DNA of 64,000 nucleotides, from the NCBI GenBank assembly GCA_002368155.1, contig AP018181.1, positions 310,001 through 374,000 of the forward strand, written 5' to 3'. How positions within the stretch are numbered: position 1 is the first letter of the stretch; each line of letters starts with the position of its first letter. The position numbers were made by a program, and so were the translations under genes. This stretch comes from Nostoc carneum NIES-2107. Its GTDB lineage: Bacteria; Cyanobacteriota; Cyanobacteriia; Cyanobacteriales; Nostocaceae. Below the pieces are notes generated by a model. The model made no database searches and was not told the origin of the DNA. It saw only the letters and a list, made by a program, of their open reading frames with translations. Of this stretch, positions 1 to 64,000 are shown piece by piece.

Positions 1-680
1 CACAATTGCACTTTGCACCTACGCCATTGGCTGTGGAAAATTTACAGCGTTCTGGTGTGTTGGGTGAAGTTCACTTAACAGGTAATACGGTAATTGATGC
101 GCTGTTAAATGTGGCTGCAATTGAGCCAGCTTGCAATATTCCTGGTTTAGAGTGGTCATCATATCGCACATTGCTGGCTACTGTGCATCGCCGGGAGAAT
201 TGGGGAGAACCACTACAAGGAATTGCTCAGGGGTTTTTACAGATATTAGATAAATTTCCTGATACAGCACTACTTTTACCATTACACCGCAACCCTACAG
301 TCAGGGAGCCATTACAGGCGCTGTTAGGAAATCATCCCCGCATATTTTTGACAGAACCTTTAGACTATAAGGAATTAGTCGGCGCGATCGCGCGATCGCA
401 TTTCTTGCTAACTGATTCTGGTGGTTTGCAAGAAGAAGCACCCAGCCTCGGTAAGCCTGTACTAGTTCTGCGAGAAACTACAGAAAGGCCAGAAGCGGTG
501 ACGGCGGGTACAGCTAAACTTGTAGGAACTGAAACTGAGAATATTGTGGCAGCGGCGGCGGAGTTACTCAGCAACCCCGTAGCTTACGACACAATGGCAA
601 ACGCTATCAATCCTTTTGGCGATGGTAAAGCAAGCGATCGCATTTTACAAATCGTCAAAAATTACTTTCAATCTCATTGA
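1..680 (+). CDS. wecB: UDP-N-acetylglucosamine 2-epimerase, C-terminal part (5' end outside window)
   Basis: This is the last ~226 codons of a non-hydrolysing UDP-GlcNAc 2-epimerase, which interconverts UDP-GlcNAc and UDP-ManNAc for surface polysaccharide synthesis in the cytoplasm. The frame is open to the left edge (CAA before a TTG at 6), so the start lies outside. Visible family motifs are HRRENWGEPL (nucleotide-sugar site), LLPLHRNPTVREPL, and the C-terminal TDSGGLQEEAPSLGKPVL followed by LRETTERPEA, which holds the UDP-binding Glu and Arg/Thr residues. A complete enzyme has about 370-380 residues, so roughly 150 are missing. The call is firm for the family. The symbol wecB is the usual name, but the pathway served cannot be seen from here. 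Confidence 0.9.
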   Translation, partial: QLHFAPTPLAVENLQRSGVLGEVHLTGNTVIDALLNVAAIEPACNIPGLEWSSYRTLLATVHRRENWGEPLQGIAQGFLQILDKFPDTALLLPLHRNPTVREPLQALLGNHPRIFLTEPLDYKELVGAIARSHFLLTDSGGLQEEAPSLGKPVLVLRETTERPEAVTAGTAKLVGTETENIVAAAAELLSNPVAYDTMANAINPFGDGKASDRILQIVKNYFQSH

Positions 681-1104
681 AACTTGAAAATGTGACATTG
701 GGCAAGAAATAACTCTTGCCCCTTTAGCCTTATATTTCTGCATCTTCTGCTCACTATTTTGTTAGTTGCAAGTTCCTAAGCTATTGTGCTTATAAACAAT
801 TAACAGCCGATAGAAGAGGATTAACGCAGATATAGAGCCTTAGTGGCTACTCTCCGAGTTCTCTGAATGAGTAACCGCAGGGTAGGCAGATAAATTTGTA
901 CTTCAATAGTTAGAAACTAAATATAGAAATCATCGTATTTTATCTTTGTTCCTTCTCTCTTGTGCCCTTTCTAATACCACTTTGAAAAAAGAATGCGACA
1001 GATTGTAGGGGCAAGGCACTGCCTTGCCCTCTAGAATATATTGATGCAAACAATATTTGATTAGGTATAAGCCAGTATTTTCAGGAATTAACCCAGATTT
1101 TTAT
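681..1104. other. Intergenic region between wecB and the large kinase gene
   Basis: No coding sequence is supported in these 424 bases. The right part is a copy of the ~100-bp MITE-like family A (974-1068). Its right end lies only 36 bases before the chosen ATG of the kinase gene, so the element must lie in that gene's promoter or leader. The rest is AT-rich and featureless to my reading. Confidence 0.5.
974..1068 (+). repeat. MITE-like repeat family A, copy 1
   Basis: This copy starts ATACCACTTTGAAAAAAGAA and ends TTTGATTAGGTAT, with the central hairpin GGGCAAGGC-ACT-GCCTTGCCC and then the shared TCTAGAATATATTGATG segment. It is about 95 bp and lacks the GTGTCG present in other copies. The ends are imperfect inverted repeats (TACCA..TTTGA / TACCTAATCAAA). 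Confidence 0.8.
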
Positions 1105-4100
1105 ATGAGTATTACCATTGCAGGTTACAACCTCATCGAACTTCTTTATGACGGTACTACTACCTGCCTTTACCGTGCTTTGCGAGAAGCAGAGCAAACA
1201 TCGGTCATTATTAAAACTCTCAAAGCTGAGTATCCCAACAGACAGCAACTAACTCAGTTAAGGCATGAATATCAAATCCTTCAAAGTTTAAATATTGCAG
1301 GTATTGTTAAACCTTTGGCATTGGAAAATTATCAAAATGGTTTAGCATTAATTCTCACTGATTTTGCCGGAGAGCCGCTCAAGAATTTTATTAATATCCA
1401 AAATTTTGACTTAAGTAGATTTTTAAACATTGCTATTCAGTTAGCTACTATTCTTGCCGATTTACATCAAAACCATATTATTCATCAAGATATTAAGCCA
1501 CAAAATATTTTAATTAATCAGCAAATAGGTCAAGTAAAAATTATTGACTTGAGTATCGCATCATATTTATCTAACGAAAATCAGCATTCTGGCGACCCTA
1601 ACTTTTTAGCAGGTAGCCTCGCCTATATGTCACCAGAACAAACAGGCAGGATGAACCGTGCAATTGATTATCGTACTGACTTTTACTCTTTAGGCGTTAC
1701 TTTTTATGAAATCTTAACGGGTCAGTTACCTTTTCAAGTTAATGACTCTTTAGAATTAGTTCATTGCCACATTGCCAAAACTCCCCTATCTCCTCAAGAA
1801 ATTAACTCAAATATTCCTTCAGTAGTGGCAGATATTGTCATGAAGTTATTAGCCAAAACTGCTGAGGATAGATATCAAAATGCTTTAGGACTCAAAGCAG
1901 ATTTAGAAGAATGCTTGCGAAAATTACAAGCAACAGCAGAAATTACCAATTTCCACATCGGTCAACTAGATTTATCTAGCCAATTTCTGATTCCTCAAAA
2001 ACTTTATGGGCGCGAGGCGGAAGTTGCCATGCTGATCAATGCATTTGAGCGTGTCAGTCTTGGAGCAACGGAGATAATGTTAGTAAGTGGGTATTCTGGT
2101 ATAGGAAAATCCTGCTTAGTTAATGAAGTTCATAAACCTATAGTTCGTCAACGGGGATATTTTATTTCGGGTAAATTTGACCAATTTAAACGTCATATAC
2201 CTTACGCTTCTTTGATTCAAGCTTTTCAAGAATTAATTCGGCAGCTATTAACAGAAAGTAGCGATCAAATAGCAATTTGGCAAGCAAAGCTTTTAGCTGC
2301 TTTGGGTAATAATGGTCAAATTATTATTGATGTGATTCCTGATGTTGAGAAAATTATTGGTAAACAACCAGAGGTGCCGCAATTAGGCCCTACTGAATCG
2401 CAAAATCGATTTAATCGCCTGTTTCAGCAATTTATTCATGTATTTTGTCAACCAGAACATCCGTTAGTGGTGTTCTTGGATGATTTACAGTGGGTAGATT
2501 CAGCTTCATTAAAGTTACTTCAGCTGCTGATGCATAATCCAGATAGTCAATATTTATTGCTGATGGGAGCATATCGAAATAATGAAGTTCATGAAGCTCA
2601 TCCGTTGAGTTTATTTTTAGAAGCAATCCAAAAATCTGGTGTAGTTATTCACAATATTGTGTTGCAGCCATTGGCGACTCCTCATGTTAGGCAATTACTC
2701 AATGATACTCTGCACACTCACTCAGATAACTTAGCAACATTAGCTGATTTATTGTTCCACAAAACTCAAGGTAATCCTTTTTTCTTAACCCAGCTACTCA
2801 AATCACTGTATCAAGAAAAATTATTATTATTTAATTTCAGTGAGAGGTCTTGGCAGTGGGATATGCATCTTTTACAAAATATTGATATCACTGATAATGT
2901 GATTGAATTAATGGTCAGCCAAATTCAAAAGCTGTTACCGCACACTCAGAATGTTTTAAAGTTAGCTGCTTGTATTGGGGATAAATTTTCTTTAGATGTT
3001 TTAGCAACTGTTAATAAAAAAAATCAATCAGCAACAGCCACAGATTTATGGGAAGCTCTGCAAGCAGGTTTAATATTACCCTTAAATGATGCCTCTAAAA
3101 TCCCCATACAAATTGAGCAAAAAGAAATAAACAATAGCGAGCCAACAATTACCTATAAATTCTTACATGACCGAGTACAGCAAGCAGCCTATTCTCTGAT
3201 TCCTGATGAGCAGAAGCAAGCGACACACTTCAAAATTGGTCAATTACTGCTGCAAAATTTCACCCCAGAAGAACGCAAAGAAAATATATTTGCACTAGTA
3301 AATCAACTCAATTATGGTACTGAACTACTGACATCTGAGTCTGAAAAATATGAACTAGCTCAACTTAACCTCTTAGCAGGACAAAAAGCGAAAGCAGCTA
3401 CTGCCTATGACTCAGCCGTTCGTTATTTCAATGTCGGTTTGAAATTGTTGCCTGTTAATAGCTGGTATCAGCAATATGAACTAACATTAGCTCTGCATCA
3501 AGAAACAGCAGAAGCAGTATTTCTGATTGGTGATTTTGAGCAAATGGAACAACTGATTCAGGTAGTTCTACAACAAGCAAAATCGCAATTGCATAAAGTG
3601 CAAATGTATGAGTTGCGAATCAAAAGTTGTGAAGTCCAAAGAAAACTTTTGGAAGCGGTAAAGCTAGGTTTAGAAGCTATAGAAATATTAGGAATCAAAC
3701 TTCCTGAATCGCCAACCCCTTTCGATGTTGAGCAAGCTATTAAGGAAACAACAGCTAATTTAGCCGCTCAAGGCATAGAAGATTTAGTTAATCTACCGAT
3801 AATGACAGATGCAGAGAAACTAGCAGCATTTCGGCTCATAGTAAGCTTAATACCTGCGGCTTATCAGTCTGCACCGACATTATTTATTTTGATGGCTTGT
3901 CAGCAAGTAAATTTATCAATTCAACATGGAATTACTTCTTTATCCGTGAGCGGCTTTGCTGATTATGGAATTCTTTTTGGCGGGATTTTACAAGATATAG
4001 AAGCTGCTGATAAATTTGGACAAGTGGCTTTAAATCTATTAGATAGGTTAGATACTCATGAGGTGAGAAGCAAAACCTTATTTAAAGTAGCAACCTTTAT

Positions 4101-7100
4101 TTTGCCTTGGAAACATCATGTGAGGGCAACATTACCACTTTTAGAAAATGCTTATCATAGCGGCTTAGAATATGGAGATTTAATCCATGCGGGATATGCA
4201 GCTAGTAATAAGTGTCAATATGCCTATTGGAGCGGTTCTGAGCTAAAAAGCTTAGAACAGGAAATGACCAGATATAGTCAGGCGATCGCTCAAATTAATC
4301 AAGAAACAGCATTCAATTGGCACCAGATATTTCATCAAGCAGTTTTAAATTTAATTGGAGAGTCGGAAAATCCTTGTCGTTTAGTGGGTAAAGCTTATGA
4401 TGAAGAGGAATTTTTGCCAGTTCATATTCAATTCAATGAGCGAACAGTCATTCATTATGTATTCTTGAATAAATTAATTCTGTGCTACCTATTTGGAGAA
4501 TTTTCTCCAGCAGTGGCATATGCTAGCCAAGCCCAACAGTATTTAGATGGGGTAATTGGGTGGTTAATGGTACCTTTGTTTCATTTTTATGATTCTTTAG
4601 CACAATTAGCAATATATTCATCACTACCACAGCCACAACAACAAGAGCTATTAAGTAGAGTCATTAATAATCAAGCAAAAATGCAGAAATGGGCGCATTC
4701 TGCCCCAATGAATCATTTACACAAATTTTATTTAGTAGAAGCTGAACGTCATCATGTTTTAGATGAAAAAATAGAGGCGGCTGAGATGTACGATCGCGCG
4801 ATCGCACTTGCCAAAGACAACGATTATGTTAACGAAGAAGCACTAGCCTGGGAACTGGCTGCTAAATTTTATCTATCATGGGGTAGGCAAACGATTGCCC
4901 GCACGTACATGACTAATGCTTACCATGCCTATAGCCGTTGGGGAGCGATCGCTAAAATCAAAGATTTAGAAATCCGCTATCCACAATTAATTACAATATC
5001 GCCAAATACACAAAATCTAGAAACTCATTATCAAGAACTGCATCAGGCAAATTTACCGAGAATCGGCAGAAGTCAAAGTCTCGATTTGATGACTGTGATG
5101 AAAGCTGCTCAAGCACTTTCCTGCGAAATTGTTTTAAGCAAGTTGCTGACTAATTTGATGCGAATTTTAATTGAAAATGCAGGTGCAGAAAAAGGGTTTT
5201 TAATTTTAGAGAAAGCAGGTAAGTTACAGATAGAAGCTTCAGGCAGTATCGAGCAAGATGAGATAAATGTTGAGCAATCGCTACCTTTAGAAAGCAGTCA
5301 GCAGTTGCCAATATCGATTATTAACTATGTGCAGAGAACTCAGAAAGATGTGGTGTTGAATGATGCTACTAGCGAAGCTGTATTTAATGTCGATAATTAT
5401 ATTGTTAACCAAAAGCCAAAATCTATTTTATGTACGCCAATTGTCAATCAAGGAAAGCTAATTGGCATTCTCTACTTAGAAAATAACTTAACCACTGGGG
5501 CATTTACACCAGAAGGTTTGGAAGTATTACAGCTTTTATCATCGCAAGCTGCAATTTCAATTGAAAATGCGCGTCTTTATCACGATTTAGCAGAATATAA
5601 CCGTACCCTAGAAATGAGAGTAGAAGAGCGCACTCTAGAATTACAAGGGAAAAATTTACAACTACAACAAGAAATCCGCGATCGCCAACGCGCTGAAGAA
5701 GTAGCAGAAACCGCTAACCGCGCTAAAAGTCAATTCCTTGCTAGCATGAGCCATGAACTACGTACACCCCTAAATGGAATTTTAGGTTACGCTCAAATTC
5801 TCAATAAAAATCCCGCCTTAACTCCTGAACAAAAGAATGGTATCAAAATCATTCATCAATGTGGGGAACATTTACTGACGCTAATTAACGATATTTTAGA
5901 TTTATCGAAAATTGAAGCCGGAAAATTAGAACTTTATCCTACAGAATTTTCGTTGCCCGAATTTCTAGAAAGTATTGTCCAAATTTGCCGTATCCGTAGC
6001 GAACAAAAAGGCATCGCCTTAGTTTATCATCAACTCTCAGTTTTACCGCAAGTTGTGCGAGCCGATGAGAAGCGGTTACGGCAAGTTTTGATTAATTTAC
6101 TCAGCAATGCGGTTAAATTTACCGAAAAAGGCACTGTCAGATTTCAAGTTGGCTATCATGCAGAAAAATTACGGTTGCAAGTAGCAGACACGGGTATAGG
6201 TATAGCTGAGGAGCAATTAGAAGAAATATTTTTGCCTTTTAAGCAGGTAGGAGAAGATAGTCGCAAGACCGAAGGTACAGGTTTAGGATTAGCAATTAGC
6301 CGTCAATTAGTAGAAATGATGGGTAGTGAACTCAAGGTAACGAGTGCTTTAGGTAAAGGTAGTATTTTCTGGGTAGACTTAGATTTAGCTGAGGTCGCTG
6401 ATCCCACTAATGTTAAGAAAATTGTTGAACGTCACATTACTGGTTTTGTGAGTGATAAAAAGAAAATTTTAATAGTAGACGATAAATGGTCAAATCGTTA
6501 TGTTTTAGTCAATTTACTCCAGCCTTTAGGTTTTGAACTTTTAGAAGCAACAGATGGCTTAGACTGTCTAAATAAAGCACCAGAATTTCAGCCAGATTTG
6601 ATTTTTATGGACTTGGTAATGACTGTAATGGATGGTTTTGAAGCCACCCGTCGCCTGAGAATGTTACCAAACTTTAAGGATGTAATAGTAATTGCTATCT
6701 CAGCCAGTATTTTTGATTTTGAACAAAAACAGAGTCTAGAAGTAGGCTGCAATGATTTTCTGCCTAAACCATTCCGGGTGGCAGAACTGTTAGAAAAGTT
6801 AAGGTTTCACTTAGGCTTGGAATGGATTTATGAAGATACGGAAGCCGATCAAACACAGCAAAAAGATGTTACTCTAAAAACAAAAAATCTAAATTTACCA
6901 TTCATTCCTCCACCAGCTGAGGAAATTGTAATTTTGCTAGATTTGGCAATGAAGGGGGATTTAAGAAGTATTGCCCAAAGAGCAGCAAAATTGGAGGAAT
7001 TAGACGAACAATTGTTACCTTTTGCCAATCATTTACGCCAACTGGCTAAAGAGTTTAAAGGAAAACAAATCGTAGATTTAATTAAACAATATTCTCCGGT

Positions 7101-7134
7101 AACAGATAGTAATTTGCTTGATGGTTGGCTGTAA
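1105..7134 (+). CDS. HstK-type Ser/Thr kinase - AAA ATPase - GAF - histidine kinase - REC protein
   Basis: This giant signalling protein (2009 aa from ATG 1105) is of the cyanobacterial Hstk class, which joins a eukaryotic-type Ser/Thr kinase to a histidine kinase. Order: kinase domain ~7-265 (VIIK Lys37; HQDIKPQN catalytic loop with HRD changed to HQD; DLS in place of DFG; APE-like SPE), AAA/STAND ATPase ~310-500 (GYSGIGKS with Lys335; Walker B VVFLDDLQW), a long helical TPR-like region ~700-1280, GAF ~1300-1475, coiled coil, HisKA (MSHELRTPLN, His1550), HATPase (LLSNAVKF, DTGIGI, GTGLGLAI) and REC (Asp1836), then a helical tail. The frame is open from a TTG at 1057, but that would include the end of a repeat. 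ATG 1105 gives the family's usual N-terminus (ITIAGYNL). DLS instead of DFG may weaken metal binding. The stimulus is unknown. Confidence 0.88.
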   Translation: MSITIAGYNLIELLYDGTTTCLYRALREAEQTSVIIKTLKAEYPNRQQLTQLRHEYQILQSLNIAGIVKPLALENYQNGLALILTDFAGEPLKNFINIQNFDLSRFLNIAIQLATILADLHQNHIIHQDIKPQNILINQQIGQVKIIDLSIASYLSNENQHSGDPNFLAGSLAYMSPEQTGRMNRAIDYRTDFYSLGVTFYEILTGQLPFQVNDSLELVHCHIAKTPLSPQEINSNIPSVVADIVMKLLAKTAEDRYQNALGLKADLEECLRKLQATAEITNFHIGQLDLSSQFLIPQKLYGREAEVAMLINAFERVSLGATEIMLVSGYSGIGKSCLVNEVHKPIVRQRGYFISGKFDQFKRHIPYASLIQAFQELIRQLLTESSDQIAIWQAKLLAALGNNGQIIIDVIPDVEKIIGKQPEVPQLGPTESQNRFNRLFQQFIHVFCQPEHPLVVFLDDLQWVDSASLKLLQLLMHNPDSQYLLLMGAYRNNEVHEAHPLSLFLEAIQKSGVVIHNIVLQPLATPHVRQLLNDTLHTHSDNLATLADLLFHKTQGNPFFLTQLLKSLYQEKLLLFNFSERSWQWDMHLLQNIDITDNVIELMVSQIQKLLPHTQNVLKLAACIGDKFSLDVLATVNKKNQSATATDLWEALQAGLILPLNDASKIPIQIEQKEINNSEPTITYKFLHDRVQQAAYSLIPDEQKQATHFKIGQLLLQNFTPEERKENIFALVNQLNYGTELLTSESEKYELAQLNLLAGQKAKAATAYDSAVRYFNVGLKLLPVNSWYQQYELTLALHQETAEAVFLIGDFEQMEQLIQVVLQQAKSQLHKVQMYELRIKSCEVQRKLLEAVKLGLEAIEILGIKLPESPTPFDVEQAIKETTANLAAQGIEDLVNLPIMTDAEKLAAFRLIVSLIPAAYQSAPTLFILMACQQVNLSIQHGITSLSVSGFADYGILFGGILQDIEAADKFGQVALNLLDRLDTHEVRSKTLFKVATFILPWKHHVRATLPLLENAYHSGLEYGDLIHAGYAASNKCQYAYWSGSELKSLEQEMTRYSQAIAQINQETAFNWHQIFHQAVLNLIGESENPCRLVGKAYDEEEFLPVHIQFNERTVIHYVFLNKLILCYLFGEFSPAVAYASQAQQYLDGVIGWLMVPLFHFYDSLAQLAIYSSLPQPQQQELLSRVINNQAKMQKWAHSAPMNHLHKFYLVEAERHHVLDEKIEAAEMYDRAIALAKDNDYVNEEALAWELAAKFYLSWGRQTIARTYMTNAYHAYSRWGAIAKIKDLEIRYPQLITISPNTQNLETHYQELHQANLPRIGRSQSLDLMTVMKAAQALSCEIVLSKLLTNLMRILIENAGAEKGFLILEKAGKLQIEASGSIEQDEINVEQSLPLESSQQLPISIINYVQRTQKDVVLNDATSEAVFNVDNYIVNQKPKSILCTPIVNQGKLIGILYLENNLTTGAFTPEGLEVLQLLSSQAAISIENARLYHDLAEYNRTLEMRVEERTLELQGKNLQLQQEIRDRQRAEEVAETANRAKSQFLASMSHELRTPLNGILGYAQILNKNPALTPEQKNGIKIIHQCGEHLLTLINDILDLSKIEAGKLELYPTEFSLPEFLESIVQICRIRSEQKGIALVYHQLSVLPQVVRADEKRLRQVLINLLSNAVKFTEKGTVRFQVGYHAEKLRLQVADTGIGIAEEQLEEIFLPFKQVGEDSRKTEGTGLGLAISRQLVEMMGSELKVTSALGKGSIFWVDLDLAEVADPTNVKKIVERHITGFVSDKKKILIVDDKWSNRYVLVNLLQPLGFELLEATDGLDCLNKAPEFQPDLIFMDLVMTVMDGFEATRRLRMLPNFKDVIVIAISASIFDFEQKQSLEVGCNDFLPKPFRVAELLEKLRFHLGLEWIYEDTEADQTQQKDVTLKTKNLNLPFIPPPAEEIVILLDLAMKGDLRSIAQRAAKLEELDEQLLPFANHLRQLAKEFKGKQIVDLIKQYSPVTDSNLLDGWL

Positions 7135-7201
7135 TGCAGTGGGATAACGGATGTGGAATCACAGAATTGCTGACCTCTGCCAGATTTTAAAATGAGGTTT
7201 T

Positions 7202-9205
7202 ATGAACGCGGATATGAATCATCAAGGTGTCATTTTAATTGTTGATGACAACCCAACTAATTTAGAAATGTTATTTGATTTTTTAGCCAATGCAGGATTT
7301 ACTGTTTTGGTGGCAGAAGATGGTGAAAGCGCGATCGCACGTGCTGAATATGCTCCACCCGACCTGATTCTGTTAGATATACTCATGCCGGGAATGGATG
7401 GTTTTGAAACCTGTTGTCATTTAAAAGCCAATCCCTTAACACAGGATATTCCGATCATTTTCATGACTGCACTTACAGAAACAGTAGATAAGGTCAAAGG
7501 CTTGAATTTGGGAGCTGTCGATTACGTTACTAAACCGCTACAGCATGAAGAAGTTTTAGCGCGGATTGAATTGCATCTCCAGCTGCGTAACTTAACCAAG
7601 ACACTGCAAGAGCAAAATCAGCGTTTGGAGAGGGAAATTTCTGAGCGCCAGCAAGCAGAACAAAAAATTCATCAACAAGCTGCTTTGCTCGATATCGCTA
7701 CAGATGCAATTATTGTCCACGATTGGGACAATCAAATTAGCTTTTGGAATCAAGGAGCAGAAAATTTATATGGTTGGTCAGCCACAGAAGTAATTGGTCA
7801 CAATATTAATCGGCTGATTTATCAAGCGCAAATCTTACCGCAACTTGAAAATATTCGCGAAAGTCTAGCAGCAGGTGGCTGCTGGTACGGGGAATTGCAG
7901 CAAATTACTAAACAAAATCACACAATTATTGTTGCTAGTCGTTGGACTTTAATGCGCGATCGCGATGGACAACCGCAATCGATTTTAACAGTTAATACTG
8001 ATATTACAGAAAAAAAACAACTAGAAAGTCAATTTCTCCGCGCTCAACGGTTAGAGAGTTTAGGTACACTTGCTGGCGGTATTGCCCATGACCTTAACAA
8101 TATCTTGACACCGATTTTGTCAGCCTCACAACTGCTACAGCTAAAACGCTCTCCCAGTGAAGAGTGGAGTCAGCAAATGTATAGAACCATCGAAAGCAAC
8201 TGTAAACGCGGAGCTGCTTTAGTTAAGCAAGTACTACATTTTGCGCGGGGGGTAGAAGGTAAGCGTTCAATTGTAGTCATTAACCATTTGTTCTTAGAAA
8301 TTGGGCAGATTATTAATAGCACATTTCCCAAATCCATTGAATTTTCTTCAGATATTAGCTCTGATTTATGGGCGGTAATTGGAGATGCCACACACTTGCA
8401 TCAAGTGCTGATGAATCTCACCGTGAATGCTCGTGATGCCATGCCTAATGGTGGTAGCCTCACTATTTCTGCGAAAAATTTCTTAGTTGATGAACAATAC
8501 GCCCGGATGAATTTAGAGGCTAATATTGGCCCTTACATTGTGATTACTGTTGCAGATACAGGAATCGGGATGTCGCCAGAAATTTTAGATAGAATATTTG
8601 AGCCATTTTTCACTACTAAAGAGGTTGGTAAAGGTACAGGTTTAGGGCTTTCAACCGTCAGAGGTATCATTAAAAGTCACGGCGGTTTTATTAACGTCCA
8701 TAGCGAAATTGCAAAAGGCACAGAATTTAAATTATTCTTGCCAGCAGTAGAGACTATGGCAACATCATTAGCTGAAAATATAGAACTGCCAAATGGTAAC
8801 AGAGAATTAATTTTAGTAGTAGATGACGAAGACGAAATTCTCGAAACTACCCAGATTTCCTTAGAAACTTATAACTACAGAGTGCTAACTGCCAGCAATG
8901 GGATTGAAGCGATCGCACTCTATGCTCGCTACCAAGATAATATTAGTGTGGTTTTGGTAGATATGATGATGCCATTAATGGATGGCGAAACCACCATTCG
9001 CACATTGCAAAAAATGAATTCACAAGTGAAGATTATTGCTGTTAGTGGTTTGGTAGGTAGTAATAAAATTGCCAAAGATGCAACTATCAACAAATTTATT
9101 GCTAAGCCCTACACCACTCAAGAATTATTGCAAACCTTGCATGAGGTTCTTTACCAAGGAATATATTATACAGAGGCACCAACAATACCCAATTTTGGAT
9201 TTTAG
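7202..9205 (+). CDS. Hybrid histidine kinase: REC-PAS-HisKA-HATPase-REC
   Basis: This 667-residue cytoplasmic phosphorelay protein has no membrane segment. The N-terminal REC spans ~8-125 (VDDNPTN, acceptor Asp59 in [11 protein letters not shown]). Then come a coiled coil, PAS ~155-275 ([19 protein letters not shown]), HisKA with the GIAHDLNN H-box (His296), HATPase ([28 protein letters not shown]) and a C-terminal REC (VVDDEDE, Asp587 in [12 protein letters not shown]). It begins 67 bases after the giant kinase gene on the same strand, with TGAGG upstream of ATG 7202, so co-transcription is plausible. The last REC probably takes the phosphate from His296, and the first may let an upstream kinase such as the giant protein modulate it (inference). 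It resembles the kinase at 20125-22425, which has an extra PAS. Confidence 0.9.
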
Positions 9206-9210
9206 ATTTT

Positions 9211-9246
9211 ATACCAATTAAAAAAAAGAATGCAACAGATAATAGG
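9211..9246 (+). repeat. Family A left-end fragment
   Basis: ATACCAATTAAAAAAAAGAA and GCAACAGATAATAGGGGCAA match the left arm of family A, but the sequence then departs from the consensus at ACATTGGTGTC. This is a truncated or interrupted copy, just downstream of the kinase stop codon. Confidence 0.6.
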
Positions 9247-9329
9247 GGCAACATTGGTGTCAACTGAACGCTCAACCCATAGTCCGACTAGGAATGAATT
9301 CCAAGGCGAGTATGAAAGCTTAGCAAATA

Positions 9330-9428
9330 ATACCAATTCAAATAATGTTTGCGACACATCAATATATTCTATAGGGCACGGCACGCCGTGCCCCTACAAT
9401 CTGTTGCATTCTTTTTTCAAATTGGTAT
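9330..9428 (-). repeat. MITE-like repeat family A, copy 3
   Basis: This is a full-length reverse-orientation copy. On the minus strand it reads ATACCAATTTGAAAAAAGAA ... GTAGGGGCACGGC-GT-GCCGTGCCC ... ATATATTGATGTGTCGC. The hairpin arms differ from copy 1 by a paired change (A-T to C-G), so the stem is kept. Confidence 0.85.
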
Positions 9429-9512
9429 TACTCAACAAAAAAACCGAACAATAATTTTGGAGGGGGTTTGGGGGAGAATCCCCCAATTCTTCTGGCTTCT
9501 TTAATCAGTGAG

Positions 9513-9604
9513 ACCAAATCAAAAAATGTTCGCGATGCATCAATATATTCTAGAGGCACGCCGTGCCCCTACAATCTTTCCCATTCTTTTTGCAAATTTG
9601 TATT
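9513..9604 (-). repeat. MITE-like repeat family A, copy 4
   Basis: This reverse-orientation copy begins ACCAAATCAAAAAATGTTCG and contains GATGCATCAATATATTCTAG and GGCACGCCGTGCCCCTACAA. Part of the hairpin arm is deleted relative to copy 3. It shows that the family can occur in closely spaced pairs. Confidence 0.8.
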
Positions 9605-9693
9605 ATTTAAGGGACTTCCAGAAATTAAATTATCCATTGACCATAATTGTATTCTTCTGCCTCCTCTACTTGCCAAAGCGATTGATTATTTTT

Positions 9694-12600
9694 TTATTTG
9701 GAAGTCCCTAAAGGTAATTTCACAATAAAAGTTGCACCCTGTCCCACACCTGGGCTTTGGGCGTGAATAGTTCCGCCGTGGAGTTCTACTAAGCTACGAG
9801 CGATCGCTAATCCTAAACCTAGTCCTTTCTTTACACCGTCTGCTTGCCGGAAAGTATCAAAGATATACGGTAAAAAATCGCTATCTATACCGCAGCCAGT
9901 ATCGCTGACTATAATATCGGCTTGATTTTCATCAGTTTGTAGACTAACTGCAATTCTGCCTCCTGTGGGTGTAAATTTAACAGCATTGGTCAGTAAATTT
10001 AAGATGATTTGTTGTAATCTTTCTGGGTCGCCTTGTACTATCGTTGGTGCTGCAGCTAGCTGGCAATCTAAGTGAATGTCTTTAGTTTCACATTGGCGGA
10101 CTGTGGCGATCGCCTGATCAATTACCCCTTGCAGTGCGACAGGCTCTAAATTCAGGTGAATTTTACCCGCAGTAATCCGCGAAATATCCAGCAAATCTTG
10201 CACTAATTTAGCTTGCAGAGTGGCATTGCGTTCGATACTTTCCAGCGCTTTCCAGAGCATAGCTGAACTTGGCGGGCTGCTACGCAGTAAGCGCGTCCAA
10301 CCGAGAATGGCGACTAGGGGGGTATTTAGTTCGTGAGAAACTGTTGATAGTATCTCATCCTTGCGGCGGTTAATTGTTCTTTCAGAGCGCAGTGCTTCTG
10401 AGCGCAGCTGTGCCATTTGCAGATAAGCATTAACGCGGGTAACCAGTTCGGTGGCAGAAAAAGGTTTAATTAGATAATCATCAGCCCCAGCTTGTAGCCC
10501 TTCAATTACCGATTCTTCGCCAGCGCGGGCAGAAAGCAGAATAATCGGTACTTCCTTGGTTCGTGCATCAGCCCGCAAAGCTTGCAATAACTCAAAGCCG
10601 TCTAATCCTGGCATCATCACATCACTGAGAACCAAATCCGGCACTCTCTGATTCACCGCTGCGATCGCCGCCGCCCCATCAGCTACCGCTTCCACCTCAA
10701 CATATTCGCTTAATATACTTGTGAGGTAATCGCGCATATCGGCGTTGTCATCGACGATGAGGACATGGGGTACTGGGGATTGGGGATTGGGGATTGGGGA
10801 TTGGGGATTGCTGATTCTCCTTGTCCCCTTGTCCCCTTGTCCCCTTGTCCCTAGTCCCCAGTCTCTAGTCCCTTCTTCCCCTATCCACCGTTCTGCCTCT
10901 TGCACATAAGGGGCTGCACCGAGTGCAGTTGATGCTAGGGTGCGTGTGGCTTGGATGCGGTCAGTTTGTAGGTGGGCTGTGCCTAGGGGAATGGTGACGG
11001 TGAAGCAGCTACCCACTCCAAGGCTGCTAGTTACTTCTACAGTGCCACCATGCAGTTTAATTAATTCTTGCACCAAAGCAAGACCAATCCCCGAACCTTC
11101 GTGAGTCCGGGCCTGTACGCCACGTATTTGGTAAAATCGCTCAAATAGACGGGGCAGTTCTTCAGGTGCAATGCCGGTGCCTGTATCTTTTACTTGTAGC
11201 TTTACATATTCATCAACAAGATGCAGCCTGACAGCGATTTCGCCTTCTAAAGTAAACTTAAAGGCGTTGGATAGCAAATTTAGCACAATTTTCTCCCACA
11301 TTTCCCGGTCTACGTATACAGGCTCGCTGATTGCTGGGCAATCGACAATTAGCCGTAGCCCAGCCCGTTCTATAGCGGAACGAAATACACTGGCTAACTC
11401 AGTGGTGAACCTTGCCAAGTCTGTTGGTTCATAGACGGCTTCCATGCGTCCGGCTTCGATGCGGGAGAAGTCAAGCAAGGTATTAACCAGTTTCAGCAGC
11501 CTCACGGCGTTTCGCTGGGCAAGTTCTAGGCGATCGCGTTGTGCTAGAGGTAGGGGATTGGCAGAATCGCTCAAGGCATCTTGCAAAGAAGCCAGTAGCA
11601 GCGTCAACGGTGTGCGGAATTCGTGGCTAATGTTGCTAAAGAAGAGAGTTTTAGCGCGATCGAGTTCTGCCAGTGTTTCGGCGCGTTGGCGTTCTTGTTC
11701 ACGGGCAGATTGCTCTCGAAATAGCTGAATTTCAGATTCACGCAAATTTGCTTCGGCGCGGGCACGTTCCACAGATGCCCAAGTGCGATCGGCAGTTTCT
11801 ATTGCTAGTTCTACTTCCAGATCAGTCCAGTCTCTAGGCGTGCTTTGAACTAGACTAAGCACGCCGACCGGCTTGCCGTTTTTAATGACGGGTACATTGA
11901 TATAGGAAATCACCTGTAACTGGATGCAAAGCTGCCTGAGATCGTCGTCCACCGTATCGGTTGTATGCACATCCTGAACCACAAAAGGATGACCTGCTTC
12001 TATCACCGCTTGCAAGATGGCAAAGCGCGAGAGCGGATACACTCCCGCAACGGTCGGCAAATCTTCACGGACAGCGTCACGCCGAATGATGGCATTGCCA
12101 TCCTCAATTTCGCAGTAGTAGCACCTGTCCGCGCCAAAGTAATTCATGGCAGTTCTGGTGACCGTTTGCTGAATGTCAACCGGATCGACAACTGGTCGCA
12201 GCGCATCGCTGAGTTTCAGCAAGAATGTCTGCTGCTCTTGGCTCTTGTGCAAGGACTCCTCGGCAAGCTTGCGCTCAGTAATGTCATAGGAAACAACAAC
12301 TACTGCATAAACTTCGCCGTCGGCAGAACGCAGTGGTGTTCCGCGGGAGATGAATGAGCGATCATGTGCCTCATGCTCTTGTTCAAACGGTTCACCAGCC
12401 AGCGCTCTACGGTAATTCACCTCATAATTTGCTGCTAATTCGGGACTCAGCACCTCGAAAATAGTTTTGCCAACAAAATCTGCGCTTGTAAATCCGGCGC
12501 TATGAAGTGCTTCGCCTTCGGCAAGTAGATAGTGCAGATTGCGGTCAACGACAAATACAGCCCCACCTGGTAGATTTTCCATCATCGCGCGGAAGTATGC

Positions 12601-13257
12601 TTCCGACTCCCGCGCCAACTCCTCGGCTCGTTGACGTTCCGCCGCCTCTACTTCTAGTTGGGCATTCTTCGCTAGCAATTCTTGGGTTTGTCGCTGATTC
12701 AGTAACAATGCCGCAGCAGCCAAGTCTGCCAAACTTGTCATTATCCGCACATCTTCACTATCAAAATGCCGCTGTTCATCATGGGATAAAATCCAGATAG
12801 TACCAAGAGCCTGGTTATCTGCAATTAGCGGTAACACTAACCCTTCTACAATGGGAGTGTTTGCTGCCTGTAAATCAGTAAAATACCGTTCTGGATAAGC
12901 ATAAAGTTGCGGAGTACCCCGATCCAAGCAGACACCACAGGGGCTAAAATTACGGGGTATAGTGCCGCTTACGTACTGTGTTAAGGCTCCTGCCAACACA
13001 TTCCAGCGAAAGATTTCTTCGCCATTTGATGTCATCTCTAGTAAACTCACCCCTGCTGTTCCCGCACTGCACAAATTAAGCGCTATGTCAACTAAATGCT
13101 GAAGCATAGTTTGGGGCTGATTTACCAACTGCCGCGCCAAAGCCTGCAACGCCCGATTTTCTGCGAGTAAGTTTGCCTCACGGGGATTGCGCCGAGACAA
13201 CTCCTCGGTAATGAGAATATATTCCAGTGTTACGGTTTCTCTTTGAGGTCGTTGCAT
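9694..13257 (-). CDS. Double-module hybrid kinase: GAF-PAS-GAF-HisKA-HATPase-REC-HisKA-HATPase
   Basis: The protein has 1187 residues, with no membrane segment. Order: GAF ~50-190, PAS ~222-335 (AVFVVDRNLHYLLAEGE), GAF ~345-500, first HisKA (NISHEFRTPLT, His545) and HATPase ~645-760, a low-complexity linker ~793-831, REC (VLIVDDNADMRD, Asp879 in LSDVMMPGLDG), then a second HisKA (TVSHELNTPLV, His975) and HATPase ~1075-1185 (LLTNAVKF, DTGCGI, GLGLGLAI). A receiver between two complete kinase modules suggests an internal relay (inference). The linker is encoded by an STRR heptamer tract (10767-10880) inserted in frame. ATG 13257 is the first in-frame start. It has the same layout as its upstream neighbour at 13619-16639, so the pair looks like an old tandem duplication. 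Confidence 0.88.
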   Translation of the reverse strand: MQRPQRETVTLEYILITEELSRRNPREANLLAENRALQALARQLVNQPQTMLQHLVDIALNLCSAGTAGVSLLEMTSNGEEIFRWNVLAGALTQYVSGTIPRNFSPCGVCLDRGTPQLYAYPERYFTDLQAANTPIVEGLVLPLIADNQALGTIWILSHDEQRHFDSEDVRIMTSLADLAAAALLLNQRQTQELLAKNAQLEVEAAERQRAEELARESEAYFRAMMENLPGGAVFVVDRNLHYLLAEGEALHSAGFTSADFVGKTIFEVLSPELAANYEVNYRRALAGEPFEQEHEAHDRSFISRGTPLRSADGEVYAVVVVSYDITERKLAEESLHKSQEQQTFLLKLSDALRPVVDPVDIQQTVTRTAMNYFGADRCYYCEIEDGNAIIRRDAVREDLPTVAGVYPLSRFAILQAVIEAGHPFVVQDVHTTDTVDDDLRQLCIQLQVISYINVPVIKNGKPVGVLSLVQSTPRDWTDLEVELAIETADRTWASVERARAEANLRESEIQLFREQSAREQERQRAETLAELDRAKTLFFSNISHEFRTPLTLLLASLQDALSDSANPLPLAQRDRLELAQRNAVRLLKLVNTLLDFSRIEAGRMEAVYEPTDLARFTTELASVFRSAIERAGLRLIVDCPAISEPVYVDREMWEKIVLNLLSNAFKFTLEGEIAVRLHLVDEYVKLQVKDTGTGIAPEELPRLFERFYQIRGVQARTHEGSGIGLALVQELIKLHGGTVEVTSSLGVGSCFTVTIPLGTAHLQTDRIQATRTLASTALGAAPYVQEAERWIGEEGTRDWGLGTRGQGDKGTRRISNPQSPIPNPQSPVPHVLIVDDNADMRDYLTSILSEYVEVEAVADGAAAIAAVNQRVPDLVLSDVMMPGLDGFELLQALRADARTKEVPIILLSARAGEESVIEGLQAGADDYLIKPFSATELVTRVNAYLQMAQLRSEALRSERTINRRKDEILSTVSHELNTPLVAILGWTRLLRSSPPSSAMLWKALESIERNATLQAKLVQDLLDISRITAGKIHLNLEPVALQGVIDQAIATVRQCETKDIHLDCQLAAAPTIVQGDPERLQQIILNLLTNAVKFTPTGGRIAVSLQTDENQADIIVSDTGCGIDSDFLPYIFDTFRQADGVKKGLGLGLAIARSLVELHGGTIHAQSPGVGQGATFIVKLPLGTSK
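10767..10880 (-). repeat. STRR heptamer tract inside a kinase gene, in frame
   Basis: Tandem GGGGATT/GGGTACT and CCTTGTCC units, like those between genes elsewhere in the window, are translated here as GTRDWGLGTRGQGDKG... then NPQSPIPNPQSP, between HATPase and REC. The reading frame is kept through the tract. Confidence 0.85.
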
Positions 13258-13618
13258 AGGATGCTTTAGCTCCAGCAGTTCACCAGCAACATGGCTGTTA
13301 ATTGCAATTTTACTTACTAATTAAGTGGCTTGCTTCTGACTGGGGGGCGAGTATTTAATACCAATTCTCCAAAATATCGCTACACATAGGCAGCAGGGGG
13401 GCAGGGGGCAGGGAGCAGGGGGAGAATTATCTGTAGCCTGAATTTAAAGAAATGGTATAACTTATAGGTTCGGTGGTTAACAAGACTATGATTTTCGGTT
13501 AATCGGAGATATTTGAACCGCCGATTAGCTTATACTTCTTGCGGTGGGGAACGGAAAGCTCGCTACGGGTGTACCTCACTCAAATGAAATGCGCTGTATC
13601 TTTTGCCATATTGCCCTG
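13258..13618. other. Gap between the two double-module kinases, with a small inverted-end element
   Basis: No gene is seen in these 361 bases. At 13358-13458 there is a 101-bp segment with TACCA-type inverted ends enclosing a G-rich GGGGGCAGGG tract. The rest is unassigned sequence, including the leader of the downstream kinase. No clear promoter is recognised. Confidence 0.5.
13358..13458. repeat. Small element with ATACCA inverted ends
   Basis: The left end is ATACCAATTCTCCAAAATAT. The right end, read on the other strand, is ATACCATTTCTTTAAATTCA. The interior is a GGGGGCAGGGGGCAGGGAGC run. It resembles the termini of family A but lacks its central hairpin, so it may be a different small non-autonomous element. 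Confidence 0.5.
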
Positions 13619-16600
13619 TTAAATTAATGGCAGCTTGACGGTAAACGTTGCGCCTCGCCCAATACCTGCACTTGCTGCCTCAATTGTACCGCCATGTAGT
13701 TCTACGAGTTGACGTGCGATCGCCAATCCCAACCCCAAACCCCCAGGTGTGTGCCGACTGGGAACCTCTGCTTGGGTAAAGCGATCAAAGACATGGGGGA
13801 GAAAATCTGCACTCATCCCAATACCATTGTCCCTCACCTGAATAATTGCCCAAGAGTCAACAGCATTAAGCCGAACTTCGATACTTCCACCTTTAGGCGT
13901 AAATTTAATGGCATTATGCAGTAATTTTGAGAAAACTTGCTGCAAACGAATTAAATCACCGCAAACGTAAATATCTTCTTGTAGAGACGCGATTAATCGC
14001 GTCTCTAATCGAGCATCGCTTAACATTGTCTGCATTACTTCCGCAAGAGTAGAGGTGAGATTGACTGGCTGGCGAGCCAAGTGAATTTTACCGGAGAGAA
14101 TAGTTGAGATATCCAGCAGATCCTCAATCAGCTTTGCCTGGTTGTTAGCATTACGCTCGATGGTATCTAAAGCGCGTAAAGTAGTAGCCTGCTCTAGCTG
14201 ATTTGAACGTAGTAAGCGAGTCCAACCCAGGATAGCAACTAAGGGTGTGTGCAGTTCGTGGGTAACGGTGGCTAAAAACTCATCTTTGAGGCGATTGGTA
14301 GATAATTCTTGTCGCAGATGTGCCATTTGTAAGTGAGAATCTACGCGCGCAACTAATTCCTGAGCAGAAAATGGCTTAATTAGATAATCGTCAGCACTAG
14401 CTTGCAAACCTTCAATTGCTGCTTCTTCTCCTGCACGAGCCGACAGCAGAATAATGGGTAAGCCTTTTGTCTTGGGATTGGTACGCAATGAACTCAGCAA
14501 TTGAAAACCGTCCATCTCTGGCATCATTACATCAGTCAGTACCAAATCTGGCAGTTGCAATGAGATAGCAGCTAGTGCTTCTGCTCCATTAGCAACAGCT
14601 TGTATCTGCCAGTGTTGCTGTAGTAGACGTTTGAGATAGTCGCGCATATCAGCGTTATCATCGACAAGGAGAATACGGGGGATTGGGGATTGGTGATTGG
14701 GTACTGGGGATTGGGCATTGAAGAAGTTTCTCTCCCCTGCTCCCTGCTCCCTGCTCCCTTGCTTTTCCCCAGTCCCTAGTCCCCAGTCCCTAGTCCCTTC
14801 CTCTAGCAGCCATTGCTGTGCTTCTTGAATGTAGGGAGTAGCATCAAGTGATGTTGATGGCAGTTTCCTTTCGGTACTAATTTGCTCAGATGGCAAGTGT
14901 GATGAGCCTGTGGGTAAGGTTACTGTAAATGTCGTTCCCTTACCAAAGACACTCTCCACCTTTACAGTGCCACCATGTAAGTGAACGAGTTCTTGCACCA
15001 AAGCTAAACCAATTCCCGATCCTTCGTGACTCCTGGCTTGCACCCCGCGTATACGGTGAAAGCGTTCAAAAATTTTGGGTAACTCTTCGCTGTTAATGCC
15101 TGTGCCTGTATCCCGTACTTTTAGCTCTACTTTGTCAGCAATTGGGTGTAATGAAACGGCAATTTCTCCAGTAAAGGTGAATTTAAAGGCATTGGAGATT
15201 AAGTTAAGCACTATTTTCTCCCACATTTCCCGGTCTACATACACAAGTTCGCTCAGGGGTGGGCAATCTACTATTAATTGCATTCCTGCTGTTTCAATCG
15301 CTGAACGGAAAACTGAGGCTAACTCGGCTGTAAATTGGGCTAAATTAGTAGGCTCATACATTGCCTGTATTCTACCGGCTTCAATTCGGGAGAAGTCAAG
15401 TAGAGTATTAACTAGTTTGTGCAATCTCATGGCGTTTCGCTGCACAATCGCCAGTTGTTCGCGCTGTTCCGGTTGGAGTGAACTCTGTGTTTGGGCGATT
15501 ACTTGCTCAAGTGGATTGAGCATCAACGTTAGCGGCGTGCGAAATTCATGGCTGATGTTGTTAAAGAAAGCTGTTTTAGCACGATCTAATTCTGCTAATG
15601 CTTCGGCTCGCTGACGTTCTTGCTCATAACTCTGAGCAGTAGCAATGGAACTGTCAACCTGCTGGGCAACCAATTCTAGGAATGTGCGATATTCAGAATC
15701 AAACTTCAGTCGGGGGCTAATTCCTGCAACCAGCAGACATTTAACTCTTTGTTTGTTACTTCCCAAGATAGGTAGAATGTACGCAGAATGAGGACTTTCT
15801 GGCCACGGCCCAACCGATAGCGCCCCGAAGCGATCGCCCACATCTGTAACAAGCTGTGGCTCGTGACTTTGTAGCACCTCAGCACAGCGCCAGCCAAGAA
15901 TATTCTCTTGCTCGGTGAGATTTATGGTTTTGGGTACGATACTATCAGCCGGAAGTTTGGTTGAGGCAACTAATTCTGCTTGAGAGCCTTGCTGATCAAC
16001 CCAATAGAACAGGGCAAAGGGAATATCGTAAGGGTTGAGCGTATCAGCGGCAGCAAGACAGGCTGATAGGGTTGTTTTTGCCCCACTTCCAGCCGTGGCT
16101 AACTGTCGCAGCATCGTCAAGCGCCGTCGGTTCAGTACTTGCTCGGTGGTTTCATTGGTTGCAGTACAAATTAACCCTCTGAACGTGCCTGTCTCATCCC
16201 GAATCTGGCTATAGCAGAACGTGAAATAAGTCTCCTCCAAATAGCCAGAGCGGAAGAGTTGATAAGGGAAATCTTCCGCATAGAAAGCCTCACCCGTATC
16301 TCTGATTCCACTAAACATCGGGTTCAGTTGGTCATCCCAAATTTCTGCCCAAATCTCGCGTATGGGTTGTGCCAGTGCTTTTGGGTGATTTGCTCCATAC
16401 ATCGGAATGAAGCCATCGTTATAAAGCTGGAGGTAGTCATCCCCCCAAAGAATGGTCTGGGGAAAGCGAGACACGAGAATGGTGCTGACTAGCGATCGCA
16501 GCGTTGGCGGCCAGTTCTCCACGGGGCCTAAGGGTGTGCTCGACCAGTCGTGCGATCGCATCAACTCACCCATCTCGCCACCACCTGCAAACACATCCAA

Positions 16601-16639
16601 GGCGGAAGCGACTTTCTTGCTTTCGCTTAAGCTGTCCAT
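13619..16639 (-). CDS. Double-module hybrid kinase: PAS-GAF-HisKA-HATPase-REC-HisKA-HATPase
   Basis: The protein has 1006 residues and is cytoplasmic. Order: PAS-like domain ~30-170 (SRFPQTILWGDDYLQLYNDGF), GAF ~185-335, first HisKA (NISHEFRTPLT, His364) with HATPase ~465-575 (NLISNAFKF, DTGTGI, GSGIGLAL), an STRR-encoded linker ~614-655, REC (LLVDDNADMRD, Asp703 in LTDVMMPEMDG), second HisKA (TVTHELHTPLV, His794) and HATPase ~895-1005 (LLHNAIKF, DNGIGM, GLGLGLAI). The start is ATG 16639. It shares order and many stretches (VNTLLDFSRIEAGR, LLSARAGEE) with the kinase 361 bases downstream. Residues ~879-886 (RLETRLIA) are encoded by a copy of the GACGCGATTAATCGCGTC palindrome, another in-frame repeat. 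No output domain is present. Confidence 0.88.
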   Translation of the reverse strand: MDSLSESKKVASALDVFAGGGEMGELMRSHDWSSTPLGPVENWPPTLRSLVSTILVSRFPQTILWGDDYLQLYNDGFIPMYGANHPKALAQPIREIWAEIWDDQLNPMFSGIRDTGEAFYAEDFPYQLFRSGYLEETYFTFCYSQIRDETGTFRGLICTATNETTEQVLNRRRLTMLRQLATAGSGAKTTLSACLAAADTLNPYDIPFALFYWVDQQGSQAELVASTKLPADSIVPKTINLTEQENILGWRCAEVLQSHEPQLVTDVGDRFGALSVGPWPESPHSAYILPILGSNKQRVKCLLVAGISPRLKFDSEYRTFLELVAQQVDSSIATAQSYEQERQRAEALAELDRAKTAFFNNISHEFRTPLTLMLNPLEQVIAQTQSSLQPEQREQLAIVQRNAMRLHKLVNTLLDFSRIEAGRIQAMYEPTNLAQFTAELASVFRSAIETAGMQLIVDCPPLSELVYVDREMWEKIVLNLISNAFKFTFTGEIAVSLHPIADKVELKVRDTGTGINSEELPKIFERFHRIRGVQARSHEGSGIGLALVQELVHLHGGTVKVESVFGKGTTFTVTLPTGSSHLPSEQISTERKLPSTSLDATPYIQEAQQWLLEEGTRDWGLGTGEKQGSREQGAGERNFFNAQSPVPNHQSPIPRILLVDDNADMRDYLKRLLQQHWQIQAVANGAEALAAISLQLPDLVLTDVMMPEMDGFQLLSSLRTNPKTKGLPIILLSARAGEEAAIEGLQASADDYLIKPFSAQELVARVDSHLQMAHLRQELSTNRLKDEFLATVTHELHTPLVAILGWTRLLRSNQLEQATTLRALDTIERNANNQAKLIEDLLDISTILSGKIHLARQPVNLTSTLAEVMQTMLSDARLETRLIASLQEDIYVCGDLIRLQQVFSKLLHNAIKFTPKGGSIEVRLNAVDSWAIIQVRDNGIGMSADFLPHVFDRFTQAEVPSRHTPGGLGLGLAIARQLVELHGGTIEAASAGIGRGATFTVKLPLI
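13983..14006. repeat. GACGCGATTAATCGCGTC palindrome inside coding sequence
   Basis: This is a perfect 24-base palindrome with core GACGCGATTAATCGCGTC. It is translated in frame within the second kinase module of the 1006-residue protein, just before the HATPase N box. The same core occurs between genes at 16771, 28191 and 45708. Confidence 0.85.
14677..14801 (-). repeat. STRR heptamer tract inside the second double-module kinase
   Basis: GGGGATTGGGGATTGG and CCCCAGTCCCTAGTCCCCAG units flank a CCCTGCTCCCTGCTCCC run. They are translated as EGTRDWGLGTGEKQGS...NAQSPVPNHQSP between HATPase and REC, the same junction as in the neighbouring kinase. The sequence differs from the neighbour's tract in length and units. 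Confidence 0.85.
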
Positions 16640-16770
16640 TTTTCCAAAGCAAAGATATCTATCTACTAATGACCGTAATTCTTCAGCTTAGAAAATTGTA
16701 GACTTTTTGATAGTTGATTGTTGATGGCTGACTGTTGACTGGAAATGAAATAATTCCCCCTCTGCTCGTA

Positions 16771-16788
16771 GACGCGATTAATCGCGTC
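16771..16788. repeat. GACGCGATTAATCGCGTC palindrome, intergenic copy
   Basis: This perfect 18-base palindrome lies in the 162-base gap between the PAS-REC gene and the double-module kinase, and is preceded by a TGATTGTTGATGGCTGACTG stretch. It may act as a transcription-stopping hairpin between the two genes (inference). Confidence 0.7.
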
Positions 16789-16801
16789 TCTACCCCCTGC
16801 C

Positions 16802-17830
16802 TCATTCACTCCGCCCAGCCAACTGTGCAATCATGGCAATTAACTCTGTTGGTGTAGCTAGTTTATGTAAATGCGATTGGAAACCTGCGCTTATTGCTTT
16901 GGATCGGTCTTCTGCAAGATAAGCCGTCAACGCCGCAGTCGGAATTTGCCAGCCTTTCTCGGCTTCTAGTGCCTTGATTTTGCGAATTAAAGCATAGCCA
17001 TCTTCATCGGGCATTCTGATATCACTAATGATCACATCGGGGCGCGATCGCTCTAATTCTTGCAAAGCTGCTGCGACTGTGGCAACTGTTGTGACTTCCA
17101 CCCCATGTTGCATGAGTACTGCGGCAATCAAATCGCGGGTATCAACTTCATCATCTACAAACAGTACCCGTAAACCATCCAGCCCATTTGGTCTAGCAAT
17201 AGGTGCGCTCAAGTTTGGCACCTGCTGTAGCGGAGCTAATTTCTTGTACTTGCTGATATCATACAGACTGATCTGTAATGCACCCAATGCGCCAGAAGTT
17301 TCTCGCCCAGGTTTCACCAACAGTAAAGCATCAAAAGCTGTGCCACCACGGGGTGTGATAGTTACTTCCAACTCTTGCACAGACTCAGCATTGAGCGATT
17401 CCTTAAGTTTGGCAACAAATAATGAGTGTTCTGGTTGCGGTACAAAATTGATTAATGATTGACCAATTAGCAAACTAGGTAATAAATTCAATACTGCAGC
17501 AGCAGCATAGTTGAGTTCGAGAATTATCCCTTGTGCATTTGTTACCAAATAAGCATTAGGGGCAAACTTGAACAAATCATGATAAACCTGACGTTCTGCT
17601 ATTATCGTCTCATTTTGCTGCAGCAATTCTTCTTCCAAACCTCGGATTACTTCTAAATTAGCCTGCATTTTTTCTTGGAAGAATTTCAAATTTTCTATCG
17701 CAGCAGTTAGATTTTCCAACTCTTCAACCACTTCTAATTGCTGGCTGGGCAATTGCATTATATATATTGTTAGTGCTTGTATCCGCTGCTGAATTTGTTC
17801 AAAACTATAGTTGAGTTCTTCTTGGTTCAC
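16802..17830 (-). CDS. PAS-REC signalling protein with N-terminal coiled coil, no kinase
   Basis: The protein has 342 residues. A helical, probably coiled-coil N-terminus (~1-90) precedes a PAS domain ~93-190 (DLFKFAPNAYLVTNAQGIILELNYAA). A short linker leads to a C-terminal REC ~220-338 (LRVLFVDDEVDTRD, acceptor Asp270 in VIISDIRMPDEDG). There is no HisKA, HATPase or DNA-binding domain, so it is likely a phosphate acceptor or sink that works through protein contacts (inference). The start is GTG 17830, since no ATG occurs before the coiled coil. It lies 162 bases upstream of the double-module kinase on the same strand and may be its partner. An IS1182-type insertion ends just upstream of it. 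Confidence 0.85.
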   Translation of the reverse strand: MNQEELNYSFEQIQQRIQALTIYIMQLPSQQLEVVEELENLTAAIENLKFFQEKMQANLEVIRGLEEELLQQNETIIAERQVYHDLFKFAPNAYLVTNAQGIILELNYAAAAVLNLLPSLLIGQSLINFVPQPEHSLFVAKLKESLNAESVQELEVTITPRGGTAFDALLLVKPGRETSGALGALQISLYDISKYKKLAPLQQVPNLSAPIARPNGLDGLRVLFVDDEVDTRDLIAAVLMQHGVEVTTVATVAAALQELERSRPDVIISDIRMPDEDGYALIRKIKALEAEKGWQIPTAALTAYLAEDRSKAISAGFQSHLHKLATPTELIAMIAQLAGRSE

Positions 17831-18220
17831 AATTTGCTCACTTTTTTCCTAGTTAAGATATGTTTGATTAATAAGAGGTTAAGCTGTTACGCATTTAAAT
17901 TGTATATTTCGCGCTCAGATTGTCAAAAAGTCAAGAGTCCAGGGTCAAAGGCTAGCTTGGACTTTTGAACGCCAGTTGCTACAAGTCTCTTAACCCGCCC
18001 ATCGCACTAGAACACCGATTCAGTAATGGAGAAACGAAAGCAAATCAAGCTGATATAGAGTAAAAGGATGAAGGTAAAAATAGAGCAAAATCTTATCAGG
18101 TAATGATTGTAGCCATTAGTAATGGAATATAGAGATTTAATCAACTCTCAAGGAAAAGTGCGCTCAAGTTTCAGGTATATTCGATGTTACACAGATGCAT
18201 GAAAGACCGAGAGTATACCT
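17831..18220. other. Gap carrying the left end of the IS and its leader
   Basis: Up to 18006 this is the 5' region of the minus-strand PAS-REC gene. It includes a GTCAAGAGTCCAGGGTCAAAG tract and one copy of an 18-base repeat (17981-17998). From 18011 it is the IS leader, about 210 bases before the transposase ATG. No other gene is seen. Confidence 0.55.
17981..17998 (+). repeat. 18-bp direct repeat flanking the IS, left copy
   Basis: ACAAGTCTCTTAACCCGC occurs here and again at 19934-19951, on both sides of the IS1182-type element and in the same orientation. It is probably part of an older dispersed repeat into which, or next to which, the IS inserted. Confidence 0.7.
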
Positions 18221-19821
18221 ATGCGTCCAGTCCATTGGCATCCACCGACCGAACTTAACGCTCAAGAGCAAAAAATCGTCAAGCGGATCAAAAGAGCAAA
18301 GCTATTCACGTTCTTGCGGCAATACCGTCATCAGTTATTTGATGAGGAATTTCAAGAAGAACTGAGCAAGCTTTATGCAGATTCTCCCAAAGGGCATCCA
18401 CCAGTACCTCCAGCACAACTGGCATTAGTGACAATCTTACAAGCTTATACAGGAGCATCCGATGCGGAAGCGATTGAAGCGTTGCTCATGGATAGACGTT
18501 GGCAGTTAGTGCTTGATTGCATTGATTGTGAGCAAGCACCATTTTCTCAAGCGACACTTGCCAGGTTTCGCACAGCACTGATTATCCAAGGACTCGACCG
18601 ACGATTAATTGAGAAAACAGTAAAACTAGCAGAACAGAGCAAGGGTTTTGGCTCAAGGCAATTACGGGCAGCGCTTGATTCCAGCCCCTTGTGGGGAGCA
18701 TCGAAGGTTGAAGATACATATAATTTATTGGGTCACGCGCTCAAAAAAGCGATTGGCGTGATAGCTGTCCAGCAGGGGAGGGGGTTGGCGGAAGTTGCAC
18801 AAGATATTGGGGTAGATATGGTTGCAACTTCAAGCTTGAAAGCGGCTTTAGACTTAAACTGGGATGACCCAGATCAGAAAAATTTGGCCTTGGGGATTGT
18901 ACTGGATGCTTTAGAGAGAGTTGAGACTTTTGTTCAAACACAGCCTACTGAAAATGAACATCCGCTACTTCGTTCAACTCTTGAAACAGCAAGACAAATC
19001 GAAACACAGGATGTGGAAGTTGATGCCAATGGTGAGGTAAAACTGCGCTCTGGTGTTGCCAAAGAACGACGTATTTCAGTTGAAGACGAAGAGATGAGAC
19101 ATGGACGTAAAAGCCGTAGCCAGAAAATTGATGGCTATAAACGTCATGTGTTACGAGATTTAGACAACGGAATGATTCGCGCTGTTGGTATTACCAAAGC
19201 TAATGTCCCAGAAGCATCAGTAACCGATGCGATTACTCAGGACTTACAAACACAAGATGTTGAACTTACCGAATTGCATATTGACCGGGCTTACTTGAGT
19301 AGCTCCTTAGTTAAAAATCGTAGTGAGCAATTGAGTATATACTGTAAGGCTTGGGTCGTCCACAACGGTACAAAATTTGGTAAAACTGCCTTTGTGTTGG
19401 ACTGGGACAATGGTACTATTTGTTGTCCCAATCAGGTAACTTTACCTTTTAGTTTGGGTGCTAAAATTCAGTTCCCACAAGAAGTTTGTGCAACCTGTCC
19501 TCTCAGAGAATCTTGCACCAGTTCACCACGCGGACGTAGTATTTCAATTCATCCAGAAGAACAATTATTTCGAGAGTTACGAGAACGTCAATTAACCCCT
19601 ATTGGACGTGCCAAACTCCGCGAACGCGTTTGTGTTGAGCATTCTTTATCTCATATTGGTCGTTGGCAAGGTGAACAAGCTCGCTATGTTGGTTGTCGCA
19701 AAAACTTATTTGATCTTCGTCGCGTAGCGGTTGTTCATAATCTTCATGTCCTTGCCAAAATTTTTACTCACACTACTGAGCCAGCCTCTACTTCTATTTG
19801 ATTACTGAATCGGTGTTCTAG
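18007..19821 (+). mobile_element. IS1182-type insertion sequence, apparently intact
   Basis: The inverted ends are perfect: ACTAGAACACCGATTCAGTA at 18006-18025 reads as its complement at 19803-19822, and the match extends over 22 bases. If CTAG on each side (18007-18010 and 19818-19821) is the target duplication, the element proper is 18011-19817 (1807 bp). If not, CTAG belongs to the ends. It holds one long transposase gene whose TGA stop (19799-19801) overlaps the right inverted repeat. Identical ends and an unbroken gene suggest a recent arrival. Confidence 0.85.
18221..19801 (+). CDS. IS1182-family DDE transposase
   Basis: The transposase has 526 residues and cuts and joins DNA at the element's ends. 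The N-terminal part (~45-125) is a DUF772-like region (PPAQLALVTILQAYTGASDA, DCEQAPFSQATLARFR). The DDE acids are readable as Asp in RAALDSSPLWG, Asp in LHIDRAYLSS, and Glu in RVCVEHSLSHIGRW near the C-terminus. A CATCPLRESC cysteine cluster, typical of this family, lies before the last catalytic segment. Length and order fit IS1182-family enzymes. The start is ATG 18221. No frameshift or internal stop is seen, so it should be functional. It reads opposite to the kinase genes on either side. Confidence 0.92.
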   Translation: MRPVHWHPPTELNAQEQKIVKRIKRAKLFTFLRQYRHQLFDEEFQEELSKLYADSPKGHPPVPPAQLALVTILQAYTGASDAEAIEALLMDRRWQLVLDCIDCEQAPFSQATLARFRTALIIQGLDRRLIEKTVKLAEQSKGFGSRQLRAALDSSPLWGASKVEDTYNLLGHALKKAIGVIAVQQGRGLAEVAQDIGVDMVATSSLKAALDLNWDDPDQKNLALGIVLDALERVETFVQTQPTENEHPLLRSTLETARQIETQDVEVDANGEVKLRSGVAKERRISVEDEEMRHGRKSRSQKIDGYKRHVLRDLDNGMIRAVGITKANVPEASVTDAITQDLQTQDVELTELHIDRAYLSSSLVKNRSEQLSIYCKAWVVHNGTKFGKTAFVLDWDNGTICCPNQVTLPFSLGAKIQFPQEVCATCPLRESCTSSPRGRSISIHPEEQLFRELRERQLTPIGRAKLRERVCVEHSLSHIGRWQGEQARYVGCRKNLFDLRRVAVVHNLHVLAKIFTHTTEPASTSI

Positions 19822-19845
19822 TACAACACGGCGTAAATAAACAGA

Positions 19846-20010
19846 CCATACCCTACGGGAAGCCCTCCGGGTGAATCCTTCGGATACGCTACGCGAGCAG
19901 CAGTTGCTTCTCCCAAGGGGAGACGCTACGCGAACAAGTCTCTTAACCCGCAAGGGCGCACTGCTTCTCCTGCAAAGACGCTTTGCGAACACCGCTTTGC
20001 GTCTACAAAA
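19846..20010. repeat. Cluster of short GACGCTACGCGAAC-type inverted repeats
   Basis: Several small palindromic units lie in series (CCTTCGGATACGCTACGCGA, GGGGAGACGCTACGCGAACA, AAGACGCTTTGCGAACACCG). They would fold into adjacent hairpins. The pattern resembles the dispersed palindromic repeats common in Nostoc-type genomes. Confidence 0.6.
19934..19951 (+). repeat. 18-bp direct repeat flanking the IS, right copy
   Basis: This is identical to 17981-17998. The matching copies lie 10 bases outside the left end and about 110 bases outside the right end of the IS, so they are not its target duplication. Confidence 0.7.
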
Positions 20011-20124
20011 TCCGCAAAACGCTTACTCTGTCTTAATTTTGAATTTTGCGGAAAGTTGCGTTGCGGGGGTTCCCCCCGTTGTAGCAAGTGGCGTGGATTT
20101 AGGGGGATCTAGATATATGCAACT

Positions 20125-22425
20125 TCATATTAAATTGGTATTAGACATATTTAAAACAGTGTGAATTGTCTCTAATAATTTATTCATGGTGTAAGGCTTG
20201 AGTAAAAATGCCTGCACATCAATACCATTAACTTCTAAAAATTGATGATCTGAAGTAAATCCGCTCATCGCAATAATTTTCACAGCAGGATTCATTTTTT
20301 GGATGACTTTAGTTGCCATTAAACCATCTATCGATGGCATATGTATATCCATCAAAACTACGCTAATTTCATCTTGATTTTGAGTGTAGATTGAGAGCGC
20401 TTCTACACCATCACTAGCAGTCATAGTTTTGTAATTGTAGTCTGCTAGCAAATTTTGAGTAACCTCTTGAATCGAGATTTCATCATCTACTATCAAAATT
20501 AATTCACCGTTACCTTCGGGTATATCGCACTCATCAGCTTCTTGTGTTGGTGATTGGTTAATCGCTGGTAAGTAAATATCAAACTTCGTACCTTTTCCTA
20601 CGTCGCTATCTACTTTGATAAAACCACCATGATTTTTGATAATACCCAAAACAGTAGAAAGACCTAAACCTGTACCCTTACCTAATGCTTTGGTAGTGAA
20701 AAATGGTTCAAAAATTCGCTCTAAAATATCTTTTGGTATGCCTAATCCTGTATCCGCTACCGTTATTTGCACATAAGGGCCTACTTTTGTATCTAAATTC
20801 ATCCTACTATAGGTTTCATCTACAAAAAAATTTGTGGCAGAAATGCTCAGGGTTCCACCATCAGGCATGGCATCACAAGCATTGACACAAAGATTCATCA
20901 ATACCTGATGGATTTGAGTTGGATCTGCCCAAACTGTTGGCAGATTATGAGTGTAAATATCGGTACAAACTTCAATCGATTTCGGAAATGTACTAGTGAT
21001 AATTCGCTCGATTTCTTTGAGTAAATGTTTGATTTGAAAAGGAACTTGCTTACCTTCCGAGCCGCGGGCGAATGATGTAATTTGCTTGACTAATTCGGCA
21101 CCACGTTTAGAGTTATTTTCTAAAATCTTCAGGAGTTGGCGATTCTTTTCATGTAGATGAGGAAGTTTACAAAGTAGCAGTTGCGAAACTATTAATACGG
21201 GTGAGAGGATATTATTCAAGTCATGAGCAATACCACTGGATAAAGTGCCTAGACTTTCTAACCTTTGCGCTCGATAAAACTGTTCCTCTAGTGATTTCTT
21301 TTCGGTGATATCAGTATCAACTGTGAGGATAGATTGTGGTTCTCCAGTTTCGGAATATATAAGAGTCCAGCGGCTAGAAACTATCAATTGTTGACCAGAT
21401 TTTGCAAATTTATTTAGCTCACCATGCCATTCACCTTTATTAATAACAGTTGTCATCGCTTCTTGGATTTGTGGTGATATTTGCTTATATAAAAACTCGT
21501 GACAATCTTGTCCGATAATCTCTGCTTCTAGCCACCCATACAAACGTTCAGCGCCTTTACTCCAAAATAAGATTTGATAATTCAAATTACGCACAAAAAT
21601 TGCATCTGGAGAAATATCAATTAAAGCAGCTTGTTCATAGAGTTTCTGTTCGGCTTGTTTGCGCTCAGTCACATCTCTACCAACTGCTTGCAGCTCAATA
21701 ACTTGTCCTTCTTCATTGCGGATAGCAGCAACTTCCCACTGAAACCAGCGAATACCATTGACTGTAAATGCACGTTGCTCTTTTGTTGTTAAACGATAAG
21801 GTGGTGAACTCAAAGTTTGGATATTTGCCATCACATCAGGTAAATCTTCTGGATGCACAAATTGAAGTATCGACTGGCCAATAAATTCCTCTAGTTTAAA
21901 ACCTAAGATTTCACTCGTAACTGCATTGGCGAAGGTTAATCCACCATTTAGATCCATGCGTACAATCAAATCTGTTTGGCTTTCAACTAAGCTACGATAG
22001 AGTTTTTCACTTTCCTTTAGCTGTTGAATTAGGTGAGTTTTTTCTAATACTTTTTGGATAGCAATCCGAAAACTAATTGCTGTGATATTCTTCTTCACTA
22101 AATACTCAGCAGCACCACTTTTCATTGCCTGTAATGCTATCTGCTCATTGCAATGATTCGTCAGCATAATAACTGGCAGGTTTGTTAAATCTAAGTGAAT
22201 TTTTAGGTCACTTAAAAATTCCACACCATCCATATCTGGTAGTAAATAATCAATAATAATCACGTCAGGTAATTGCTGCTGACACAATAAAAATGCCTGT
22301 TTGCCAGTCTCTGCTTCTAAAATGTGATAACTGCATTGTTCATCCCGCGCCAGATATCGACGGTAGGCTTCTCGTTCTTCCCAAGACTCATCAACGAGCA
22401 AAATTAGCGGGAAATTGTCAGCCAT
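20125..22425 (-). CDS. Hybrid histidine kinase: REC-PAS-PAS-HisKA-HATPase-REC
   Basis: The protein has 766 residues and is soluble. N-terminal REC ~5-120 ([10 protein letters not shown], acceptor Asp59 in [12 protein letters not shown]), PAS ~143-255 ([17 protein letters not shown]), PAS ~265-380 ([19 protein letters not shown]), HisKA with GIAHDLNN (His401), HATPase ~500-620 ([28 protein letters not shown]) and REC ~640-760 ([13 protein letters not shown]). A strong AAAGGGGGA ribosome site lies 6 bases before ATG 22425. It closely parallels the kinase at 7202-9205, with one PAS added, so the two are likely paralogues on either side of the island. It is separated from the other minus-strand signalling genes by the IS, which may have split a former run. 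Confidence 0.9.
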
Positions 22426-23277
22426 TGTTCCCCCTTTGGGAATCTACCCTTGAATCAAGTATCTAGTTTTATCTCAATGCGATCGCCTAACTTGAAAGTG
22501 CTGAGTTAACATCCTATTGAGACTGCTGTTGTTCTACTCACCTGTATTACAATCACGTACGTATTCAGGAAGTGCCAGTATTCAATTGAGAACTCTCATT
22601 TAGGCGATGTGAATATGTATGTTGTTAATTAAGCTCGCACTTAGCTATGAACCGAGGTAATTTCAGCCGCGTATGATATTGCTCAAGTAACTTATCATGC
22701 CTGGCTTTGATGATTTTTACTGAGCCTGATATGATTCAATCTCTTGCTCAATCTTCTGTGCTGGTTTCTGACATAGGTTACTTGCTTCAGCAAAGAGTAG
22801 TGAGAAGAAAATCTATATGTTAGAGCCTCCTGAATTCAACCCAAGTTTAAATATAAGAAAAGATTTTGAGTAACTTGTGAAGATAGGTTTTTTGTGAAGT
22901 TTTTCGCTGATTTATCACATGAAGAACTCTATATCACGAAAGATTAGAAAAACTAATTGAAGTTAGAGAAAAGGACACATAATTGCGATCGCAATGTACC
23001 ATCAGGAAAAAGTGTCACTGTTTTGTGAAATGATTTAAATAGAAATCAAAATTTTATCAGTATTTTCTGGGTTGTATTTTTACCACTTAAGTGGATTTTT
23101 GACAAGCAGATTCCAGTTATTATGCTGAGAAATTCTGCTAAATTGGGCACCAATGACAATTAGCTGCGTCAATAATTTTAGTTAAATTGCTGAGTCTGTT
23201 TCAGTGGCGCTTACGCCAAGTTTGTCCAGCACAGGGAATGCCTAACTACCGTTGAACCAATTTTCTAGTAAGCATAA
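22426..23277. other. 852-base gap between divergent genes
   Basis: This gap lies between the minus-strand hybrid kinase and the plus-strand glycosidase, so it must hold both promoters. No open frame of substance, no RNA gene and no named repeat family is visible apart from a short hairpin (TGGCG-CTTA-CGCCA) near 23203. The sequence is AT-rich, without a convincing consensus promoter or operator. Confidence 0.45.
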
Positions 23278-24606
23278 ATGCTTGTAGACTATATGGCGAG
23301 TAGATTACTAAAAAAAAGCCTGCTATGGCGCGTATGTGTAGCTAACGCATCAATAAAACCGATGAAATCAATTTTGAAATCAATGTTTGCTGTTCAAAGT
23401 TGGCGACAAAGACGCGCAGCGACTTTTCCCCAAAGATTACGCAAGTATCTTTACTTGATAGTTGCCATAATATCTTGCCTGACGGTATTCGTTGTCGATA
23501 ATTTTACCCCTGCGATCGCGCAGATACCGCAGTTACCCCGTGAGGAAATTCGCGGAGTGTGGATGACGAACAACGATATGGACATCCTCAAAGAACGCTC
23601 CAAGGTGCTGGAAGCTGTGAGCCAACTGCGGCGGCTCAACTTTAACACTATCTATCCTGTCATTTGGAATTCTGGCTATGTCATGTATCCCAGCGCTGTG
23701 GCCAAGCGTACTGGTATTCAACCCTTTGTTTTGCGGGGTACAGATGGACATGATATTTTGGCAGACTTAATCAACCAAGCCCATCGTCAAGGCCTGTTGG
23801 TAATTCCCTGGTTTGAGTTTGGGTTTATGGCTCCACCAACATCAGAATTAGTCATGGAGCATCCCAATTGGTTCACACGCAAGCGAGATGGGAGTCAAAC
23901 TTCCATTAGTGCGGCTGGAGAGGTGATGTGGCTCAATCCCTTCCATCCAGAAGTACAACAGTTTATTACTAGCCTAGTGCTGGAAAACGTCACCCAATAT
24001 GATGTTGATGGCATTCAGTTTGACGATCACATGAGTTTGCCCCACGAATTTGGCTACGATCCCTATACAGTGGCGTTGTACACTCAAGAAACCAAGAAAA
24101 GCCCTCCTCGTAACGCTGAAGATCAAGATTGGGTACGTTGGCGCGCAGATAAAATTACAGCCTTTATGGTCAAACTTAACCAAGCTGTAAAAGCTCAAAA
24201 GCCTCGCTCGATTTTTTCTGTATCGCCAAACTACTACGACTTTGCTTATAAGTTTCAACTCCAAGACTGGCTCAATTGGATTAAGTTGAATATTGTCGAT
24301 GAGCTAATTGTGCAAATTTATCGTCCCAATCTTCAAAGCTTTGTTACTAATATTTCCCGCGCTGAAATCCAACAAGCACAAAAAGTAATTCCTACTGGTG
24401 TGGGGATTATGGCAGGATTACGAAATAACCCAGTCCCCATACAACAAATTAAAGCTCAAGTACGAGCAGCTCAAGAACGTGGCTTAGGTGTCGCTTTCTT
24501 TTATTATGAAAGCCTTTGGGAATATGCCCCAGAAACAGCCGCAGAAAGAAAGGCTGGATTCCAAGCTCTCTTCCGCGCTCCGGCGTTGCGTGCCAGGATT
24601 GAGTAA
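23278..24606 (+). CDS. Secreted or membrane-anchored GH10-like glycosidase (DUF187 family)
   Basis: The protein has up to 442 residues, of the bacterial family-10-like glycosyl hydrolases (COG1649/DUF187), thought to act on cell-envelope or exopolysaccharide glycans. After a basic N-terminus there is a hydrophobic segment ~57-75 (LYLIVAIISCLTVFVV) ending in an AIAQ-like cleavage site at ~81, so it is exported or anchored. The domain opens with EEIRGVWMTNNDMD and shows the family's YPVIWNSGYVMYPS, GLLVIPWFEFG, VDGIQFDDHMS (catalytic-acid region) and QIYRPNL stretches. The N-terminus is uncertain: ATG 23278 gives 56 residues before the hydrophobic segment, while in-frame ATGs at 23362 or 23383 would give more usual signal sequences. 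Substrate unknown. Confidence 0.85.
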   Translation: MLVDYMASRLLKKSLLWRVCVANASIKPMKSILKSMFAVQSWRQRRAATFPQRLRKYLYLIVAIISCLTVFVVDNFTPAIAQIPQLPREEIRGVWMTNNDMDILKERSKVLEAVSQLRRLNFNTIYPVIWNSGYVMYPSAVAKRTGIQPFVLRGTDGHDILADLINQAHRQGLLVIPWFEFGFMAPPTSELVMEHPNWFTRKRDGSQTSISAAGEVMWLNPFHPEVQQFITSLVLENVTQYDVDGIQFDDHMSLPHEFGYDPYTVALYTQETKKSPPRNAEDQDWVRWRADKITAFMVKLNQAVKAQKPRSIFSVSPNYYDFAYKFQLQDWLNWIKLNIVDELIVQIYRPNLQSFVTNISRAEIQQAQKVIPTGVGIMAGLRNNPVPIQQIKAQVRAAQERGLGVAFFYYESLWEYAPETAAERKAGFQALFRAPALRARIE

Positions 24607-24623
24607 GCTCTTGGAATGGAGCA

Positions 24624-24657
24624 AGAGATGAGGGGGATGAGGGAGATGAGGGAGAGA
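24624..24657 (+). repeat. GATGAGGG tandem tract, intergenic
   Basis: GAGATGAGGGGGATGAGGGA-type units lie just after the glycosidase stop. The same unit occurs in frame in the acidic tract of the gene at 61242-62174, which suggests a mobile or easily expanded repeat. Confidence 0.55.
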
Positions 24658-24728
24658 AAAAATTCAAGATTCAAAATTAAGTCTCGAATCCTATTCCCTT
24701 TTTCATATCTTCTATTTCCCTTTATCCC

Positions 24729-24897
24729 CAATACTGCTCGGTTAAGGATTGCAACTCTTAATTTGGTTGGGGGAAAAGGTGTACCCCTGCGGGGAAGCAA
24801 GCTACGCGTAGCGTCTCCGCAGGAGAAAGGGTAAAGGTTAAAGGTCTTTTCTTGCCCCTTTCCCCTTAACCTTTTCCCCCTTAACCGACAAGTATTG
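24729..24897 (+). repeat. Repeat family B, copy 1 (with internal insert)
   Basis: The left end is CAATACTGCTCGGTTAAG. The right end is CTTAACCGACAAGTATTG, its imperfect inverted repeat. Between them are GGGGGAAAAGGT and TAAAGGTTAAAGG purine runs with complementary CCCCTTTCCCCTTAACC. An extra hairpin segment (AAGCTACGCGTAGCGTCTCC) is inserted in the left arm. Confidence 0.75.
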
Positions 24898-24900
24898 GCT

Positions 24901-25950
24901 TCATCCCAGTTCCCTCTTTGAGCCTAATTTTGCCTTGGGAACCAAACTGACATCCCAGGTATATAATCCGACTGTGTCAGGGACTCTGGCGAACCTTCCT
25001 GTACGATAGCCTCGTGATAATTCATTGAGAACCTTACTTTTAACTTCTCTCAAATCTTCAGCATCTATTTCTCCATAAAGTCCATTGATGACTTCTGCAA
25101 CTGTCATAATTCTCCCAGCATTTTCCTCTAACAAAGAGGTAAGAGCATCAATTAAAAATTGACCCTCATATTGTGCGAGCATGGGTACTACTTTATTTTT
25201 GGGAAGTATCAGCGGTTTCTTCTTTTTCGATGTGAGAGTTTTAGTAGAATTACCATTTCTACTTGAGCTGAGTAGACTTAAATCTAAGGTATAACAACCA
25301 GGTTCGTCAGGAATTGCCACCCAACTACTACCTTTACCTTGTGTCAACGAGGATTGAACTCTACCTTTAACTACTTTGAAGACTGTAGGCTCTAACTCTC
25401 CATATAGCGATCGCACAATGAAATCAATATGGCACACTGTACCGCGATGTTTTTGCAAGAGCTTTCTAATAGCTTCAATCCGATTCACTGAGTTTTGATA
25501 CTCCGGTAACATCGGATAGTCTTGTACCTTGGATGTTTGCTCTTTAGGCGCAGGAGCAGGAGCTATTTCTGGTTGTGGACTCGCAGATTGATACTCGTTG
25601 GTATCGGTAGTAGTGGTTGATGAATTATCTACCTCTAAATTGTCTGAGTCTAGAAGTTCCGAAGCCGTAGACTCTTCTAAATTGTGATCAGACTCAGAAA
25701 TACCATTGGGTGAAAATTTCTGTGCAGGGAGAAGAGAAGGCGTAACATCAGCCGCTTCTAGTTTGGCGATGTGGTTTTCTTGTGATGGTGACCAGGTAGA
25801 TAACAAAGCTTCTACATGGTTGAGATGCGATCGCGCCTGTGTATATAAGCGTTCGTACTCTTCTACCATCCCGGCATAGTAGTCTCTTAATTCCAACAGA
25901 GGCGTGAGGAAAGTTTCAGGAGGTGGTTCCAATTGTCCCTTAAAAGTCAT
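24901..25950 (-). CDS. Conserved-looking protein with two winged-helix-like repeats (function unknown)
   Basis: The protein has 349 residues and I do not recognise a named family. An N-terminal helical segment (~14-52) is followed by a Ser/Thr/Pro-rich linker (~60-145). Two copies of a ~70-residue domain follow, at ~156-226 and ~265-335. Each runs from a helix (RIEAIRKLLQKHRG; LIDALTSLLEENAG) through a second helix ending LYGE to a third helix (VVKGRVQSSLTQG; EVKSKVLNELSRG), then a hairpin ending in GCYTLDLSLL or GLYTWDVSLV. This is the shape of a HARE-type winged helix (inference), which would suggest nucleic-acid or protein binding. The start at ATG 25950 is 10 bases after the zinc-ribbon gene on the same strand, so the two form an operon. 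Confidence 0.75.
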   Translation of the reverse strand: MTFKGQLEPPPETFLTPLLELRDYYAGMVEEYERLYTQARSHLNHVEALLSTWSPSQENHIAKLEAADVTPSLLPAQKFSPNGISESDHNLEESTASELLDSDNLEVDNSSTTTTDTNEYQSASPQPEIAPAPAPKEQTSKVQDYPMLPEYQNSVNRIEAIRKLLQKHRGTVCHIDFIVRSLYGELEPTVFKVVKGRVQSSLTQGKGSSWVAIPDEPGCYTLDLSLLSSSRNGNSTKTLTSKKKKPLILPKNKVVPMLAQYEGQFLIDALTSLLEENAGRIMTVAEVINGLYGEIDAEDLREVKSKVLNELSRGYRTGRFARVPDTVGLYTWDVSLVPKAKLGSKRELG

Positions 25951-25960
25951 AAAACCTTAA

Positions 25961-26209
25961 TCAATCCAAATCAGTGTTGCTTTTGTAAGTCATGGGTCTT
26001 GGTTTAGCTTTTGCACCTGGCTTTAGCTGCTGTCTCTTTGGTGGTTGGGGAGGGCGACAACGTTCGCAATATAAAGGCCTTGGGCCATAAGTCTCGCGGT
26101 TTGTCGTCTCATTACACTGCTTACAGATAAAGTTAAAAACACGAGTGTGAATCTCTCTTTGATGCGCTCTAACAGTGTATTCTCTAACGCTGATTAACTT
26201 ACTTGCCAT
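25961..26209 (-). CDS. Small four-cysteine zinc-ribbon protein
   Basis: The protein has 82 residues. Cys29-X2-Cys32 and Cys48-X2-Cys51 (ICKQC...LYCERC) form a probable zinc ribbon. It is preceded by a basic, strand-like N-terminus and followed by a basic, proline-rich tail ([20 protein letters not shown]), which suits nucleic-acid contact (inference). The start is ATG 26209. The stop is 10 bases before the winged-helix protein's ATG, which points to a joint function. I recognise no named family. Codon use and composition look like the surrounding chromosome. Confidence 0.75.
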
Positions 26210-26809
26210 AATTACGAGTGGTAATTTCCGTTCTAATCAATATAGCTATTCAAGCAAATCAAATAACATCAGTGTGTATCCAGTTGCCAGTTTTAGCTAA
26301 TTTTTTGCTGACTCTATAGGTTGTGTGATAGCAGCAATCTCATTGAGTATGAAGAAAAATTTCCTACCATTCTTTCTGAGGTTGTCTAAAAAGTCTTGGT
26401 TGATACACTCAGCCGTTGGACATCCTCTTCACTCACCCTCAACAAGGAAGAGTTTGATCTGGAAATTTACCCTCTTTTCTAAGTTAGCTTGCAGGTGAGT
26501 CATAACCAAATATCTGCGCTTGGAAGCTCAATACTCTCTGGAGGATGCTGGGTTTCAACTGATTCATGCTCTATAGATCTTTTGTACTGGACTGAGAATT
26601 GACTGATTAAACGTTATTTTTTCATAGCAACCTCCCATGATGCTAGCTCAATTAATCATCAATTATGTATTACTAGCTATAGACAATAGATGATTTAGCT
26701 TAGTGTACAAAAAGCCCAACCTTCAACCCATCCCTTTTTAGGGGGAAGGGTTAAAGGGAAAAGGTAAAGGAGAAAAGTTCAAACATCATTAGTTATTTCC
26801 TCCCTGTCC

Positions 26810-26935
26810 CAATACTACTTGGTTAAGCGTTTTGAACTCAAAATTGGTTTTGGGGAAAAGGTTAAAGGTTAAGGGTTAAAGGTTTTTTCTTTCCCTTGAA
26901 CCATTGCCCTTTTTCCCCTTAACCGACAAGTATTG
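26810..26935 (+). repeat. Repeat family B, copy 2 (best-preserved)
   Basis: The 126-bp element starts CAATACTACTTGGTTAAG and ends CTTAACCGACAAGTATTG. The ends are inverted repeats matching at 15 of 18 positions. The left arm is GGGGAAAAGGTTAAAGGTTA and the right arm CCCTTTTTCCCCTTAACC, so the whole could fold into one long imperfect hairpin. Confidence 0.8.
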
Positions 26936-27476
26936 CTCCCTGTCCTCCTGCTGAATATTTATCTGGCTACCTCCTATGACTTGGGATAGATGTAGGCATA
27001 AAGAGCGTATCTGCTATAGTCCAATATCTGAGAAAAAAGTAAAAATTACAATTCCCTGATGCGCGCGATCGCACTTTTAAGAGTTGTACATTTGGCGATG
27101 CCTATCTTTTATTGTTGAAATTGGCACAGATACCGGGAATTGAATTGCACAAGGAACAGCGAGCGCAAAACTCATGTGAAGTAGAATTGTGATTACTGCT
27201 ACAGTTAAGTTAATAACAAAGCTATCTCTCTAGAAGCGATAAATAATATCTTGTTTGGTTAAAAACTCATCATAAATACCAGAGAGGTCAGGCAGGCAGG
27301 TAATACTAATTCACGAAAATTCGGATACAGATGATTTTTCATAGGGGTTTAGCATTGCTAAACCCGCTACCCAAGTATTTGTATCATTATTTATTAAAGT
27401 AATAAAAATGTAGGCTGGGAAGCATAACGAAATTGGATAATTCGGGGATGAGGGGTAATAGGGATTGGGTAATTGG

Positions 27477-27620
27477 CAGGACTTACGCAACTGGTACACC
27501 AAACTTCTGGTTTAAGAGTCAACAGTCAAGGGTCAAGGGTCAAAAATTCAGGTTTTTTGGACTTTTGACTCTTGACTCTTGACAGCCTAAACGAGAAAAA
27601 TGTGACACTTGCGTAAGTCC
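27477..27620. mobile_element. 144-bp MITE with AGGACTTACGCA ends and TAATTGG target duplication
   Basis: Ends: CAGGACTTACGCAACTG on the left, ACACTTGCGTAAGTCC on the right, inverted repeats over ~12-14 bases. The direct repeat TAATTGG flanks it at 27470-27476 and 27621-27627. The interior is a long imperfect hairpin of GTCAAGGGTCAAGGGTCAAAA against TTTTGACTCTTGACTCTTGAC. There is no coding capacity, so a transposase elsewhere would have to move it. Confidence 0.75.
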
Positions 27621-27663
27621 TAATTGGTATTTATCCCCCTCATTCCCCTCATTTCCTGACCAC

Positions 27664-28119
27664 CTAACACGGCATTAACGCATCCACTCTTCCCAAAACT
27701 GCCATATCTTCTGCGTCTAATTCCATGCGTGTGCCGCTACGAATTAGTTCAGAAAAATCTTCGTTTGGCACCATAATTGTTAACGTATACAAGCGAGAAT
27801 TACCTGTATTTTTAATTAAATGAGTGCCTGTTGGCGGTACTAATAAACTATCACCAGTTTTAATTGTAACTTTCTTCCCATCGCAAATAGCTACCCCTTC
27901 TCCTTTGAGAACAAAAAACATTTCTACTGCCCATTGATGACGATTTGGTGGTGTGTGTCCACCGACATCAAAAATTTCGACACAGCAAGTTAAAGAAGTA
28001 TTGGCATTGGCTGTATCAAAAATAATTGCTAACCGATTAGTATCATTGGGACTAATGCGGTAAACTTGGTAATCTTTGGGAGATTTAATTAGAGGAATTA
28101 CACAACGAGTAGCGTGCAT
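27664..28119 (-). CDS. Single-domain cupin protein
   Basis: The protein has 151 residues, one beta-barrel cupin spanning most of its length. The first cupin motif is readable at ~57-80 (GGHTPPNRHQWAVEMFFVLKG; His, His/Gln and Glu ligands) and the second at ~90-112 (GDSLLVPPTGTHLIKN, last His ligand), so a bound metal is likely. The start ATG 28119 has AAGGAGA 7 bases upstream. It lies 108 bases after the hydrolase gene on the same strand and probably belongs to the same small catabolic unit. Cupins include dioxygenases, isomerases and small-molecule sensors. The substrate cannot be told from sequence alone. Confidence 0.82.
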   Translation of the reverse strand: MHATRCVIPLIKSPKDYQVYRISPNDTNRLAIIFDTANANTSLTCCVEIFDVGGHTPPNRHQWAVEMFFVLKGEGVAICDGKKVTIKTGDSLLVPPTGTHLIKNTGNSRLYTLTIMVPNEDFSELIRSGTRMELDAEDMAVLGRVDALMPC

Positions 28120-28134
28120 TTATGTATCTCCTTG

Positions 28135-28171
28135 GTTGGGGATTGGGGATTAGGGATTGGGGACTGGGGAA
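28135..28171 (-). repeat. STRR heptamer tract, intergenic
   Basis: GGGGATTGGGGATTAGGGAT and GGGGACTGGGG units lie between the hydrolase and cupin genes, directly before the cupin gene's ribosome site. Confidence 0.7.
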
Positions 28172-28190
28172 TAAATTTTAACTCTTGTAC

Positions 28191-28240
28191 AGACGCGATT
28201 AATCGCGTCTCTGCATCTTAGAAGCGATTAATCGTGTCTC
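28191..28240. repeat. Pair of GACGCGATTAATCGCGTC palindromes overlapping a stop codon
   Basis: AGACGCGATTAATCGCGTCT (28191-28210) is perfect. A second, degenerate copy GAAGCGATTAATCGTGTCTC (28221-28240) overlaps the end of the hydrolase gene. The gene's last codons (QRHD) and TAA stop are read from this palindrome. Confidence 0.8.
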
Positions 28241-29016
28241 TGCAAATTTTGGTTCAGGGCTGTTAAAATTGCTTGGGAATCTGTGACAAAACCAAAGCAT
28301 TGTTTGACGTTATATAGTGTTGCTAGCCAACAATAATCGGGGGATGTTGTAGCTGTACAATCTTTTACTAAAATGCAGTCATATCCTAGGAAATTCGCAT
28401 CACATAGGGTAGTCATGACACATTGATCGGCATTGACACCAGCAAAGAATAATGTAGTCTTTCCCAGGTTCCGCAAGATACTATCTAAGGGTGTGTCCCA
28501 AAATCCACTCATGCGGTATTTATCCACAAGAATATCTTCCGGTAACTGTTGCAGTTCCTCTACTACTGCGGCTGCCCAACTCCCTGCCATGAGGACTTTA
28601 GCACCGTTGGTAGGTAAGGGATGGCCTAAACCTACACCTTCGCCTGTGGGGTTGTAGACATGATGTAAACCAGCACTAATATTTAGTAGATCGGGGCGAT
28701 TTCCCCAATTCAGCCAAATCACTGGGACACCTGCACCACGCAGTTGAGGAAGTAAATTTTGTAAAGGTGCAATTGGCTGACGGGCTGGGGTGACATCTAC
28801 ACCAATATGGGCTAACCAACCATCGGGGTGGCAAAAGTCATTTTGCATATCAATGACGATGATGGCAGCTTTTGCTAAATCCAGACGCAGTGTTTTAGTT
28901 TCTGTTGATAAGATAGCGGGTTGTGGGGTCTTTTGCGGGCGTGTAATATCTGCGATCGCATGGTTGACTGTCCAAGCATTTGGTGCAACTCCCAAGGAGT
29001 GAAAAGGCTGATTCAT
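28228..29016 (-). CDS. Isochorismatase-fold cysteine hydrolase (amide hydrolase, substrate unknown)
   Basis: The protein has 262 residues. The cysteine-hydrolase triad is complete: Asp56 (VIDMQNDF), Lys166 (VDKYRMSGF) and Cys199 (NADQCVMTT). True isochorismatases of this fold lack the cysteine, so C-N bond hydrolysis of an amide, ureido or carbamoyl compound is more likely. The IGVDVTPARQPIAPL and WGNRPDLLN stretches recall biuret- and ureidoacrylate-hydrolase relatives (family resemblance by eye only). The start is ATG 29016. A divergent amidohydrolase begins 83 bases away, and a cupin gene follows downstream, so a shared pathway breaking down a cyclic nitrogen compound is plausible (inference). 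The C-terminal end is supplied by a palindromic repeat. Confidence 0.85.
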   Translation of the reverse strand: MNQPFHSLGVAPNAWTVNHAIADITRPQKTPQPAILSTETKTLRLDLAKAAIIVIDMQNDFCHPDGWLAHIGVDVTPARQPIAPLQNLLPQLRGAGVPVIWLNWGNRPDLLNISAGLHHVYNPTGEGVGLGHPLPTNGAKVLMAGSWAAAVVEELQQLPEDILVDKYRMSGFWDTPLDSILRNLGKTTLFFAGVNADQCVMTTLCDANFLGYDCILVKDCTATTSPDYCWLATLYNVKQCFGFVTDSQAILTALNQNLQRHD

Positions 29017-29099
29017 AAAATTGCAAAACCCAACACCATTTTCTATTTTGTAACCTGAAATTCACTTAGGCGTTCGATTACTTAATTAAGGTTAAAATC

Positions 29100-30503
29100 A
29101 TGAAGTTTACTATCCAGAATGTTTTGACTGTCACAGATGATGCTTATGCAACTGTTGATGTCCAAATTGTGGACGGTAAAATAGCTGCTATTGGGTCTAA
29201 TTTAGATGTTATTGGGACGGTAATTGATGGCACACATCAAATGTTGCTGCCTGGATTTATTAACGCCCATACCCATTCTTCGGAAATGTGGCAACGTGGA
29301 GCAATTCGTCCCTTACCTTTAGAATTATGGCTAGCTGAACTGTATGAATTTTCTCAACTAAATTTAGAAAAGGTTTATCTCAGCGCTTTAGGAACGGCAG
29401 TCGAAACTTTACTTTCCGGCGGTACGAGTGTAGTAGATCATTTGGTGTTAATTCCTGGGCAAGAATTTGAAACGATCGCAGCGGCGATTCGCGCTTACAG
29501 AGAAGTCGGAATTCGCGCTTTTATCGCCCCATTAATTCAAGATGAATCCTTAACAGCCGGGATACCATCGGGAGAAACACAACAAAACCATGAGCCTTAT
29601 TTTCGTTCCACTGCTGCGACTTTAGACATTATCGAAGCAGTTGTACAGCAGTTTCATCGCCCAGATGAGGGCGTGAGTATTTTAGTTGCACCTACAGGGA
29701 TTCAATTGTGTAGTGATGCTTTATTCACCGGATGCATTGAATTAAGCGATCGCTATAATCTAAGTCGTCACTCGCACTTGCTGGAAACCAGGGCGCAAGA
29801 AAAACTCGCCCAAGAGAAATACGGCTGTTCAGCGGTAGAACATTTAAAGCGGATTGGCTATTTAAGCGATCGCACTTCTTTAGCGCATTGTGTCTGGTTA
29901 AGTGAAGCTGATATTGCTATCCTCGCAGAAACGCAATCTACAGTTGTTCACAATCCCCTTAGTAACTTACGGCTAGGTAGCGGTATTGCTCCTATTTTGA
30001 AGTATCAGCAAGCAGGAGTTAATGTGACTTTTGGGTGTGATGGTGCGTCTAGTAATGATTCCCAAGATTTACTAGAAGCTATTAAAATTGGGTCTATTTT
30101 GCATAACGTTACAAACTTAGATTATCAACAATGGATTACACCCCGGCAAGCTGTAGAAATGGCTTCTTTAGGCGGAGCAAAAGGTATAAATTTTGCCGAT
30201 AAAATTGGCTCTTTAGAAGTAGGTAAGAATGCCGATTTAGTACTTTATGATCTCACCCATTTATCACTTTTACCTCGTACAGATCCTATTGGTTTATTAG
30301 TGTTAGGCAGACCCAGCAATGTAGTCAATAGTGTGTGGGTAAATGGGAAACAAATTGTTGCTGATGGCAGAGTTACCACCATCAACGTTGATGATTTACG
30401 ACAACAAATCTTCCATCAAAGTCAGTGGGATACTCAGCGCCAGTCGCAAACTGTAGACCAACTTGCAGTGCATTATCGTTCAGTTATGGGTTTGAGCCAA
30501 TAA
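29100..30503 (+). CDS. TRZ/ATZ-type amidohydrolase (cytosine/guanine deaminase-like)
   Basis: The protein has 467 residues of the metal-dependent amidohydrolase superfamily. Metal site and catalytic residues are in order: GFINAHTHS (HxH, ~58), HSHLLETRAQE (His ~227 and Glu), SLAHCVWLS (His ~261), TVVHNPLSNLRLGSGIAP and TFGCDGASSNDSQDL (Asp ~315). The HNPxSNxxLGSG and DGAxSN signatures place it with the chlorohydrolase/deaminase branch that acts on purines, triazines, cytosine or S-adenosylhomocysteine. The start ATG 29100 has AAGG 9 bases upstream. It is divergent from the cysteine hydrolase, so the 83-base gap probably holds both promoters. Which ring compound it deaminates cannot be read from the sequence. 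Confidence 0.88.
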   Translation: MKFTIQNVLTVTDDAYATVDVQIVDGKIAAIGSNLDVIGTVIDGTHQMLLPGFINAHTHSSEMWQRGAIRPLPLELWLAELYEFSQLNLEKVYLSALGTAVETLLSGGTSVVDHLVLIPGQEFETIAAAIRAYREVGIRAFIAPLIQDESLTAGIPSGETQQNHEPYFRSTAATLDIIEAVVQQFHRPDEGVSILVAPTGIQLCSDALFTGCIELSDRYNLSRHSHLLETRAQEKLAQEKYGCSAVEHLKRIGYLSDRTSLAHCVWLSEADIAILAETQSTVVHNPLSNLRLGSGIAPILKYQQAGVNVTFGCDGASSNDSQDLLEAIKIGSILHNVTNLDYQQWITPRQAVEMASLGGAKGINFADKIGSLEVGKNADLVLYDLTHLSLLPRTDPIGLLVLGRPSNVVNSVWVNGKQIVADGRVTTINVDDLRQQIFHQSQWDTQRQSQTVDQLAVHYRSVMGLSQ

Positions 30504-30508
30504 TTATG

Positions 30509-30548
30509 AATTCGTAATTCGTAATTCGTAATTCGTAATTCGTAATTA
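30509..30548 (+). repeat. AATTCGT heptamer tandem, about 5.5 units
   Basis: Five near-perfect head-to-tail units of AATTCGT directly follow the amidohydrolase stop codon. It is a 7-base period like the STRR tracts, but with a different unit. Confidence 0.8.
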
Positions 30549-30584
30549 CTATAGGACTCATATCTGATTTGTTATGTTCACGTA

Positions 30585-30613
30585 GGATGCGTTAGCGCTA
30601 GCGTAACGCATCC
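30585..30613. repeat. GTAGGATGCGTTA-type hairpin
   Basis: GGATGCGTTAGCGC and TAGCGTAACGCATCC form a near-perfect stem. The same GTAGGATGCGTTA element, in variant forms, occurs at 42115-42180 and 43003-43037. Confidence 0.75.
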
Positions 30614-30653
30614 GCACCAAAGCTTCCTTCTACCTCAACACCAGCCAATTTCT

Positions 30654-30753
30654 ATACCAATTTGAAAAAAGAATGCAACAGATTGTAGGGGCAAGGCACT
30701 GCCTTGACCTCTAGAATATATTGATGTGTCGCAAACATTATGTGATTTGGTAT
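30654..30753 (+). repeat. MITE-like repeat family A, copy 5
   Basis: A full 100-bp copy: ATACCAATTTGAAAAAAGAA ... GGGCAAGGC-ACT-GCCTTGACC ... ATATATTGATGTGTCGCAAA ... GATTTGGTAT. The TACCAATTTGA / TACCAAATCAC ends are inverted repeats. It sits between convergent genes. Confidence 0.85.
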
Positions 30754-30783
30754 TACCTCATGCACATAAAAACTGCTCTAAAT

Positions 30784-30820
30784 AAAAAGCTGCAAGGTTA
30801 TTTAAATCTTGCAGCTTTTT
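30784..30820. terminator. Bidirectional intrinsic terminator
   Basis: AAAAAGCTGCAAG...CTTGCAGCTTTTT is a 13-bp perfect stem with an 11-base loop and a T run on both strands. It lies between the convergent amidohydrolase and glutaredoxin genes, so it can end both transcripts. Confidence 0.85.
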
Positions 30821-30886
30821 AATATTACTAAAATCCGATAATGCAAAATAACCTCTGCTTTACCACCAGAGATTATTTAGATGCAT

Positions 30887-31210
30887 TTAGGAAGCCAATG
30901 CCACTTCCACTAATTGCTGTAATTCACCTTTCTGGTACAGTTCAATTAAGATATCTGAACCGCCAATAAATTCGCCATCAATAAAAACTTGGGGAATAGT
31001 TGGCCAGTTGGAATATTCTTTAATTCCTTGACGAATTTCGGCATCTGAAAGCACGTCATAAGTCTCGAAGGGTACACCCAAAGTGTTAAGAATCTGCACA
31101 ACGTTGTTAGAAAAACCACATTGGGGCATTAACTTATTTCCCTTCATGAAAACAAAAATCTTGTTTTCTTTAATCAGGTTATCAATTTTCTCTTGAGTTT
31201 CTGGTGACAT
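30887..31210 (-). CDS. grxD: Grx4-type monothiol glutaredoxin
   Basis: The protein has 107 residues, one glutaredoxin domain. The active site is the monothiol Cys31-Gly-Phe-Ser (MPQCGFSNNVVQIL). The glutathione-binding residues WPTIPQVF and GGSDI are present, as is KGN(K) near residue 24. CGFS glutaredoxins bind a [2Fe-2S] cluster with glutathione and serve in iron-sulphur trafficking and iron sensing, rather than in reducing disulphides. The start is ATG 31210. The BolA gene ends 60 bases upstream on the same strand, so the pair is probably co-transcribed, as fits the known Grx4-BolA complex. A strong terminator follows it. Confidence 0.94.
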   Translation of the reverse strand: MSPETQEKIDNLIKENKIFVFMKGNKLMPQCGFSNNVVQILNTLGVPFETYDVLSDAEIRQGIKEYSNWPTIPQVFIDGEFIGGSDILIELYQKGELQQLVEVALAS

Positions 31211-31269
31211 GGTTTTGATGTTTCCTACTTTTGCTTATAGTCGAGAATCAACAGTCAGTATCTAAACTG

Positions 31270-31527
31270 CTAAGAAGCGGCTGTTGTCTGCCAAGCTTCA
31301 GGAGTATAAGTTTTTAATGCTAGGGCGTGAATTGCTTCAGTTGACATAGCTTGCCGCAAAGCACCGTAAACTAACTGGTGTTGTTGTACCAGTCTCTTAC
31401 CTGCAAACTGCGATGAAACTACTGTTACCTGATAATGGTCACCACCACCAGTCAAATCTTGCACTTGAATCTGGGCATCTGGCAGTTCCGCTTTGATCAT
31501 TTCCTCAACCTGCTGCGGACTAATCAT
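31270..31527 (-). CDS. bolA: BolA family protein
   Basis: The protein has 85 residues from ATG 31527. The BolA signature is clear: [33 protein letters not shown], with the conserved His that ligates the shared cluster, and [14 protein letters not shown] near the end. The frame is open 41 codons further upstream, but ATG 31527 is preceded by CAGGAATTGCG (AGGA ribosome site) and gives the family's normal length, so the longer form is unlikely. It lies upstream of grxD in one transcription unit. The product likely forms a [2Fe-2S] heterodimer with the CGFS glutaredoxin. Confidence 0.92.
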
Positions 31528-31734
31528 CGCAATTCCTGAAAAAACTTCTTTTCTATTATTAACAAATATAGAGTGATCGCCTTTACCAGTCGCAAGTTTT
31601 GGCAGGTTTACGGCTGAATTCGCTCTAAGCAAGGGTTTTCGAGAATACATTAACGGCTGGCAGTTAATTTTATCCTACCAGTAGGGTATTGAGAAGCCAC
31701 TGTTGTTACAAAAGAGAAAACTGCTAAATTTTGA

Positions 31735-32334
31735 TTATTTTTGAGAAGAGGACGAACTTCCACCTTGGCGGGGATAGGGAGTATCCACAAAACCTAACTC
31801 AAATAACTGTTGGTAAGCTTTCTTGCCTAATTCTCTGGTGGGGTTTTGACTTTTGATAATTTGGATTAACAATGGTACAGCTAATTCTGACTGATTTTGC
31901 GCCCGATGTACTAATGCTAGTCTATAAGTAGCTTCGTCTCGCTTCTGGGCGCTATCTAGGGCTTTTTTCCGCTGAGAATCAGAAACTCTAATATCAATTC
32001 CCGAAAAACTCGAGTTGAGATCTTGGTAAAAATTAGATAGCTGGTTAAAAACCTGACGCGCTTCTTGGAGTTTCTTGGCAGCTACGTCATATTTTTGGGA
32101 ATCCACAGCGGCTTGTGCTTCGCTCATCAAGCGATCGCCACTTTCAATGCTCAATAAAGTGCTATTTTGCGCTACAGGACGTAGGTTATTGGGATTGTTA
32201 GGATCAATTGGTTGTGCTTGGTTATTGCTGGGTAAATTAATTACCTGAGCATTCACTGGTGCTAGCAGACAGAGGGCTGCTATGAGTGATAAAGAACTGA
32301 AGCGCATCCAGGGAACAGCAGCGGCTAGGTTCAT
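31735..32334 (-). CDS. Exported helical (TPR-like) protein of unknown function
   Basis: The protein has 199 residues. An N-terminal signal-like segment (FSSLSLIAALCLLAPVNAQ, ~12-30) ends in an Ala-X-Ala-type site, so export to the periplasm or thylakoid lumen is likely. A low-complexity Asn/Pro stretch (~35-55) follows. The rest is helical, in paired-helix units such as GDRLMSEAQAAVDSQKYDVAAKKLQEA and YRLALVHRAQNQSELAVPLL, which resemble TPRs, and it ends in a Ser-rich tail. The start is ATG 32334; ATG at residue 10 is an alternative. It lies 207 bases upstream of bolA on the same strand. No specific role can be assigned. Confidence 0.72.
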   Translation of the reverse strand: MNLAAAVPWMRFSSLSLIAALCLLAPVNAQVINLPSNNQAQPIDPNNPNNLRPVAQNSTLLSIESGDRLMSEAQAAVDSQKYDVAAKKLQEARQVFNQLSNFYQDLNSSFSGIDIRVSDSQRKKALDSAQKRDEATYRLALVHRAQNQSELAVPLLIQIIKSQNPTRELGKKAYQQLFELGFVDTPYPRQGGSSSSSQK

Positions 32335-32506
32335 GGGATCAAATCGTGCGACAAAGTATATAAAAAGTAACGGAAACTTCGGGTATCTTAACTCTGTTTT
32401 CGTCTTTGACCAAGCAAAGTAACATACTAAGTTTCTTTGTTTTAGACTGAAAAACAGTTTAATTGTGTTCCCTTAGCCCATAATCATAGTATCTAAAATT
32501 GCTCCT

Positions 32507-34609
32507 ATGAATGATCCCAACAATTTAACAAATTCTGGCAACACAGGTGTACCAGCCAGCAATCTGGGCATGGTATTACAACGCGGTGGTGAAGAATTAA
32601 TTTTAGAAAAGGTTTTGGATCGTTTCAGTGTCCGTCTTTCTATCGATATTCCTACTGAACAATTATCTCAATTTAGTTGGGGAACTTGGCACCGGAGTAT
32701 TCCTCAAGCCAGGCTAGAAGTTTTTACAGTCGCACCCAACGAGTTAGATACGGCAATGTCCCAAGTACGTGCTAACGACAATGTGGCTTTTGCCAGTCAT
32801 ATTTACAAACTCAAAGATAATCCTGGGACTTTTGTTTATCTCAATGACCAAATTACAATTCAATTTGCTAATGGAGTTGATGCAGCTAAAATCAATGCTC
32901 TCGCTACTTCCTTTAACTTAGTACAAGACAAACCCGTTTTGGGACTGCCTAACACTTTTGTGTTTCTTGTCAGCAAACAAGCTACAGAAAATCCCATCAA
33001 AATTGCTAATCAATTGCAAGGAATCAAAGAAGTATTAGCAGCCGAGCCGAATATTTTGGTACGCCAAGAAACTCATTACAAACCTCGCGATCCGCTTTAT
33101 CCAAAGCAATGGTATCTCAACCACAATGGCAGCAACCAATTAGCAGCGGGTTCTCATATTTCTGTGGAATCAGCTTGGGATATTACTCGCGGTGTGCGTT
33201 CTGTAGTTGTAGCGGTGGTAGATGATTCTTTTGACTTGAACCATCCCGATTTTCAAGGTAGCGGTAAAATTGTTGCCCCTAGAGATTTGAAGGAAAATGA
33301 CTTTTTACCTTTACCAGATGTAGAGGAAACTAGCCACGGTACAGCTTGTGCAGGTTTGGCTGTAGCCGAAGAAAATGGTAAAGGCATTGTTGGAGTTGCG
33401 CCTGGTTGTGCTTTAATGCCCATTCGCACCACCGGTTTTTTAGATGATGAATCGATTGAAGATATTTTTAATTGGGCAATTGAAAAGGGCGCTAGTGTGA
33501 TTTCTTGCAGTTGGGGAGCATCAGCTGTTTATTTCCCTTTATCTTTGCGCCAAAGTGCAGCTATTACCCGTGCGGCTACTAAAGGACGCAATGGTAAAGG
33601 TTGCGTGATTTTGTTTGCGGCTGGAAACGCCAACCGCCCGATTAGCGGTACTGTGTTTGAGCGTAATTGGCCGAAAAATTTACTTTCTGGTGATACGGAT
33701 TGGCTCAGTGGATTTGCGGTACATACCGATGTTTTAGCTATCTCAGCAGCTAACAGTTTGGCTAAGAAATCTGCCTATAGCAATTGGGGTGAAAACATTG
33801 CCGTATGTGCTCCAAGTAACAATGCTCCCCCTGGGATGTGGTTTCAGGATCAAGGGTTTATGGAAACACAACCTGCGATCGCCACTACACTATCAGGATT
33901 AGGAATGTTGACTACCGATCAATTAGGTGCTGCTGGTTATGATGCTGGGGATTTTACCAGCAACTTTGGCGGTACTTCCGCCGCAACTCCTGTAGTTGCA
34001 GGTGTAGCCGCACTAATTCTCTCGGCAAATCCCGATTTAACCGCTAAACAAGTCAGGCGAATCTTGCAAGAAACCGCCGATAAAATTGTGGACACCAACC
34101 CCGATCCGCAATTGGGTTTCAAGGAAGGAACCTATGATAGTAACGGTCATTCCCAATGGTTCGGCTATGGTAAAGTTAATGCCGCTAAAGCAGTACAAGC
34201 TGCACAGCAAATGCGTGCAGGTACATCAACTGCTACTAAACAAGTCAAGGGCAGAAATGACAGTAAATTAGGAATTCCAGATAACAATAAACAGGGAATC
34301 AAAAGTGCGATCGCCATTTCTGAGGCGAGTTTGATTCAAGATATTCAAATATCAGTAAATATTACCCATGATTTCTTAGGGGATGTAGAAATCTATGTAA
34401 TTGCTCCCAATAACCAGCCAGTTCTATTACAAAACCGCACCTTAGGTCGTCGTACCAACTTACAAGCAACTTATACAGTGCGATCGCATCCAGCCCTCAA
34501 ACAGCTACTATCAATATCAGCTAAAGGTAACTGGCAATTGCAAATTATTGATTATGTACCCCAAGATATTGGTCAGCTTAATAGTTGGGAATTAATTTTA
34601 AGTGTTTAG
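32507..34609 (+). CDS. prcA: Subtilisin-family protease with C-terminal P domain (PrcA-like calcium-dependent protease)
   Basis: The protein has 700 residues. An N-terminal region ~20-190 is followed by a peptidase S8 domain with Asp239 (VAVVDDSFDLNHPDF), His277 (SHGTACAGL) and Ser491 (GGTSAATPVVAGVAAL), and the oxyanion Asn in LFAAGNAN. A proprotein-convertase P domain occupies ~575-700 (GIKSAIAISEASLIQDIQI ... GNWQLQIIDYVPQDIGQLNSWELIL). Architecture and size fit the Anabaena calcium-dependent protease PrcA, linked to degradation of proteins during heterocyst development; the symbol rests on that resemblance. No signal peptide is seen, so action in the cytoplasm is likely. The start is ATG 32507. 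It is divergent from the TPR-like gene by 172 bases. Confidence 0.88.
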   Translation: MNDPNNLTNSGNTGVPASNLGMVLQRGGEELILEKVLDRFSVRLSIDIPTEQLSQFSWGTWHRSIPQARLEVFTVAPNELDTAMSQVRANDNVAFASHIYKLKDNPGTFVYLNDQITIQFANGVDAAKINALATSFNLVQDKPVLGLPNTFVFLVSKQATENPIKIANQLQGIKEVLAAEPNILVRQETHYKPRDPLYPKQWYLNHNGSNQLAAGSHISVESAWDITRGVRSVVVAVVDDSFDLNHPDFQGSGKIVAPRDLKENDFLPLPDVEETSHGTACAGLAVAEENGKGIVGVAPGCALMPIRTTGFLDDESIEDIFNWAIEKGASVISCSWGASAVYFPLSLRQSAAITRAATKGRNGKGCVILFAAGNANRPISGTVFERNWPKNLLSGDTDWLSGFAVHTDVLAISAANSLAKKSAYSNWGENIAVCAPSNNAPPGMWFQDQGFMETQPAIATTLSGLGMLTTDQLGAAGYDAGDFTSNFGGTSAATPVVAGVAALILSANPDLTAKQVRRILQETADKIVDTNPDPQLGFKEGTYDSNGHSQWFGYGKVNAAKAVQAAQQMRAGTSTATKQVKGRNDSKLGIPDNNKQGIKSAIAISEASLIQDIQISVNITHDFLGDVEIYVIAPNNQPVLLQNRTLGRRTNLQATYTVRSHPALKQLLSISAKGNWQLQIIDYVPQDIGQLNSWELILSV

Positions 34610-34631
34610 GGCATGGGGCATTAGAATTAAC

Positions 34632-34704
34632 AATTCAAAATTCAAAATTCAAAATTCAAAATTAAAGACATTTTCAGTCGGGAATTTAAACCACCACTGA
34701 AAAT
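34632..34704. repeat. AATTCAA heptamer tandem and hairpin after the protease gene
   Basis: About four AAAATTC units (34632-34663) are followed by ATTTTCAGT ... ACTGAAAAT (34670-34704), a perfect 9-bp stem with a 17-base loop. The hairpin may help end the protease transcript (no long T run). Confidence 0.55.
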
Positions 34705-34800
34705 CTTCTACTTGTAGACGAAGGGGTCTTAAACCCTTGAATGTACGATAAGAAATTGTGTATGAGGTATGAGGTATTAGCTATTAAATAAATGCCAAAA

Positions 34801-35571
34801 TTAAGAATTAGGCATTTCGACAAATGTCGGATGAGTAATTTCTGTTTCTTGGTGACTCAATTGTTGCAAAGCTTTAGCTAAATCAGTAGTTAAGCGTTTA
34901 GCATTTTGTTTCACACAACCGTTACTATAATCGGCAACTTTGATAGCTGGGGCAATGTTAATCATCACATCTGTACCCCAATTGGGATAAGGCTGACTGT
35001 AATTAATACTAATAGGTAGAATTTTAATTCCCAAGTCTGGCTGACTTGCTTCCGCACTTAAAGCTAACCGCGCAATTCCGGGTTTGAGGGGGTGAACTTC
35101 CCCATCCCGATAAATCCCGCCTTCTGGGAAAATAACTAAAGTTTTTTTCTGCTCAAGTAGCTCAATACCATGACGCAGGGTGCTAATTGCTGGACGTTTA
35201 GGATCGATAGGGAAACCACCCAAGTGGCGCACAAACCAGCCTTGGATTCCTGTACATTCGCTGCTAGTCACCATAAATCGTATGTCTTTTTTTGAGCGAC
35301 AAGCGATCGCAGCATAGGGTACGAGTAACGCATCCCAACGCGAACGGTGGGTAGGTGCAAGAATTATCGGCCCGGTGGTGGGGAGATTTTCTTGTCCGGT
35401 AATTTGAATGTGACCAAAGAACGCTGGTAACAGGACGTGACGACCTAAAAGATACGCAACAGGCGCTAGCCAAGAAGAAACCCCTGAGGTAGTGTGAGCC
35501 ACCTTGTGATTTGCGGCGGTAGTTGCTATTGTTTCTTGACAGGTAGGATGAGCAGAGTAAAATTCCATCAT
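34801..35571 (-). CDS. plsC: 1-acyl-sn-glycerol-3-phosphate acyltransferase (PlsC family)
   Basis: The protein has 256 residues. It transfers an acyl group to lysophosphatidic acid at the inner face of the membrane, making phosphatidic acid for phospho- and glycolipids. The catalytic H-X4-D is THRSRWD (~78). The substrate site FPEGG (~148) and the IAPTHRS and GIARLALSAE blocks fit the family. The N-terminus has a hydrophobic stretch (SSWLAPVAYLLGRHVLLPAFFG), likely membrane-bound. Two adjacent ATGs (35571, 35568) serve as possible starts. tadA ends 112 bases upstream on the same strand. Cyanobacteria usually carry several PlsC paralogues, and which position this one acylates is not visible. 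Confidence 0.85.
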   Translation of the reverse strand: MMEFYSAHPTCQETIATTAANHKVAHTTSGVSSWLAPVAYLLGRHVLLPAFFGHIQITGQENLPTTGPIILAPTHRSRWDALLVPYAAIACRSKKDIRFMVTSSECTGIQGWFVRHLGGFPIDPKRPAISTLRHGIELLEQKKTLVIFPEGGIYRDGEVHPLKPGIARLALSAEASQPDLGIKILPISINYSQPYPNWGTDVMINIAPAIKVADYSNGCVKQNAKRLTTDLAKALQQLSHQETEITHPTFVEMPNS

Positions 35572-35682
35572 CGTGGTGGCTGCTGATTTTGTGATAGATT
35601 GTGACGAAACCTTGATTATCTACACCGTAATTTTTCTTTTGTTACTTGTGTCCTACCTATTGGACAGTTTCATCTCTGTCTG

Positions 35683-36168
35683 CTAGTTTCTTCGATGTCG
35701 TCGGGTAGCAAACCAAGCTTGCAACTGCTGACGGCAGGTAGACTCTAAAATGCCTCCAATGACTTTGAGACGGTGATTTGAAGCAGCACTATCGGGGATG
35801 TTGATAACAGTACGAATGGCACCAGTTTTGGTATCGTCTACTCCATACACCAACAATTTCAGGCGAGAGTGTATAATGGCACCGGCACACATCGGGCAAG
35901 GTTCTAAGGTGACATAGAGAGTACATTCATTAAGGTGCCAATTTTGTAAAATTTTTGCAGCTGCCCTTAAAGCAATAATTTCTGCGTGAGCTGTAGGGTC
36001 TTTGTCGCGTTCTTTTCTATTTTCACCCTCCGCCAGCACATTACCCCCAGCATCGACGATTACAGCCCCTACAGGTACTTCTCCGGCATCACCGGCAGCT
36101 TGTGCCAATTTTAAGGCATGGGTCATCCATCCTCTGTGAAGAAGATATTCTGGGTCTGCAATAGACAT
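35683..36168 (-). CDS. tadA: tRNA-specific adenosine deaminase
   Basis: The protein has 161 residues. It deaminates A34 of tRNA-Arg(ACG) to inosine in the cytoplasm, an essential step in reading CGN codons. The zinc site is complete: HAEIIAL (His and catalytic Glu) and PCPMCAGAII (two Cys). The substrate-loop and ENRKERDKDPTAHAE stretches match TadA rather than cytidine deaminases. The start is ATG 36168. The basic tail (ATRRHRRN) is typical. It is followed by plsC in the same direction. Confidence 0.92.
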   Translation of the reverse strand: MSIADPEYLLHRGWMTHALKLAQAAGDAGEVPVGAVIVDAGGNVLAEGENRKERDKDPTAHAEIIALRAAAKILQNWHLNECTLYVTLEPCPMCAGAIIHSRLKLLVYGVDDTKTGAIRTVINIPDSAASNHRLKVIGGILESTCRQQLQAWFATRRHRRN

Positions 36169-36805
36169 TTGAACAATGGTAATTGGTAATTGGTAATGGG
36201 TGATTGGTAATTAATTAAATCAAATTTTACCTGGGTTTTAAGATTTTAATCTGTGCCAATTTTAAAGAATTGGGAATATGGCAAATTTAGGCTGACTATG
36301 TCAAGTTTTCTAGATAAAAGGAAGGTAATATTTAGTGCAAGAAAGCTAAAAGTATGAATGTAAGAGATGGATCTACTCTGTTAAGCGTTTTGAAACCAAA
36401 ATTGGTTTTGGGGAAAAGGTTAAAGGTTAAGGGTTAAAGGTTTTTGATTTCCCTTTTCCCATTCTCCTTTTTCCTCTTAGCCGACCATTTGAGGTATTGA
36501 GAATTGTAGCTTTAGTTCCGCCATGTCATTTTAGGTTCATGATTTAGATAACATACAGCAAATAGCTGTTTCATGAAATAGAAAAAATTATTATCAAACT
36601 CTTGTGGAGCAGGCATCTTACCAGCTACAGGCTGATATCATTAAATGAAATTTGCGCTAATTTTACCAATAGTTATTTAATGTTACAAGCCCCCAGATTT
36701 ATCTGTGGAATCAATCGCAAATCCAAAATTGTTTGGCAGGAGTAAAAGGGAAAAAGTCAGGATTGATTCCCCTTTACCCTTTCACCTTTTCCCCCTTCAC
36801 CTCTA
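36169..36805. other. 637-base gap with family B repeat
   Basis: There is no gene. It holds an AATTGGTAATTGGTAATGGG tract just before tadA, a family B copy (36372-36499), and near 36690 the sequence TGTGGAATCAATCGCAAATC, which recurs at about 50924. A CCCTTTACCCTTTCACC tract adjoins the stop of the DUF3352 gene. Confidence 0.55.
36372..36499 (+). repeat. Repeat family B, copy 3
   Basis: The body is the same as copy 2 (TTGGTTTTGGGGAAAAGGTT, GGTTAAGGGTTAAAGG, CCTTTTTCCTCTTAGCC), but the two ends are degraded (TCTACTCTGTTAAG; GCCGACCATTTGAGGTATTG). Confidence 0.7.
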
Positions 36806-38485
36806 TTAAGGTTTAAGCTTTAAAAATACGCCACCTTTGAGCAATTCCGGATCGTTACCGTAACTGCTAACTGTGAGCGATCGCAGATTTTCAAAAAAGG
36901 GTTTACCGACTACTTCTACTAATTTAAGAATCGGTAATTGGCGTTCTACAAGTTTTTGGCTTTTTGTCCAGTCAAGATATATGTAACCTTGATTAGGCTG
37001 GGGAATAGCTGCAATACTTTCTTGGAAATCGCGATTTTTAATTAAAGAGTTGTCTTTAGCGTTGAGAATTTCCGCCATTGTCTCTAAATCGGAAGCGAAA
37101 ATTTCGTAATTCCCTAAAGTTGTATGTACTCCCTGGACTTTTGTCTCTACTGTAAAAGCGGAAGGCTTAACATCAGCTTTATTGCTATTAGCGATTAATT
37201 CAGTCCAAGCGGAGATTTTTTGTTGATTGAGGCTGAGAGAATTGACATTTAGCCCTTTAGCTGACGCGATCGCATCTAAATGCTCAATTCCTTGGGCTAC
37301 TTTTGGGGATTGTTCTATCACAAACACCCAACTGTTACTTGCTGGCTGATTTTGGGGTAAGAGTGCGATCGCATATTCTCCTTCTACCCAGCTGAAAATA
37401 TCTTCGGGTAAGTTGATACCCCAACGATTTTGCAAATCCGTTAATGGTTTCGCCATCTTCGATTTCACACCTTCCCTAGAAACCGCTAGTGTTGCTGTAA
37501 CCTGTTTCCAGAGTTTGGCTAAATCGGTGTCACCCAAATTGCTTAAATTAGTACCAGAGATAGCTAAACCTGCTGATGTGGGGACATATTGCAATGCGCC
37601 TACAGGTTGAGAGAGTAATGATACAGGAGAAGCCGTCACATTTTCTGGGGAAGTTGCACTTAAAAAGCTGGTTTCTGCGATTAATCCTTTGGAGTTCAAT
37701 ACAAAGGAAATTATTTCGCTGTCATAAGTTGATTCTTGCAGTTCTAAGCCTTGCCATTTTGCTAAGGAAGGGAAATTTAAGAAAGCTGCAGCCATAGCAC
37801 CTTTAGGTAATTGTTCTGTAGCTTTCTGATATTGCACATAGCTGTTTAAATTTAAATCAGGAGCTTGAACATTATTAATCGCATCTTTGAGTACTTTCAA
37901 ATCGTTAGCGAATAAGACAAACTCATTCCCAACAACCGCACCAGCGAGAAAATCTTGCTTGGGTGGTGGATTGTCGTAAATTAGCTTTACACCTTCATAT
38001 TCTTCAGTTGCTAAATTTCCCCCAGCTAATACCCGCTTAGAAAACAGCAAATCTACAAACTCACGACTTTTTTGTGGTTGCGTAGTTGCTAGCGCCAGCA
38101 AATATCCAGGTTGTTGTCCATTTTCTGGTTCGCGATCAATATCTAAGCTAGTGACAGCGAGAGTAATTTCATTACCTAACCAAGGTTGAATATCTTCTTG
38201 GTAATCGATGTTACTCTTAGCCAATAAACTAGTTTTGAGCTTCGATAATTCACCTTCACGCTCTAACGCCTGTAATTTGTCTGGATTTACTAATAGAGAA
38301 ACTGTAATCGGAGAAAATTTTGATACAAATATAGCTGCGCTAGATTGCGGAGAACTAGAAGCCACAAGGTTAACTGGACTTTTGACGAAAAACCAGTAAT
38401 AACCACCAATCACAAACAATATGAATGCGATCGCACCTGCTACCAGGAAGGTGAAAAACGAGCTTTGCCTGTTCACATTTAACAT
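36806..38485 (-). CDS. DUF3352 family membrane-anchored protein
   Basis: The protein has 559 residues. One N-terminal membrane segment (~12-33, FLVAGAIAFILFVIGGYYWFFV) anchors a large soluble part on the outer side. The rest fits the cyanobacterial DUF3352 family: FVSKFSPITVSLLVNPDKL near the start of the domain, then WLGNEITLAVTSLD and WVEGEYAIALLPQ about 280 residues apart, which reads as an internal duplication. No catalytic motif is seen and no function is known. The start is ATG 38485. It is divergent from the rhodanese gene by 90 bases, so promoters must be packed there. Confidence 0.85.
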   Translation of the reverse strand: MLNVNRQSSFFTFLVAGAIAFILFVIGGYYWFFVKSPVNLVASSSPQSSAAIFVSKFSPITVSLLVNPDKLQALEREGELSKLKTSLLAKSNIDYQEDIQPWLGNEITLAVTSLDIDREPENGQQPGYLLALATTQPQKSREFVDLLFSKRVLAGGNLATEEYEGVKLIYDNPPPKQDFLAGAVVGNEFVLFANDLKVLKDAINNVQAPDLNLNSYVQYQKATEQLPKGAMAAAFLNFPSLAKWQGLELQESTYDSEIISFVLNSKGLIAETSFLSATSPENVTASPVSLLSQPVGALQYVPTSAGLAISGTNLSNLGDTDLAKLWKQVTATLAVSREGVKSKMAKPLTDLQNRWGINLPEDIFSWVEGEYAIALLPQNQPASNSWVFVIEQSPKVAQGIEHLDAIASAKGLNVNSLSLNQQKISAWTELIANSNKADVKPSAFTVETKVQGVHTTLGNYEIFASDLETMAEILNAKDNSLIKNRDFQESIAAIPQPNQGYIYLDWTKSQKLVERQLPILKLVEVVGKPFFENLRSLTVSSYGNDPELLKGGVFLKLKP

Positions 38486-38575
38486 ACTAAAGTTAACAAT
38501 TTAGGAATCGATGCTCATGCTACGGTTACGATCTTCATGTCAACATAAATAATATAGGATTGTTTACAAAACCTC

Positions 38576-38935
38576 ATGACAGGCAATTCTCCTAATCAAC
38601 CCATTGCCCACATTAGCGTTGAGGAACTTGCACAACTTCTCTCAACCAAGGATTCCAGTATTCAGCTAGTGGATGTGCGCGAACCCCAAGAACTCGCGAT
38701 CGCTAGCATTGAGGGTTTTGTTAACTTCCCTCTCAGTGAATTTGCAGAATGGGGTGAGCAAGTCCCTACACTCTTAAATCCTCATGCTGAAACTCTAGTG
38801 CTTTGCCACCACGGTATGCGCTCTGCTCAAATGTGCCAGTGGTTACTCGCTCAGGGGTTTACCAACGTTAAAAATATTACAGGTGGCATCGCTGCTTATT
38901 CTCAGCTAGTTGACCCTTCAGTGCCGCAGTATTAG
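38576..38935 (+). CDS. Single-domain rhodanese-like protein
   Basis: The protein has 119 residues, one rhodanese domain. The active-site loop is CHHGMRS with Cys ~83 (TLVLCHHGMRSAQMCQWLLAQGF), and the first motif is VDVREPQELAIASIEGFVNFPL. Such proteins carry sulphane sulphur or act as sulphur-transfer partners in the cytoplasm. The start is ATG 38576. It precedes hrcA on the same strand with a 450-base gap full of repeats, so co-transcription is doubtful. The in-vivo partner cannot be told. Confidence 0.88.
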   Translation: MTGNSPNQPIAHISVEELAQLLSTKDSSIQLVDVREPQELAIASIEGFVNFPLSEFAEWGEQVPTLLNPHAETLVLCHHGMRSAQMCQWLLAQGFTNVKNITGGIAAYSQLVDPSVPQY

Positions 38936-39030
38936 GGACTGGGGATTGGGGATTGGGTACTGGGGACTGGGAAAAACTATTACCCATTACTCATTACTCA
39001 TTACTCATTACTCATTACCCAATGCCCCAT
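38936..39030 (+). repeat. STRR heptamer and TTACTCA tandem tract
   Basis: The GGGGACT/GGGGATT units are followed by four TTACTCA units and a CCCAATGCCCCATGCCCTAT run. The purine-rich left part can pair in part with the pyrimidine-rich right part. It directly follows the rhodanese stop codon. Confidence 0.75.
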
Positions 39031-39387
39031 GCCCTATTCCCGTTTCCGCAATTACCCTGTAGGTATATATCTAAAGTGAAAAAAAATCCGTGCTAACACA
39101 TACATTTTTTCCTAAAAGTTTGTGGAAAAATATGCCTATGTAAGCCACAATGTAGATGACTACAACCAGCTTTCATGATAATAGTCAAGCCCTTTTCCAG
39201 AGCGGCTGAAGAATCAATTAAAATATAAATTAATATTAATTAATTTCTGCTAGATAAATAGTTAGCAATGTTAACTCACAATTAGTTATAGTAGGTTACT
39301 ATTAATAATTTTTTTTCATTTGCGGGGAAACCCAGACAATTTTTGCAAAGTTTCATTAAAATTTTTTGCCTCAGCCAAGAATACCTT
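38936..39387. other. Gap upstream of hrcA with STRR tract
   Basis: It starts with GGGGATTGGGGATTGGGTAC units and TTACTCATTACTCATTACTC tandems (38936-39030). The remaining ~350 bases are AT-rich and must hold the hrcA promoter. The CIRCE operator consensus (TTAGCACTC-N9-GAGTGCTAA) is not present; CCGTGCTAACACAT near 39091 is only a weak look-alike. Confidence 0.55.
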
Positions 39388-40464
39388 ATGCAAGTCCAGT
39401 TGACAAATCGACAACAGCATATACTTTGGGCAACAGTACGTCATTATATTGCTACGGCAGAACCTGTAGGGTCAAAAGCGTTAATTGAAGAGTACGACCT
39501 AGGGGTGAGTTCAGCCACAATTCGCAATGTGATGGGTGTCCTAGAAAAATCTGGTTTACTATTCCAACCACACACATCTGCTGGACGAGTACCTTCGGAC
39601 TCTGGATATCGCATTTATGTAGATCAGCTAATTACACCATCAGAAGCTTTGGCTAAAGAGGTAGAACAAGCGCTGCAAAAACGCCTGCATTGGGAAGATT
39701 GGAGTTTAGAAGCTCTATTGCATGGCGCAGCGCAGATTTTAGCTAGCTTGAGTGGTTGTATTAGCTTGATTACTATGCCACAAACCAATACAGCATTGTT
39801 ACGCCATTTGCAATTAATGCAAATTGAAACGGGGCGAATCATGCTGATTGTGGTGACAGACAACTATGAGACGCATTCGCGGTTAATGGATTTATCGCCA
39901 ACGCGGGAAGAAACCAAACTCGATGCAGAAGTAATCGATCGCGAATTGCAAATCGTCTCTAACTTTTTGAATAGCCACCTGCGAGGACGCAGTTTGTTGG
40001 AATTAGCCACCCTAGATTGGAGCGAATTAGATCAAGAGTTCCAACGATATGGCGAATTCTTGAAAACTTCCGTTGCAGAATTAGCCCGTAAGACTGTTGC
40101 GCCCACAGCCACACAAATTATGGTTCGCGGAGTGGGCGAAGTTTTGCGTCAGCCAGAATTTTCTCAAGTCCAACAAGTGCAAACAATTATCCATCTGTTG
40201 GAAGAAGAACAAGACCAGCTGTGGCGATTAATCTTTGAACAGCCAGAGGTTGAAGATCAGAGCAAGCCACGGGTAAATGTTCGCATTGGTGCAGAAAACC
40301 CACTCGAACCAATACGCACCTGTACCTTGATTAGTTCTACCTACCGCCGGGGTAGCATTCCCGTTGGGAGTGTGGGAGTTTTAGGCCCCACACGCCTAGA
40401 TTACGAAAGTGCGATCGCTGTTGTAGCTGCGGCTGCTGATTACCTATCGGAGGCTTTCAGTTAA
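39388..40464 (+). CDS. hrcA: Heat-inducible transcription repressor HrcA
   Basis: The protein has 358 residues from ATG 39388. HrcA represses groESL-type heat-shock genes by binding the CIRCE operator and needs GroEL to fold. The N-terminal winged helix is clear ([24 protein letters not shown] ... [40 protein letters not shown]). The C-terminal part has [14 protein letters not shown] and the family end [25 protein letters not shown] 15 codons upstream is also open, but ATG 39388 gives the expected MQVQLTNRQ start. No CIRCE lies upstream, so self-regulation is not evident here. A small membrane-protein gene follows after 12 bases. Confidence 0.94.
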
Positions 40465-40476
40465 TCAGATGACATC

Positions 40477-41154
40477 ATGACGAGAAAAATTGGCTTTGGG
40501 TTGTTGTGGCTAGGATTTATTGTTTATGCATTTTTCCTCGCCCCACCCGATCGCCCTGATACATTCGAGTTAATCAAAAATTTGAGCATTGGGCAATGGC
40601 AAGGGATTAACCCTTTAGTCATTGCTCTCTTTTACATCATGGGTATTTGGCCTTTAATTTACAGTGCTTTAGCACTTTTTGATGGAAGAGGACAAAAAAT
40701 CCGAGCTTGGCCATTTGCGATCGCATCTTTTGCAGTCGGAGCATTTGCGCTTTTACCCTACTTAGCCCTACGCCAACCAAATCCCCAGTTTCAAGGGCAA
40801 AAAAATACTGTTCTCAAACTGCTAGATTCCCGTGTAACTGGAGTTGGTTTAACTATAGCCACAGCTATTTTAGTTGCCTATGGTTTACAAGGTAATTGGA
40901 GCGATTTTGCACAACAATGGCAAACTAGCCGCTTCATCCATGTGATGAGCCTAGATTTCGCTTTACTGTGCCTATTATTCCCTGCATTACTAACAGATGA
41001 TATGGCACGTCGCGATTGGAAAAATCCTGCATTATTCTGGCTAATCACTTTAATTCCCTTGTTCGGGCCTCTCATCTATTTATGTGTGCGTCCATCTCTA
41101 CCAGAAAGGGGATTAGACAAAGTATCTAGTTCGCAACAAACAGTGACAAATTAA
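40477..41154 (+). CDS. Multi-pass membrane protein, paralogue 1
   Basis: The protein has 225 residues with about six hydrophobic segments (LLWLGFIVYAFFLAP, VIALFYIMGIWPLIYSALALF, WPFAIASFAVGAFALLPYLAL, VTGVGLTIATAILVAYGL, FALLCLLFPALL, LFWLITLIPLFGPLIYLCV). Charged loop motifs DDMARRDWKNP and LLDSRVTG are shared with the next gene. I cannot name a function; it resembles a conserved cyanobacterial and plastid membrane-protein group. It begins 12 bases after hrcA stops and probably shares its transcript. Its close relative lies 247 bases downstream. Confidence 0.78.
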   Translation: MTRKIGFGLLWLGFIVYAFFLAPPDRPDTFELIKNLSIGQWQGINPLVIALFYIMGIWPLIYSALALFDGRGQKIRAWPFAIASFAVGAFALLPYLALRQPNPQFQGQKNTVLKLLDSRVTGVGLTIATAILVAYGLQGNWSDFAQQWQTSRFIHVMSLDFALLCLLFPALLTDDMARRDWKNPALFWLITLIPLFGPLIYLCVRPSLPERGLDKVSSSQQTVTN

Positions 41155-41228
41155 ATTTACGCCTCCAGATTCATCCAGGGTACAAGATTTTAGATTTTGG
41201 ATTAAATAATTGACCAAGCCAAAATCTA

Positions 41229-41315
41229 ATACCAATTTGAAAAAAGAATCCGACAGATCGTAGGGGCAAGGCAGTGCCTTGTCCTCTAGAATATATTGAT
41301 GTGTCGCTTCATTAT
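41229..41315 (+). repeat. MITE-like repeat family A, copy 6
   Basis: Starts ATACCAATTTGAAAAAAGAA, with hairpin GGGCAAGGC-AGT-GCCTTGTCC and ATATATTGATGTGTCGC. The right end is lost. It lies between the two paralogous membrane-protein genes. Confidence 0.8.
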
Positions 41316-41401
41316 TCATTAATTTTAAATTTTGAATTCCCCACAGGGGTTGACTATCATCCAGGCTGTTTACCTAAAACTGCAATCAAAACTAGCTAAA
41401 G

Positions 41402-42076
41402 ATGATGAATAGAAAACTTGCTTTGTGGTTACTATGGGGCGGATTCATAGCATATATTTTACTGCTGGCTCCGCCCTTACATTTAGAAGCGACATTGACA
41501 CTACTGAAGAACATACTGACTCTGCAATTAGCCGCGATCAATCCCATTATTTTGTCGTTGTTTTCTCTGGTGGGAATTTGGCTATTAATTTATAGTGGTG
41601 TGTTATTTATTGATGGCAGAATGCAATCGCTTCCTTTTTGGCCTTTTGCTATAGCTTCGGTGGCTTCTGGTGTACTGGGACTATTACCGTATTTGGCGTT
41701 TCGAGAACCGAATCAAGAATTTTCTGGACAAAAAGATGCTTTCTTGAATCTGTTAGATTCTCGCTTTTTTGGTATTGTTCTGAGTTTCAGCACCATGATT
41801 TTGCTTGTCTATGGCTTTACCTTTGGTGATTGGGGTGATTTTGTGCAACAATTCCAGAGCGATCGCTTTATCAATGGCATGAGTTTGGCGTTTTGTCTGT
41901 TCTGCCTTTTATTCCCCACAGTTCTGGGTGATGATATGGCGCGTCGCGGCTGGAATAATCCCCAAGTATTTTGGATTGTGGCATTGATTCCACTACTAGG
42001 CCCGCTTGCTTATCTTTCTCTGCGTCAGCCATTGTTAGCAACTAGTAGCCAAGCTTGGAGATTAGGTAATAGGTAA
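41402..42076 (+). CDS. Multi-pass membrane protein, paralogue 2
   Basis: The protein has 224 residues, clearly related to the preceding gene along its whole length: KLALWLLWGGFIAYILLLAPP, NPIILSLFSLVGIWLLIYSGV, WPFAIASVASGVLGLLPYLAF, LLDSRFFGIVLS, DDMARRGWNNPQVFWIVALIPLLGPLAYLSLR. It has about six membrane segments with short loops. The start is ATG 41402 (41405 also possible). Tandem duplication produced the pair, and family A copy 6 now lies between them. No enzymatic motif is seen and function is unknown. A GTAGGATG hairpin follows. Confidence 0.78.
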   Translation: MMNRKLALWLLWGGFIAYILLLAPPLHLEATLTLLKNILTLQLAAINPIILSLFSLVGIWLLIYSGVLFIDGRMQSLPFWPFAIASVASGVLGLLPYLAFREPNQEFSGQKDAFLNLLDSRFFGIVLSFSTMILLVYGFTFGDWGDFVQQFQSDRFINGMSLAFCLFCLLFPTVLGDDMARRGWNNPQVFWIVALIPLLGPLAYLSLRQPLLATSSQAWRLGNR

Positions 42077-42114
42077 TAAGAGGTTATTTATCAGGTAAAA
42101 TAAAATTTTCGTAG

Positions 42115-42180
42115 GATGTGTTAGGCGCACATTTTCGATATGATTTATCAGTAGATAACTATCATAGCGCCTAACGCATC
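42115..42180. repeat. GTAGGATGCGTTA-type long hairpin
   Basis: GATGTGTTAGGCGC pairs with GCGCCTAACGCATC over 14 bases (one mismatch) across a 38-base loop. It lies between the convergent membrane-protein and crtW genes and may act as a two-way terminator, though it lacks T runs. Confidence 0.65.
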
Positions 42181-42213
42181 TTTGCATAGATGGTAATACC
42201 AATTCAAAATTCA

Positions 42214-42978
42214 TTATTTAGACATAGTATAAACTTCGGGTAGTTGCCACCAAGGAGTATGGGGATATTCGTGATGTTCTTTGTGGTAGCCAAAATGATA
42301 GCAAGTGATAAATGACAACCAAATTGGACGGTCGATAGTTTGAGTATTGTGAGGCGGAATATAACCCCCAATTGGCTGCTTGTGGGGTAGAAAAGTACCA
42401 AAATAAAATAATTGTAATGAACTTAAAAGCGCTGGCAGTGCCCAGAAGTAATTTAGATTAGCAGCAGGTATGTGAAGTAAATGAAGAAAAACTCTATAGA
42501 TAATAGTTATAGAAATTATCTGCCGCCAACTCAAATAATTTTTCATGAAATTGAAATACCAAGCAAAGAAATTATCGTGTTTACCATCGTGAAAATCAGG
42601 GTCTAACTCACTGGCAGGATGATGATGGTGTAACCAATGCTTTTGTGATAGTTTTTGATATGGTAAAAATCCATAAAGCGTTAAACACAAAGACCCGATA
42701 AAATGATTTATTCTTGGATAATTAGGTAATACAACCCCATGTATAGCATCATGAGAAGTAATAAATAATCCTGTATATAAAAAAGTTTGCCAAATTATAA
42801 AAGCTAATATTACCCAAACATTACACTGAGAGAAATCAATCCAAAATAGGAAAATTTGGCTGATAGCCCATAGAGTAATAATTAAAATCGCAACTAAAAG
42901 TCCCTCAAACTGAGATTTATTTCTGAATGCCGGAATAAACTTATTTTCAGTATTGGGTGGTTGTTCTAACTGGATCAT
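42214..42978 (-). CDS. crtW: Beta-carotene ketolase (4,4'-oxygenase)
   Basis: The protein has 254 residues, a membrane di-iron oxygenase that adds keto groups to beta-ionone rings, making echinenone and canthaxanthin. The histidine motifs are all visible: SHDAIHG (~75), HWLHHHHP (~111) and YHKEHHEYPHTPWW (~235), and HKQPIGGY lies between. The FLYTGLFITSHDAIHGVV, HFIGSLCLTLYGFLPY and LQLFYFGTFLPHK stretches match Nostoc-type CrtW closely, distinct from CrtO-type ketolases. Four membrane segments are expected. The start is ATG 42978. No other carotenoid gene is nearby. A 12-bp hairpin sits 25 bases before the start. Confidence 0.93.
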   Translation of the reverse strand: MIQLEQPPNTENKFIPAFRNKSQFEGLLVAILIITLWAISQIFLFWIDFSQCNVWVILAFIIWQTFLYTGLFITSHDAIHGVVLPNYPRINHFIGSLCLTLYGFLPYQKLSQKHWLHHHHPASELDPDFHDGKHDNFFAWYFNFMKNYLSWRQIISITIIYRVFLHLLHIPAANLNYFWALPALLSSLQLFYFGTFLPHKQPIGGYIPPHNTQTIDRPIWLSFITCYHFGYHKEHHEYPHTPWWQLPEVYTMSK

Positions 42979-43002
42979 ACTTTTACTCCAAATAGCATTC
43001 AG

Positions 43003-43037
43003 ATATGTAGGATGCGTTCCAAACCCATCCTACATAT
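43003..43037. repeat. Hairpin just upstream of crtW
   Basis: ATATGTAGGATG and CATCCTACATAT form a perfect 12-bp stem with an 11-base loop. It starts 25 bases before the crtW start codon, so it lies in the crtW leader or promoter. It belongs to the GTAGGATGCGTT repeat group. Confidence 0.75.
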
Positions 43038-43171
43038 AATTCATAAATTAAACCTGAATCCTATATTACTAGGAGTAATTACATTTTAATAGCGCAATCA
43101 AGTGTATTTTAAATAGCAATATACAACAGTATTTTGTGAGTAAAGAGGAAACTTAAGTAGTTGGCTTGCTA

Positions 43172-43972
43172 CTAGAGGCTATCTAATCTTAGTTCTAAAG
43201 TGCCGCTACTACCTCTATAAGGGGGAAGGGTTGAATTATTCTTTTTCCTTGAGCTTTCTAGAGGTTTAGGCGTTGAGTTTAGGGTCGGAGTGGGCAGTAA
43301 ATTTTGTGATGATGGTTGACTGTTAGTTGTTAATTCTTCTTGCAATATTTTCTTATAGATTCTGGGCAAAGAGCTACTAATAGAATTGGTTTCTATGCCA
43401 TATCCTAAACTTGTCCAAGTAGAAGACAATCGCCGTAAAACATCATTCAATTTACCTTGGTGCAGCAGTTGCGAAATATTAATTCCCCAAAATTGAGAGT
43501 CGCTTAACCAACGGTAAACCACTACATCTTGATATTCAGCCTCAAAACTATAAGAAACCCAAAACATAAACTGTGTCGGCTTGGGATGATAGCGGGGGGC
43601 AATTTGAAACCAAGTATTGTTAATAATTTGATATCTACCCGCCGCGGTAGAACAATTGCCAGTGTTAGGGCCAGTCACAATGGTGACACATATTTGAGGA
43701 TGGCGACTGAGGTCAGTAAACTGCTGACCACCATATAACAGTGAGTAAGGGCGTTTACCACTGGCCTCACTAGCCGAGATAGTTCGCATTAAAGCACGAA
43801 TGTAAGGATCGCCGCCCTTCATGACCAAAGGTGGTTGTTGACCTTCAAAGATGGGATCGGAAGGCGATCGCAAATCTCCGGTAATATACCACTGTAATAA
43901 GCATACAAAGCCAAGCAGCGCAGCTATTGGCCCAATTAGTTTTTCTACGCCTTTAAATTTAAAGCTTTTCAG
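43172..43972 (-). CDS. Lambda-type muramidase/endolysin domain, membrane-anchored, probable CTG start
   Basis: The core (~45-200) is a phage-lambda-lysozyme-like muramidase: GDPYIRALMRTISASEA with the catalytic Glu, LYGG, and STAAGRYQIINNTW. Such enzymes cleave peptidoglycan glycan strands. A Ser/Pro-rich tail follows. The first standard start in the frame is TTG 43873, but it has no ribosome site. The frame stays open for 33 more codons to CTG 43972, which lies 7 bases after AAGGAG. These codons encode a basic stretch and a membrane segment (LIGPIAALLGFVCLLQWYI), giving 266 residues and a signal anchor. I prefer the longer form because of the ribosome site and export. CTG starts are rare, so this remains open. 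Not part of a prophage. Confidence 0.7.
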   Translation of the reverse strand: MKSFKFKGVEKLIGPIAALLGFVCLLQWYITGDLRSPSDPIFEGQQPPLVMKGGDPYIRALMRTISASEASGKRPYSLLYGGQQFTDLSRHPQICVTIVTGPNTGNCSTAAGRYQIINNTWFQIAPRYHPKPTQFMFWVSYSFEAEYQDVVVYRWLSDSQFWGINISQLLHQGKLNDVLRRLSSTWTSLGYGIETNSISSSLPRIYKKILQEELTTNSQPSSQNLLPTPTLNSTPKPLESSRKKNNSTLPPYRGSSGTLELRLDSL

Positions 43973-43979
43973 AGTTTGA

Positions 43980-43985
43980 CTCCTT
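43980..43985 (-). promoter_or_regulatory. AAGGAG ribosome-binding site deciding the muramidase start
   Basis: On the minus strand AAGGAG lies 7 bases before CTG 43972. It is the strongest ribosome site in this gap and favours the CTG over the downstream TTG at 43873. Confidence 0.55.
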
Positions 43986-44096
43986 AATCTTTATCTTTTA
44001 TCTAACAACAATGGCTTATGCACTAATTTCGGCAGAATTTAGCACAGCAGTACTGTGTTCTGTTTTAACTTCTTAAATCAAAACTTTCTACAAATA

Positions 44097-44134
44097 CTGG
44101 GGATTGGGGATTGGGGACTGGGGACTGGGGACTG
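44097..44134 (+). repeat. STRR heptamer tract, intergenic
   Basis: GGGGATTGGGGATTGGGGAC and GGGGACTGGGGACT units lie between the SDR and muramidase genes. They are followed by CCATTACCAATTACCCATTA. Confidence 0.75.
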
Positions 44135-44186
44135 TGGGAGCAGGGAAGAAATTTCCATTACCAATTACCCATTACCAAACCCCAAA

Positions 44187-44846
44187 TCAAGCAACGTTAG
44201 TAAATAACTCCCTAAAGTTTTTGGCAGTAGCTTCGGGTTTAGAAACAATCTCTAGAACTTTATTACGTGCAGTGGGTTCAAAAAGGGCTTCTACGCAAAC
44301 CTGGGCAACTTTTTGCCGAGGAATGCTACCATCGAACAACGTATCAGCGCCCTGCATCACTATCGGATTAGAGTTATCTTCATTCTTCAAACCACCAGGC
44401 CGCACAATCGTATAGATTAAGCCGCTTTTTTGAAGGTATTCCTCAGCTTGCTTTTTCCAAACTAAAATTAGCCAAAACAAATTTAGGGGATGGAACAACT
44501 GAGAGGTACACAAAGAAGAAACAAAGACAAAATGCTCAATTCCCTTCGCTTTAGCGGCATCTACTAAATTTTTAGTACCTTCAAAATCTACCTTATAGGG
44601 CCCAGTAGGATCGAAGCTGGGTTTAGCACCGGTGGCGCACAGTAATACTGTACTATCACCTAAAGCTTCTGTCAGGGTTTCGGGTTTTAACACATCACCC
44701 ACTACCAATTCTGCCTCTGCGGGCAATATTTCCCTAGCTTTCTCAGTATCTCTGACTAAAGCACGGACGGGAATTTTGTGCGCTATGAGTTCTTGTACAA
44801 TCCGGCGACCTGTTTCACCTGTTGCCCCTGCTACAAATGCTTTCAT
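44187..44846 (-). CDS. Atypical short-chain dehydrogenase (NAD(P)-binding, SDR_a5-like)
   Basis: The protein has 219 residues, one Rossmann domain. The N-terminal FVAGATGETGRRIVQEL is the nucleotide-binding glycine motif and RALVRDTEKA supplies the NADP-preferring basic residue. VDFEGTKNLVDAAK, HFVFVSSL and YTIVRPGGL follow the NmrA/SDR-a5 pattern. The usual YxxxK is absent: KKQAEEYLQKSGL occupies that zone, so a redox reaction is uncertain and a binding or assembly role is possible. Relatives in plants and cyanobacteria occur in chloroplast stress and photosystem contexts. The start is ATG 44846. It stands alone as a transcription unit. Confidence 0.82.
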   Translation of the reverse strand: MKAFVAGATGETGRRIVQELIAHKIPVRALVRDTEKAREILPAEAELVVGDVLKPETLTEALGDSTVLLCATGAKPSFDPTGPYKVDFEGTKNLVDAAKAKGIEHFVFVSSLCTSQLFHPLNLFWLILVWKKQAEEYLQKSGLIYTIVRPGGLKNEDNSNPIVMQGADTLFDGSIPRQKVAQVCVEALFEPTARNKVLEIVSKPEATAKNFRELFTNVA

Positions 44847-45024
44847 GAGAAACGCTATCCTGGGAAACTAATATGTGATTGTTCAGTTCTTTATTGTAGT
44901 AATTCTACGAAGTTCATGACAGATTCATGAGGATTCCGTCAAAATGGAATCTAAGTGCATAATGACCCACGTTAGCTGGGAACGATTAATATAGACCAAC
45001 GCCAAAGGATGCAGGAACGCATTT

Positions 45025-45702
45025 ATGCTTTCAAGAAACGGCGAATATCAATCATTAGAAATAACAGAAAATGTTTTACCTGTAGCGTCCAGTGCCACAG
45101 CAGCGGAGGACGCATTAACAGGAGTCCCTGTAGCAATGCCTACAAAATTTTATGGTAGCTACAGTGATTGTATGGAGATGTATGCGCCAGCGGCAATGGT
45201 TGCAGAGTATCTTAATACTCACTCTTCCTGGTTTTCGCGTTGCGCTGAACCGATGAAAGTCCAACCATTAGGAGAAAATGGCTACGCTTTAATCATTGGT
45301 CGTTTTGGCTCCTTTGGTTATGAGGTTGAGCCAAAGATAGGATTAGAATTATTACCTGCTGATGCAGGCGTATACCGTATTCGTACTATTCCAATTCCTG
45401 ATTATCAATCGCCTGGTTATGACGTAGATTATCGAGCATCCCTACAGTTGGTAGAAAATGTATCTGAATCTACTGGAAATTTTGCGGAAGTGACAAGAGT
45501 AGAGTGGGAATTAGATTTAGTCGTGGAACTTCACTTCCCTAAGTTCATACAACGACTGCCCAAGTCTTTAATTCAATCTACAGGCGATCGCGTACTCAAT
45601 CAAATCGTCCGTCAAGTCTCTCGTCGCTTAACCCGCAAAGTCCAAGAAGATTTCCACCAATCTTTTGGTATACCCTTTAATGCTGCTAAGAAAAAGCGGT
45701 AA
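45025..45702 (+). CDS. DUF1997 family protein
   Basis: The protein has 225 residues. It matches the cyanobacterial/plant DUF1997 family: MVAEYLNTHSSWFSRCAEPMKVQPLGENGYALIIGRFGSFGYEVEPKIGLEL near the centre and FPKFIQRLPKSLIQSTGDRVLNQIVRQVSRRLTRKVQEDFH at the end. Its beta-rich core suggests a SRPBCC-like lipid or ligand pocket (inference). There is no signal peptide or membrane segment. The start is ATG 45025. Function unknown. It is followed by two palindromic repeats. Confidence 0.85.
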   Translation: MLSRNGEYQSLEITENVLPVASSATAAEDALTGVPVAMPTKFYGSYSDCMEMYAPAAMVAEYLNTHSSWFSRCAEPMKVQPLGENGYALIIGRFGSFGYEVEPKIGLELLPADAGVYRIRTIPIPDYQSPGYDVDYRASLQLVENVSESTGNFAEVTRVEWELDLVVELHFPKFIQRLPKSLIQSTGDRVLNQIVRQVSRRLTRKVQEDFHQSFGIPFNAAKKKR

Positions 45703-45704
45703 GT

Positions 45705-45764
45705 AGAGACGCGATTAATCGCGTCTTTACAAGAGTTGCAACAGACGCGATTAATCGTGCCTGT
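45705..45764. repeat. Two GACGCGATTAATCGCGTC palindromes after the DUF1997 gene
   Basis: The first (45708-45725) is perfect and starts 5 bases after the stop codon. The second (45744-45761) is degenerate (GACGCGATTAATCGTGCC). A GGTCAAGTG...TTGACCCTTGACC run lies further on. They may end transcription on both strands. Confidence 0.75.
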
Positions 45765-45864
45765 ACAAAGGTCAAGTGCAGGTAGGGAAAAAGAGATTGA
45801 GCAAGTTACCTTGAAAGGCTAATTTTTGACCCTTGACCCTTGACCTTTGACCCTTGACCCTTAA

Positions 45865-46335
45865 CTATGCATTTGTCAAAATTCTTTGAACAATTTGCAC
45901 ACCAGTGATAGCCTGCCAAGCAAACAGCCCTAAGAGTGTGAAATTTAATAAAATATGAGTCATGCGCGCCCAATTTGCACCCTTTTGCATATAAGGAGAA
46001 AGGGCTGCGGAAAATGCAATCAAACTAGTCATACCAAGGCCTGCTAGCAGGTGAGGGCCTACAAATAATTTGCCATTATTGATGTAGGTGACAGCCATCC
46101 CTCCAACCGCACCTGCTACCATCAAAGCCAAGAGTATAGATCCGATTTGATAATGTCTGATGTTATATCTACCTTTTATCAATTCTTTCTTCTCTTCACC
46201 CTGAGCATTTCTAGTACGCTGTACTTTTAGCCCCAGATAGGCAGCATAGATAGAGATTGCCAATAATGCCCACATCATGATGGGGTGAAAGAAGTTCAGC
46301 CAATATTTAATAGATGGAGAAAGTTCCAAATTCAT
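45865..46335 (-). CDS. DUF4079 family membrane protein
   Basis: The protein has 156 residues with four membrane segments (~14-34 FFHPIMMWALLAISIYAAYLG, ~63-83 QIGSILLALMVAGAVGGMAV, ~95-112 HLLAGLGMTSLIAFSAAL, ~127-147 HILLNFTLLGLFAWQAITG). His residues at the membrane edge of helices 1, 2 and 4 (FHPIMMW, RHYQIG, MTHILLN) recall a haem-b-binding four-helix bundle such as cytochrome b561-like proteins (inference). The family is conserved in cyanobacteria and plastids, with no proven role. The start is ATG 46335. Confidence 0.85.
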   Translation of the reverse strand: MNLELSPSIKYWLNFFHPIMMWALLAISIYAAYLGLKVQRTRNAQGEEKKELIKGRYNIRHYQIGSILLALMVAGAVGGMAVTYINNGKLFVGPHLLAGLGMTSLIAFSAALSPYMQKGANWARMTHILLNFTLLGLFAWQAITGVQIVQRILTNA

Positions 46336-46538
46336 AGTGTTCCCGCCCGATTCTTAAATCTTCATAAAAATTAGCATAACTCTATTTCTCTGTATTGGCG
46401 GCAGAGAATAAAAAGATGCCAGTATCCCGAAATCTCAGCCAAGAATAGTGACTCAACCCTCTTGCAAAAGTGGATAAACAATCTCAGACTGAATTCTGGG
46501 ACTAGATCAATCAAAACTGCTAGTGCGGAATCTCATCA

Positions 46539-47822
46539 ATGACTGAAAACACTGATATGTTGCTGCTAGGAACTGCCAAAAGCGGTGATATCAAGCGGCT
46601 GGGGGCGCTACTGGCTGCTGGTGCTAAAGCGGACGTGTGCGATCGCGATGGTACCACGCCGTTAATGTTTGCGGCTAATTTAGGCTACACCGAAATTGTG
46701 CGATCGCTTTTAGATGCTGGGGCAAATGTTAACCTCCCTAGAAAGCGTTATCACCTCACAGCCTTGATGCTAGCAGCTAGCGCCAATCAAATTGATATTG
46801 TGCAGCTATTAATATCTAGAGGTGCGGATGTCAACGCTACGAATGAAGATGGTAGCACCGCGTTAATGGCAGCAGCACTCAAAGGTCATGTGGATGTGGT
46901 AAAAGCCTTAATAGCTGCTGGTGCTAAGTTGGAAATCACCGATAAAGATGATGACACAGCCTTAAAATTAGCAGTCAAGCAAGGACACGCAGCAGTTGTA
47001 GAAGCCTTTATTCAAAGCGGTGCAGATGTCAATCTCCCCGATGAAGACGGTGAGACGCTGTTAATGAATGCGGTTGATTTAGGACATCTCCCTGTTGTGA
47101 AAACACTACTAGCGGCTGGTGTTGATGTGAATGTCAAAAATCAGGATGGTGGCACAGCACTATCCGCAGCTGCCGCTGCTGGCAACATTGAGATTGTGAC
47201 AGCTTTACTCGATAGAGATATCGATATTAATCTTCAAGATAGTGATGGCGAAACAGCCCTACACCTTGCTGTTGTGGAAGGTTATGTAGATGTAGTGCAA
47301 GCATTACTAAAGCGTGGTGCAAATGTCCATATTAGAAACAACCTGGGTGATACACCAATACTTGTAGCCGCCTTGCAGGGACATAGCCAAATTGTCGAGG
47401 CGCTGCTGCGTAGTGGGGCGGATGTTCATGATAAAAATCTCGGTGAGATCCCTTTGACTTTAGCTGCATTCCAAGGCCATGTTGAAACAGTGAAAGTCTT
47501 ACTAGACTATGGCGCTGATGCCAATATCCCCGCAGAGGATGGTAAAACAGCTTTACTGAAAGCCACACAACGCAACCACCTAGGGGCTTTGCAGTTACTA
47601 ATAGCGAAAGGCGCTGATGTCAATTTTCAAGACTCCGCTGGCGCAACAGCGTTAATGTGGGCGGCTTCCGGCGGTTTTCCTCAGTCTGTCAAGGTATTAA
47701 TTCAAGGTGGTGCAGATTTGAACTTAAAAAACCGTGGTGGTTATACAGCTTTGATGATTGCCGAATTTAACGGGTTTAGAGAGATTGTGCGGAGTCTGCA
47801 ACAAGCAGGGGCGCAGGAGTGA
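46539..47822 (+). CDS. Ankyrin repeat protein (13 repeats)
   Basis: The protein has 427 residues, nearly all ankyrin repeats of ~33 residues; I count 13. Most follow DGxTALMxAAxxGHxxVVxxLLxxGADVN with little decay (EDGSTALMAAALKGHVDVVKALIAAGAKL is typical). No signal peptide, membrane segment or added domain is seen, so it is a cytoplasmic protein-binding scaffold. The partner cannot be told. The start ATG 46539 gives a capping repeat (MLLLGTAKSGDIKRLGALLAAGAKAD). It stands alone, followed at once by an STRR tract. Its length fits the common cyanobacterial ankyrin protein of ~425-430 residues. Confidence 0.92.
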   Translation: MTENTDMLLLGTAKSGDIKRLGALLAAGAKADVCDRDGTTPLMFAANLGYTEIVRSLLDAGANVNLPRKRYHLTALMLAASANQIDIVQLLISRGADVNATNEDGSTALMAAALKGHVDVVKALIAAGAKLEITDKDDDTALKLAVKQGHAAVVEAFIQSGADVNLPDEDGETLLMNAVDLGHLPVVKTLLAAGVDVNVKNQDGGTALSAAAAAGNIEIVTALLDRDIDINLQDSDGETALHLAVVEGYVDVVQALLKRGANVHIRNNLGDTPILVAALQGHSQIVEALLRSGADVHDKNLGEIPLTLAAFQGHVETVKVLLDYGADANIPAEDGKTALLKATQRNHLGALQLLIAKGADVNFQDSAGATALMWAASGGFPQSVKVLIQGGADLNLKNRGGYTALMIAEFNGFREIVRSLQQAGAQE

Positions 47823-47960
47823 ATTGGGGGCTGGGGGCTAGGGATTGGGGACTAGGGATTGGGGACTGGGGACTAGGAATTGGGGATGAGGAAAAATCTC
47901 TATTACCAATTACCCAATGCCCAATGCCCAATGCCCAATGCCCAATGCCCAATGCCCCAT
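47823..47960 (+). repeat. STRR heptamer tract with CCCAATG tandem
   Basis: GGGGACT/GGGGATT units on the left and at least five CCCAATG units on the right, with a short spacer. The two arms are partly complementary and could fold. Starts right after the ankyrin gene's TGA. Confidence 0.8.
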
Positions 47961-48743
47961 ATTTTTGTGCCAATTTGTCATATTTTGGCTGGTTAATTGA
48001 GCTATGATTCCTTGATTAGTCTACAAGTAGACAAGTTTATTTGTGGGATCGCAGATCAAAAGCGATCGCTTTTTCATGGCACACAATATTTATGATTAAT
48101 TATCTTCAGACTCATCAATAAACAGTAGTTTTTTAATTACTGAAGACTTTTATTGATTTATGCTTTATTTTTATGATTTAGCCTCAGTTGATAAATTTTT
48201 CTATTTGTATTTGCTTGGATTGATATTATATCAATAAAAAACAAAAATATCAAGCTGATTTTTGCGACAAATTTTGTATGTTTTTGAGTAATTAAAATTT
48301 AGCTTAACAAAGCTTTACATCTATTTTAACTAAGATATAAAGGAACAAATTTTATCTATCAATAATCTATAGATATTGAAGAGAGTAAGAATATATTTCT
48401 GGCTCTGAAAGCTATGCTGCACAAGAGTAAGGAAGAAATTGAAACACCAAGATAGAGGAGGCAAAACGCTTGCGCCTCAAGCTTATTAGAGAAGTAAAAA
48501 TCAATCAGAAAATTCATTTTTTCTTCTTACCTTTTACCTGTTCTCTGCCTCGGCGTTTCCTACTGTGCTAGATGTACACAATATATAGTTTTTCGTTTTG
48601 AGGAAAAGTATTGTAACGATCAGTTTTGATGTATCATACTGAACCAGAAAGTATACAACTCAAACAAAATGTCGTATACACGGGTATTCTTAGCCTTACA
48701 GATGCAATAAAAATTTTCAATTTAACTGAGGAGAAATTTAGCA
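47961..48743. other. 780-base gene-free AT-rich region
   Basis: No open frame or RNA gene is recognised. Small hairpins occur, such as TCTACAAGTAGA (48018-48029) and AGCGATCGCT. An AAAACAAAAATATCAAG AT-rich stretch fills the middle. The last 30 bases hold the GAGGAG ribosome site of the CobE-like gene. No cobalamin riboswitch pattern is seen. Confidence 0.45.
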
Positions 48744-49346
48744 GTGAGTGATAGAATACCCGAATTGCAAAGGCTGTCACAACACTTCTGGGTAGGATTG
48801 GGTTGTCAACAAGGTGTATCGAGAAAGTTGATTGAGACGGCAATTGAGCAAGTGTTGAGAGAAAATCAACTTCACCAAAGTGCGTTAACCAAAGGCTTTG
48901 GCGGAGCGATCGCAGGTCTTGCTACCATCAACAATAAAGCTTCAGAAGTCGGTTTAGTAGAATTTTGCCAGCTACACAATTTTTGTTTAAAAACATATCC
49001 CGCAGAAATTCTCCGGCTAGTCTCTGTTCCCAACCCAGGGGAAATGACGGCTCAAGTAATGGGAACTCCTAGTGTAGCGGAAGCAGCGGCTATGCTTGCA
49101 GCAGCAAATATCGATTGGCAATCAACGATAGGCTTACAGATAGGGGAAAATGAGGAGCAATTTTCAACCCATCAGTCTCTACAGTTGAATGCACATTTAG
49201 CGAACCTCACTCCGTATTTGATTGATATTGGAGTCAGGTGCTTAGTACCTAAACAAATTTTTCGGTTAAATGATGAACCAAAGGCAGTGACGATAGCCGT
49301 GGCAGCTCTTATTCCACCACTCTCAGAAAATAATTCAGGACGCTAG
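48744..49346 (+). CDS. CbiG C-terminal / CobE-like cobalamin biosynthesis protein
   Basis: The protein has 200 residues. It has the CobE/CbiG-C signature: FWVGLGCQQGVSRKLIETAIEQVL at the start, then VGLVEFCQLHNFCLKTYPAEIL, VPNPGEMTAQVMGTPSVAEAAAMLAA, and a weaker KAVTIAVAALIP near the end. In cobalamin synthesis this family is tied to ring contraction, where CbiG opens the lactone; the role of stand-alone C-terminal forms is less clear. The start is GTG 48744, with GAGGAG 10 bases upstream. Its last ~38 bases overlap the end of the convergent holin-like gene. cobB lies 2.6 kb away. The 80 C-terminal residues diverge from the family. Confidence 0.85.
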   Translation: MSDRIPELQRLSQHFWVGLGCQQGVSRKLIETAIEQVLRENQLHQSALTKGFGGAIAGLATINNKASEVGLVEFCQLHNFCLKTYPAEILRLVSVPNPGEMTAQVMGTPSVAEAAAMLAAANIDWQSTIGLQIGENEEQFSTHQSLQLNAHLANLTPYLIDIGVRCLVPKQIFRLNDEPKAVTIAVAALIPPLSENNSGR

Positions 49347-49662
49347 AAACAATCGCTAACACAATTGATCCTAACAAAGCTGGTATAAAACCCTTAATCT
49401 CAAAACCCGAACCAGGAGTCAGTCCACTGGCTAACCACAAAGTTAGAGCATTGATGACAAAGGAAAATAAACCAAAAGTCAGTAAAGTAATTGGAAACGC
49501 GAAAAACCGCAAAATTGGGCGAATAAACCCATTAACCAGTCCAATAACCACAGCAGCAATCAACGCCGCCACAAAACTCTTGACCTCGAAGCCATAAACA
49601 ACTCTCGAGGTAATTAATAAAGCCACCGCAGTAGCCAGCCAAGTTAATAAAAAGTGTTTCAT
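49309..49662 (-). CDS. Phage-holin-4-type small membrane protein
   Basis: The protein has 117 residues with four membrane segments (~3-20 LLTWLATAVALLITSRVV, ~31-50 VAALIAAVVIGLVNGFIRPI, ~55-78 FFAFPITLLTFGLFSFVINALTLWLA, ~92-112 FIPALLGSIVLAIVSSVLNY). It fits the widespread 'phage holin family 4, superfamily IV' (COG1950), which is chromosomal and not phage-linked in cyanobacteria. NGFIRPILRFFAFPITLLTFGLF is the family signature. ATG 49662 is chosen over the TTG at 49668. It overlaps the convergent CobE-like gene. Function unknown. Confidence 0.87.
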   Translation of the reverse strand: MKHFLLTWLATAVALLITSRVVYGFEVKSFVAALIAAVVIGLVNGFIRPILRFFAFPITLLTFGLFSFVINALTLWLASGLTPGSGFEIKGFIPALLGSIVLAIVSSVLNYFLRVVE

Positions 49663-49679
49663 ACGCAAGTTGTGAGGGA

Positions 49680-49830
49680 ATAGGGGCTAGAGCAGGGAGC
49701 AGAGGAGATGAGGGAGATCCAGCAAGGGGGCAGGGAGCAGGGAGCAGGGGAGAAATAATTAGTGGCAAACCCCAAACACCCAACACCAATTACCCATTAC
49801 CCATTACCCATTACCAAACACCAAATACCC
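49680..49830. repeat. Mixed GGGAGCAGGG and TTACCCA tandem tract
   Basis: AGGGGGCAGGGAGCAGGGAG and GGGGAGATGAGGGAGAT units are followed by TTACCCATTACCCATTACCC tandems. It fills most of the gap between the holin-like and peptidoglycan-binding genes. Confidence 0.7.
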
Positions 49831-49851
49831 CATACCCATTTTCTTATTTAT

Positions 49852-50730
49852 TTAACGCTGTCGCTGCAATCTTCCTAACAGTACTTGCCAGGTTTCACCA
49901 CCAGCTACGCCGTCAGGTTCTAGCCCATAGCGACTTTGTGCAGCTTTGACTGCTGTATCTGTTGAAGGGCCAAAGTCTCCATCTACGCCACCTTGTAAAA
50001 ATCCTAGCTTTTTCAAGACTTCTTGCAGTTTGCCTACTTCATAGCCACGGTTCCCTAAACGCAAAATTGGTAATCCATCTGTGGTGTATTGAATACCAGG
50101 GGTGCGTTCAACAAAACGCGGGATTTGCGTGGTAGGAGCTGGCGTAGTCCTTGGAGATGTGCGGGTGGGTGGTTTTTGGGGTTTGGGAGTTGTATTTTGT
50201 CTGGGTTGAGCAGGTTTTGGCTCTGGTTTAGGAATAATTCTATTTGGGTTGTTCGTAGAAGCAGGAGCAATTAATGCTGGTGTAGATGTAGGACTGGGCT
50301 GAGGTGAAGTTACTGTTGATGGTGCTATTGCTTGGTTGGGGAACAACTTTTGCCAAGTCACAGCATCAACAATCCCGTCTGGATTTAAGCCAGCTGCTTG
50401 CTTAAATCGAGAAACAGCGGTTGCAGTATTAGCGCTATAAATACCGTCAACGTTACCCGTGTAAAAACCCAATAGTTTGAGAGCTGCTTGTAGTTCAGAT
50501 ACCCGTTCTCCTTGACTACCAATGTTCAGGGTAGGGCGGTTAAAGTTAACTCCCGGAGTGGCTTGGGAGATTTTCTGTGGTGCAGCAATTGTGACTACCG
50601 CAGAAGCAGCAATCAACACAGGCACAGAAGACAACATGAGTAACCAATCCAACTTATTGGAGCTGCGAAAGCGAAATACTTTGAGTGAATCTAAGTAGCT
50701 CAAGATACTTAGTGATAGACTGCCTTTCAT
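49852..50730 (-). CDS. Membrane-anchored protein with two peptidoglycan-binding domains
   Basis: The protein has 292 residues from ATG 50730. One membrane segment (~29-50, WLLMLSSVPVLIAASAVVTIAA) is followed by a PG_binding_1 domain ~68-130 (GSQGERVSELQAALKLLGFYTGNVDGIYSANTATAVSRFKQ), a Pro/Thr-rich spacer ~135-215, and a second PG_binding_1 domain ~222-288 (GNRGYEVGKLQEVLKKLGFLQGGVDGDFGPSTDTAVKAAQ). It probably spans the periplasm and holds on to peptidoglycan. There is no hydrolase domain. GTG 50742, in frame and 4 codons upstream, is an alternative start. Role: wall anchoring or sensing (inference). Confidence 0.85.
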   Translation of the reverse strand: MKGSLSLSILSYLDSLKVFRFRSSNKLDWLLMLSSVPVLIAASAVVTIAAPQKISQATPGVNFNRPTLNIGSQGERVSELQAALKLLGFYTGNVDGIYSANTATAVSRFKQAAGLNPDGIVDAVTWQKLFPNQAIAPSTVTSPQPSPTSTPALIAPASTNNPNRIIPKPEPKPAQPRQNTTPKPQKPPTRTSPRTTPAPTTQIPRFVERTPGIQYTTDGLPILRLGNRGYEVGKLQEVLKKLGFLQGGVDGDFGPSTDTAVKAAQSRYGLEPDGVAGGETWQVLLGRLQRQR

Positions 50731-50976
50731 GGTAATTGCCACCAGAATCTTCTGATGCTAATATTACAGCCGCTTGAGCATATAAAAAAGCTGTACGTTA
50801 AAAATGAGGCATGGGGCATGGGGCATGGGGCATGGTAAAGATTTTTGTTGGGGTTTTTTACGTAATTGCCTGTCTATAAAATGTGACCAATAGTTCCTTG
50901 ATGGTACAATCCCTCATTTCGTTGTGGAATCAATCGAAAATTCAAAATCTAAAATTCAAAATACAAAATTTTTTGA

Positions 50977-51792
50977 CTATGTACTCAAACTGTTAATTAT
51001 GTTTGACAAATGTGTAATAAAGTCTTCATCAGTCCAATAACCATCATGGCTTTGAGGATTCCACGATTGCCAAATGTTGCCAGAATCAATTTCTATATCT
51101 TGCTCAACTATTAAATTATAGGAAGGCGATAAGGGTTTTAAAGGCCATCCTAAAACATCATCTTTGTCATAGTAATTAAACCATTTAAAATTAGTATTAG
51201 GTTTATTAATTGCTATAATTTCCGCAAAGCCAGCTACAAATAACGGGATATTGCACCCAGTAGTAATAAGATATTGCAGAGATTTCAATTTCAAAAAATC
51301 TTCTTGCTCTGGTTGAAACTCTGGATAATCTAGGCTATCTATCTGCCAAATTCCTTTATTATGCTGAGCATCCCAAAGATAATTAGAGATAACTTGGCTA
51401 CCTAAAGAATGAGCCAAGATAATTACAGAAATATCATTAGAAGAAAATGCTGTTCTGGCAAGCTTTAGGGAATAAATAATAGATTTTTGGATTTTTTTAT
51501 ACACGCTGCCATCATCTGTAGCTCGATGTTCTAAGGTAGATGCATCACTAAAACCAAAGAGCATAAATTTTCGTAAGTCCTGCCAAGCTAGAGATGCGCT
51601 TTGGCACATTTTTTCCCAAACACTATATTGGTAATCTTGCAATTCACATTGATAATAGATTGGCTCAAAGTGAACTTTTTGCCAAATATCTTTACCTAAA
51701 GTTTTCTCTAAAGATTGTTTAAGGCTTTGGTAATATTCTTTTTCCGTTTCTCCCATACCGTGGATGGTGAGAAATGCTAAGTTTTTAGTCAT
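50977..51792 (-). CDS. Alpha/beta-hydrolase-like protein
   Basis: The protein has 271 residues. HGMGE near the start (LAFLTIHGMGETEKEYY) fits an oxyanion-hole HG motif. DISVIILAHSLGSQVISNYLW carries a nucleophile elbow with Ser in HSLGS, as in lipase- and PGAP1-like hydrolases. A final catalytic His may be in NPQSHDGYWTDEDFITHL. No signal peptide is seen. Likely an esterase or lipase of unknown substrate. The start is ATG 51792. It is divergent from cobB by 163 bases. Confidence 0.75.
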   Translation of the reverse strand: MTKNLAFLTIHGMGETEKEYYQSLKQSLEKTLGKDIWQKVHFEPIYYQCELQDYQYSVWEKMCQSASLAWQDLRKFMLFGFSDASTLEHRATDDGSVYKKIQKSIIYSLKLARTAFSSNDISVIILAHSLGSQVISNYLWDAQHNKGIWQIDSLDYPEFQPEQEDFLKLKSLQYLITTGCNIPLFVAGFAEIIAINKPNTNFKWFNYYDKDDVLGWPLKPLSPSYNLIVEQDIEIDSGNIWQSWNPQSHDGYWTDEDFITHLSNIINSLST

Positions 51793-51955
51793 ATTTGGAA
51801 ATGCTGAAGCGTGGGAGTCTGGTTAGTCTATCAGGAGTTACCAGAAGAGAGGATGTGGGGTAATGGGGCGATCGCACTTATTTTATTGTTAAATTAATTT
51901 AAGCTTTGGCGATCGCACCTAAAATTTTTGTGGAAATCAAATCAAAAGGCGGTTT

Positions 51956-53503
51956 ATGGCTTTAGTGATTGCTGGAGAACGTAGTGGGGTAGGTAAGACA
52001 ACAGTTACACTGACGCTTTTAGCATCATTATGTCGTCGGGGTAGGGCAGTACAATCTTTTAAGGTCGGCCCGGACTATATTGATCCGATGTTTCATCAGC
52101 ATGTAACTGGTCGTGCTTGTCGGAATTTAGATCCAGTTTTGACTTCTGAAGCCTATATTCAGCAATGTTTTGCCCGTCACAGCCAAGATAGTGAATATGC
52201 TTTAGTAGAAGGCGTAATGGGGCTATTTGATGGGATTAAGGGGACTGGGGACTGGGGATTGGGGACTGGGGATGAGGGAGTAGAGGAGCAGGGGAGAAAT
52301 AGCCAATTACCAATTACCAATTACCAATTGCCCCATGCCCCATGCCCCATGCCCCATGCCCAATTCATAACCGATTTTGCCAGTACTGCACATATTGCAA
52401 GGCTGCTGAATTTACCTGTGGTGCTGGTAATAGATTGCAGTCGCTTATCGGGTTCTGTGGCTGCGATCGCTCATGGTTATTGCTCTTTTGATCCGAGAAT
52501 TAAAATAGCGGGTTTAATACTCAATCGCGTAGGCAGCGATCGCCATCTTTCTCTACTCAAAGACGCTCTAGAATCATTACAATTACCCATTCTTGGGGTA
52601 CTGCGTCGTCAAGATAATATCACCATTCCCGATCGCCATTTAGGTTTAGTACCCACAGCAGAACTCCCAGAATTAGATGCTGTCATCAATCGGCTTGCTG
52701 ATTTAGGCGATACTTGCTTTGACTGGGAAAGGTTATTGCCTATGTTGGGGACTGGGGACTGGGGATTGGGGACTGGGGACTGGGAACTGGGGACTGGGGA
52801 CAAGGAGAAAAATTTTACAGCAGTTTCTCCCTCATCCCCCTCATCCTCACTCAAGATTGCAGTAGCACGCGATCGCGCTTTTAATTTTTACTATCAAGAT
52901 AATCTTGATATATTGCAAGAGTTGGGTGCAGAACTGGTTTTTTGGAGTCCGTTAGCAGATTCTGAATTACCAAAAGATGTGCAGGGAATTTATTTTGGTG
53001 GCGGATTTCCAGAAGTTTTTGCCCAGCAACTAGCAGAAAATATTAGCGTTCGTCACACAGTTAAAAAAGCAATTCTAGAGGGAATGCCAACAATTGCTGA
53101 GTGTGGCGGATTAATGTATTTATGTGAGGAAATTATTGATTTTGATGGTGCATCCTGGCCAATGGTAGGTATTTTACCTACATCTACTCAAATGGGGAAA
53201 CGCTTAACCTTAGGGTATCGTCGTGGCTTAGCTTTACAAGATAGTCTATTAGTACCAGCAGGTAAAAATGTTTATGGGCATGAATTTCATCGTTCACATT
53301 TAATATCCACACCCAATCAACCTTTGTTTGAAACTTACCGTTACGATTGTGCGGAAAATATGGGATATGAAGGATGGAGCACACCTGTAAATGTTTACGC
53401 TTCTTATGTCCATTTGCACTGGGGAGCAAGTCTAGAAATACCGCAGCGTTTTATTCAGAAATGTTGGGAATTTAAAAATTACTATAACAAGGCTAAAGTC
53501 TGA
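51956..53503 (+). CDS. cobB: Cobyrinate a,c-diamide synthase with two in-frame repeat inserts
   Basis: The protein has 515 residues; the usual length is ~450-470. It amidates the a and c side chains of cobyrinate with ATP and glutamine (CobB/CbiA). The ATPase domain opens GERSGVGKTTVTLTLLASL and has FKVGPDYIDPMFH and VEGVMGLFDG. The class I glutamine amidotransferase domain has IYFGGGFPEVFA and the catalytic Cys in TIAECGGLMYL, and the end shows HEFHRSHL. Two stretches have no counterpart in the family: ~94-138 (GTGDWGLGTGDEG...LPHAPCPMPHAQ), just after the FDG motif, and ~264-300 (GTGDWGLGTGDWELGTGDK...), between the two domains. Both come from STRR DNA, without a stop or frameshift. The start is ATG 51956. 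Confidence 0.92.
   Translation: MALVIAGERSGVGKTTVTLTLLASLCRRGRAVQSFKVGPDYIDPMFHQHVTGRACRNLDPVLTSEAYIQQCFARHSQDSEYALVEGVMGLFDGIKGTGDWGLGTGDEGVEEQGRNSQLPITNYQLPHAPCPMPHAQFITDFASTAHIARLLNLPVVLVIDCSRLSGSVAAIAHGYCSFDPRIKIAGLILNRVGSDRHLSLLKDALESLQLPILGVLRRQDNITIPDRHLGLVPTAELPELDAVINRLADLGDTCFDWERLLPMLGTGDWGLGTGDWELGTGDKEKNFTAVSPSSPSSSLKIAVARDRAFNFYYQDNLDILQELGAELVFWSPLADSELPKDVQGIYFGGGFPEVFAQQLAENISVRHTVKKAILEGMPTIAECGGLMYLCEEIIDFDGASWPMVGILPTSTQMGKRLTLGYRRGLALQDSLLVPAGKNVYGHEFHRSHLISTPNQPLFETYRYDCAENMGYEGWSTPVNVYASYVHLHWGASLEIPQRFIQKCWEFKNYYNKAKV
52237..52365 (+). repeat. STRR insert 1 inside cobB, in frame
   Basis: GGGGACTGGGGACTGGGGAT units, then AATTACCAATTACCAATT and CCCCATGCCCCATGCCCCAT tandems. 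It is a whole intergenic-style STRR array read through as protein near residues 94-138. Confidence 0.88.
52746..52853 (+). repeat. STRR insert 2 inside cobB, in frame
   Basis: GGGGACTGGGGACTGGGGAT units followed by CTCCCTCATCCCCCTCATCC, read as protein near residues 264-300, at the junction of the ATPase and amidotransferase domains. Confidence 0.88.
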
Positions 53504-53599
53504 AATTAATATCAATTCAAAATTTCACATTATGCCCTGTTTCCTGTTAATAGTGACCTCCGACAAACACCAAACACCCAATAACTAACACTAATATTT

Positions 53600-54016
53600 T
53601 CATTTTTCGTTGAGTTTGCGAATCAGACGCGATAACTCACGAATGATATTCACTGCAATTTCGGGAGTTTCTTCAATTGCATCATAGAGTTGTTCTTGGG
53701 TGAGTTCCAAGCACTCGCAGGGTTCTAAAGTGGTAGCTGAGGCGGAACGGGGTTGTGTATCAAAAACTGCCATTTCGCCAAAGTACTTGCCTTTGTCTAC
53801 CTCTGCCAACTTTTTTTCGCCAATGTGAACTTTAACACGGCCAGATACTACAATATAGAGCGATCGCCCTTCTTCTCCTTGCCTAAAGATGGCATGATTT
53901 GAGGGAAAGGTTAGCTCGTTCATCACGGAAGCAAGCCGCACGATAAAATCATCCCGCAATTCTTTAAAAATCGGGACTCGCCGCACAAATAATAAACGGT
54001 CAACGCTGGTTAGCAT
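53600..54016 (-). CDS. Stand-alone cyclic-nucleotide-binding domain protein
   Basis: The protein has 138 residues, one cNMP-binding beta-roll. The phosphate-binding cassette reads GKYFGEMAVFDTQPRSASATT, with the Glu and Arg that contact cyclic nucleotide, and the first glycine motif is RQGEEGRSLYIVVSGRVKV. A short C-terminal helix ends it. No DNA-binding or channel domain follows, so it is a sensor module acting by contact with another protein. The start is ATG 54016. The ligand (cAMP or cGMP) is not decided by sequence. It stands alone as a transcription unit. Confidence 0.88.
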   Translation of the reverse strand: MLTSVDRLLFVRRVPIFKELRDDFIVRLASVMNELTFPSNHAIFRQGEEGRSLYIVVSGRVKVHIGEKKLAEVDKGKYFGEMAVFDTQPRSASATTLEPCECLELTQEQLYDAIEETPEIAVNIIRELSRLIRKLNEK

Positions 54017-54441
54017 GATTGCGAGTTAAAAATCAAACATTATTGTAGGTCATCTTTAATCGTTAGCTAGTAGGATAACACTTGCCAAAGCTCGCCAGCA
54101 TAAATCTGCTTGATTCCGGCATGACTATATCTAAGAATGCTCAAGAGGCAGGTAAAACAGAAAACCTGTACCCTTGACAATACTTGTCGATTAAGGGCAA
54201 AAGGAGAAGGAGAAAAGGGGCAAGACAACACCTTTAACCCTTACCCTTTCACCTTTTCCCCCACAAAAGTTTACATATTATCAGTGCGATCGCGCCTAAT
54301 TACTTAGGTAGCAATCATAATTCATGTAACGAAGTACTAGGATCAGTTAAAGGCATCAATGAACTGGCTGACTAGTAAGCTGTGCTTTGTCAGCGGAAAG
54401 TCATTGATAACTGTAATTTAGAAAAGGTTGGCTGCTAAGGA
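54017..54441. other. Gap with a family B copy between divergent genes
   Basis: There is no gene. It holds a truncated family B copy (54178-54262) and must carry the promoters of the cNMP-binding gene and the UPF0182 gene. Nothing else is recognised. Confidence 0.5.
54178..54262 (-). repeat. Repeat family B, copy 4 (truncated, reverse)
   Basis: CAATACTTGTCGATTAAGGG is the family's right end read in reverse. It is followed by AAAAGGAGAAGGAGAAAAGG and CCTTTAACCCTTACCCTTTC. The other end is missing. Confidence 0.65.
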
Positions 54442-57438
54442 ATGTTGTGGAAATGGGGCTTTCGCCTATTAATATTCTTCCTAGGGCTTTGGCTGCTCGT
54501 AGTTCTGGGTTCCCGTTTACCAGTCGAAATTTTCTGGTTTCAGGAAGTCGGCTACCTCCAAGTATTTCTGCTCAGGCTGGTTACTAAGACTACTATCTGG
54601 GTATTTGTAGTTGGGATAACTGCTGTCTATCTCCTAGTAAATCTCTTTTTGGCAGAACGGCTCAAGTATCCTCCGCCAGTGACGAGTCAGCCACTCAGCA
54701 GTGAGTTTACAAGGTTTCTCAATCCTCAGTCCGATCATCGCAATTTAGCTCGTAGTTTCGATCCTCGACGCTTTCCCGCCATCAGATTGCATTGGCTGCT
54801 ACCTTTAGCTTTGGGCTTTAGTTTGTTGGTGGGATTAATACTGGCTTACTACGGTGAAATTGCCATTTCTTACTGGAATCCGGCATTTAGTAAGACTAGT
54901 TTACTTGTCAGCGATCGCTTTCAACTACAGACAATATGGCAGCTGGCAAGGCAAATATTTTCCCAAGTTTGGTATTTAAGCTTGGTTTTGGGAATTGCGA
55001 TCGCTATTTTAATTTATCCTCGATTGTCGCTTAGGGCGATCGCTATTGTCATGAGTCTGCTCTTTGGGCAGATAATTTACCACAATTGGGCCAAGATACT
55101 GCAATATCTCTTTCGTACTGCCTTTAACGACACTGACCCTTTATTTATTAAAGATACCAGCTTTTATATATTTTCCCTGCCAGTATTAGAATTACTAGGA
55201 CTCTGGCTGGTGGGATTATTTTTTTATGGCTTAATTGCCGTTACTCTTACCTACCTCCTATCCGGCGACAGTCTCAGCCAAGGATTTTTTCCAGGGTTTT
55301 CGCCACCACAGCAACGTCATTTATATGGCTTGGGTGGTGCATTCATGGTGGCTGTAGCTCTCAGTTATTTGTTAAGTCGTTATGAATTGCTATATTCCAA
55401 GCGTGGGGTAAGTTACGGTGCCAGCTACACTGACGTGGTAGCACAGCTGCCAGCTTACAATACTTTATGCGCCCTAGCAGTAGCGATCGCCTTTTACTTC
55501 TTGTGGCGAACAATCTTTTGGCGGACAAAATCTCCCCATCGTCAGTTGGCTTTTTATGGTTTAGGAGTTTATTTCTTGTTGGCGCTGGTAGGTGGTTTGC
55601 TAGTACCGAATGCAGTGCAATATTTAGTAGTTCAGCCTAATGAATTGCAACGAGAACAACCCTACATTCGACGTACTATTGCCTCGACTCGCCAAGCCTT
55701 TGATTTGGAACCAATTGATACCAGAAATTTCAACCCCCAAGGTCAATTGACGGAAGCTGATATCAAAGCCAACGACTTAACAATTCGGAATATTCGTTTG
55801 TGGGATCAGCGGCCGCTTTTAGAAACCAACCGTCAATTGCAGCAAATTCGACCCTATTATCGGTTTCCCGATGCAGATATTGACCGCTACACCCTAGAAA
55901 CAGAAGCCACCAGTAGCCGTCCCGCCGCACCGCAGCAGGAATCAGCATCTCAACCTCAGGCAATTACAGAACGGCGACAAGTATTAATTGCAGCTAGGGA
56001 GTTAGACTACAGTGCAGTTCCCCAGGAAGCTCAAACTTGGGTAAACCGCCATCTGATTTATACCCACGGTTTTGGTTTTACTCTCAGTCCTGTAAACGTA
56101 GTTGGCCCTGGTGGACTACCAGAATATTTCGTTAAAGACATTAGCGGTAATAGCACTGCCCTCACCACTGCCAATCAAGCCATTCGCAACAGTATTCCCA
56201 TTGGGCAACCCCGGATTTATTACGGTGAAATTACGAATAATTATGTAATAACTGGAACCAAGGTTAGAGAACTCGACTATCCGAGCGGTAGTGACAATGT
56301 TTACCATACTTACGATGGACGAGGTGGTATCTCTATTGGAGCAATTTGGCGACGGTGGTTATTTGCTGCTTATTTGAAAGACTGGCAAATGGCGATAACT
56401 AGGGACTTTCTCCCCGAAACAAAAGTTTTATTGCGCCGAAATGTTAAACAAAGAATTCAAGCGATCGCACCTTTTTTAAAATATGACAGCGATCCTTATT
56501 TAGTTGTTGCTGATGCCAATTTCGATCAGAAAAATCCAGATTACTCAACAAACCAAAATTATCTTTACTGGATTATTGATGCTTACACAACAAGCAATCA
56601 CTATCCCTATTCCGATCCGGATCAAGATGGCATTAACTATATTCGCAACTCCGTCAAAGTAGTAGTAGATGCTTATAACGGCACTGTTAACTTTTATGTT
56701 GCCGATCGCAATGACCCAATAATTACCACCTGGCGGAAAATCTTTCCCAAATTATTTAAACCCCTGAGTGCAATGCCAACAACACTCAGCAACCATATCC
56801 GCTATCCGGTAGACTTTTTTAATATTCAAGCCGAACGGTTGATGACCTACCACATGACAGATACTCAGGTATTTTACAACCGGGAAGACCAATGGCAGAT
56901 TCCTAACGAAATCTATGGTAATCAATCTCGTCCAGTCGAACCTTATTATTTAATTACCAGTCTACCCACCGTACCCTTTGAAGAATTTCTCTTGCTTTTG
57001 CCCTATACTCCCAAGCAAAGAACGAATTTAATTGCTTGGTTAGCAGCGCGATCAGATGGTAACAATTACGGTAGACTGTTACTTTACGTATTTCCTAAAG
57101 AACGTCTGGTATATGGGCCAGAACAAATTGAGGCTAGGATTAACCAAGATCCAGTGATTTCTCAGCAAATTTCTTTATGGAATCGCCAAGGTTCTAGAGC
57201 TATACAAGGCAATCTCTTGGTAATACCAATAGAACAATCTTTGCTTTATGTCGAGCCAATTTATTTAGAAGCTACAAAAAATAGTTTGCCCACTTTAGTT
57301 AGGGTAGTCGTAGCTTATGAAAACCGAATTGTGATGGCACAAACCTTAGAACAAGCATTACAAGCCATCTTCCAACCACAAGTAACACCAGCACCAGCGA
57401 TTATTCGTCCTGTAGAAGAAGAAGCATCTCCAAGTTAG
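54442..57438 (+). CDS. UPF0182 family large membrane protein
   Basis: The protein has 998 residues. The N-terminal third carries about seven membrane segments ([86 protein letters not shown].., [39 protein letters not shown]). The rest, from ~395, is a large soluble domain with family stretches [65 protein letters not shown] and [34 protein letters not shown]. These are the COG1615/UPF0182 hallmarks. The family is widespread in actinobacteria and cyanobacteria, function unknown. ATG 54442 has AAGG immediately upstream. Confidence 0.92.
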
Positions 57439-57540
57439 GGAGTAAATCATCAATCGCTTTGCAGAGGGAGCAGAGGATGAAGAATATAATTATGGTCTTC
57501 GCACTCTTAAATGGATCATTTAATTTCTGGAAAGTCCCTC

Positions 57541-57630
57541 ATACCAATTTGAAAAAAATGCGACAGTAGAGGCACTGCCTTGCCCTCTAGAATATATTGA
57601 TGTGTCACCAACATTATTTGATTTGGGATT
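57541..57630 (+). repeat. MITE-like repeat family A, copy 7
   Basis: ATACCAATTTGAAAAAAATG ... GAGGCACTGCCTTGCCCTCT ... ATATATTGATGTGTCACC ... ATTTGATTTGGGATT. One arm of the central hairpin has lost several bases. It lies between the UPF0182 and glycosyltransferase genes. Confidence 0.8.
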
Positions 57631-57700
57631 AATTATTCACGAAATATCTAAAAATTCGGCAGCGGAACAGTGCTAGCGTCACAGTTGTCCTATTCTGGAG

Positions 57701-58666
57701 ATGGGTAATAGTGTTGTGGGTGAGAATGTGTTTTTCAGTGTTGTTATACCGACTTACAATCGCAAACCAATTTTAGAAAAGTGTCTGCGTGCCTTGGAAG
57801 TGCAGGATTTGGGTGATTCAACCCCTATTACAGGTTATGAAGTCGTTTTGGTAGATGATGGTTCTACTGATGGCACTTTAGAATGGTTAGCTGCACATCA
57901 ACAAGAGTTTCCCCATGTGCGATGCTTTGAGCAAGACCATCAAGGCCCAGCTGCGGCGCGGAATTTGGGCGTAGAAAAAGCACAGGGAGACACAATTATC
58001 TTTATTGACAGCGATTTAGTGGTGCTGTCCAACTTCTTGCAGGCTCATGCAGAGGCGCTGGTACAAGGACAAAAGAAATTGGGAAGCGATCGCTTTTTTA
58101 CCTACGGCGCAGTGATTAATACTGCTAATTTTGAACATCCCACCTCTGAACCTTATAAAGTTACAGATTTTTCCGCAGCTTTTTTTGCTACAGGAAATGT
58201 GGCAATTCCTAAACATTGGTTAGAGAAAGTAGGACTTTTTGACACTAGATTTCAACTCTACGGATGGGAAGATTTAGAACTTGGTGTCAGGCTCAAAAAT
58301 CTCGGTTTACAACTAATTAAATGTCCAGCAGCAGTTGGCTATCATTGGCATCCAGCATTTAGATTAGAGCAAATTCCTAACTTAATTGACAAAGAAATTC
58401 AGCGCGGACGTATGGGAGTTTTGTTTTATCAAAAGCACCCCACTTGGGAAGTGCGGATGATGATTCAAATGACTTGGATACATCGTTTACTTTGGGGTAT
58501 TCTCTCCCTCAATGGTGCGCTAAACGAACGCACAATGGCACCATTTTTACAATGGCTAATTAACTTAGGTAAACCCCAATTAGCTTTAGAAGTTGCCCGG
58601 ATTTTTCTCAATTGGTACAACGTTAAGGGTGTTTACGAAGCCTACGCGCAATTGAAGCATTCGTAA
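57701..58666 (+). CDS. Family 2 glycosyltransferase
   Basis: The protein has 321 residues. The GT-A fold motifs are VVIPTYNRKPILEKCL at the start, VLVDDGSTDGT (nucleotide site), GPAAARNLGVEKAQGDTIIFIDSD (DXD-like metal site) and GWEDLELGVRLKNLG (catalytic-base region ED). It uses a nucleotide sugar to extend a polysaccharide or glycolipid, acceptor unknown. There is no membrane span. ATG 57701 has CTGGAG just upstream. No other sugar gene adjoins it. Confidence 0.9.
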   Translation: MGNSVVGENVFFSVVIPTYNRKPILEKCLRALEVQDLGDSTPITGYEVVLVDDGSTDGTLEWLAAHQQEFPHVRCFEQDHQGPAAARNLGVEKAQGDTIIFIDSDLVVLSNFLQAHAEALVQGQKKLGSDRFFTYGAVINTANFEHPTSEPYKVTDFSAAFFATGNVAIPKHWLEKVGLFDTRFQLYGWEDLELGVRLKNLGLQLIKCPAAVGYHWHPAFRLEQIPNLIDKEIQRGRMGVLFYQKHPTWEVRMMIQMTWIHRLLWGILSLNGALNERTMAPFLQWLINLGKPQLALEVARIFLNWYNVKGVYEAYAQLKHS

Positions 58667-59034
58667 AACTGTGACAATGGGGCATTGGAAAAGAGGAAAA
58701 GGGGCAGGGAGCAGGGGGCAGAGGAGAGAAAGAAACCACACTGACATTGAGATTTTAGACTGTAGAGGTATTATTGCTCAGGTTTTGATTGTCAATAAAT
58801 TTAGGAGCAAGTTACCCTAGCAAATTAGGAGGCTGACTAGCACTGGCTTTGAGGCTGTTGCAGCACTCCCCCTTGCTCCCTGCTCCCTGCTCCCCTGCCT
58901 TTTTGACTTACCCCTGATCCCAAATGTGCTACCCTAGTATGGTTCATTAATCTCGCACATCCAGGAATTCGGGTGTTTCCCTATTGGGAGATACGCCTGG
59001 GTGGAGGTTTAACCCGAATCGGAGTTAGAAATAT
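58667..59034. other. Gap and structured leader upstream of rpsB
   Basis: The left part (58675-58735, and again near 58870-58895) has GGGGCAGGGAGCAGGGGGCA and CCCTGCTCCCTGCTCCC runs, which are inverse to each other. The right part is the rpsB leader with two nested stems (58960-59030, listed separately). No gene is seen. Confidence 0.6.
58960..59030 (+). promoter_or_regulatory. Putative structured rpsB leader RNA
   Basis: ATTCGGGT (58967-58974) pairs perfectly with ACCCGAAT (59012-59019), and between them GGGTGTTTCCC and GGGAGATACGCC can form a second hairpin around TATT. The two pairings share GGGT, so they may exclude each other. The outer stem ends one base before the GGAG ribosome site (59021-59024), 10 bases from the rpsB ATG. 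Autoregulation by S2 would fit what is known of rpsB-tsf in other bacteria (inference). Confidence 0.5.
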
Positions 59035-59829
59035 ATGCCAGTCGTTTCATTGGCTCAAATGATGGAGTCAGGGGTTCACTTTGGTCATCAGACCCGGCGT
59101 TGGAACCCCAAAATGTCTCCTTACATTTATACTTCCCGCAATGGTGTACATATTATCGACTTGGTGCAAACTGCCCAGTTGATGGAAGATGCATATACTT
59201 ATATGCGTACACAAGCTGAACAAGGGAAGAAATTCTTGTTTGTCGGCACCAAGCGGCAAGCTGCGGGTATTATTGCCCAAGAAGCCAGCCGTTGCGGTTC
59301 CCACTACATTAACCAACGTTGGTTGGGTGGAATGCTGACCAACTGGACAACTATTAAAACCAGAGTAGACCGCCTCAAAGATTTAGAGCGCCGCGAAGAA
59401 ACTGGAGCATTAGACTTGTTGCCCAAAAAAGAAGCTTCAATGCTACGCCGGGAAATGGCGAAGCTGCAAAAATATTTGGGCGGGATTAAAACCATGCGGA
59501 AGGTTCCCGATGTCGTGGTGATTGTAGACCAACGGCGGGAGTATAACGCAGTTCAAGAGTGCCAAAAATTGGGAATTCCCATTGTATCTATGTTAGATAC
59601 AAACTGTGACCCCGATGTCGTAGATATTCCCATCCCCGCAAATGATGACGCTATCAGATCAATTAAGCTGATCGTCGGCAAATTGGCGGATGCGATTTAT
59701 GAAGGTCGTCATGGTCAGCTTGATGCAGAAGATGACTATGAAGATTACGAAGGTGCTGAGGAAGATTACGACTATGAAGAAACTGAGCTAACAGGCTCAT
59801 ATGCTAGCGACGAAGATGAAGAAGAATAG
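59035..59829 (+). CDS. rpsB: 30S ribosomal protein S2
   Basis: The protein has 264 residues, a component of the small subunit near the mRNA exit. Family marks: [27 protein letters not shown] at the start, [41 protein letters not shown] and [34 protein letters not shown]. An acidic tail ([19 protein letters not shown]-type, ~228-264) is an extension typical of cyanobacterial S2. ATG 59035 follows GGAG by 10 bases. tsf lies 144 bases downstream, the usual pairing. Confidence 0.97.
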
Positions 59830-59973
59830 GTAAGGGTAAAAGATGAAGTCTGAAGGATAAAATTTCAGACTTCAGACTTCAAACTTCATACTTTCTTCAG
59901 CGCTGAGTAAGATAGAAATACTCAACACCAGTTAGCGATTACAACTCGAGGTCAAGTAGGAATTGAGGGCAAC

Positions 59974-60921
59974 ATGGCGGAAATATCTGCAAAACTAGTC
60001 CAAGAGCTACGCCAAAAAACCAATGCTGGCATGATGGACTGCAAAAAAGCACTAAAAGAAAATGATGGTGACATTGACAAAGCCATAGATTGGTTACGTC
60101 AAAAGGGCATCACTTCAGCTGGTAAAAAAAGCGATCGCGTTGCAGCAGAAGGTCTAGTAGACACCTTCATCCAGCCTGGATCTCAGGTAGGTGTACTGAT
60201 AGAAGTTAACTGCCAAACCGACTTCGTTGCCCGTAACGAGTCTTTTAAGGCTTTAGTTAAAAATCTGGCAAAGCAAGCAGCATCAGCTGATAGCGTTGAA
60301 GCTTTATTGGCTCAACCTTACATTGAAAATACAAGTGCAACTGTAGATGAATCCATCAAGCAATTGATTGCCCAGCTTGGTGAAAATATCCAGGTGCGCC
60401 GCTTTGTCAATTTTTCATTAGCAGCAGGCAAAGCAGGTATAGTAGACAGCTATATTCACACTGGCGGTCGAGTTGGTGTGTTAGTTGAGATAGAATCTGA
60501 AACTGATGCAGCCGTGGGCAATGAAGATTTCCAAGCTTTAGCACGGAACAGCGCTATGCAAGTAGCTGCTTGCCCCAATGTCGAGTATGTCAGTGTAGAC
60601 GAAATACCCGCTGAAGTTGCTGAGAAAGAAAAAGAAGTGGAAATGGGGCGGGATGACTTATCCAACAAGCCACAGAACATCAAAGAAAAGATTGTTCAAG
60701 GACGGATTGAAAAACGTCTTAAAGAATTGGCTTTGCTGGATCAGCCCTTCATTCGCGATCAAAGCATTTCAGTAGAAGACTTGGTGAAGCAAGTGAAGTC
60801 TAAAGTCGGTCAAGACATCACAATCAAACGCTTTGTGCGCTATGTCTTAGGTGAAGGCATTGAAAAGCAAGAAAGCAACTTTGCTGAAGAAGTCGCTGCA
60901 CAAATGGGCGTTAAGTCATAA
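59974..60921 (+). CDS. tsf: Elongation factor Ts
   Basis: The protein has 315 residues. It exchanges GDP for GTP on EF-Tu in the cytoplasm. The N-terminal UBA-like domain [38 protein letters not shown] is followed by [14 protein letters not shown], the EF-Tu-contact motif, and a second copy of that region ([17 protein letters not shown]). The C-terminal [14 protein letters not shown] is typical. The length fits cyanobacterial EF-Ts, longer than the ~283 residues of E. coli. ATG 59974 follows GAGGGC. It belongs to one operon with rpsB and is followed by STRR2-like repeats and a terminator. Confidence 0.97.
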
Positions 60922-60924
60922 TTT

Positions 60925-60980
60925 TGTCATTTGTCATTTGTTATTTGTCATTTGACTCATGATGAATGACAAATGACTTG
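60925..60980. repeat. TTGTCAT-type STRR tract with an inverted arm
   Basis: TTTGTCATTTGTCATTTGTT and then ATGAATGACAAATGACTTG: TTGTCAT heptamers, the second known STRR class, with an inverted partial copy that lets the region fold. It directly follows tsf. Confidence 0.8.
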
Positions 60981-60988
60981 TTATTAAG

Positions 60989-61028
60989 ACAGGTCAAGCA
61001 AAGTTTGCTGGCCTGTATTTTATTTTTT
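60989..61028 (+). terminator. Intrinsic terminator after tsf
   Basis: ACAGGTCAAGCAAA and TTTGCTGGCCTGT form a GC-rich imperfect stem with a tight loop, followed by ATTTTATTTTTTAT. It ends the rpsB-tsf operon. Confidence 0.8.
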
Positions 61029-61034
61029 ATACCT

Positions 61035-61122
61035 GTTTGCCTTGGGGAAAGGTAAAAGGGTAATGGTTAAAGGTATTTTATTTCCCTTTCCCCCTTCCCC
61101 TTTTCCCCTTTAACCGAGAATT
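61035..61122 (+). repeat. Repeat family B, copy 5
   Basis: TTGGGGAAAGGTAAAAGGGT, GGTTAAAGG and CCCCTTTTCCCCTTTAACC match the family body, with the CCGAGAA right end partly kept. The left end is lost. Confidence 0.65.
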
Positions 61123-61241
61123 TTATTTAGAGTAGATTTGCTATACTTTCGAGAAAATCTTAAATCCTAGAAATATTTCATTTAAAATAGATTCGTACAT
61201 TTGTACCATAATCGGGATTAGATGGGCAATTAAGAGAAGAT

Positions 61242-62174
61242 ATGGCTAGAGCAATCGAGCGAATTGATCGGGATATAGCATTGCTGAAAGAAGCGATCGC
61301 TGCGATCGCCACAGAACTGCAAAAATCTTATGCTATTTACTTAGACCTGTTAGGGCAAGCTGTTCGTCAGCAGTTGATTCTGGCAACTTATCACCTGTGT
61401 ACCCAGGGTTATCCCGAAAAGTTCTTGAGCTTGTCATTGAATCAACGGCACAATTTGCAACAAGCCATCCGCAAATTAGGTAAGCAAGCTGGTGAGCAAT
61501 TACTGGCTATTGTTAGTAGTGAAGAAAATCAGAATGCGGTAGCGGAAGATGAGGGGGATGAGGTAGATGATGGGGATGAGGTAGATGAGGGGGATGAAGG
61601 GGATGAGGGGGATGAAGGGGATGAGGGGGATGATGTAGATGAGGAGGATGAGGTAGATAAGATTGATGCGGGTGGTCATCGCAATGCAAAATCCCAAATC
61701 TCTACTTTGAAATTGACCGATCCTTCTAATCCGATGCAGTTACTAGTATGGCAACAAAGCCTAGAGAAGCTAACTCAACATACACTCAAAAAAGTTTCTC
61801 ATGATGCTAATGCTGCCCTGCAAAAAGTCAATATTTTACCTAACAAAATACCTGAACCGATTTTAGAAGTAGCTGCGGCGGCATCAGAAGCATCTGCCGA
61901 AGTTATGCCTGGGCCACCTAACATATTAAACGTGGTCATTGAAATCCCCAATGAGCAGGATGCAGAAGAATCTAGCCTGACAAAAGTTATGGCGATTAAC
62001 CTGCGACTAGGAGAAATTGAATTTGCTGATGCTAAACTCTCATCTGCACGCCGACAAATTCGCAACACCTTAATTCAGCTAAAGAAACTAGGGCAAGATT
62101 ATCAAAAGAAGCAACGAGAACGCTCAATTGCCGAAGCAGAAGCCGCATGGCGTGCAATTTGGGATGATGATTAG
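61242..62174 (+). CDS. Uncharacterised helical protein with a repeat-encoded acidic tract
   Basis: The protein has 310 residues. The N-terminus (~1-95) is helical (RIDRDIALLKEAIAAIATELQKSYAIYLDLLGQAVRQQL). At ~102-142 an acidic run reads DEGDEVDDGDEVDEGDEGDEG, coded by GGGGATGAG/GATGAGGTA tandems (61546-61665). A middle region follows with PMQLLVWQQSLEKLTQHTLKKVSHDANAALQK. The C-terminal ~245-310 is a coiled-coil-like part (RLGEIEFADAKLSSARRQIRNTLIQLKKLGQDYQKKQRERSIAEAEAAWRAIWDDD). I recognise no named family. It lies 120 bases before recG on the same strand, so some link to it is possible. The start is ATG 61242. Confidence 0.72.
   Translation: MARAIERIDRDIALLKEAIAAIATELQKSYAIYLDLLGQAVRQQLILATYHLCTQGYPEKFLSLSLNQRHNLQQAIRKLGKQAGEQLLAIVSSEENQNAVAEDEGDEVDDGDEVDEGDEGDEGDEGDEGDDVDEEDEVDKIDAGGHRNAKSQISTLKLTDPSNPMQLLVWQQSLEKLTQHTLKKVSHDANAALQKVNILPNKIPEPILEVAAAASEASAEVMPGPPNILNVVIEIPNEQDAEESSLTKVMAINLRLGEIEFADAKLSSARRQIRNTLIQLKKLGQDYQKKQRERSIAEAEAAWRAIWDDD
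61546..61665 (+). repeat. GATGAGGGG-type tandem inside a coding region
   Basis: Units of GATGAGGGGGATGAGGTA and GATGAAGGGGATGAGGGG run in frame for about 120 bases and encode alternating Asp/Glu/Gly/Val. The same unit lies between genes at 24624-24657. Confidence 0.8.
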
Positions 62175-62293
62175 TTTTGGTGTTTGGTAATTGGTAATGG
62201 GTAATTGGTAATGAGAATTTCTTCCCCTGCTTCCCCATATCCCCAGTCCCCAGTCCCCAGTCCCCAGTCCCCAGTCCCCAGTCCCCATGCCCC
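62175..62293. repeat. STRR tract running up to the recG start codon
   Basis: TTTGGTAATTGGTAATGGGT and then CCCCAGTCCCCAGTCCCCAG units (about six CCCCAGT) and CCCCATGCCCCATG, whose last ATG is the recG start. No purine-rich ribosome site remains before the start. Confidence 0.8.
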
Positions 62294-64000
62294 ATGACTA
62301 ATGAAACACCCGATTGGATAAGATTGCAAAAAGCCTTAGCTGTAGAGGCGGAACACGGTTTTACAGATTTGATGGGTAGGCAATATCGCTTTAGTGAATT
62401 TCTCAGTCTGACTCTGGGCAAGTTTCCTATTGGGTTACCCTCAACTGAACGCCGTCGCTGGCAAGAATTAGCGGTACAATTTGCAAAATATTCTCATTTG
62501 GGCTTGGAAGATAGGCAACATTTAGTGGCAGAAACTCGCAGGTATCTGTATCAATTACAGCAGGATAGCGGCAAGCCACAAGAAAATAATGGGGTAGCTG
62601 AGGCGCAGCAGAGAAACTATCAATCGAAAAAACAACAGCCGACAACGCCGATTGTGGCTGAAGTGAGTCGCAGACTCGCACCTAAAATTGACCAAAAACT
62701 CAGCGATTTACCAGAAATTGGCATTAGAAAAGCTGACAACTTGGCGCGTCTGGGTGTGTATACTGTACGCGACTTACTTTATTACTATCCTCGCGACCAT
62801 ATTGACTATGCACGTCAAGTAAATATCCGGGAGTTGCAAGCGGGTGAGACGGTGACAATAGTCGCGACAGTGAAGCGCTGCAACTGTTTTAATAGCCCGA
62901 AAAATCAGAAATTATCCATTTTAGAACTGATACTGAAGGATAACACCGGACAAATCAAAGTCAGTCGCTTTTCGGCGGGTGCAAGGTTTACTAGTCGCGC
63001 TTGGCAAGAAAGTTTAAAACGGCGCTATCCGGTGGGTAGTGTGATTGCAGCTTGCGGATTGGTGAAAGCCAGTAAATACGGCTTGACGCTGGATAATCCG
63101 GAATTAGAAGTGTTAGGAAATCCTGGCGATACGATTGATTCTTTGACAATTGGTCGCGTTGTGCCAATTTATGCTTTAACTGAGGGTATAGCGGCAAATA
63201 TGGTCAGACAAGCAGTGATAGCTGCTTTACCCGCCGCTGCGAATCTCAAAGACCCCTTACCCAGTGGTTTGCGAGATAAATACGGCTTGATGGAATTGAA
63301 AGATGCGATCGCAAATATTCACTTTCCCCCAGATAGTGCTTCTCTGCAAGTTGCCCGTCGTCGTCTGGTTTTTGATGAGTTTTTCTATTTGCAATTGAGT
63401 TTATTGCAACGGCAACATCAAGCTAAACAAATCCAAACTAGTGCTATTCTGGCTCCTAAAGGTCAGCTATTAGAAAAATTCTACGACATACTGCCATTTA
63501 AACTTACTGGCGCACAGCAGCGAGTCATTAACGATATTCTCAACGACTTACAAAAACCTGCACCGATGAATCGGTTGGTACAAGGTGATGTCGGTTCTGG
63601 GAAAACTGTGGTGGCTGTGGTGGCTATTTTAGCAGCGATTCAATCTGGCTACCAAGCGGCGCTGATGGCTCCCACTGAGGTGTTAGCAGAACAGCATTAC
63701 CGCAAGTTAGTAAGTTGGTTTAACCTGCTGCATTTACCAGTAGAATTACTGACAGGTTCAACAAAAACAGTTAAACGGCGACAAATTCATGCCCAGCTAG
63801 AAACAGGAGAATTACCCCTGTTAGTTGGCACTCATGCCTTGATTCAAGACCCGGTAAACTTCAGGCAACTGGGGTTAGCGGTAATTGACGAACAGCATCG
63901 CTTTGGGGTGCAGCAAAGGGCAAAATTGCAGCAAAAAGGTGAGCAACCTCATGTATTAACAATGACAGCAACTCCCATTCCCCGGACATTGGCACTGACA
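62294..64000 (+). CDS. recG: ATP-dependent DNA helicase RecG, N-terminal part (3' end outside window)
   Basis: At least 569 codons are open to the right edge. RecG reverses stalled replication forks and drives branch migration. After a cyanobacterium-type N-terminal extension (~1-125) comes the wedge domain: LSDLPEIGIRKADNLARLGVYTVRDLLYYYPRDHIDY, then an OB-fold stretch. The helicase part has FKLTGAQQRVINDIL, Walker A VQGDVGSGKTVVAVVA, APTEVLAEQHY, ELLTGSTK, GTHALIQD, the motif II box DEQHRFG (in place of DEAD) and TMTATPIPRTLALT at the edge. ATG 62294 is the first Met in the frame and lies in an STRR tract with no ribosome site; later Mets (MGRQYRFSEF at ~28) are less likely. A complete RecG of this type has about 820-830 residues. 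Confidence 0.95.
   Translation, partial: MTNETPDWIRLQKALAVEAEHGFTDLMGRQYRFSEFLSLTLGKFPIGLPSTERRRWQELAVQFAKYSHLGLEDRQHLVAETRRYLYQLQQDSGKPQENNGVAEAQQRNYQSKKQQPTTPIVAEVSRRLAPKIDQKLSDLPEIGIRKADNLARLGVYTVRDLLYYYPRDHIDYARQVNIRELQAGETVTIVATVKRCNCFNSPKNQKLSILELILKDNTGQIKVSRFSAGARFTSRAWQESLKRRYPVGSVIAACGLVKASKYGLTLDNPELEVLGNPGDTIDSLTIGRVVPIYALTEGIAANMVRQAVIAALPAAANLKDPLPSGLRDKYGLMELKDAIANIHFPPDSASLQVARRRLVFDEFFYLQLSLLQRQHQAKQIQTSAILAPKGQLLEKFYDILPFKLTGAQQRVINDILNDLQKPAPMNRLVQGDVGSGKTVVAVVAILAAIQSGYQAALMAPTEVLAEQHYRKLVSWFNLLHLPVELLTGSTKTVKRRQIHAQLETGELPLLVGTHALIQDPVNFRQLGLAVIDEQHRFGVQQRAKLQQKGEQPHVLTMTATPIPRTLALT

Follow-up and report, generated by a model that had tools for sequence, protein, structure and literature searches.

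Heptamer repeats of the short tandemly repeated repetitive (STRR) type are not known from outside heterocystous cyanobacteria. They are said to occur in filamentous cyanobacteria (Mazel 1990; Vioque 1997), and reportedly lie inside the RNase P RNA gene as well (Vioque 1997). Hairpins of STRRs are described in the accessible part of one report (PMC2670836). In Nostoc sp. PCC 7120, quadruplex-forming repeats of the unit GGGGA(C/T)T are 68% intergenic, and their intragenic fraction is larger than in Xanthomonas, from which convergent repeat pairs are known (Rehm 2015, excerpts of PMC4692102). In Rickettsia, palindromic elements (RPEs) of about 150 bp, each with a family-specific ORF peptide of its own, sit in frame within genes that have no relation to one another and are translated together with the host protein (Ogata 2000, 2002, according to the available part of PMC10969869).

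Here we analyse a cobB gene in the window, i.e. the whole stretch of 64,000 nucleotides under study. The gene contains two in-frame, stop-free segments of intergenic-type heptamer arrays, encoding the peptides KGTGDWGLGTGDEGVEEQGRNSQLPITNYQLPHAPCPMPHAQFITD and LGTGDWGLGTGDWELGTGDKEKNFTAVSPSSPSSS (Table 1). Site 1 directly follows the EGVMGLFDG motif and site 2 lies at the junction of the ATPase and amidotransferase domains. A sequence-only reading of the same DNA had claimed both the segments and their positions; the former are borne out by the ORF, Tandem Repeats Finder and a genome survey, the latter by alignment and structural model alike. It had further taken both segments for whole arrays, which holds for the composite of site 1 and fails for site 2, where only the G-rich part is heptameric and the C-rich tail has a 9-base rhythm. 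We conclude that the two segments are very probably copies of STRR heptamer repeats which inserted into two loops and lengthen the protein there by unstructured, translated segments, in-frame and stop-free copies surviving where the loop is tolerant. The rhythm of the C-rich tail recurs in a 9-base GATGAGGGG array at 61547-61658 of the window.

Table 1. Features of the cobB locus, in window coordinates.
Feature	Position	Strand	Basis
cobB, cobyrinic acid a,c-diamide synthase, 515 aa	51956..53503	+	NF002204; Pfam CbiA, GATase_3
Site 1, residues 95-140, between FDG and STAHIARLL helix	52238..52375	+	sequence, alignment
GGGGACT/GGGGATT array, G-rich arm of the site-1 composite	52240..52279	+	Tandem Repeats Finder (GGGGACT, period 7, at 52240-52272; a period-14 row reaches 52279), genome survey
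AATTACC (CCAATTA) array, peptide SQLPITNYQL	52303..52329	+	Tandem Repeats Finder, genome survey
CCCCATG (TGCCCCA) array, C-rich arm, peptide LPHAPCPMPHAQ	52329..52361	+	Tandem Repeats Finder, genome survey
Site 2, W257 to start of amidotransferase domain, interdomain linker	52724..52855	+	sequence, alignment, model
TGGGGAC array, 8.0 copies, peptide LGTGDWGLGTGDWELGTGDK	52746..52801	+	Tandem Repeats Finder, genome survey
C-rich tail of site 2, CCCTCATCC rhythm, 9-base	52826..52852	+	read from sequence

The ORF is open over its entire length, and the encoded protein scores 582 bits against the NCBIfam CobB profile (NF002204; cut-off 254, profile positions 2-420 of 420). With both Pfam domains present it belongs to the CobB/CbiA family, and the conserved CobB motifs are retained despite both inserts, FDG (residues 91-93) being invariant in the 67 sequences aligned. 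A search of the genome with the window CobB yielded 148 matches, of which those beyond cobB nearly all arise via the repeat segments. One full-length cobB copy is present in the genome; a family search gave three further, weak CobB matches far below the cut-off, which we take to be relatives such as CobQ. Outside both sites, dN/dS values against six relatives are 0.199, 0.199, 0.215, 0.137, 0.123 and 0.097, i.e. the rest of the gene is under purifying selection. The single copy, the dN/dS range of 0.10-0.22 and the frame kept throughout the loci compared below disfavour a silent pseudogene accompanied by a second cobB, an objection which the sequence-only reading had raised against itself. CobB exceeds the cut-off in seven of eight genomes of the genus. 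In G006, a genome of the same genus whose assembly is given as 100% complete, CobB matches are weak and below the cut-off. The nearest named record, in a search with the C-terminal part of CobB, is Nostoc linckia FACHB-104.

In the predicted structure of the window CobB (67 aligned sequences, mean pLDDT 86.1, pTM 0.84), runs of at least three residues with pLDDT below 50 are confined to residues 98-136, flanked by a strand and a helix in the ATPase domain, and 270-294, between the two domains, both within the inserts; low pLDDT is to be expected of insertions with poor coverage in the alignment. A sequence search for solved CobB/CbiA structures found none and returned two distant amidotransferases, and the 50 matches listed from a fold search were glutamine amidotransferases and CTP synthases, with no CobB/CbiA among them.

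The repeat units of cobB also form arrays elsewhere in the window. In a sample of 1.664 Mb of the genome, strands pooled, arrays of ACTGGGG number 46, of AATCCCC 41, of AATTACC 36 and of ATGCCCC 17, and the units of cobB are among the five commonest of 289 period-7 arrays, which makes them multi-copy in the manner of STRRs. Where neighbouring heptamer arrays in this sample lie at most 60 bp apart, a G-rich array is followed by a C-rich one in 50 of 81 pairs and the reverse order occurs in none of the 81, the other 31 pairs consisting of two arrays of like kind or including one of mixed composition. Site 1 is such a G-rich-then-C-rich composite. As the sequence-only reading had proposed, and translation confirms, a heptamer array encodes one and the same 7-residue cycle in all frames. 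A perfect array is therefore either open or closed on a given strand: those of GGGGACT and CCCCATG can be read through both ways, that of AATTACC solely in the direction it has in cobB.

Composites like that of the window occur, with different unit numbers, at site 1 of three genomes of the same genus (G003, G002 and G007), the units of the G-rich arm having diverged in G003, and two more (G005 and G001) have a TCATTTG-type composite there. This sharing, together with the conserved frame, disfavours an assembly or sequencing error. In a number of other cyanobacteria the site-1 loop comprises about five residues (SGEDD, TGKDD, TGIDD). Loops of at most seven residues occur at site 1 in 12 of 23 loci outside the family vs 6 of 122 distinct proteins of the rest, the former share being if anything too low because part of the 23 were chosen for long spans. 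At site 2 of G002 (L013), a unit of about 40 bp with CGGGGCCCCC occurs three times inside a heptamer array, with the frame kept.

Within the family, a CobB match at E of at most 1e-60 is present in 144 of 145 genomes, 143 being over the cut-off. The alignment of 144 distinct full-length proteins, from 168 full-length loci, was used to locate length excess, defined here as the residues above the minimum between conserved columns, ends outside these columns being uncounted. Hereof 52.6% falls at reference residues 94-139 (site 1) and 41.6% at residues 271-293 (site 2), together 94%. Length also varies, though much more rarely, at a third site close to the C-terminus (residues 476-479), which reaches up to 35 residues and holds 3.6% of the excess. 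Both sites could be read in 149 distinct loci, among them that of the window; in every one the frame is kept and stops are absent, across 41 site-1 and 39 site-2 lengths. These sets of 144 and 149 lean to long inserts, some regions having been picked for long or cut CobB spans. A second set was thus built from 80 loci found with the C-terminal part of CobB alone, unselected for length, of which five are cut by contig ends (L043, L044, L054, L075, L080) and 75 are readable at both sites; some genomes are in both this set and the one with G handles, identical proteins being counted once. Here 49.5% of the excess lies at site 1 and 42.2% at residues 271-294 (together 92%), with 4.1% each at 295-297 and 477-479, and frame and freedom from stops are kept in 75 of 75.

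In the window's family, and in some other cyanobacteria as well, these two loops are occupied by several families of repeats. Of the 144 genes, 19 have a period-7 run of at least 14 matches at site 1, 16 have one at site 2 and 1 has one in the rest of the gene (about 1.28 kb, a length taken from one gene). The window's own runs amount to 26 at site 1, which counts, and 13 at site 2, just under the cut. Runs of period 8 and period 9 occur at site 2 in 11 and 13 genes and at site 1 in 3 and 4, respectively; hence, not all repeats at the sites are heptamers.

The inserts often change between closely similar genes. Among 399 pairs with a core identity of at least 93%, pairs sharing members, the peptides are unrelated (string similarity below 0.4) in 242 at site 1 and in 76 at site 2; the set found with the C-terminal part gives 197 and 58 of 300. 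L063 and L068, with 98.8% core identity, carry SSLVNSHLSFAKNKELMTD and GHGQEKQKSTD, respectively, at site 1, and L094 and L132 (99.3%) differ at site 2. The peptides are thus not ancient and conserved, a condition under which the sequence-only reading would have fallen. On a quick tree of the 144 sequences built without both sites, in which 60 of 141 inner branches are open, site 1 would need at least 51 changes and site 2 at least 36, by labels which we set by pattern and which include a mixed class 'other' and a class 'short' defined by length. Inserts from three other genomes, each searched in its own genome, all proved to be dispersed repeats, with 54 (L184), 48 (L150) and 25 (L188) matches, 40 candidates being scored; the counts include the insert itself and are of pieces of the query. 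Two insert parts match separately in L150 and L188, and the L184 query held about 90 bases of the neighbouring gene, one of its matches being a second copy in the same gene. To look for a recombination tract around site 1, we compared pairs of at most 12% nucleotide divergence: over 30 nt to each side of the site, 482 switched pairs diverge by 0.104 and 0.112 and 127 kept pairs by 0.064 and 0.091, the means being 0.084 and 0.075. The local rise is slight and the pairs are not independent, so that it speaks neither for nor against such a tract. We tentatively consider it possible that the cobB loops are exchange sites, at which in-frame repeat cassettes are swapped for unrelated families between near-identical genes, outpacing the flanking gene, either through gene conversion over short tracts or as mobile heptamer hairpins are gained and lost. 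If so, such loops would be natural recorders of the repeats active in each lineage.

The sequence-only reading had left the choice between tolerance and selection at linkers. Selected linkers, or RNA hairpin or G-quadruplex elements that slow translation between the domains, appear unlikely to account for the inserts, since site 1 ranges from 5 to 70 residues (144 distinct genes), the repeat family is often changed between close relatives and in a number of relatives the loops are short and free of G-runs. The folding data are divided: the predicted RNA of site 1 is a strong hairpin in which the C-rich arm pairs with the G-rich arm (-54.4 kcal/mol, z = -2.19; matched or bettered by 6 of 200 shuffles), whereas the RNA of the window's site 2, located at the domain boundary, has no better a fold than its shuffles do (z = 0.26). 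As DNA, neither site's hairpin is supported (z = -0.32 and 0.97). By sequence, the G-rich arrays of both sites each have at least four G-tracts on one strand and would qualify as quadruplex repeats, and repeats of the GGGGA(C/T)T type form G-quadruplexes in vitro, as stated in the available part of PMC4692102. Tolerance is better supported than selection because neither sequence nor length is constant at the sites and because the sites are unstructured in the model. Counter to it are the recurrence of site-1 peptides (GHGQEKQKSTD in 5 of 144 rows, and five others among those listed twice each) and the similar short length, of at most 31 residues, of 69 of 144 site-2 segments.

Of the 357 heptamer-type arrays in the 1.664 Mb, 269 lie between called genes, 59 overlap a gene edge, 8 lie inside near a gene end, 20 are internal, flanked on either side by coding signal, and 1 is internal and weak, the gene calls being codon-based, not an annotation. 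The 20 internal in-frame arrays belong to 13 of 1171 called genes (about 1%), and three of these 13 genes fall in the 64 kb window. In one of the 13 genes the internal array, of period 21 (AEAKKAIDEAKTAIV), is probably an ordinary protein repeat and is set apart from STRR. For 10 of the other 12 genes, scanned with Pfam, the array is located between or just after domains in five (a two-part glycosyltransferase, a chloride channel with Usp, two histidine kinases of the window and a cysteinyl-tRNA synthetase), within the ATPase domain of a PAS histidine kinase in one, and is unplaced by the listing in four (a U32 peptidase, a DUF2157-like protein, an SNF2 helicase and a peptide synthetase). Arrays in other genes are thus not always at linkers, which counts against survival in tolerant loops. 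The two window genes are hybrid histidine kinases on the minus strand (9694-13257 and 13619-16639) with in-frame heptamer arrays at 10774-10816 and 14678-14798, both between the ATPase and receiver domains. In the cysteinyl-tRNA synthetase (CysS; G000 C1:7219700-7221148, L300), GTGDWGLGTGE is encoded in frame between the catalytic and DALR domains. Cysteinyl-tRNA synthetase is in general indispensable, and this CysS is the sole full-length copy over the cut-off in the genome; we therefore argue that such arrays are read through.

This survey also bears on the idea that the cobB loops are specific targets of a mechanism that places repeats preferentially, as opposed to selection filtering random insertions. 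Different families occupy the same codons, and among the 13 genes cobB alone has internal arrays separated by more than 100 nt; nevertheless, we deem targeting improbable, as similar arrays occur in other genes, half of those scanned at domain borders, and as the predominance of arrays between genes matches the prediction of filtering. That the inserts are removed or skipped after transcription, by ribosome bypassing or another hairpin removal, so that the enzyme lacks them, is extremely improbable in spite of the paired arms of the composite hairpin, because a skipped insert needs neither frame nor freedom from stops, and both are kept at each of the 149 loci, on which ground bypassing is rejected.

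Returning to in-frame survival of repeat copies in tolerant loops, we envisage that STRRs, like other small dispersed repeats, proliferate throughout these genomes with changing numbers of units and that copies which break a gene would be purged. Survival in cobB would then require a length that is a multiple of three, a stop-free sense strand and a place that the fold tolerates, i.e. the loop after FDG or the linker between the two domains. Unit number would change by slippage, and replacement of a cassette by another family could proceed by fresh insertion with loss or by short-tract exchange between strains. Because the frame is conserved, the insert peptides are presumably retained in the mature enzyme; the inserts are probably near neutral, and both loops would be situated on the protein surface. 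Since the motif which the loop after FDG adjoins is among the most conserved, activity could be altered by some of the inserts.

The two loops represent natural insertion sites in an otherwise conserved enzyme of the vitamin B12 pathway, and the 144 distinct versions, many with different foreign peptides at these two positions, allow a comparison of how small repeats enter such an enzyme. Two questions thereby become testable: the means by which heptamer repeats lacking a known mobility gene spread and displace one another, and the extent to which an enzyme accepts arbitrary sequence next to a conserved motif. For annotation the loops carry a warning: contigs break at such loops, cobB being cut by contig ends at or near site 1 in G004 and site 2 in G083, G126, G052, G075 and G131, and peptides like GTGDWGLGTGD can mark translated repeats instead of domains.

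In the literature searched, coverage of which is partial and thus no proof of absence, we found no description of in-frame repeats in cobB. The kind as such is already known from intragenic GGGGA(C/T)T repeats and from Rickettsia palindromic elements. Like STRRs, the cobB arrays consist of 7-base units able to form hairpins; they differ in being inside a protein gene, in frame, in two loops where other species have different repeats. With the quadruplex repeats of Nostoc sp. PCC 7120 they share an identical unit, GGGGA(C/T)T, whereas the accessible part of PMC4692102 describes neither a gene with two sites nor an exchange of repeat families at one loop. RPEs are likewise inserted in frame, and the two are alike in working; however, the STRRs in cobB are tandem heptamers of variable unit number, of which any frame of an open strand is readable, and hence are not members of the RPEs. 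Compared with these systems, the two-site turnover of many repeat families within one enzyme looks like the novel element of cobB.
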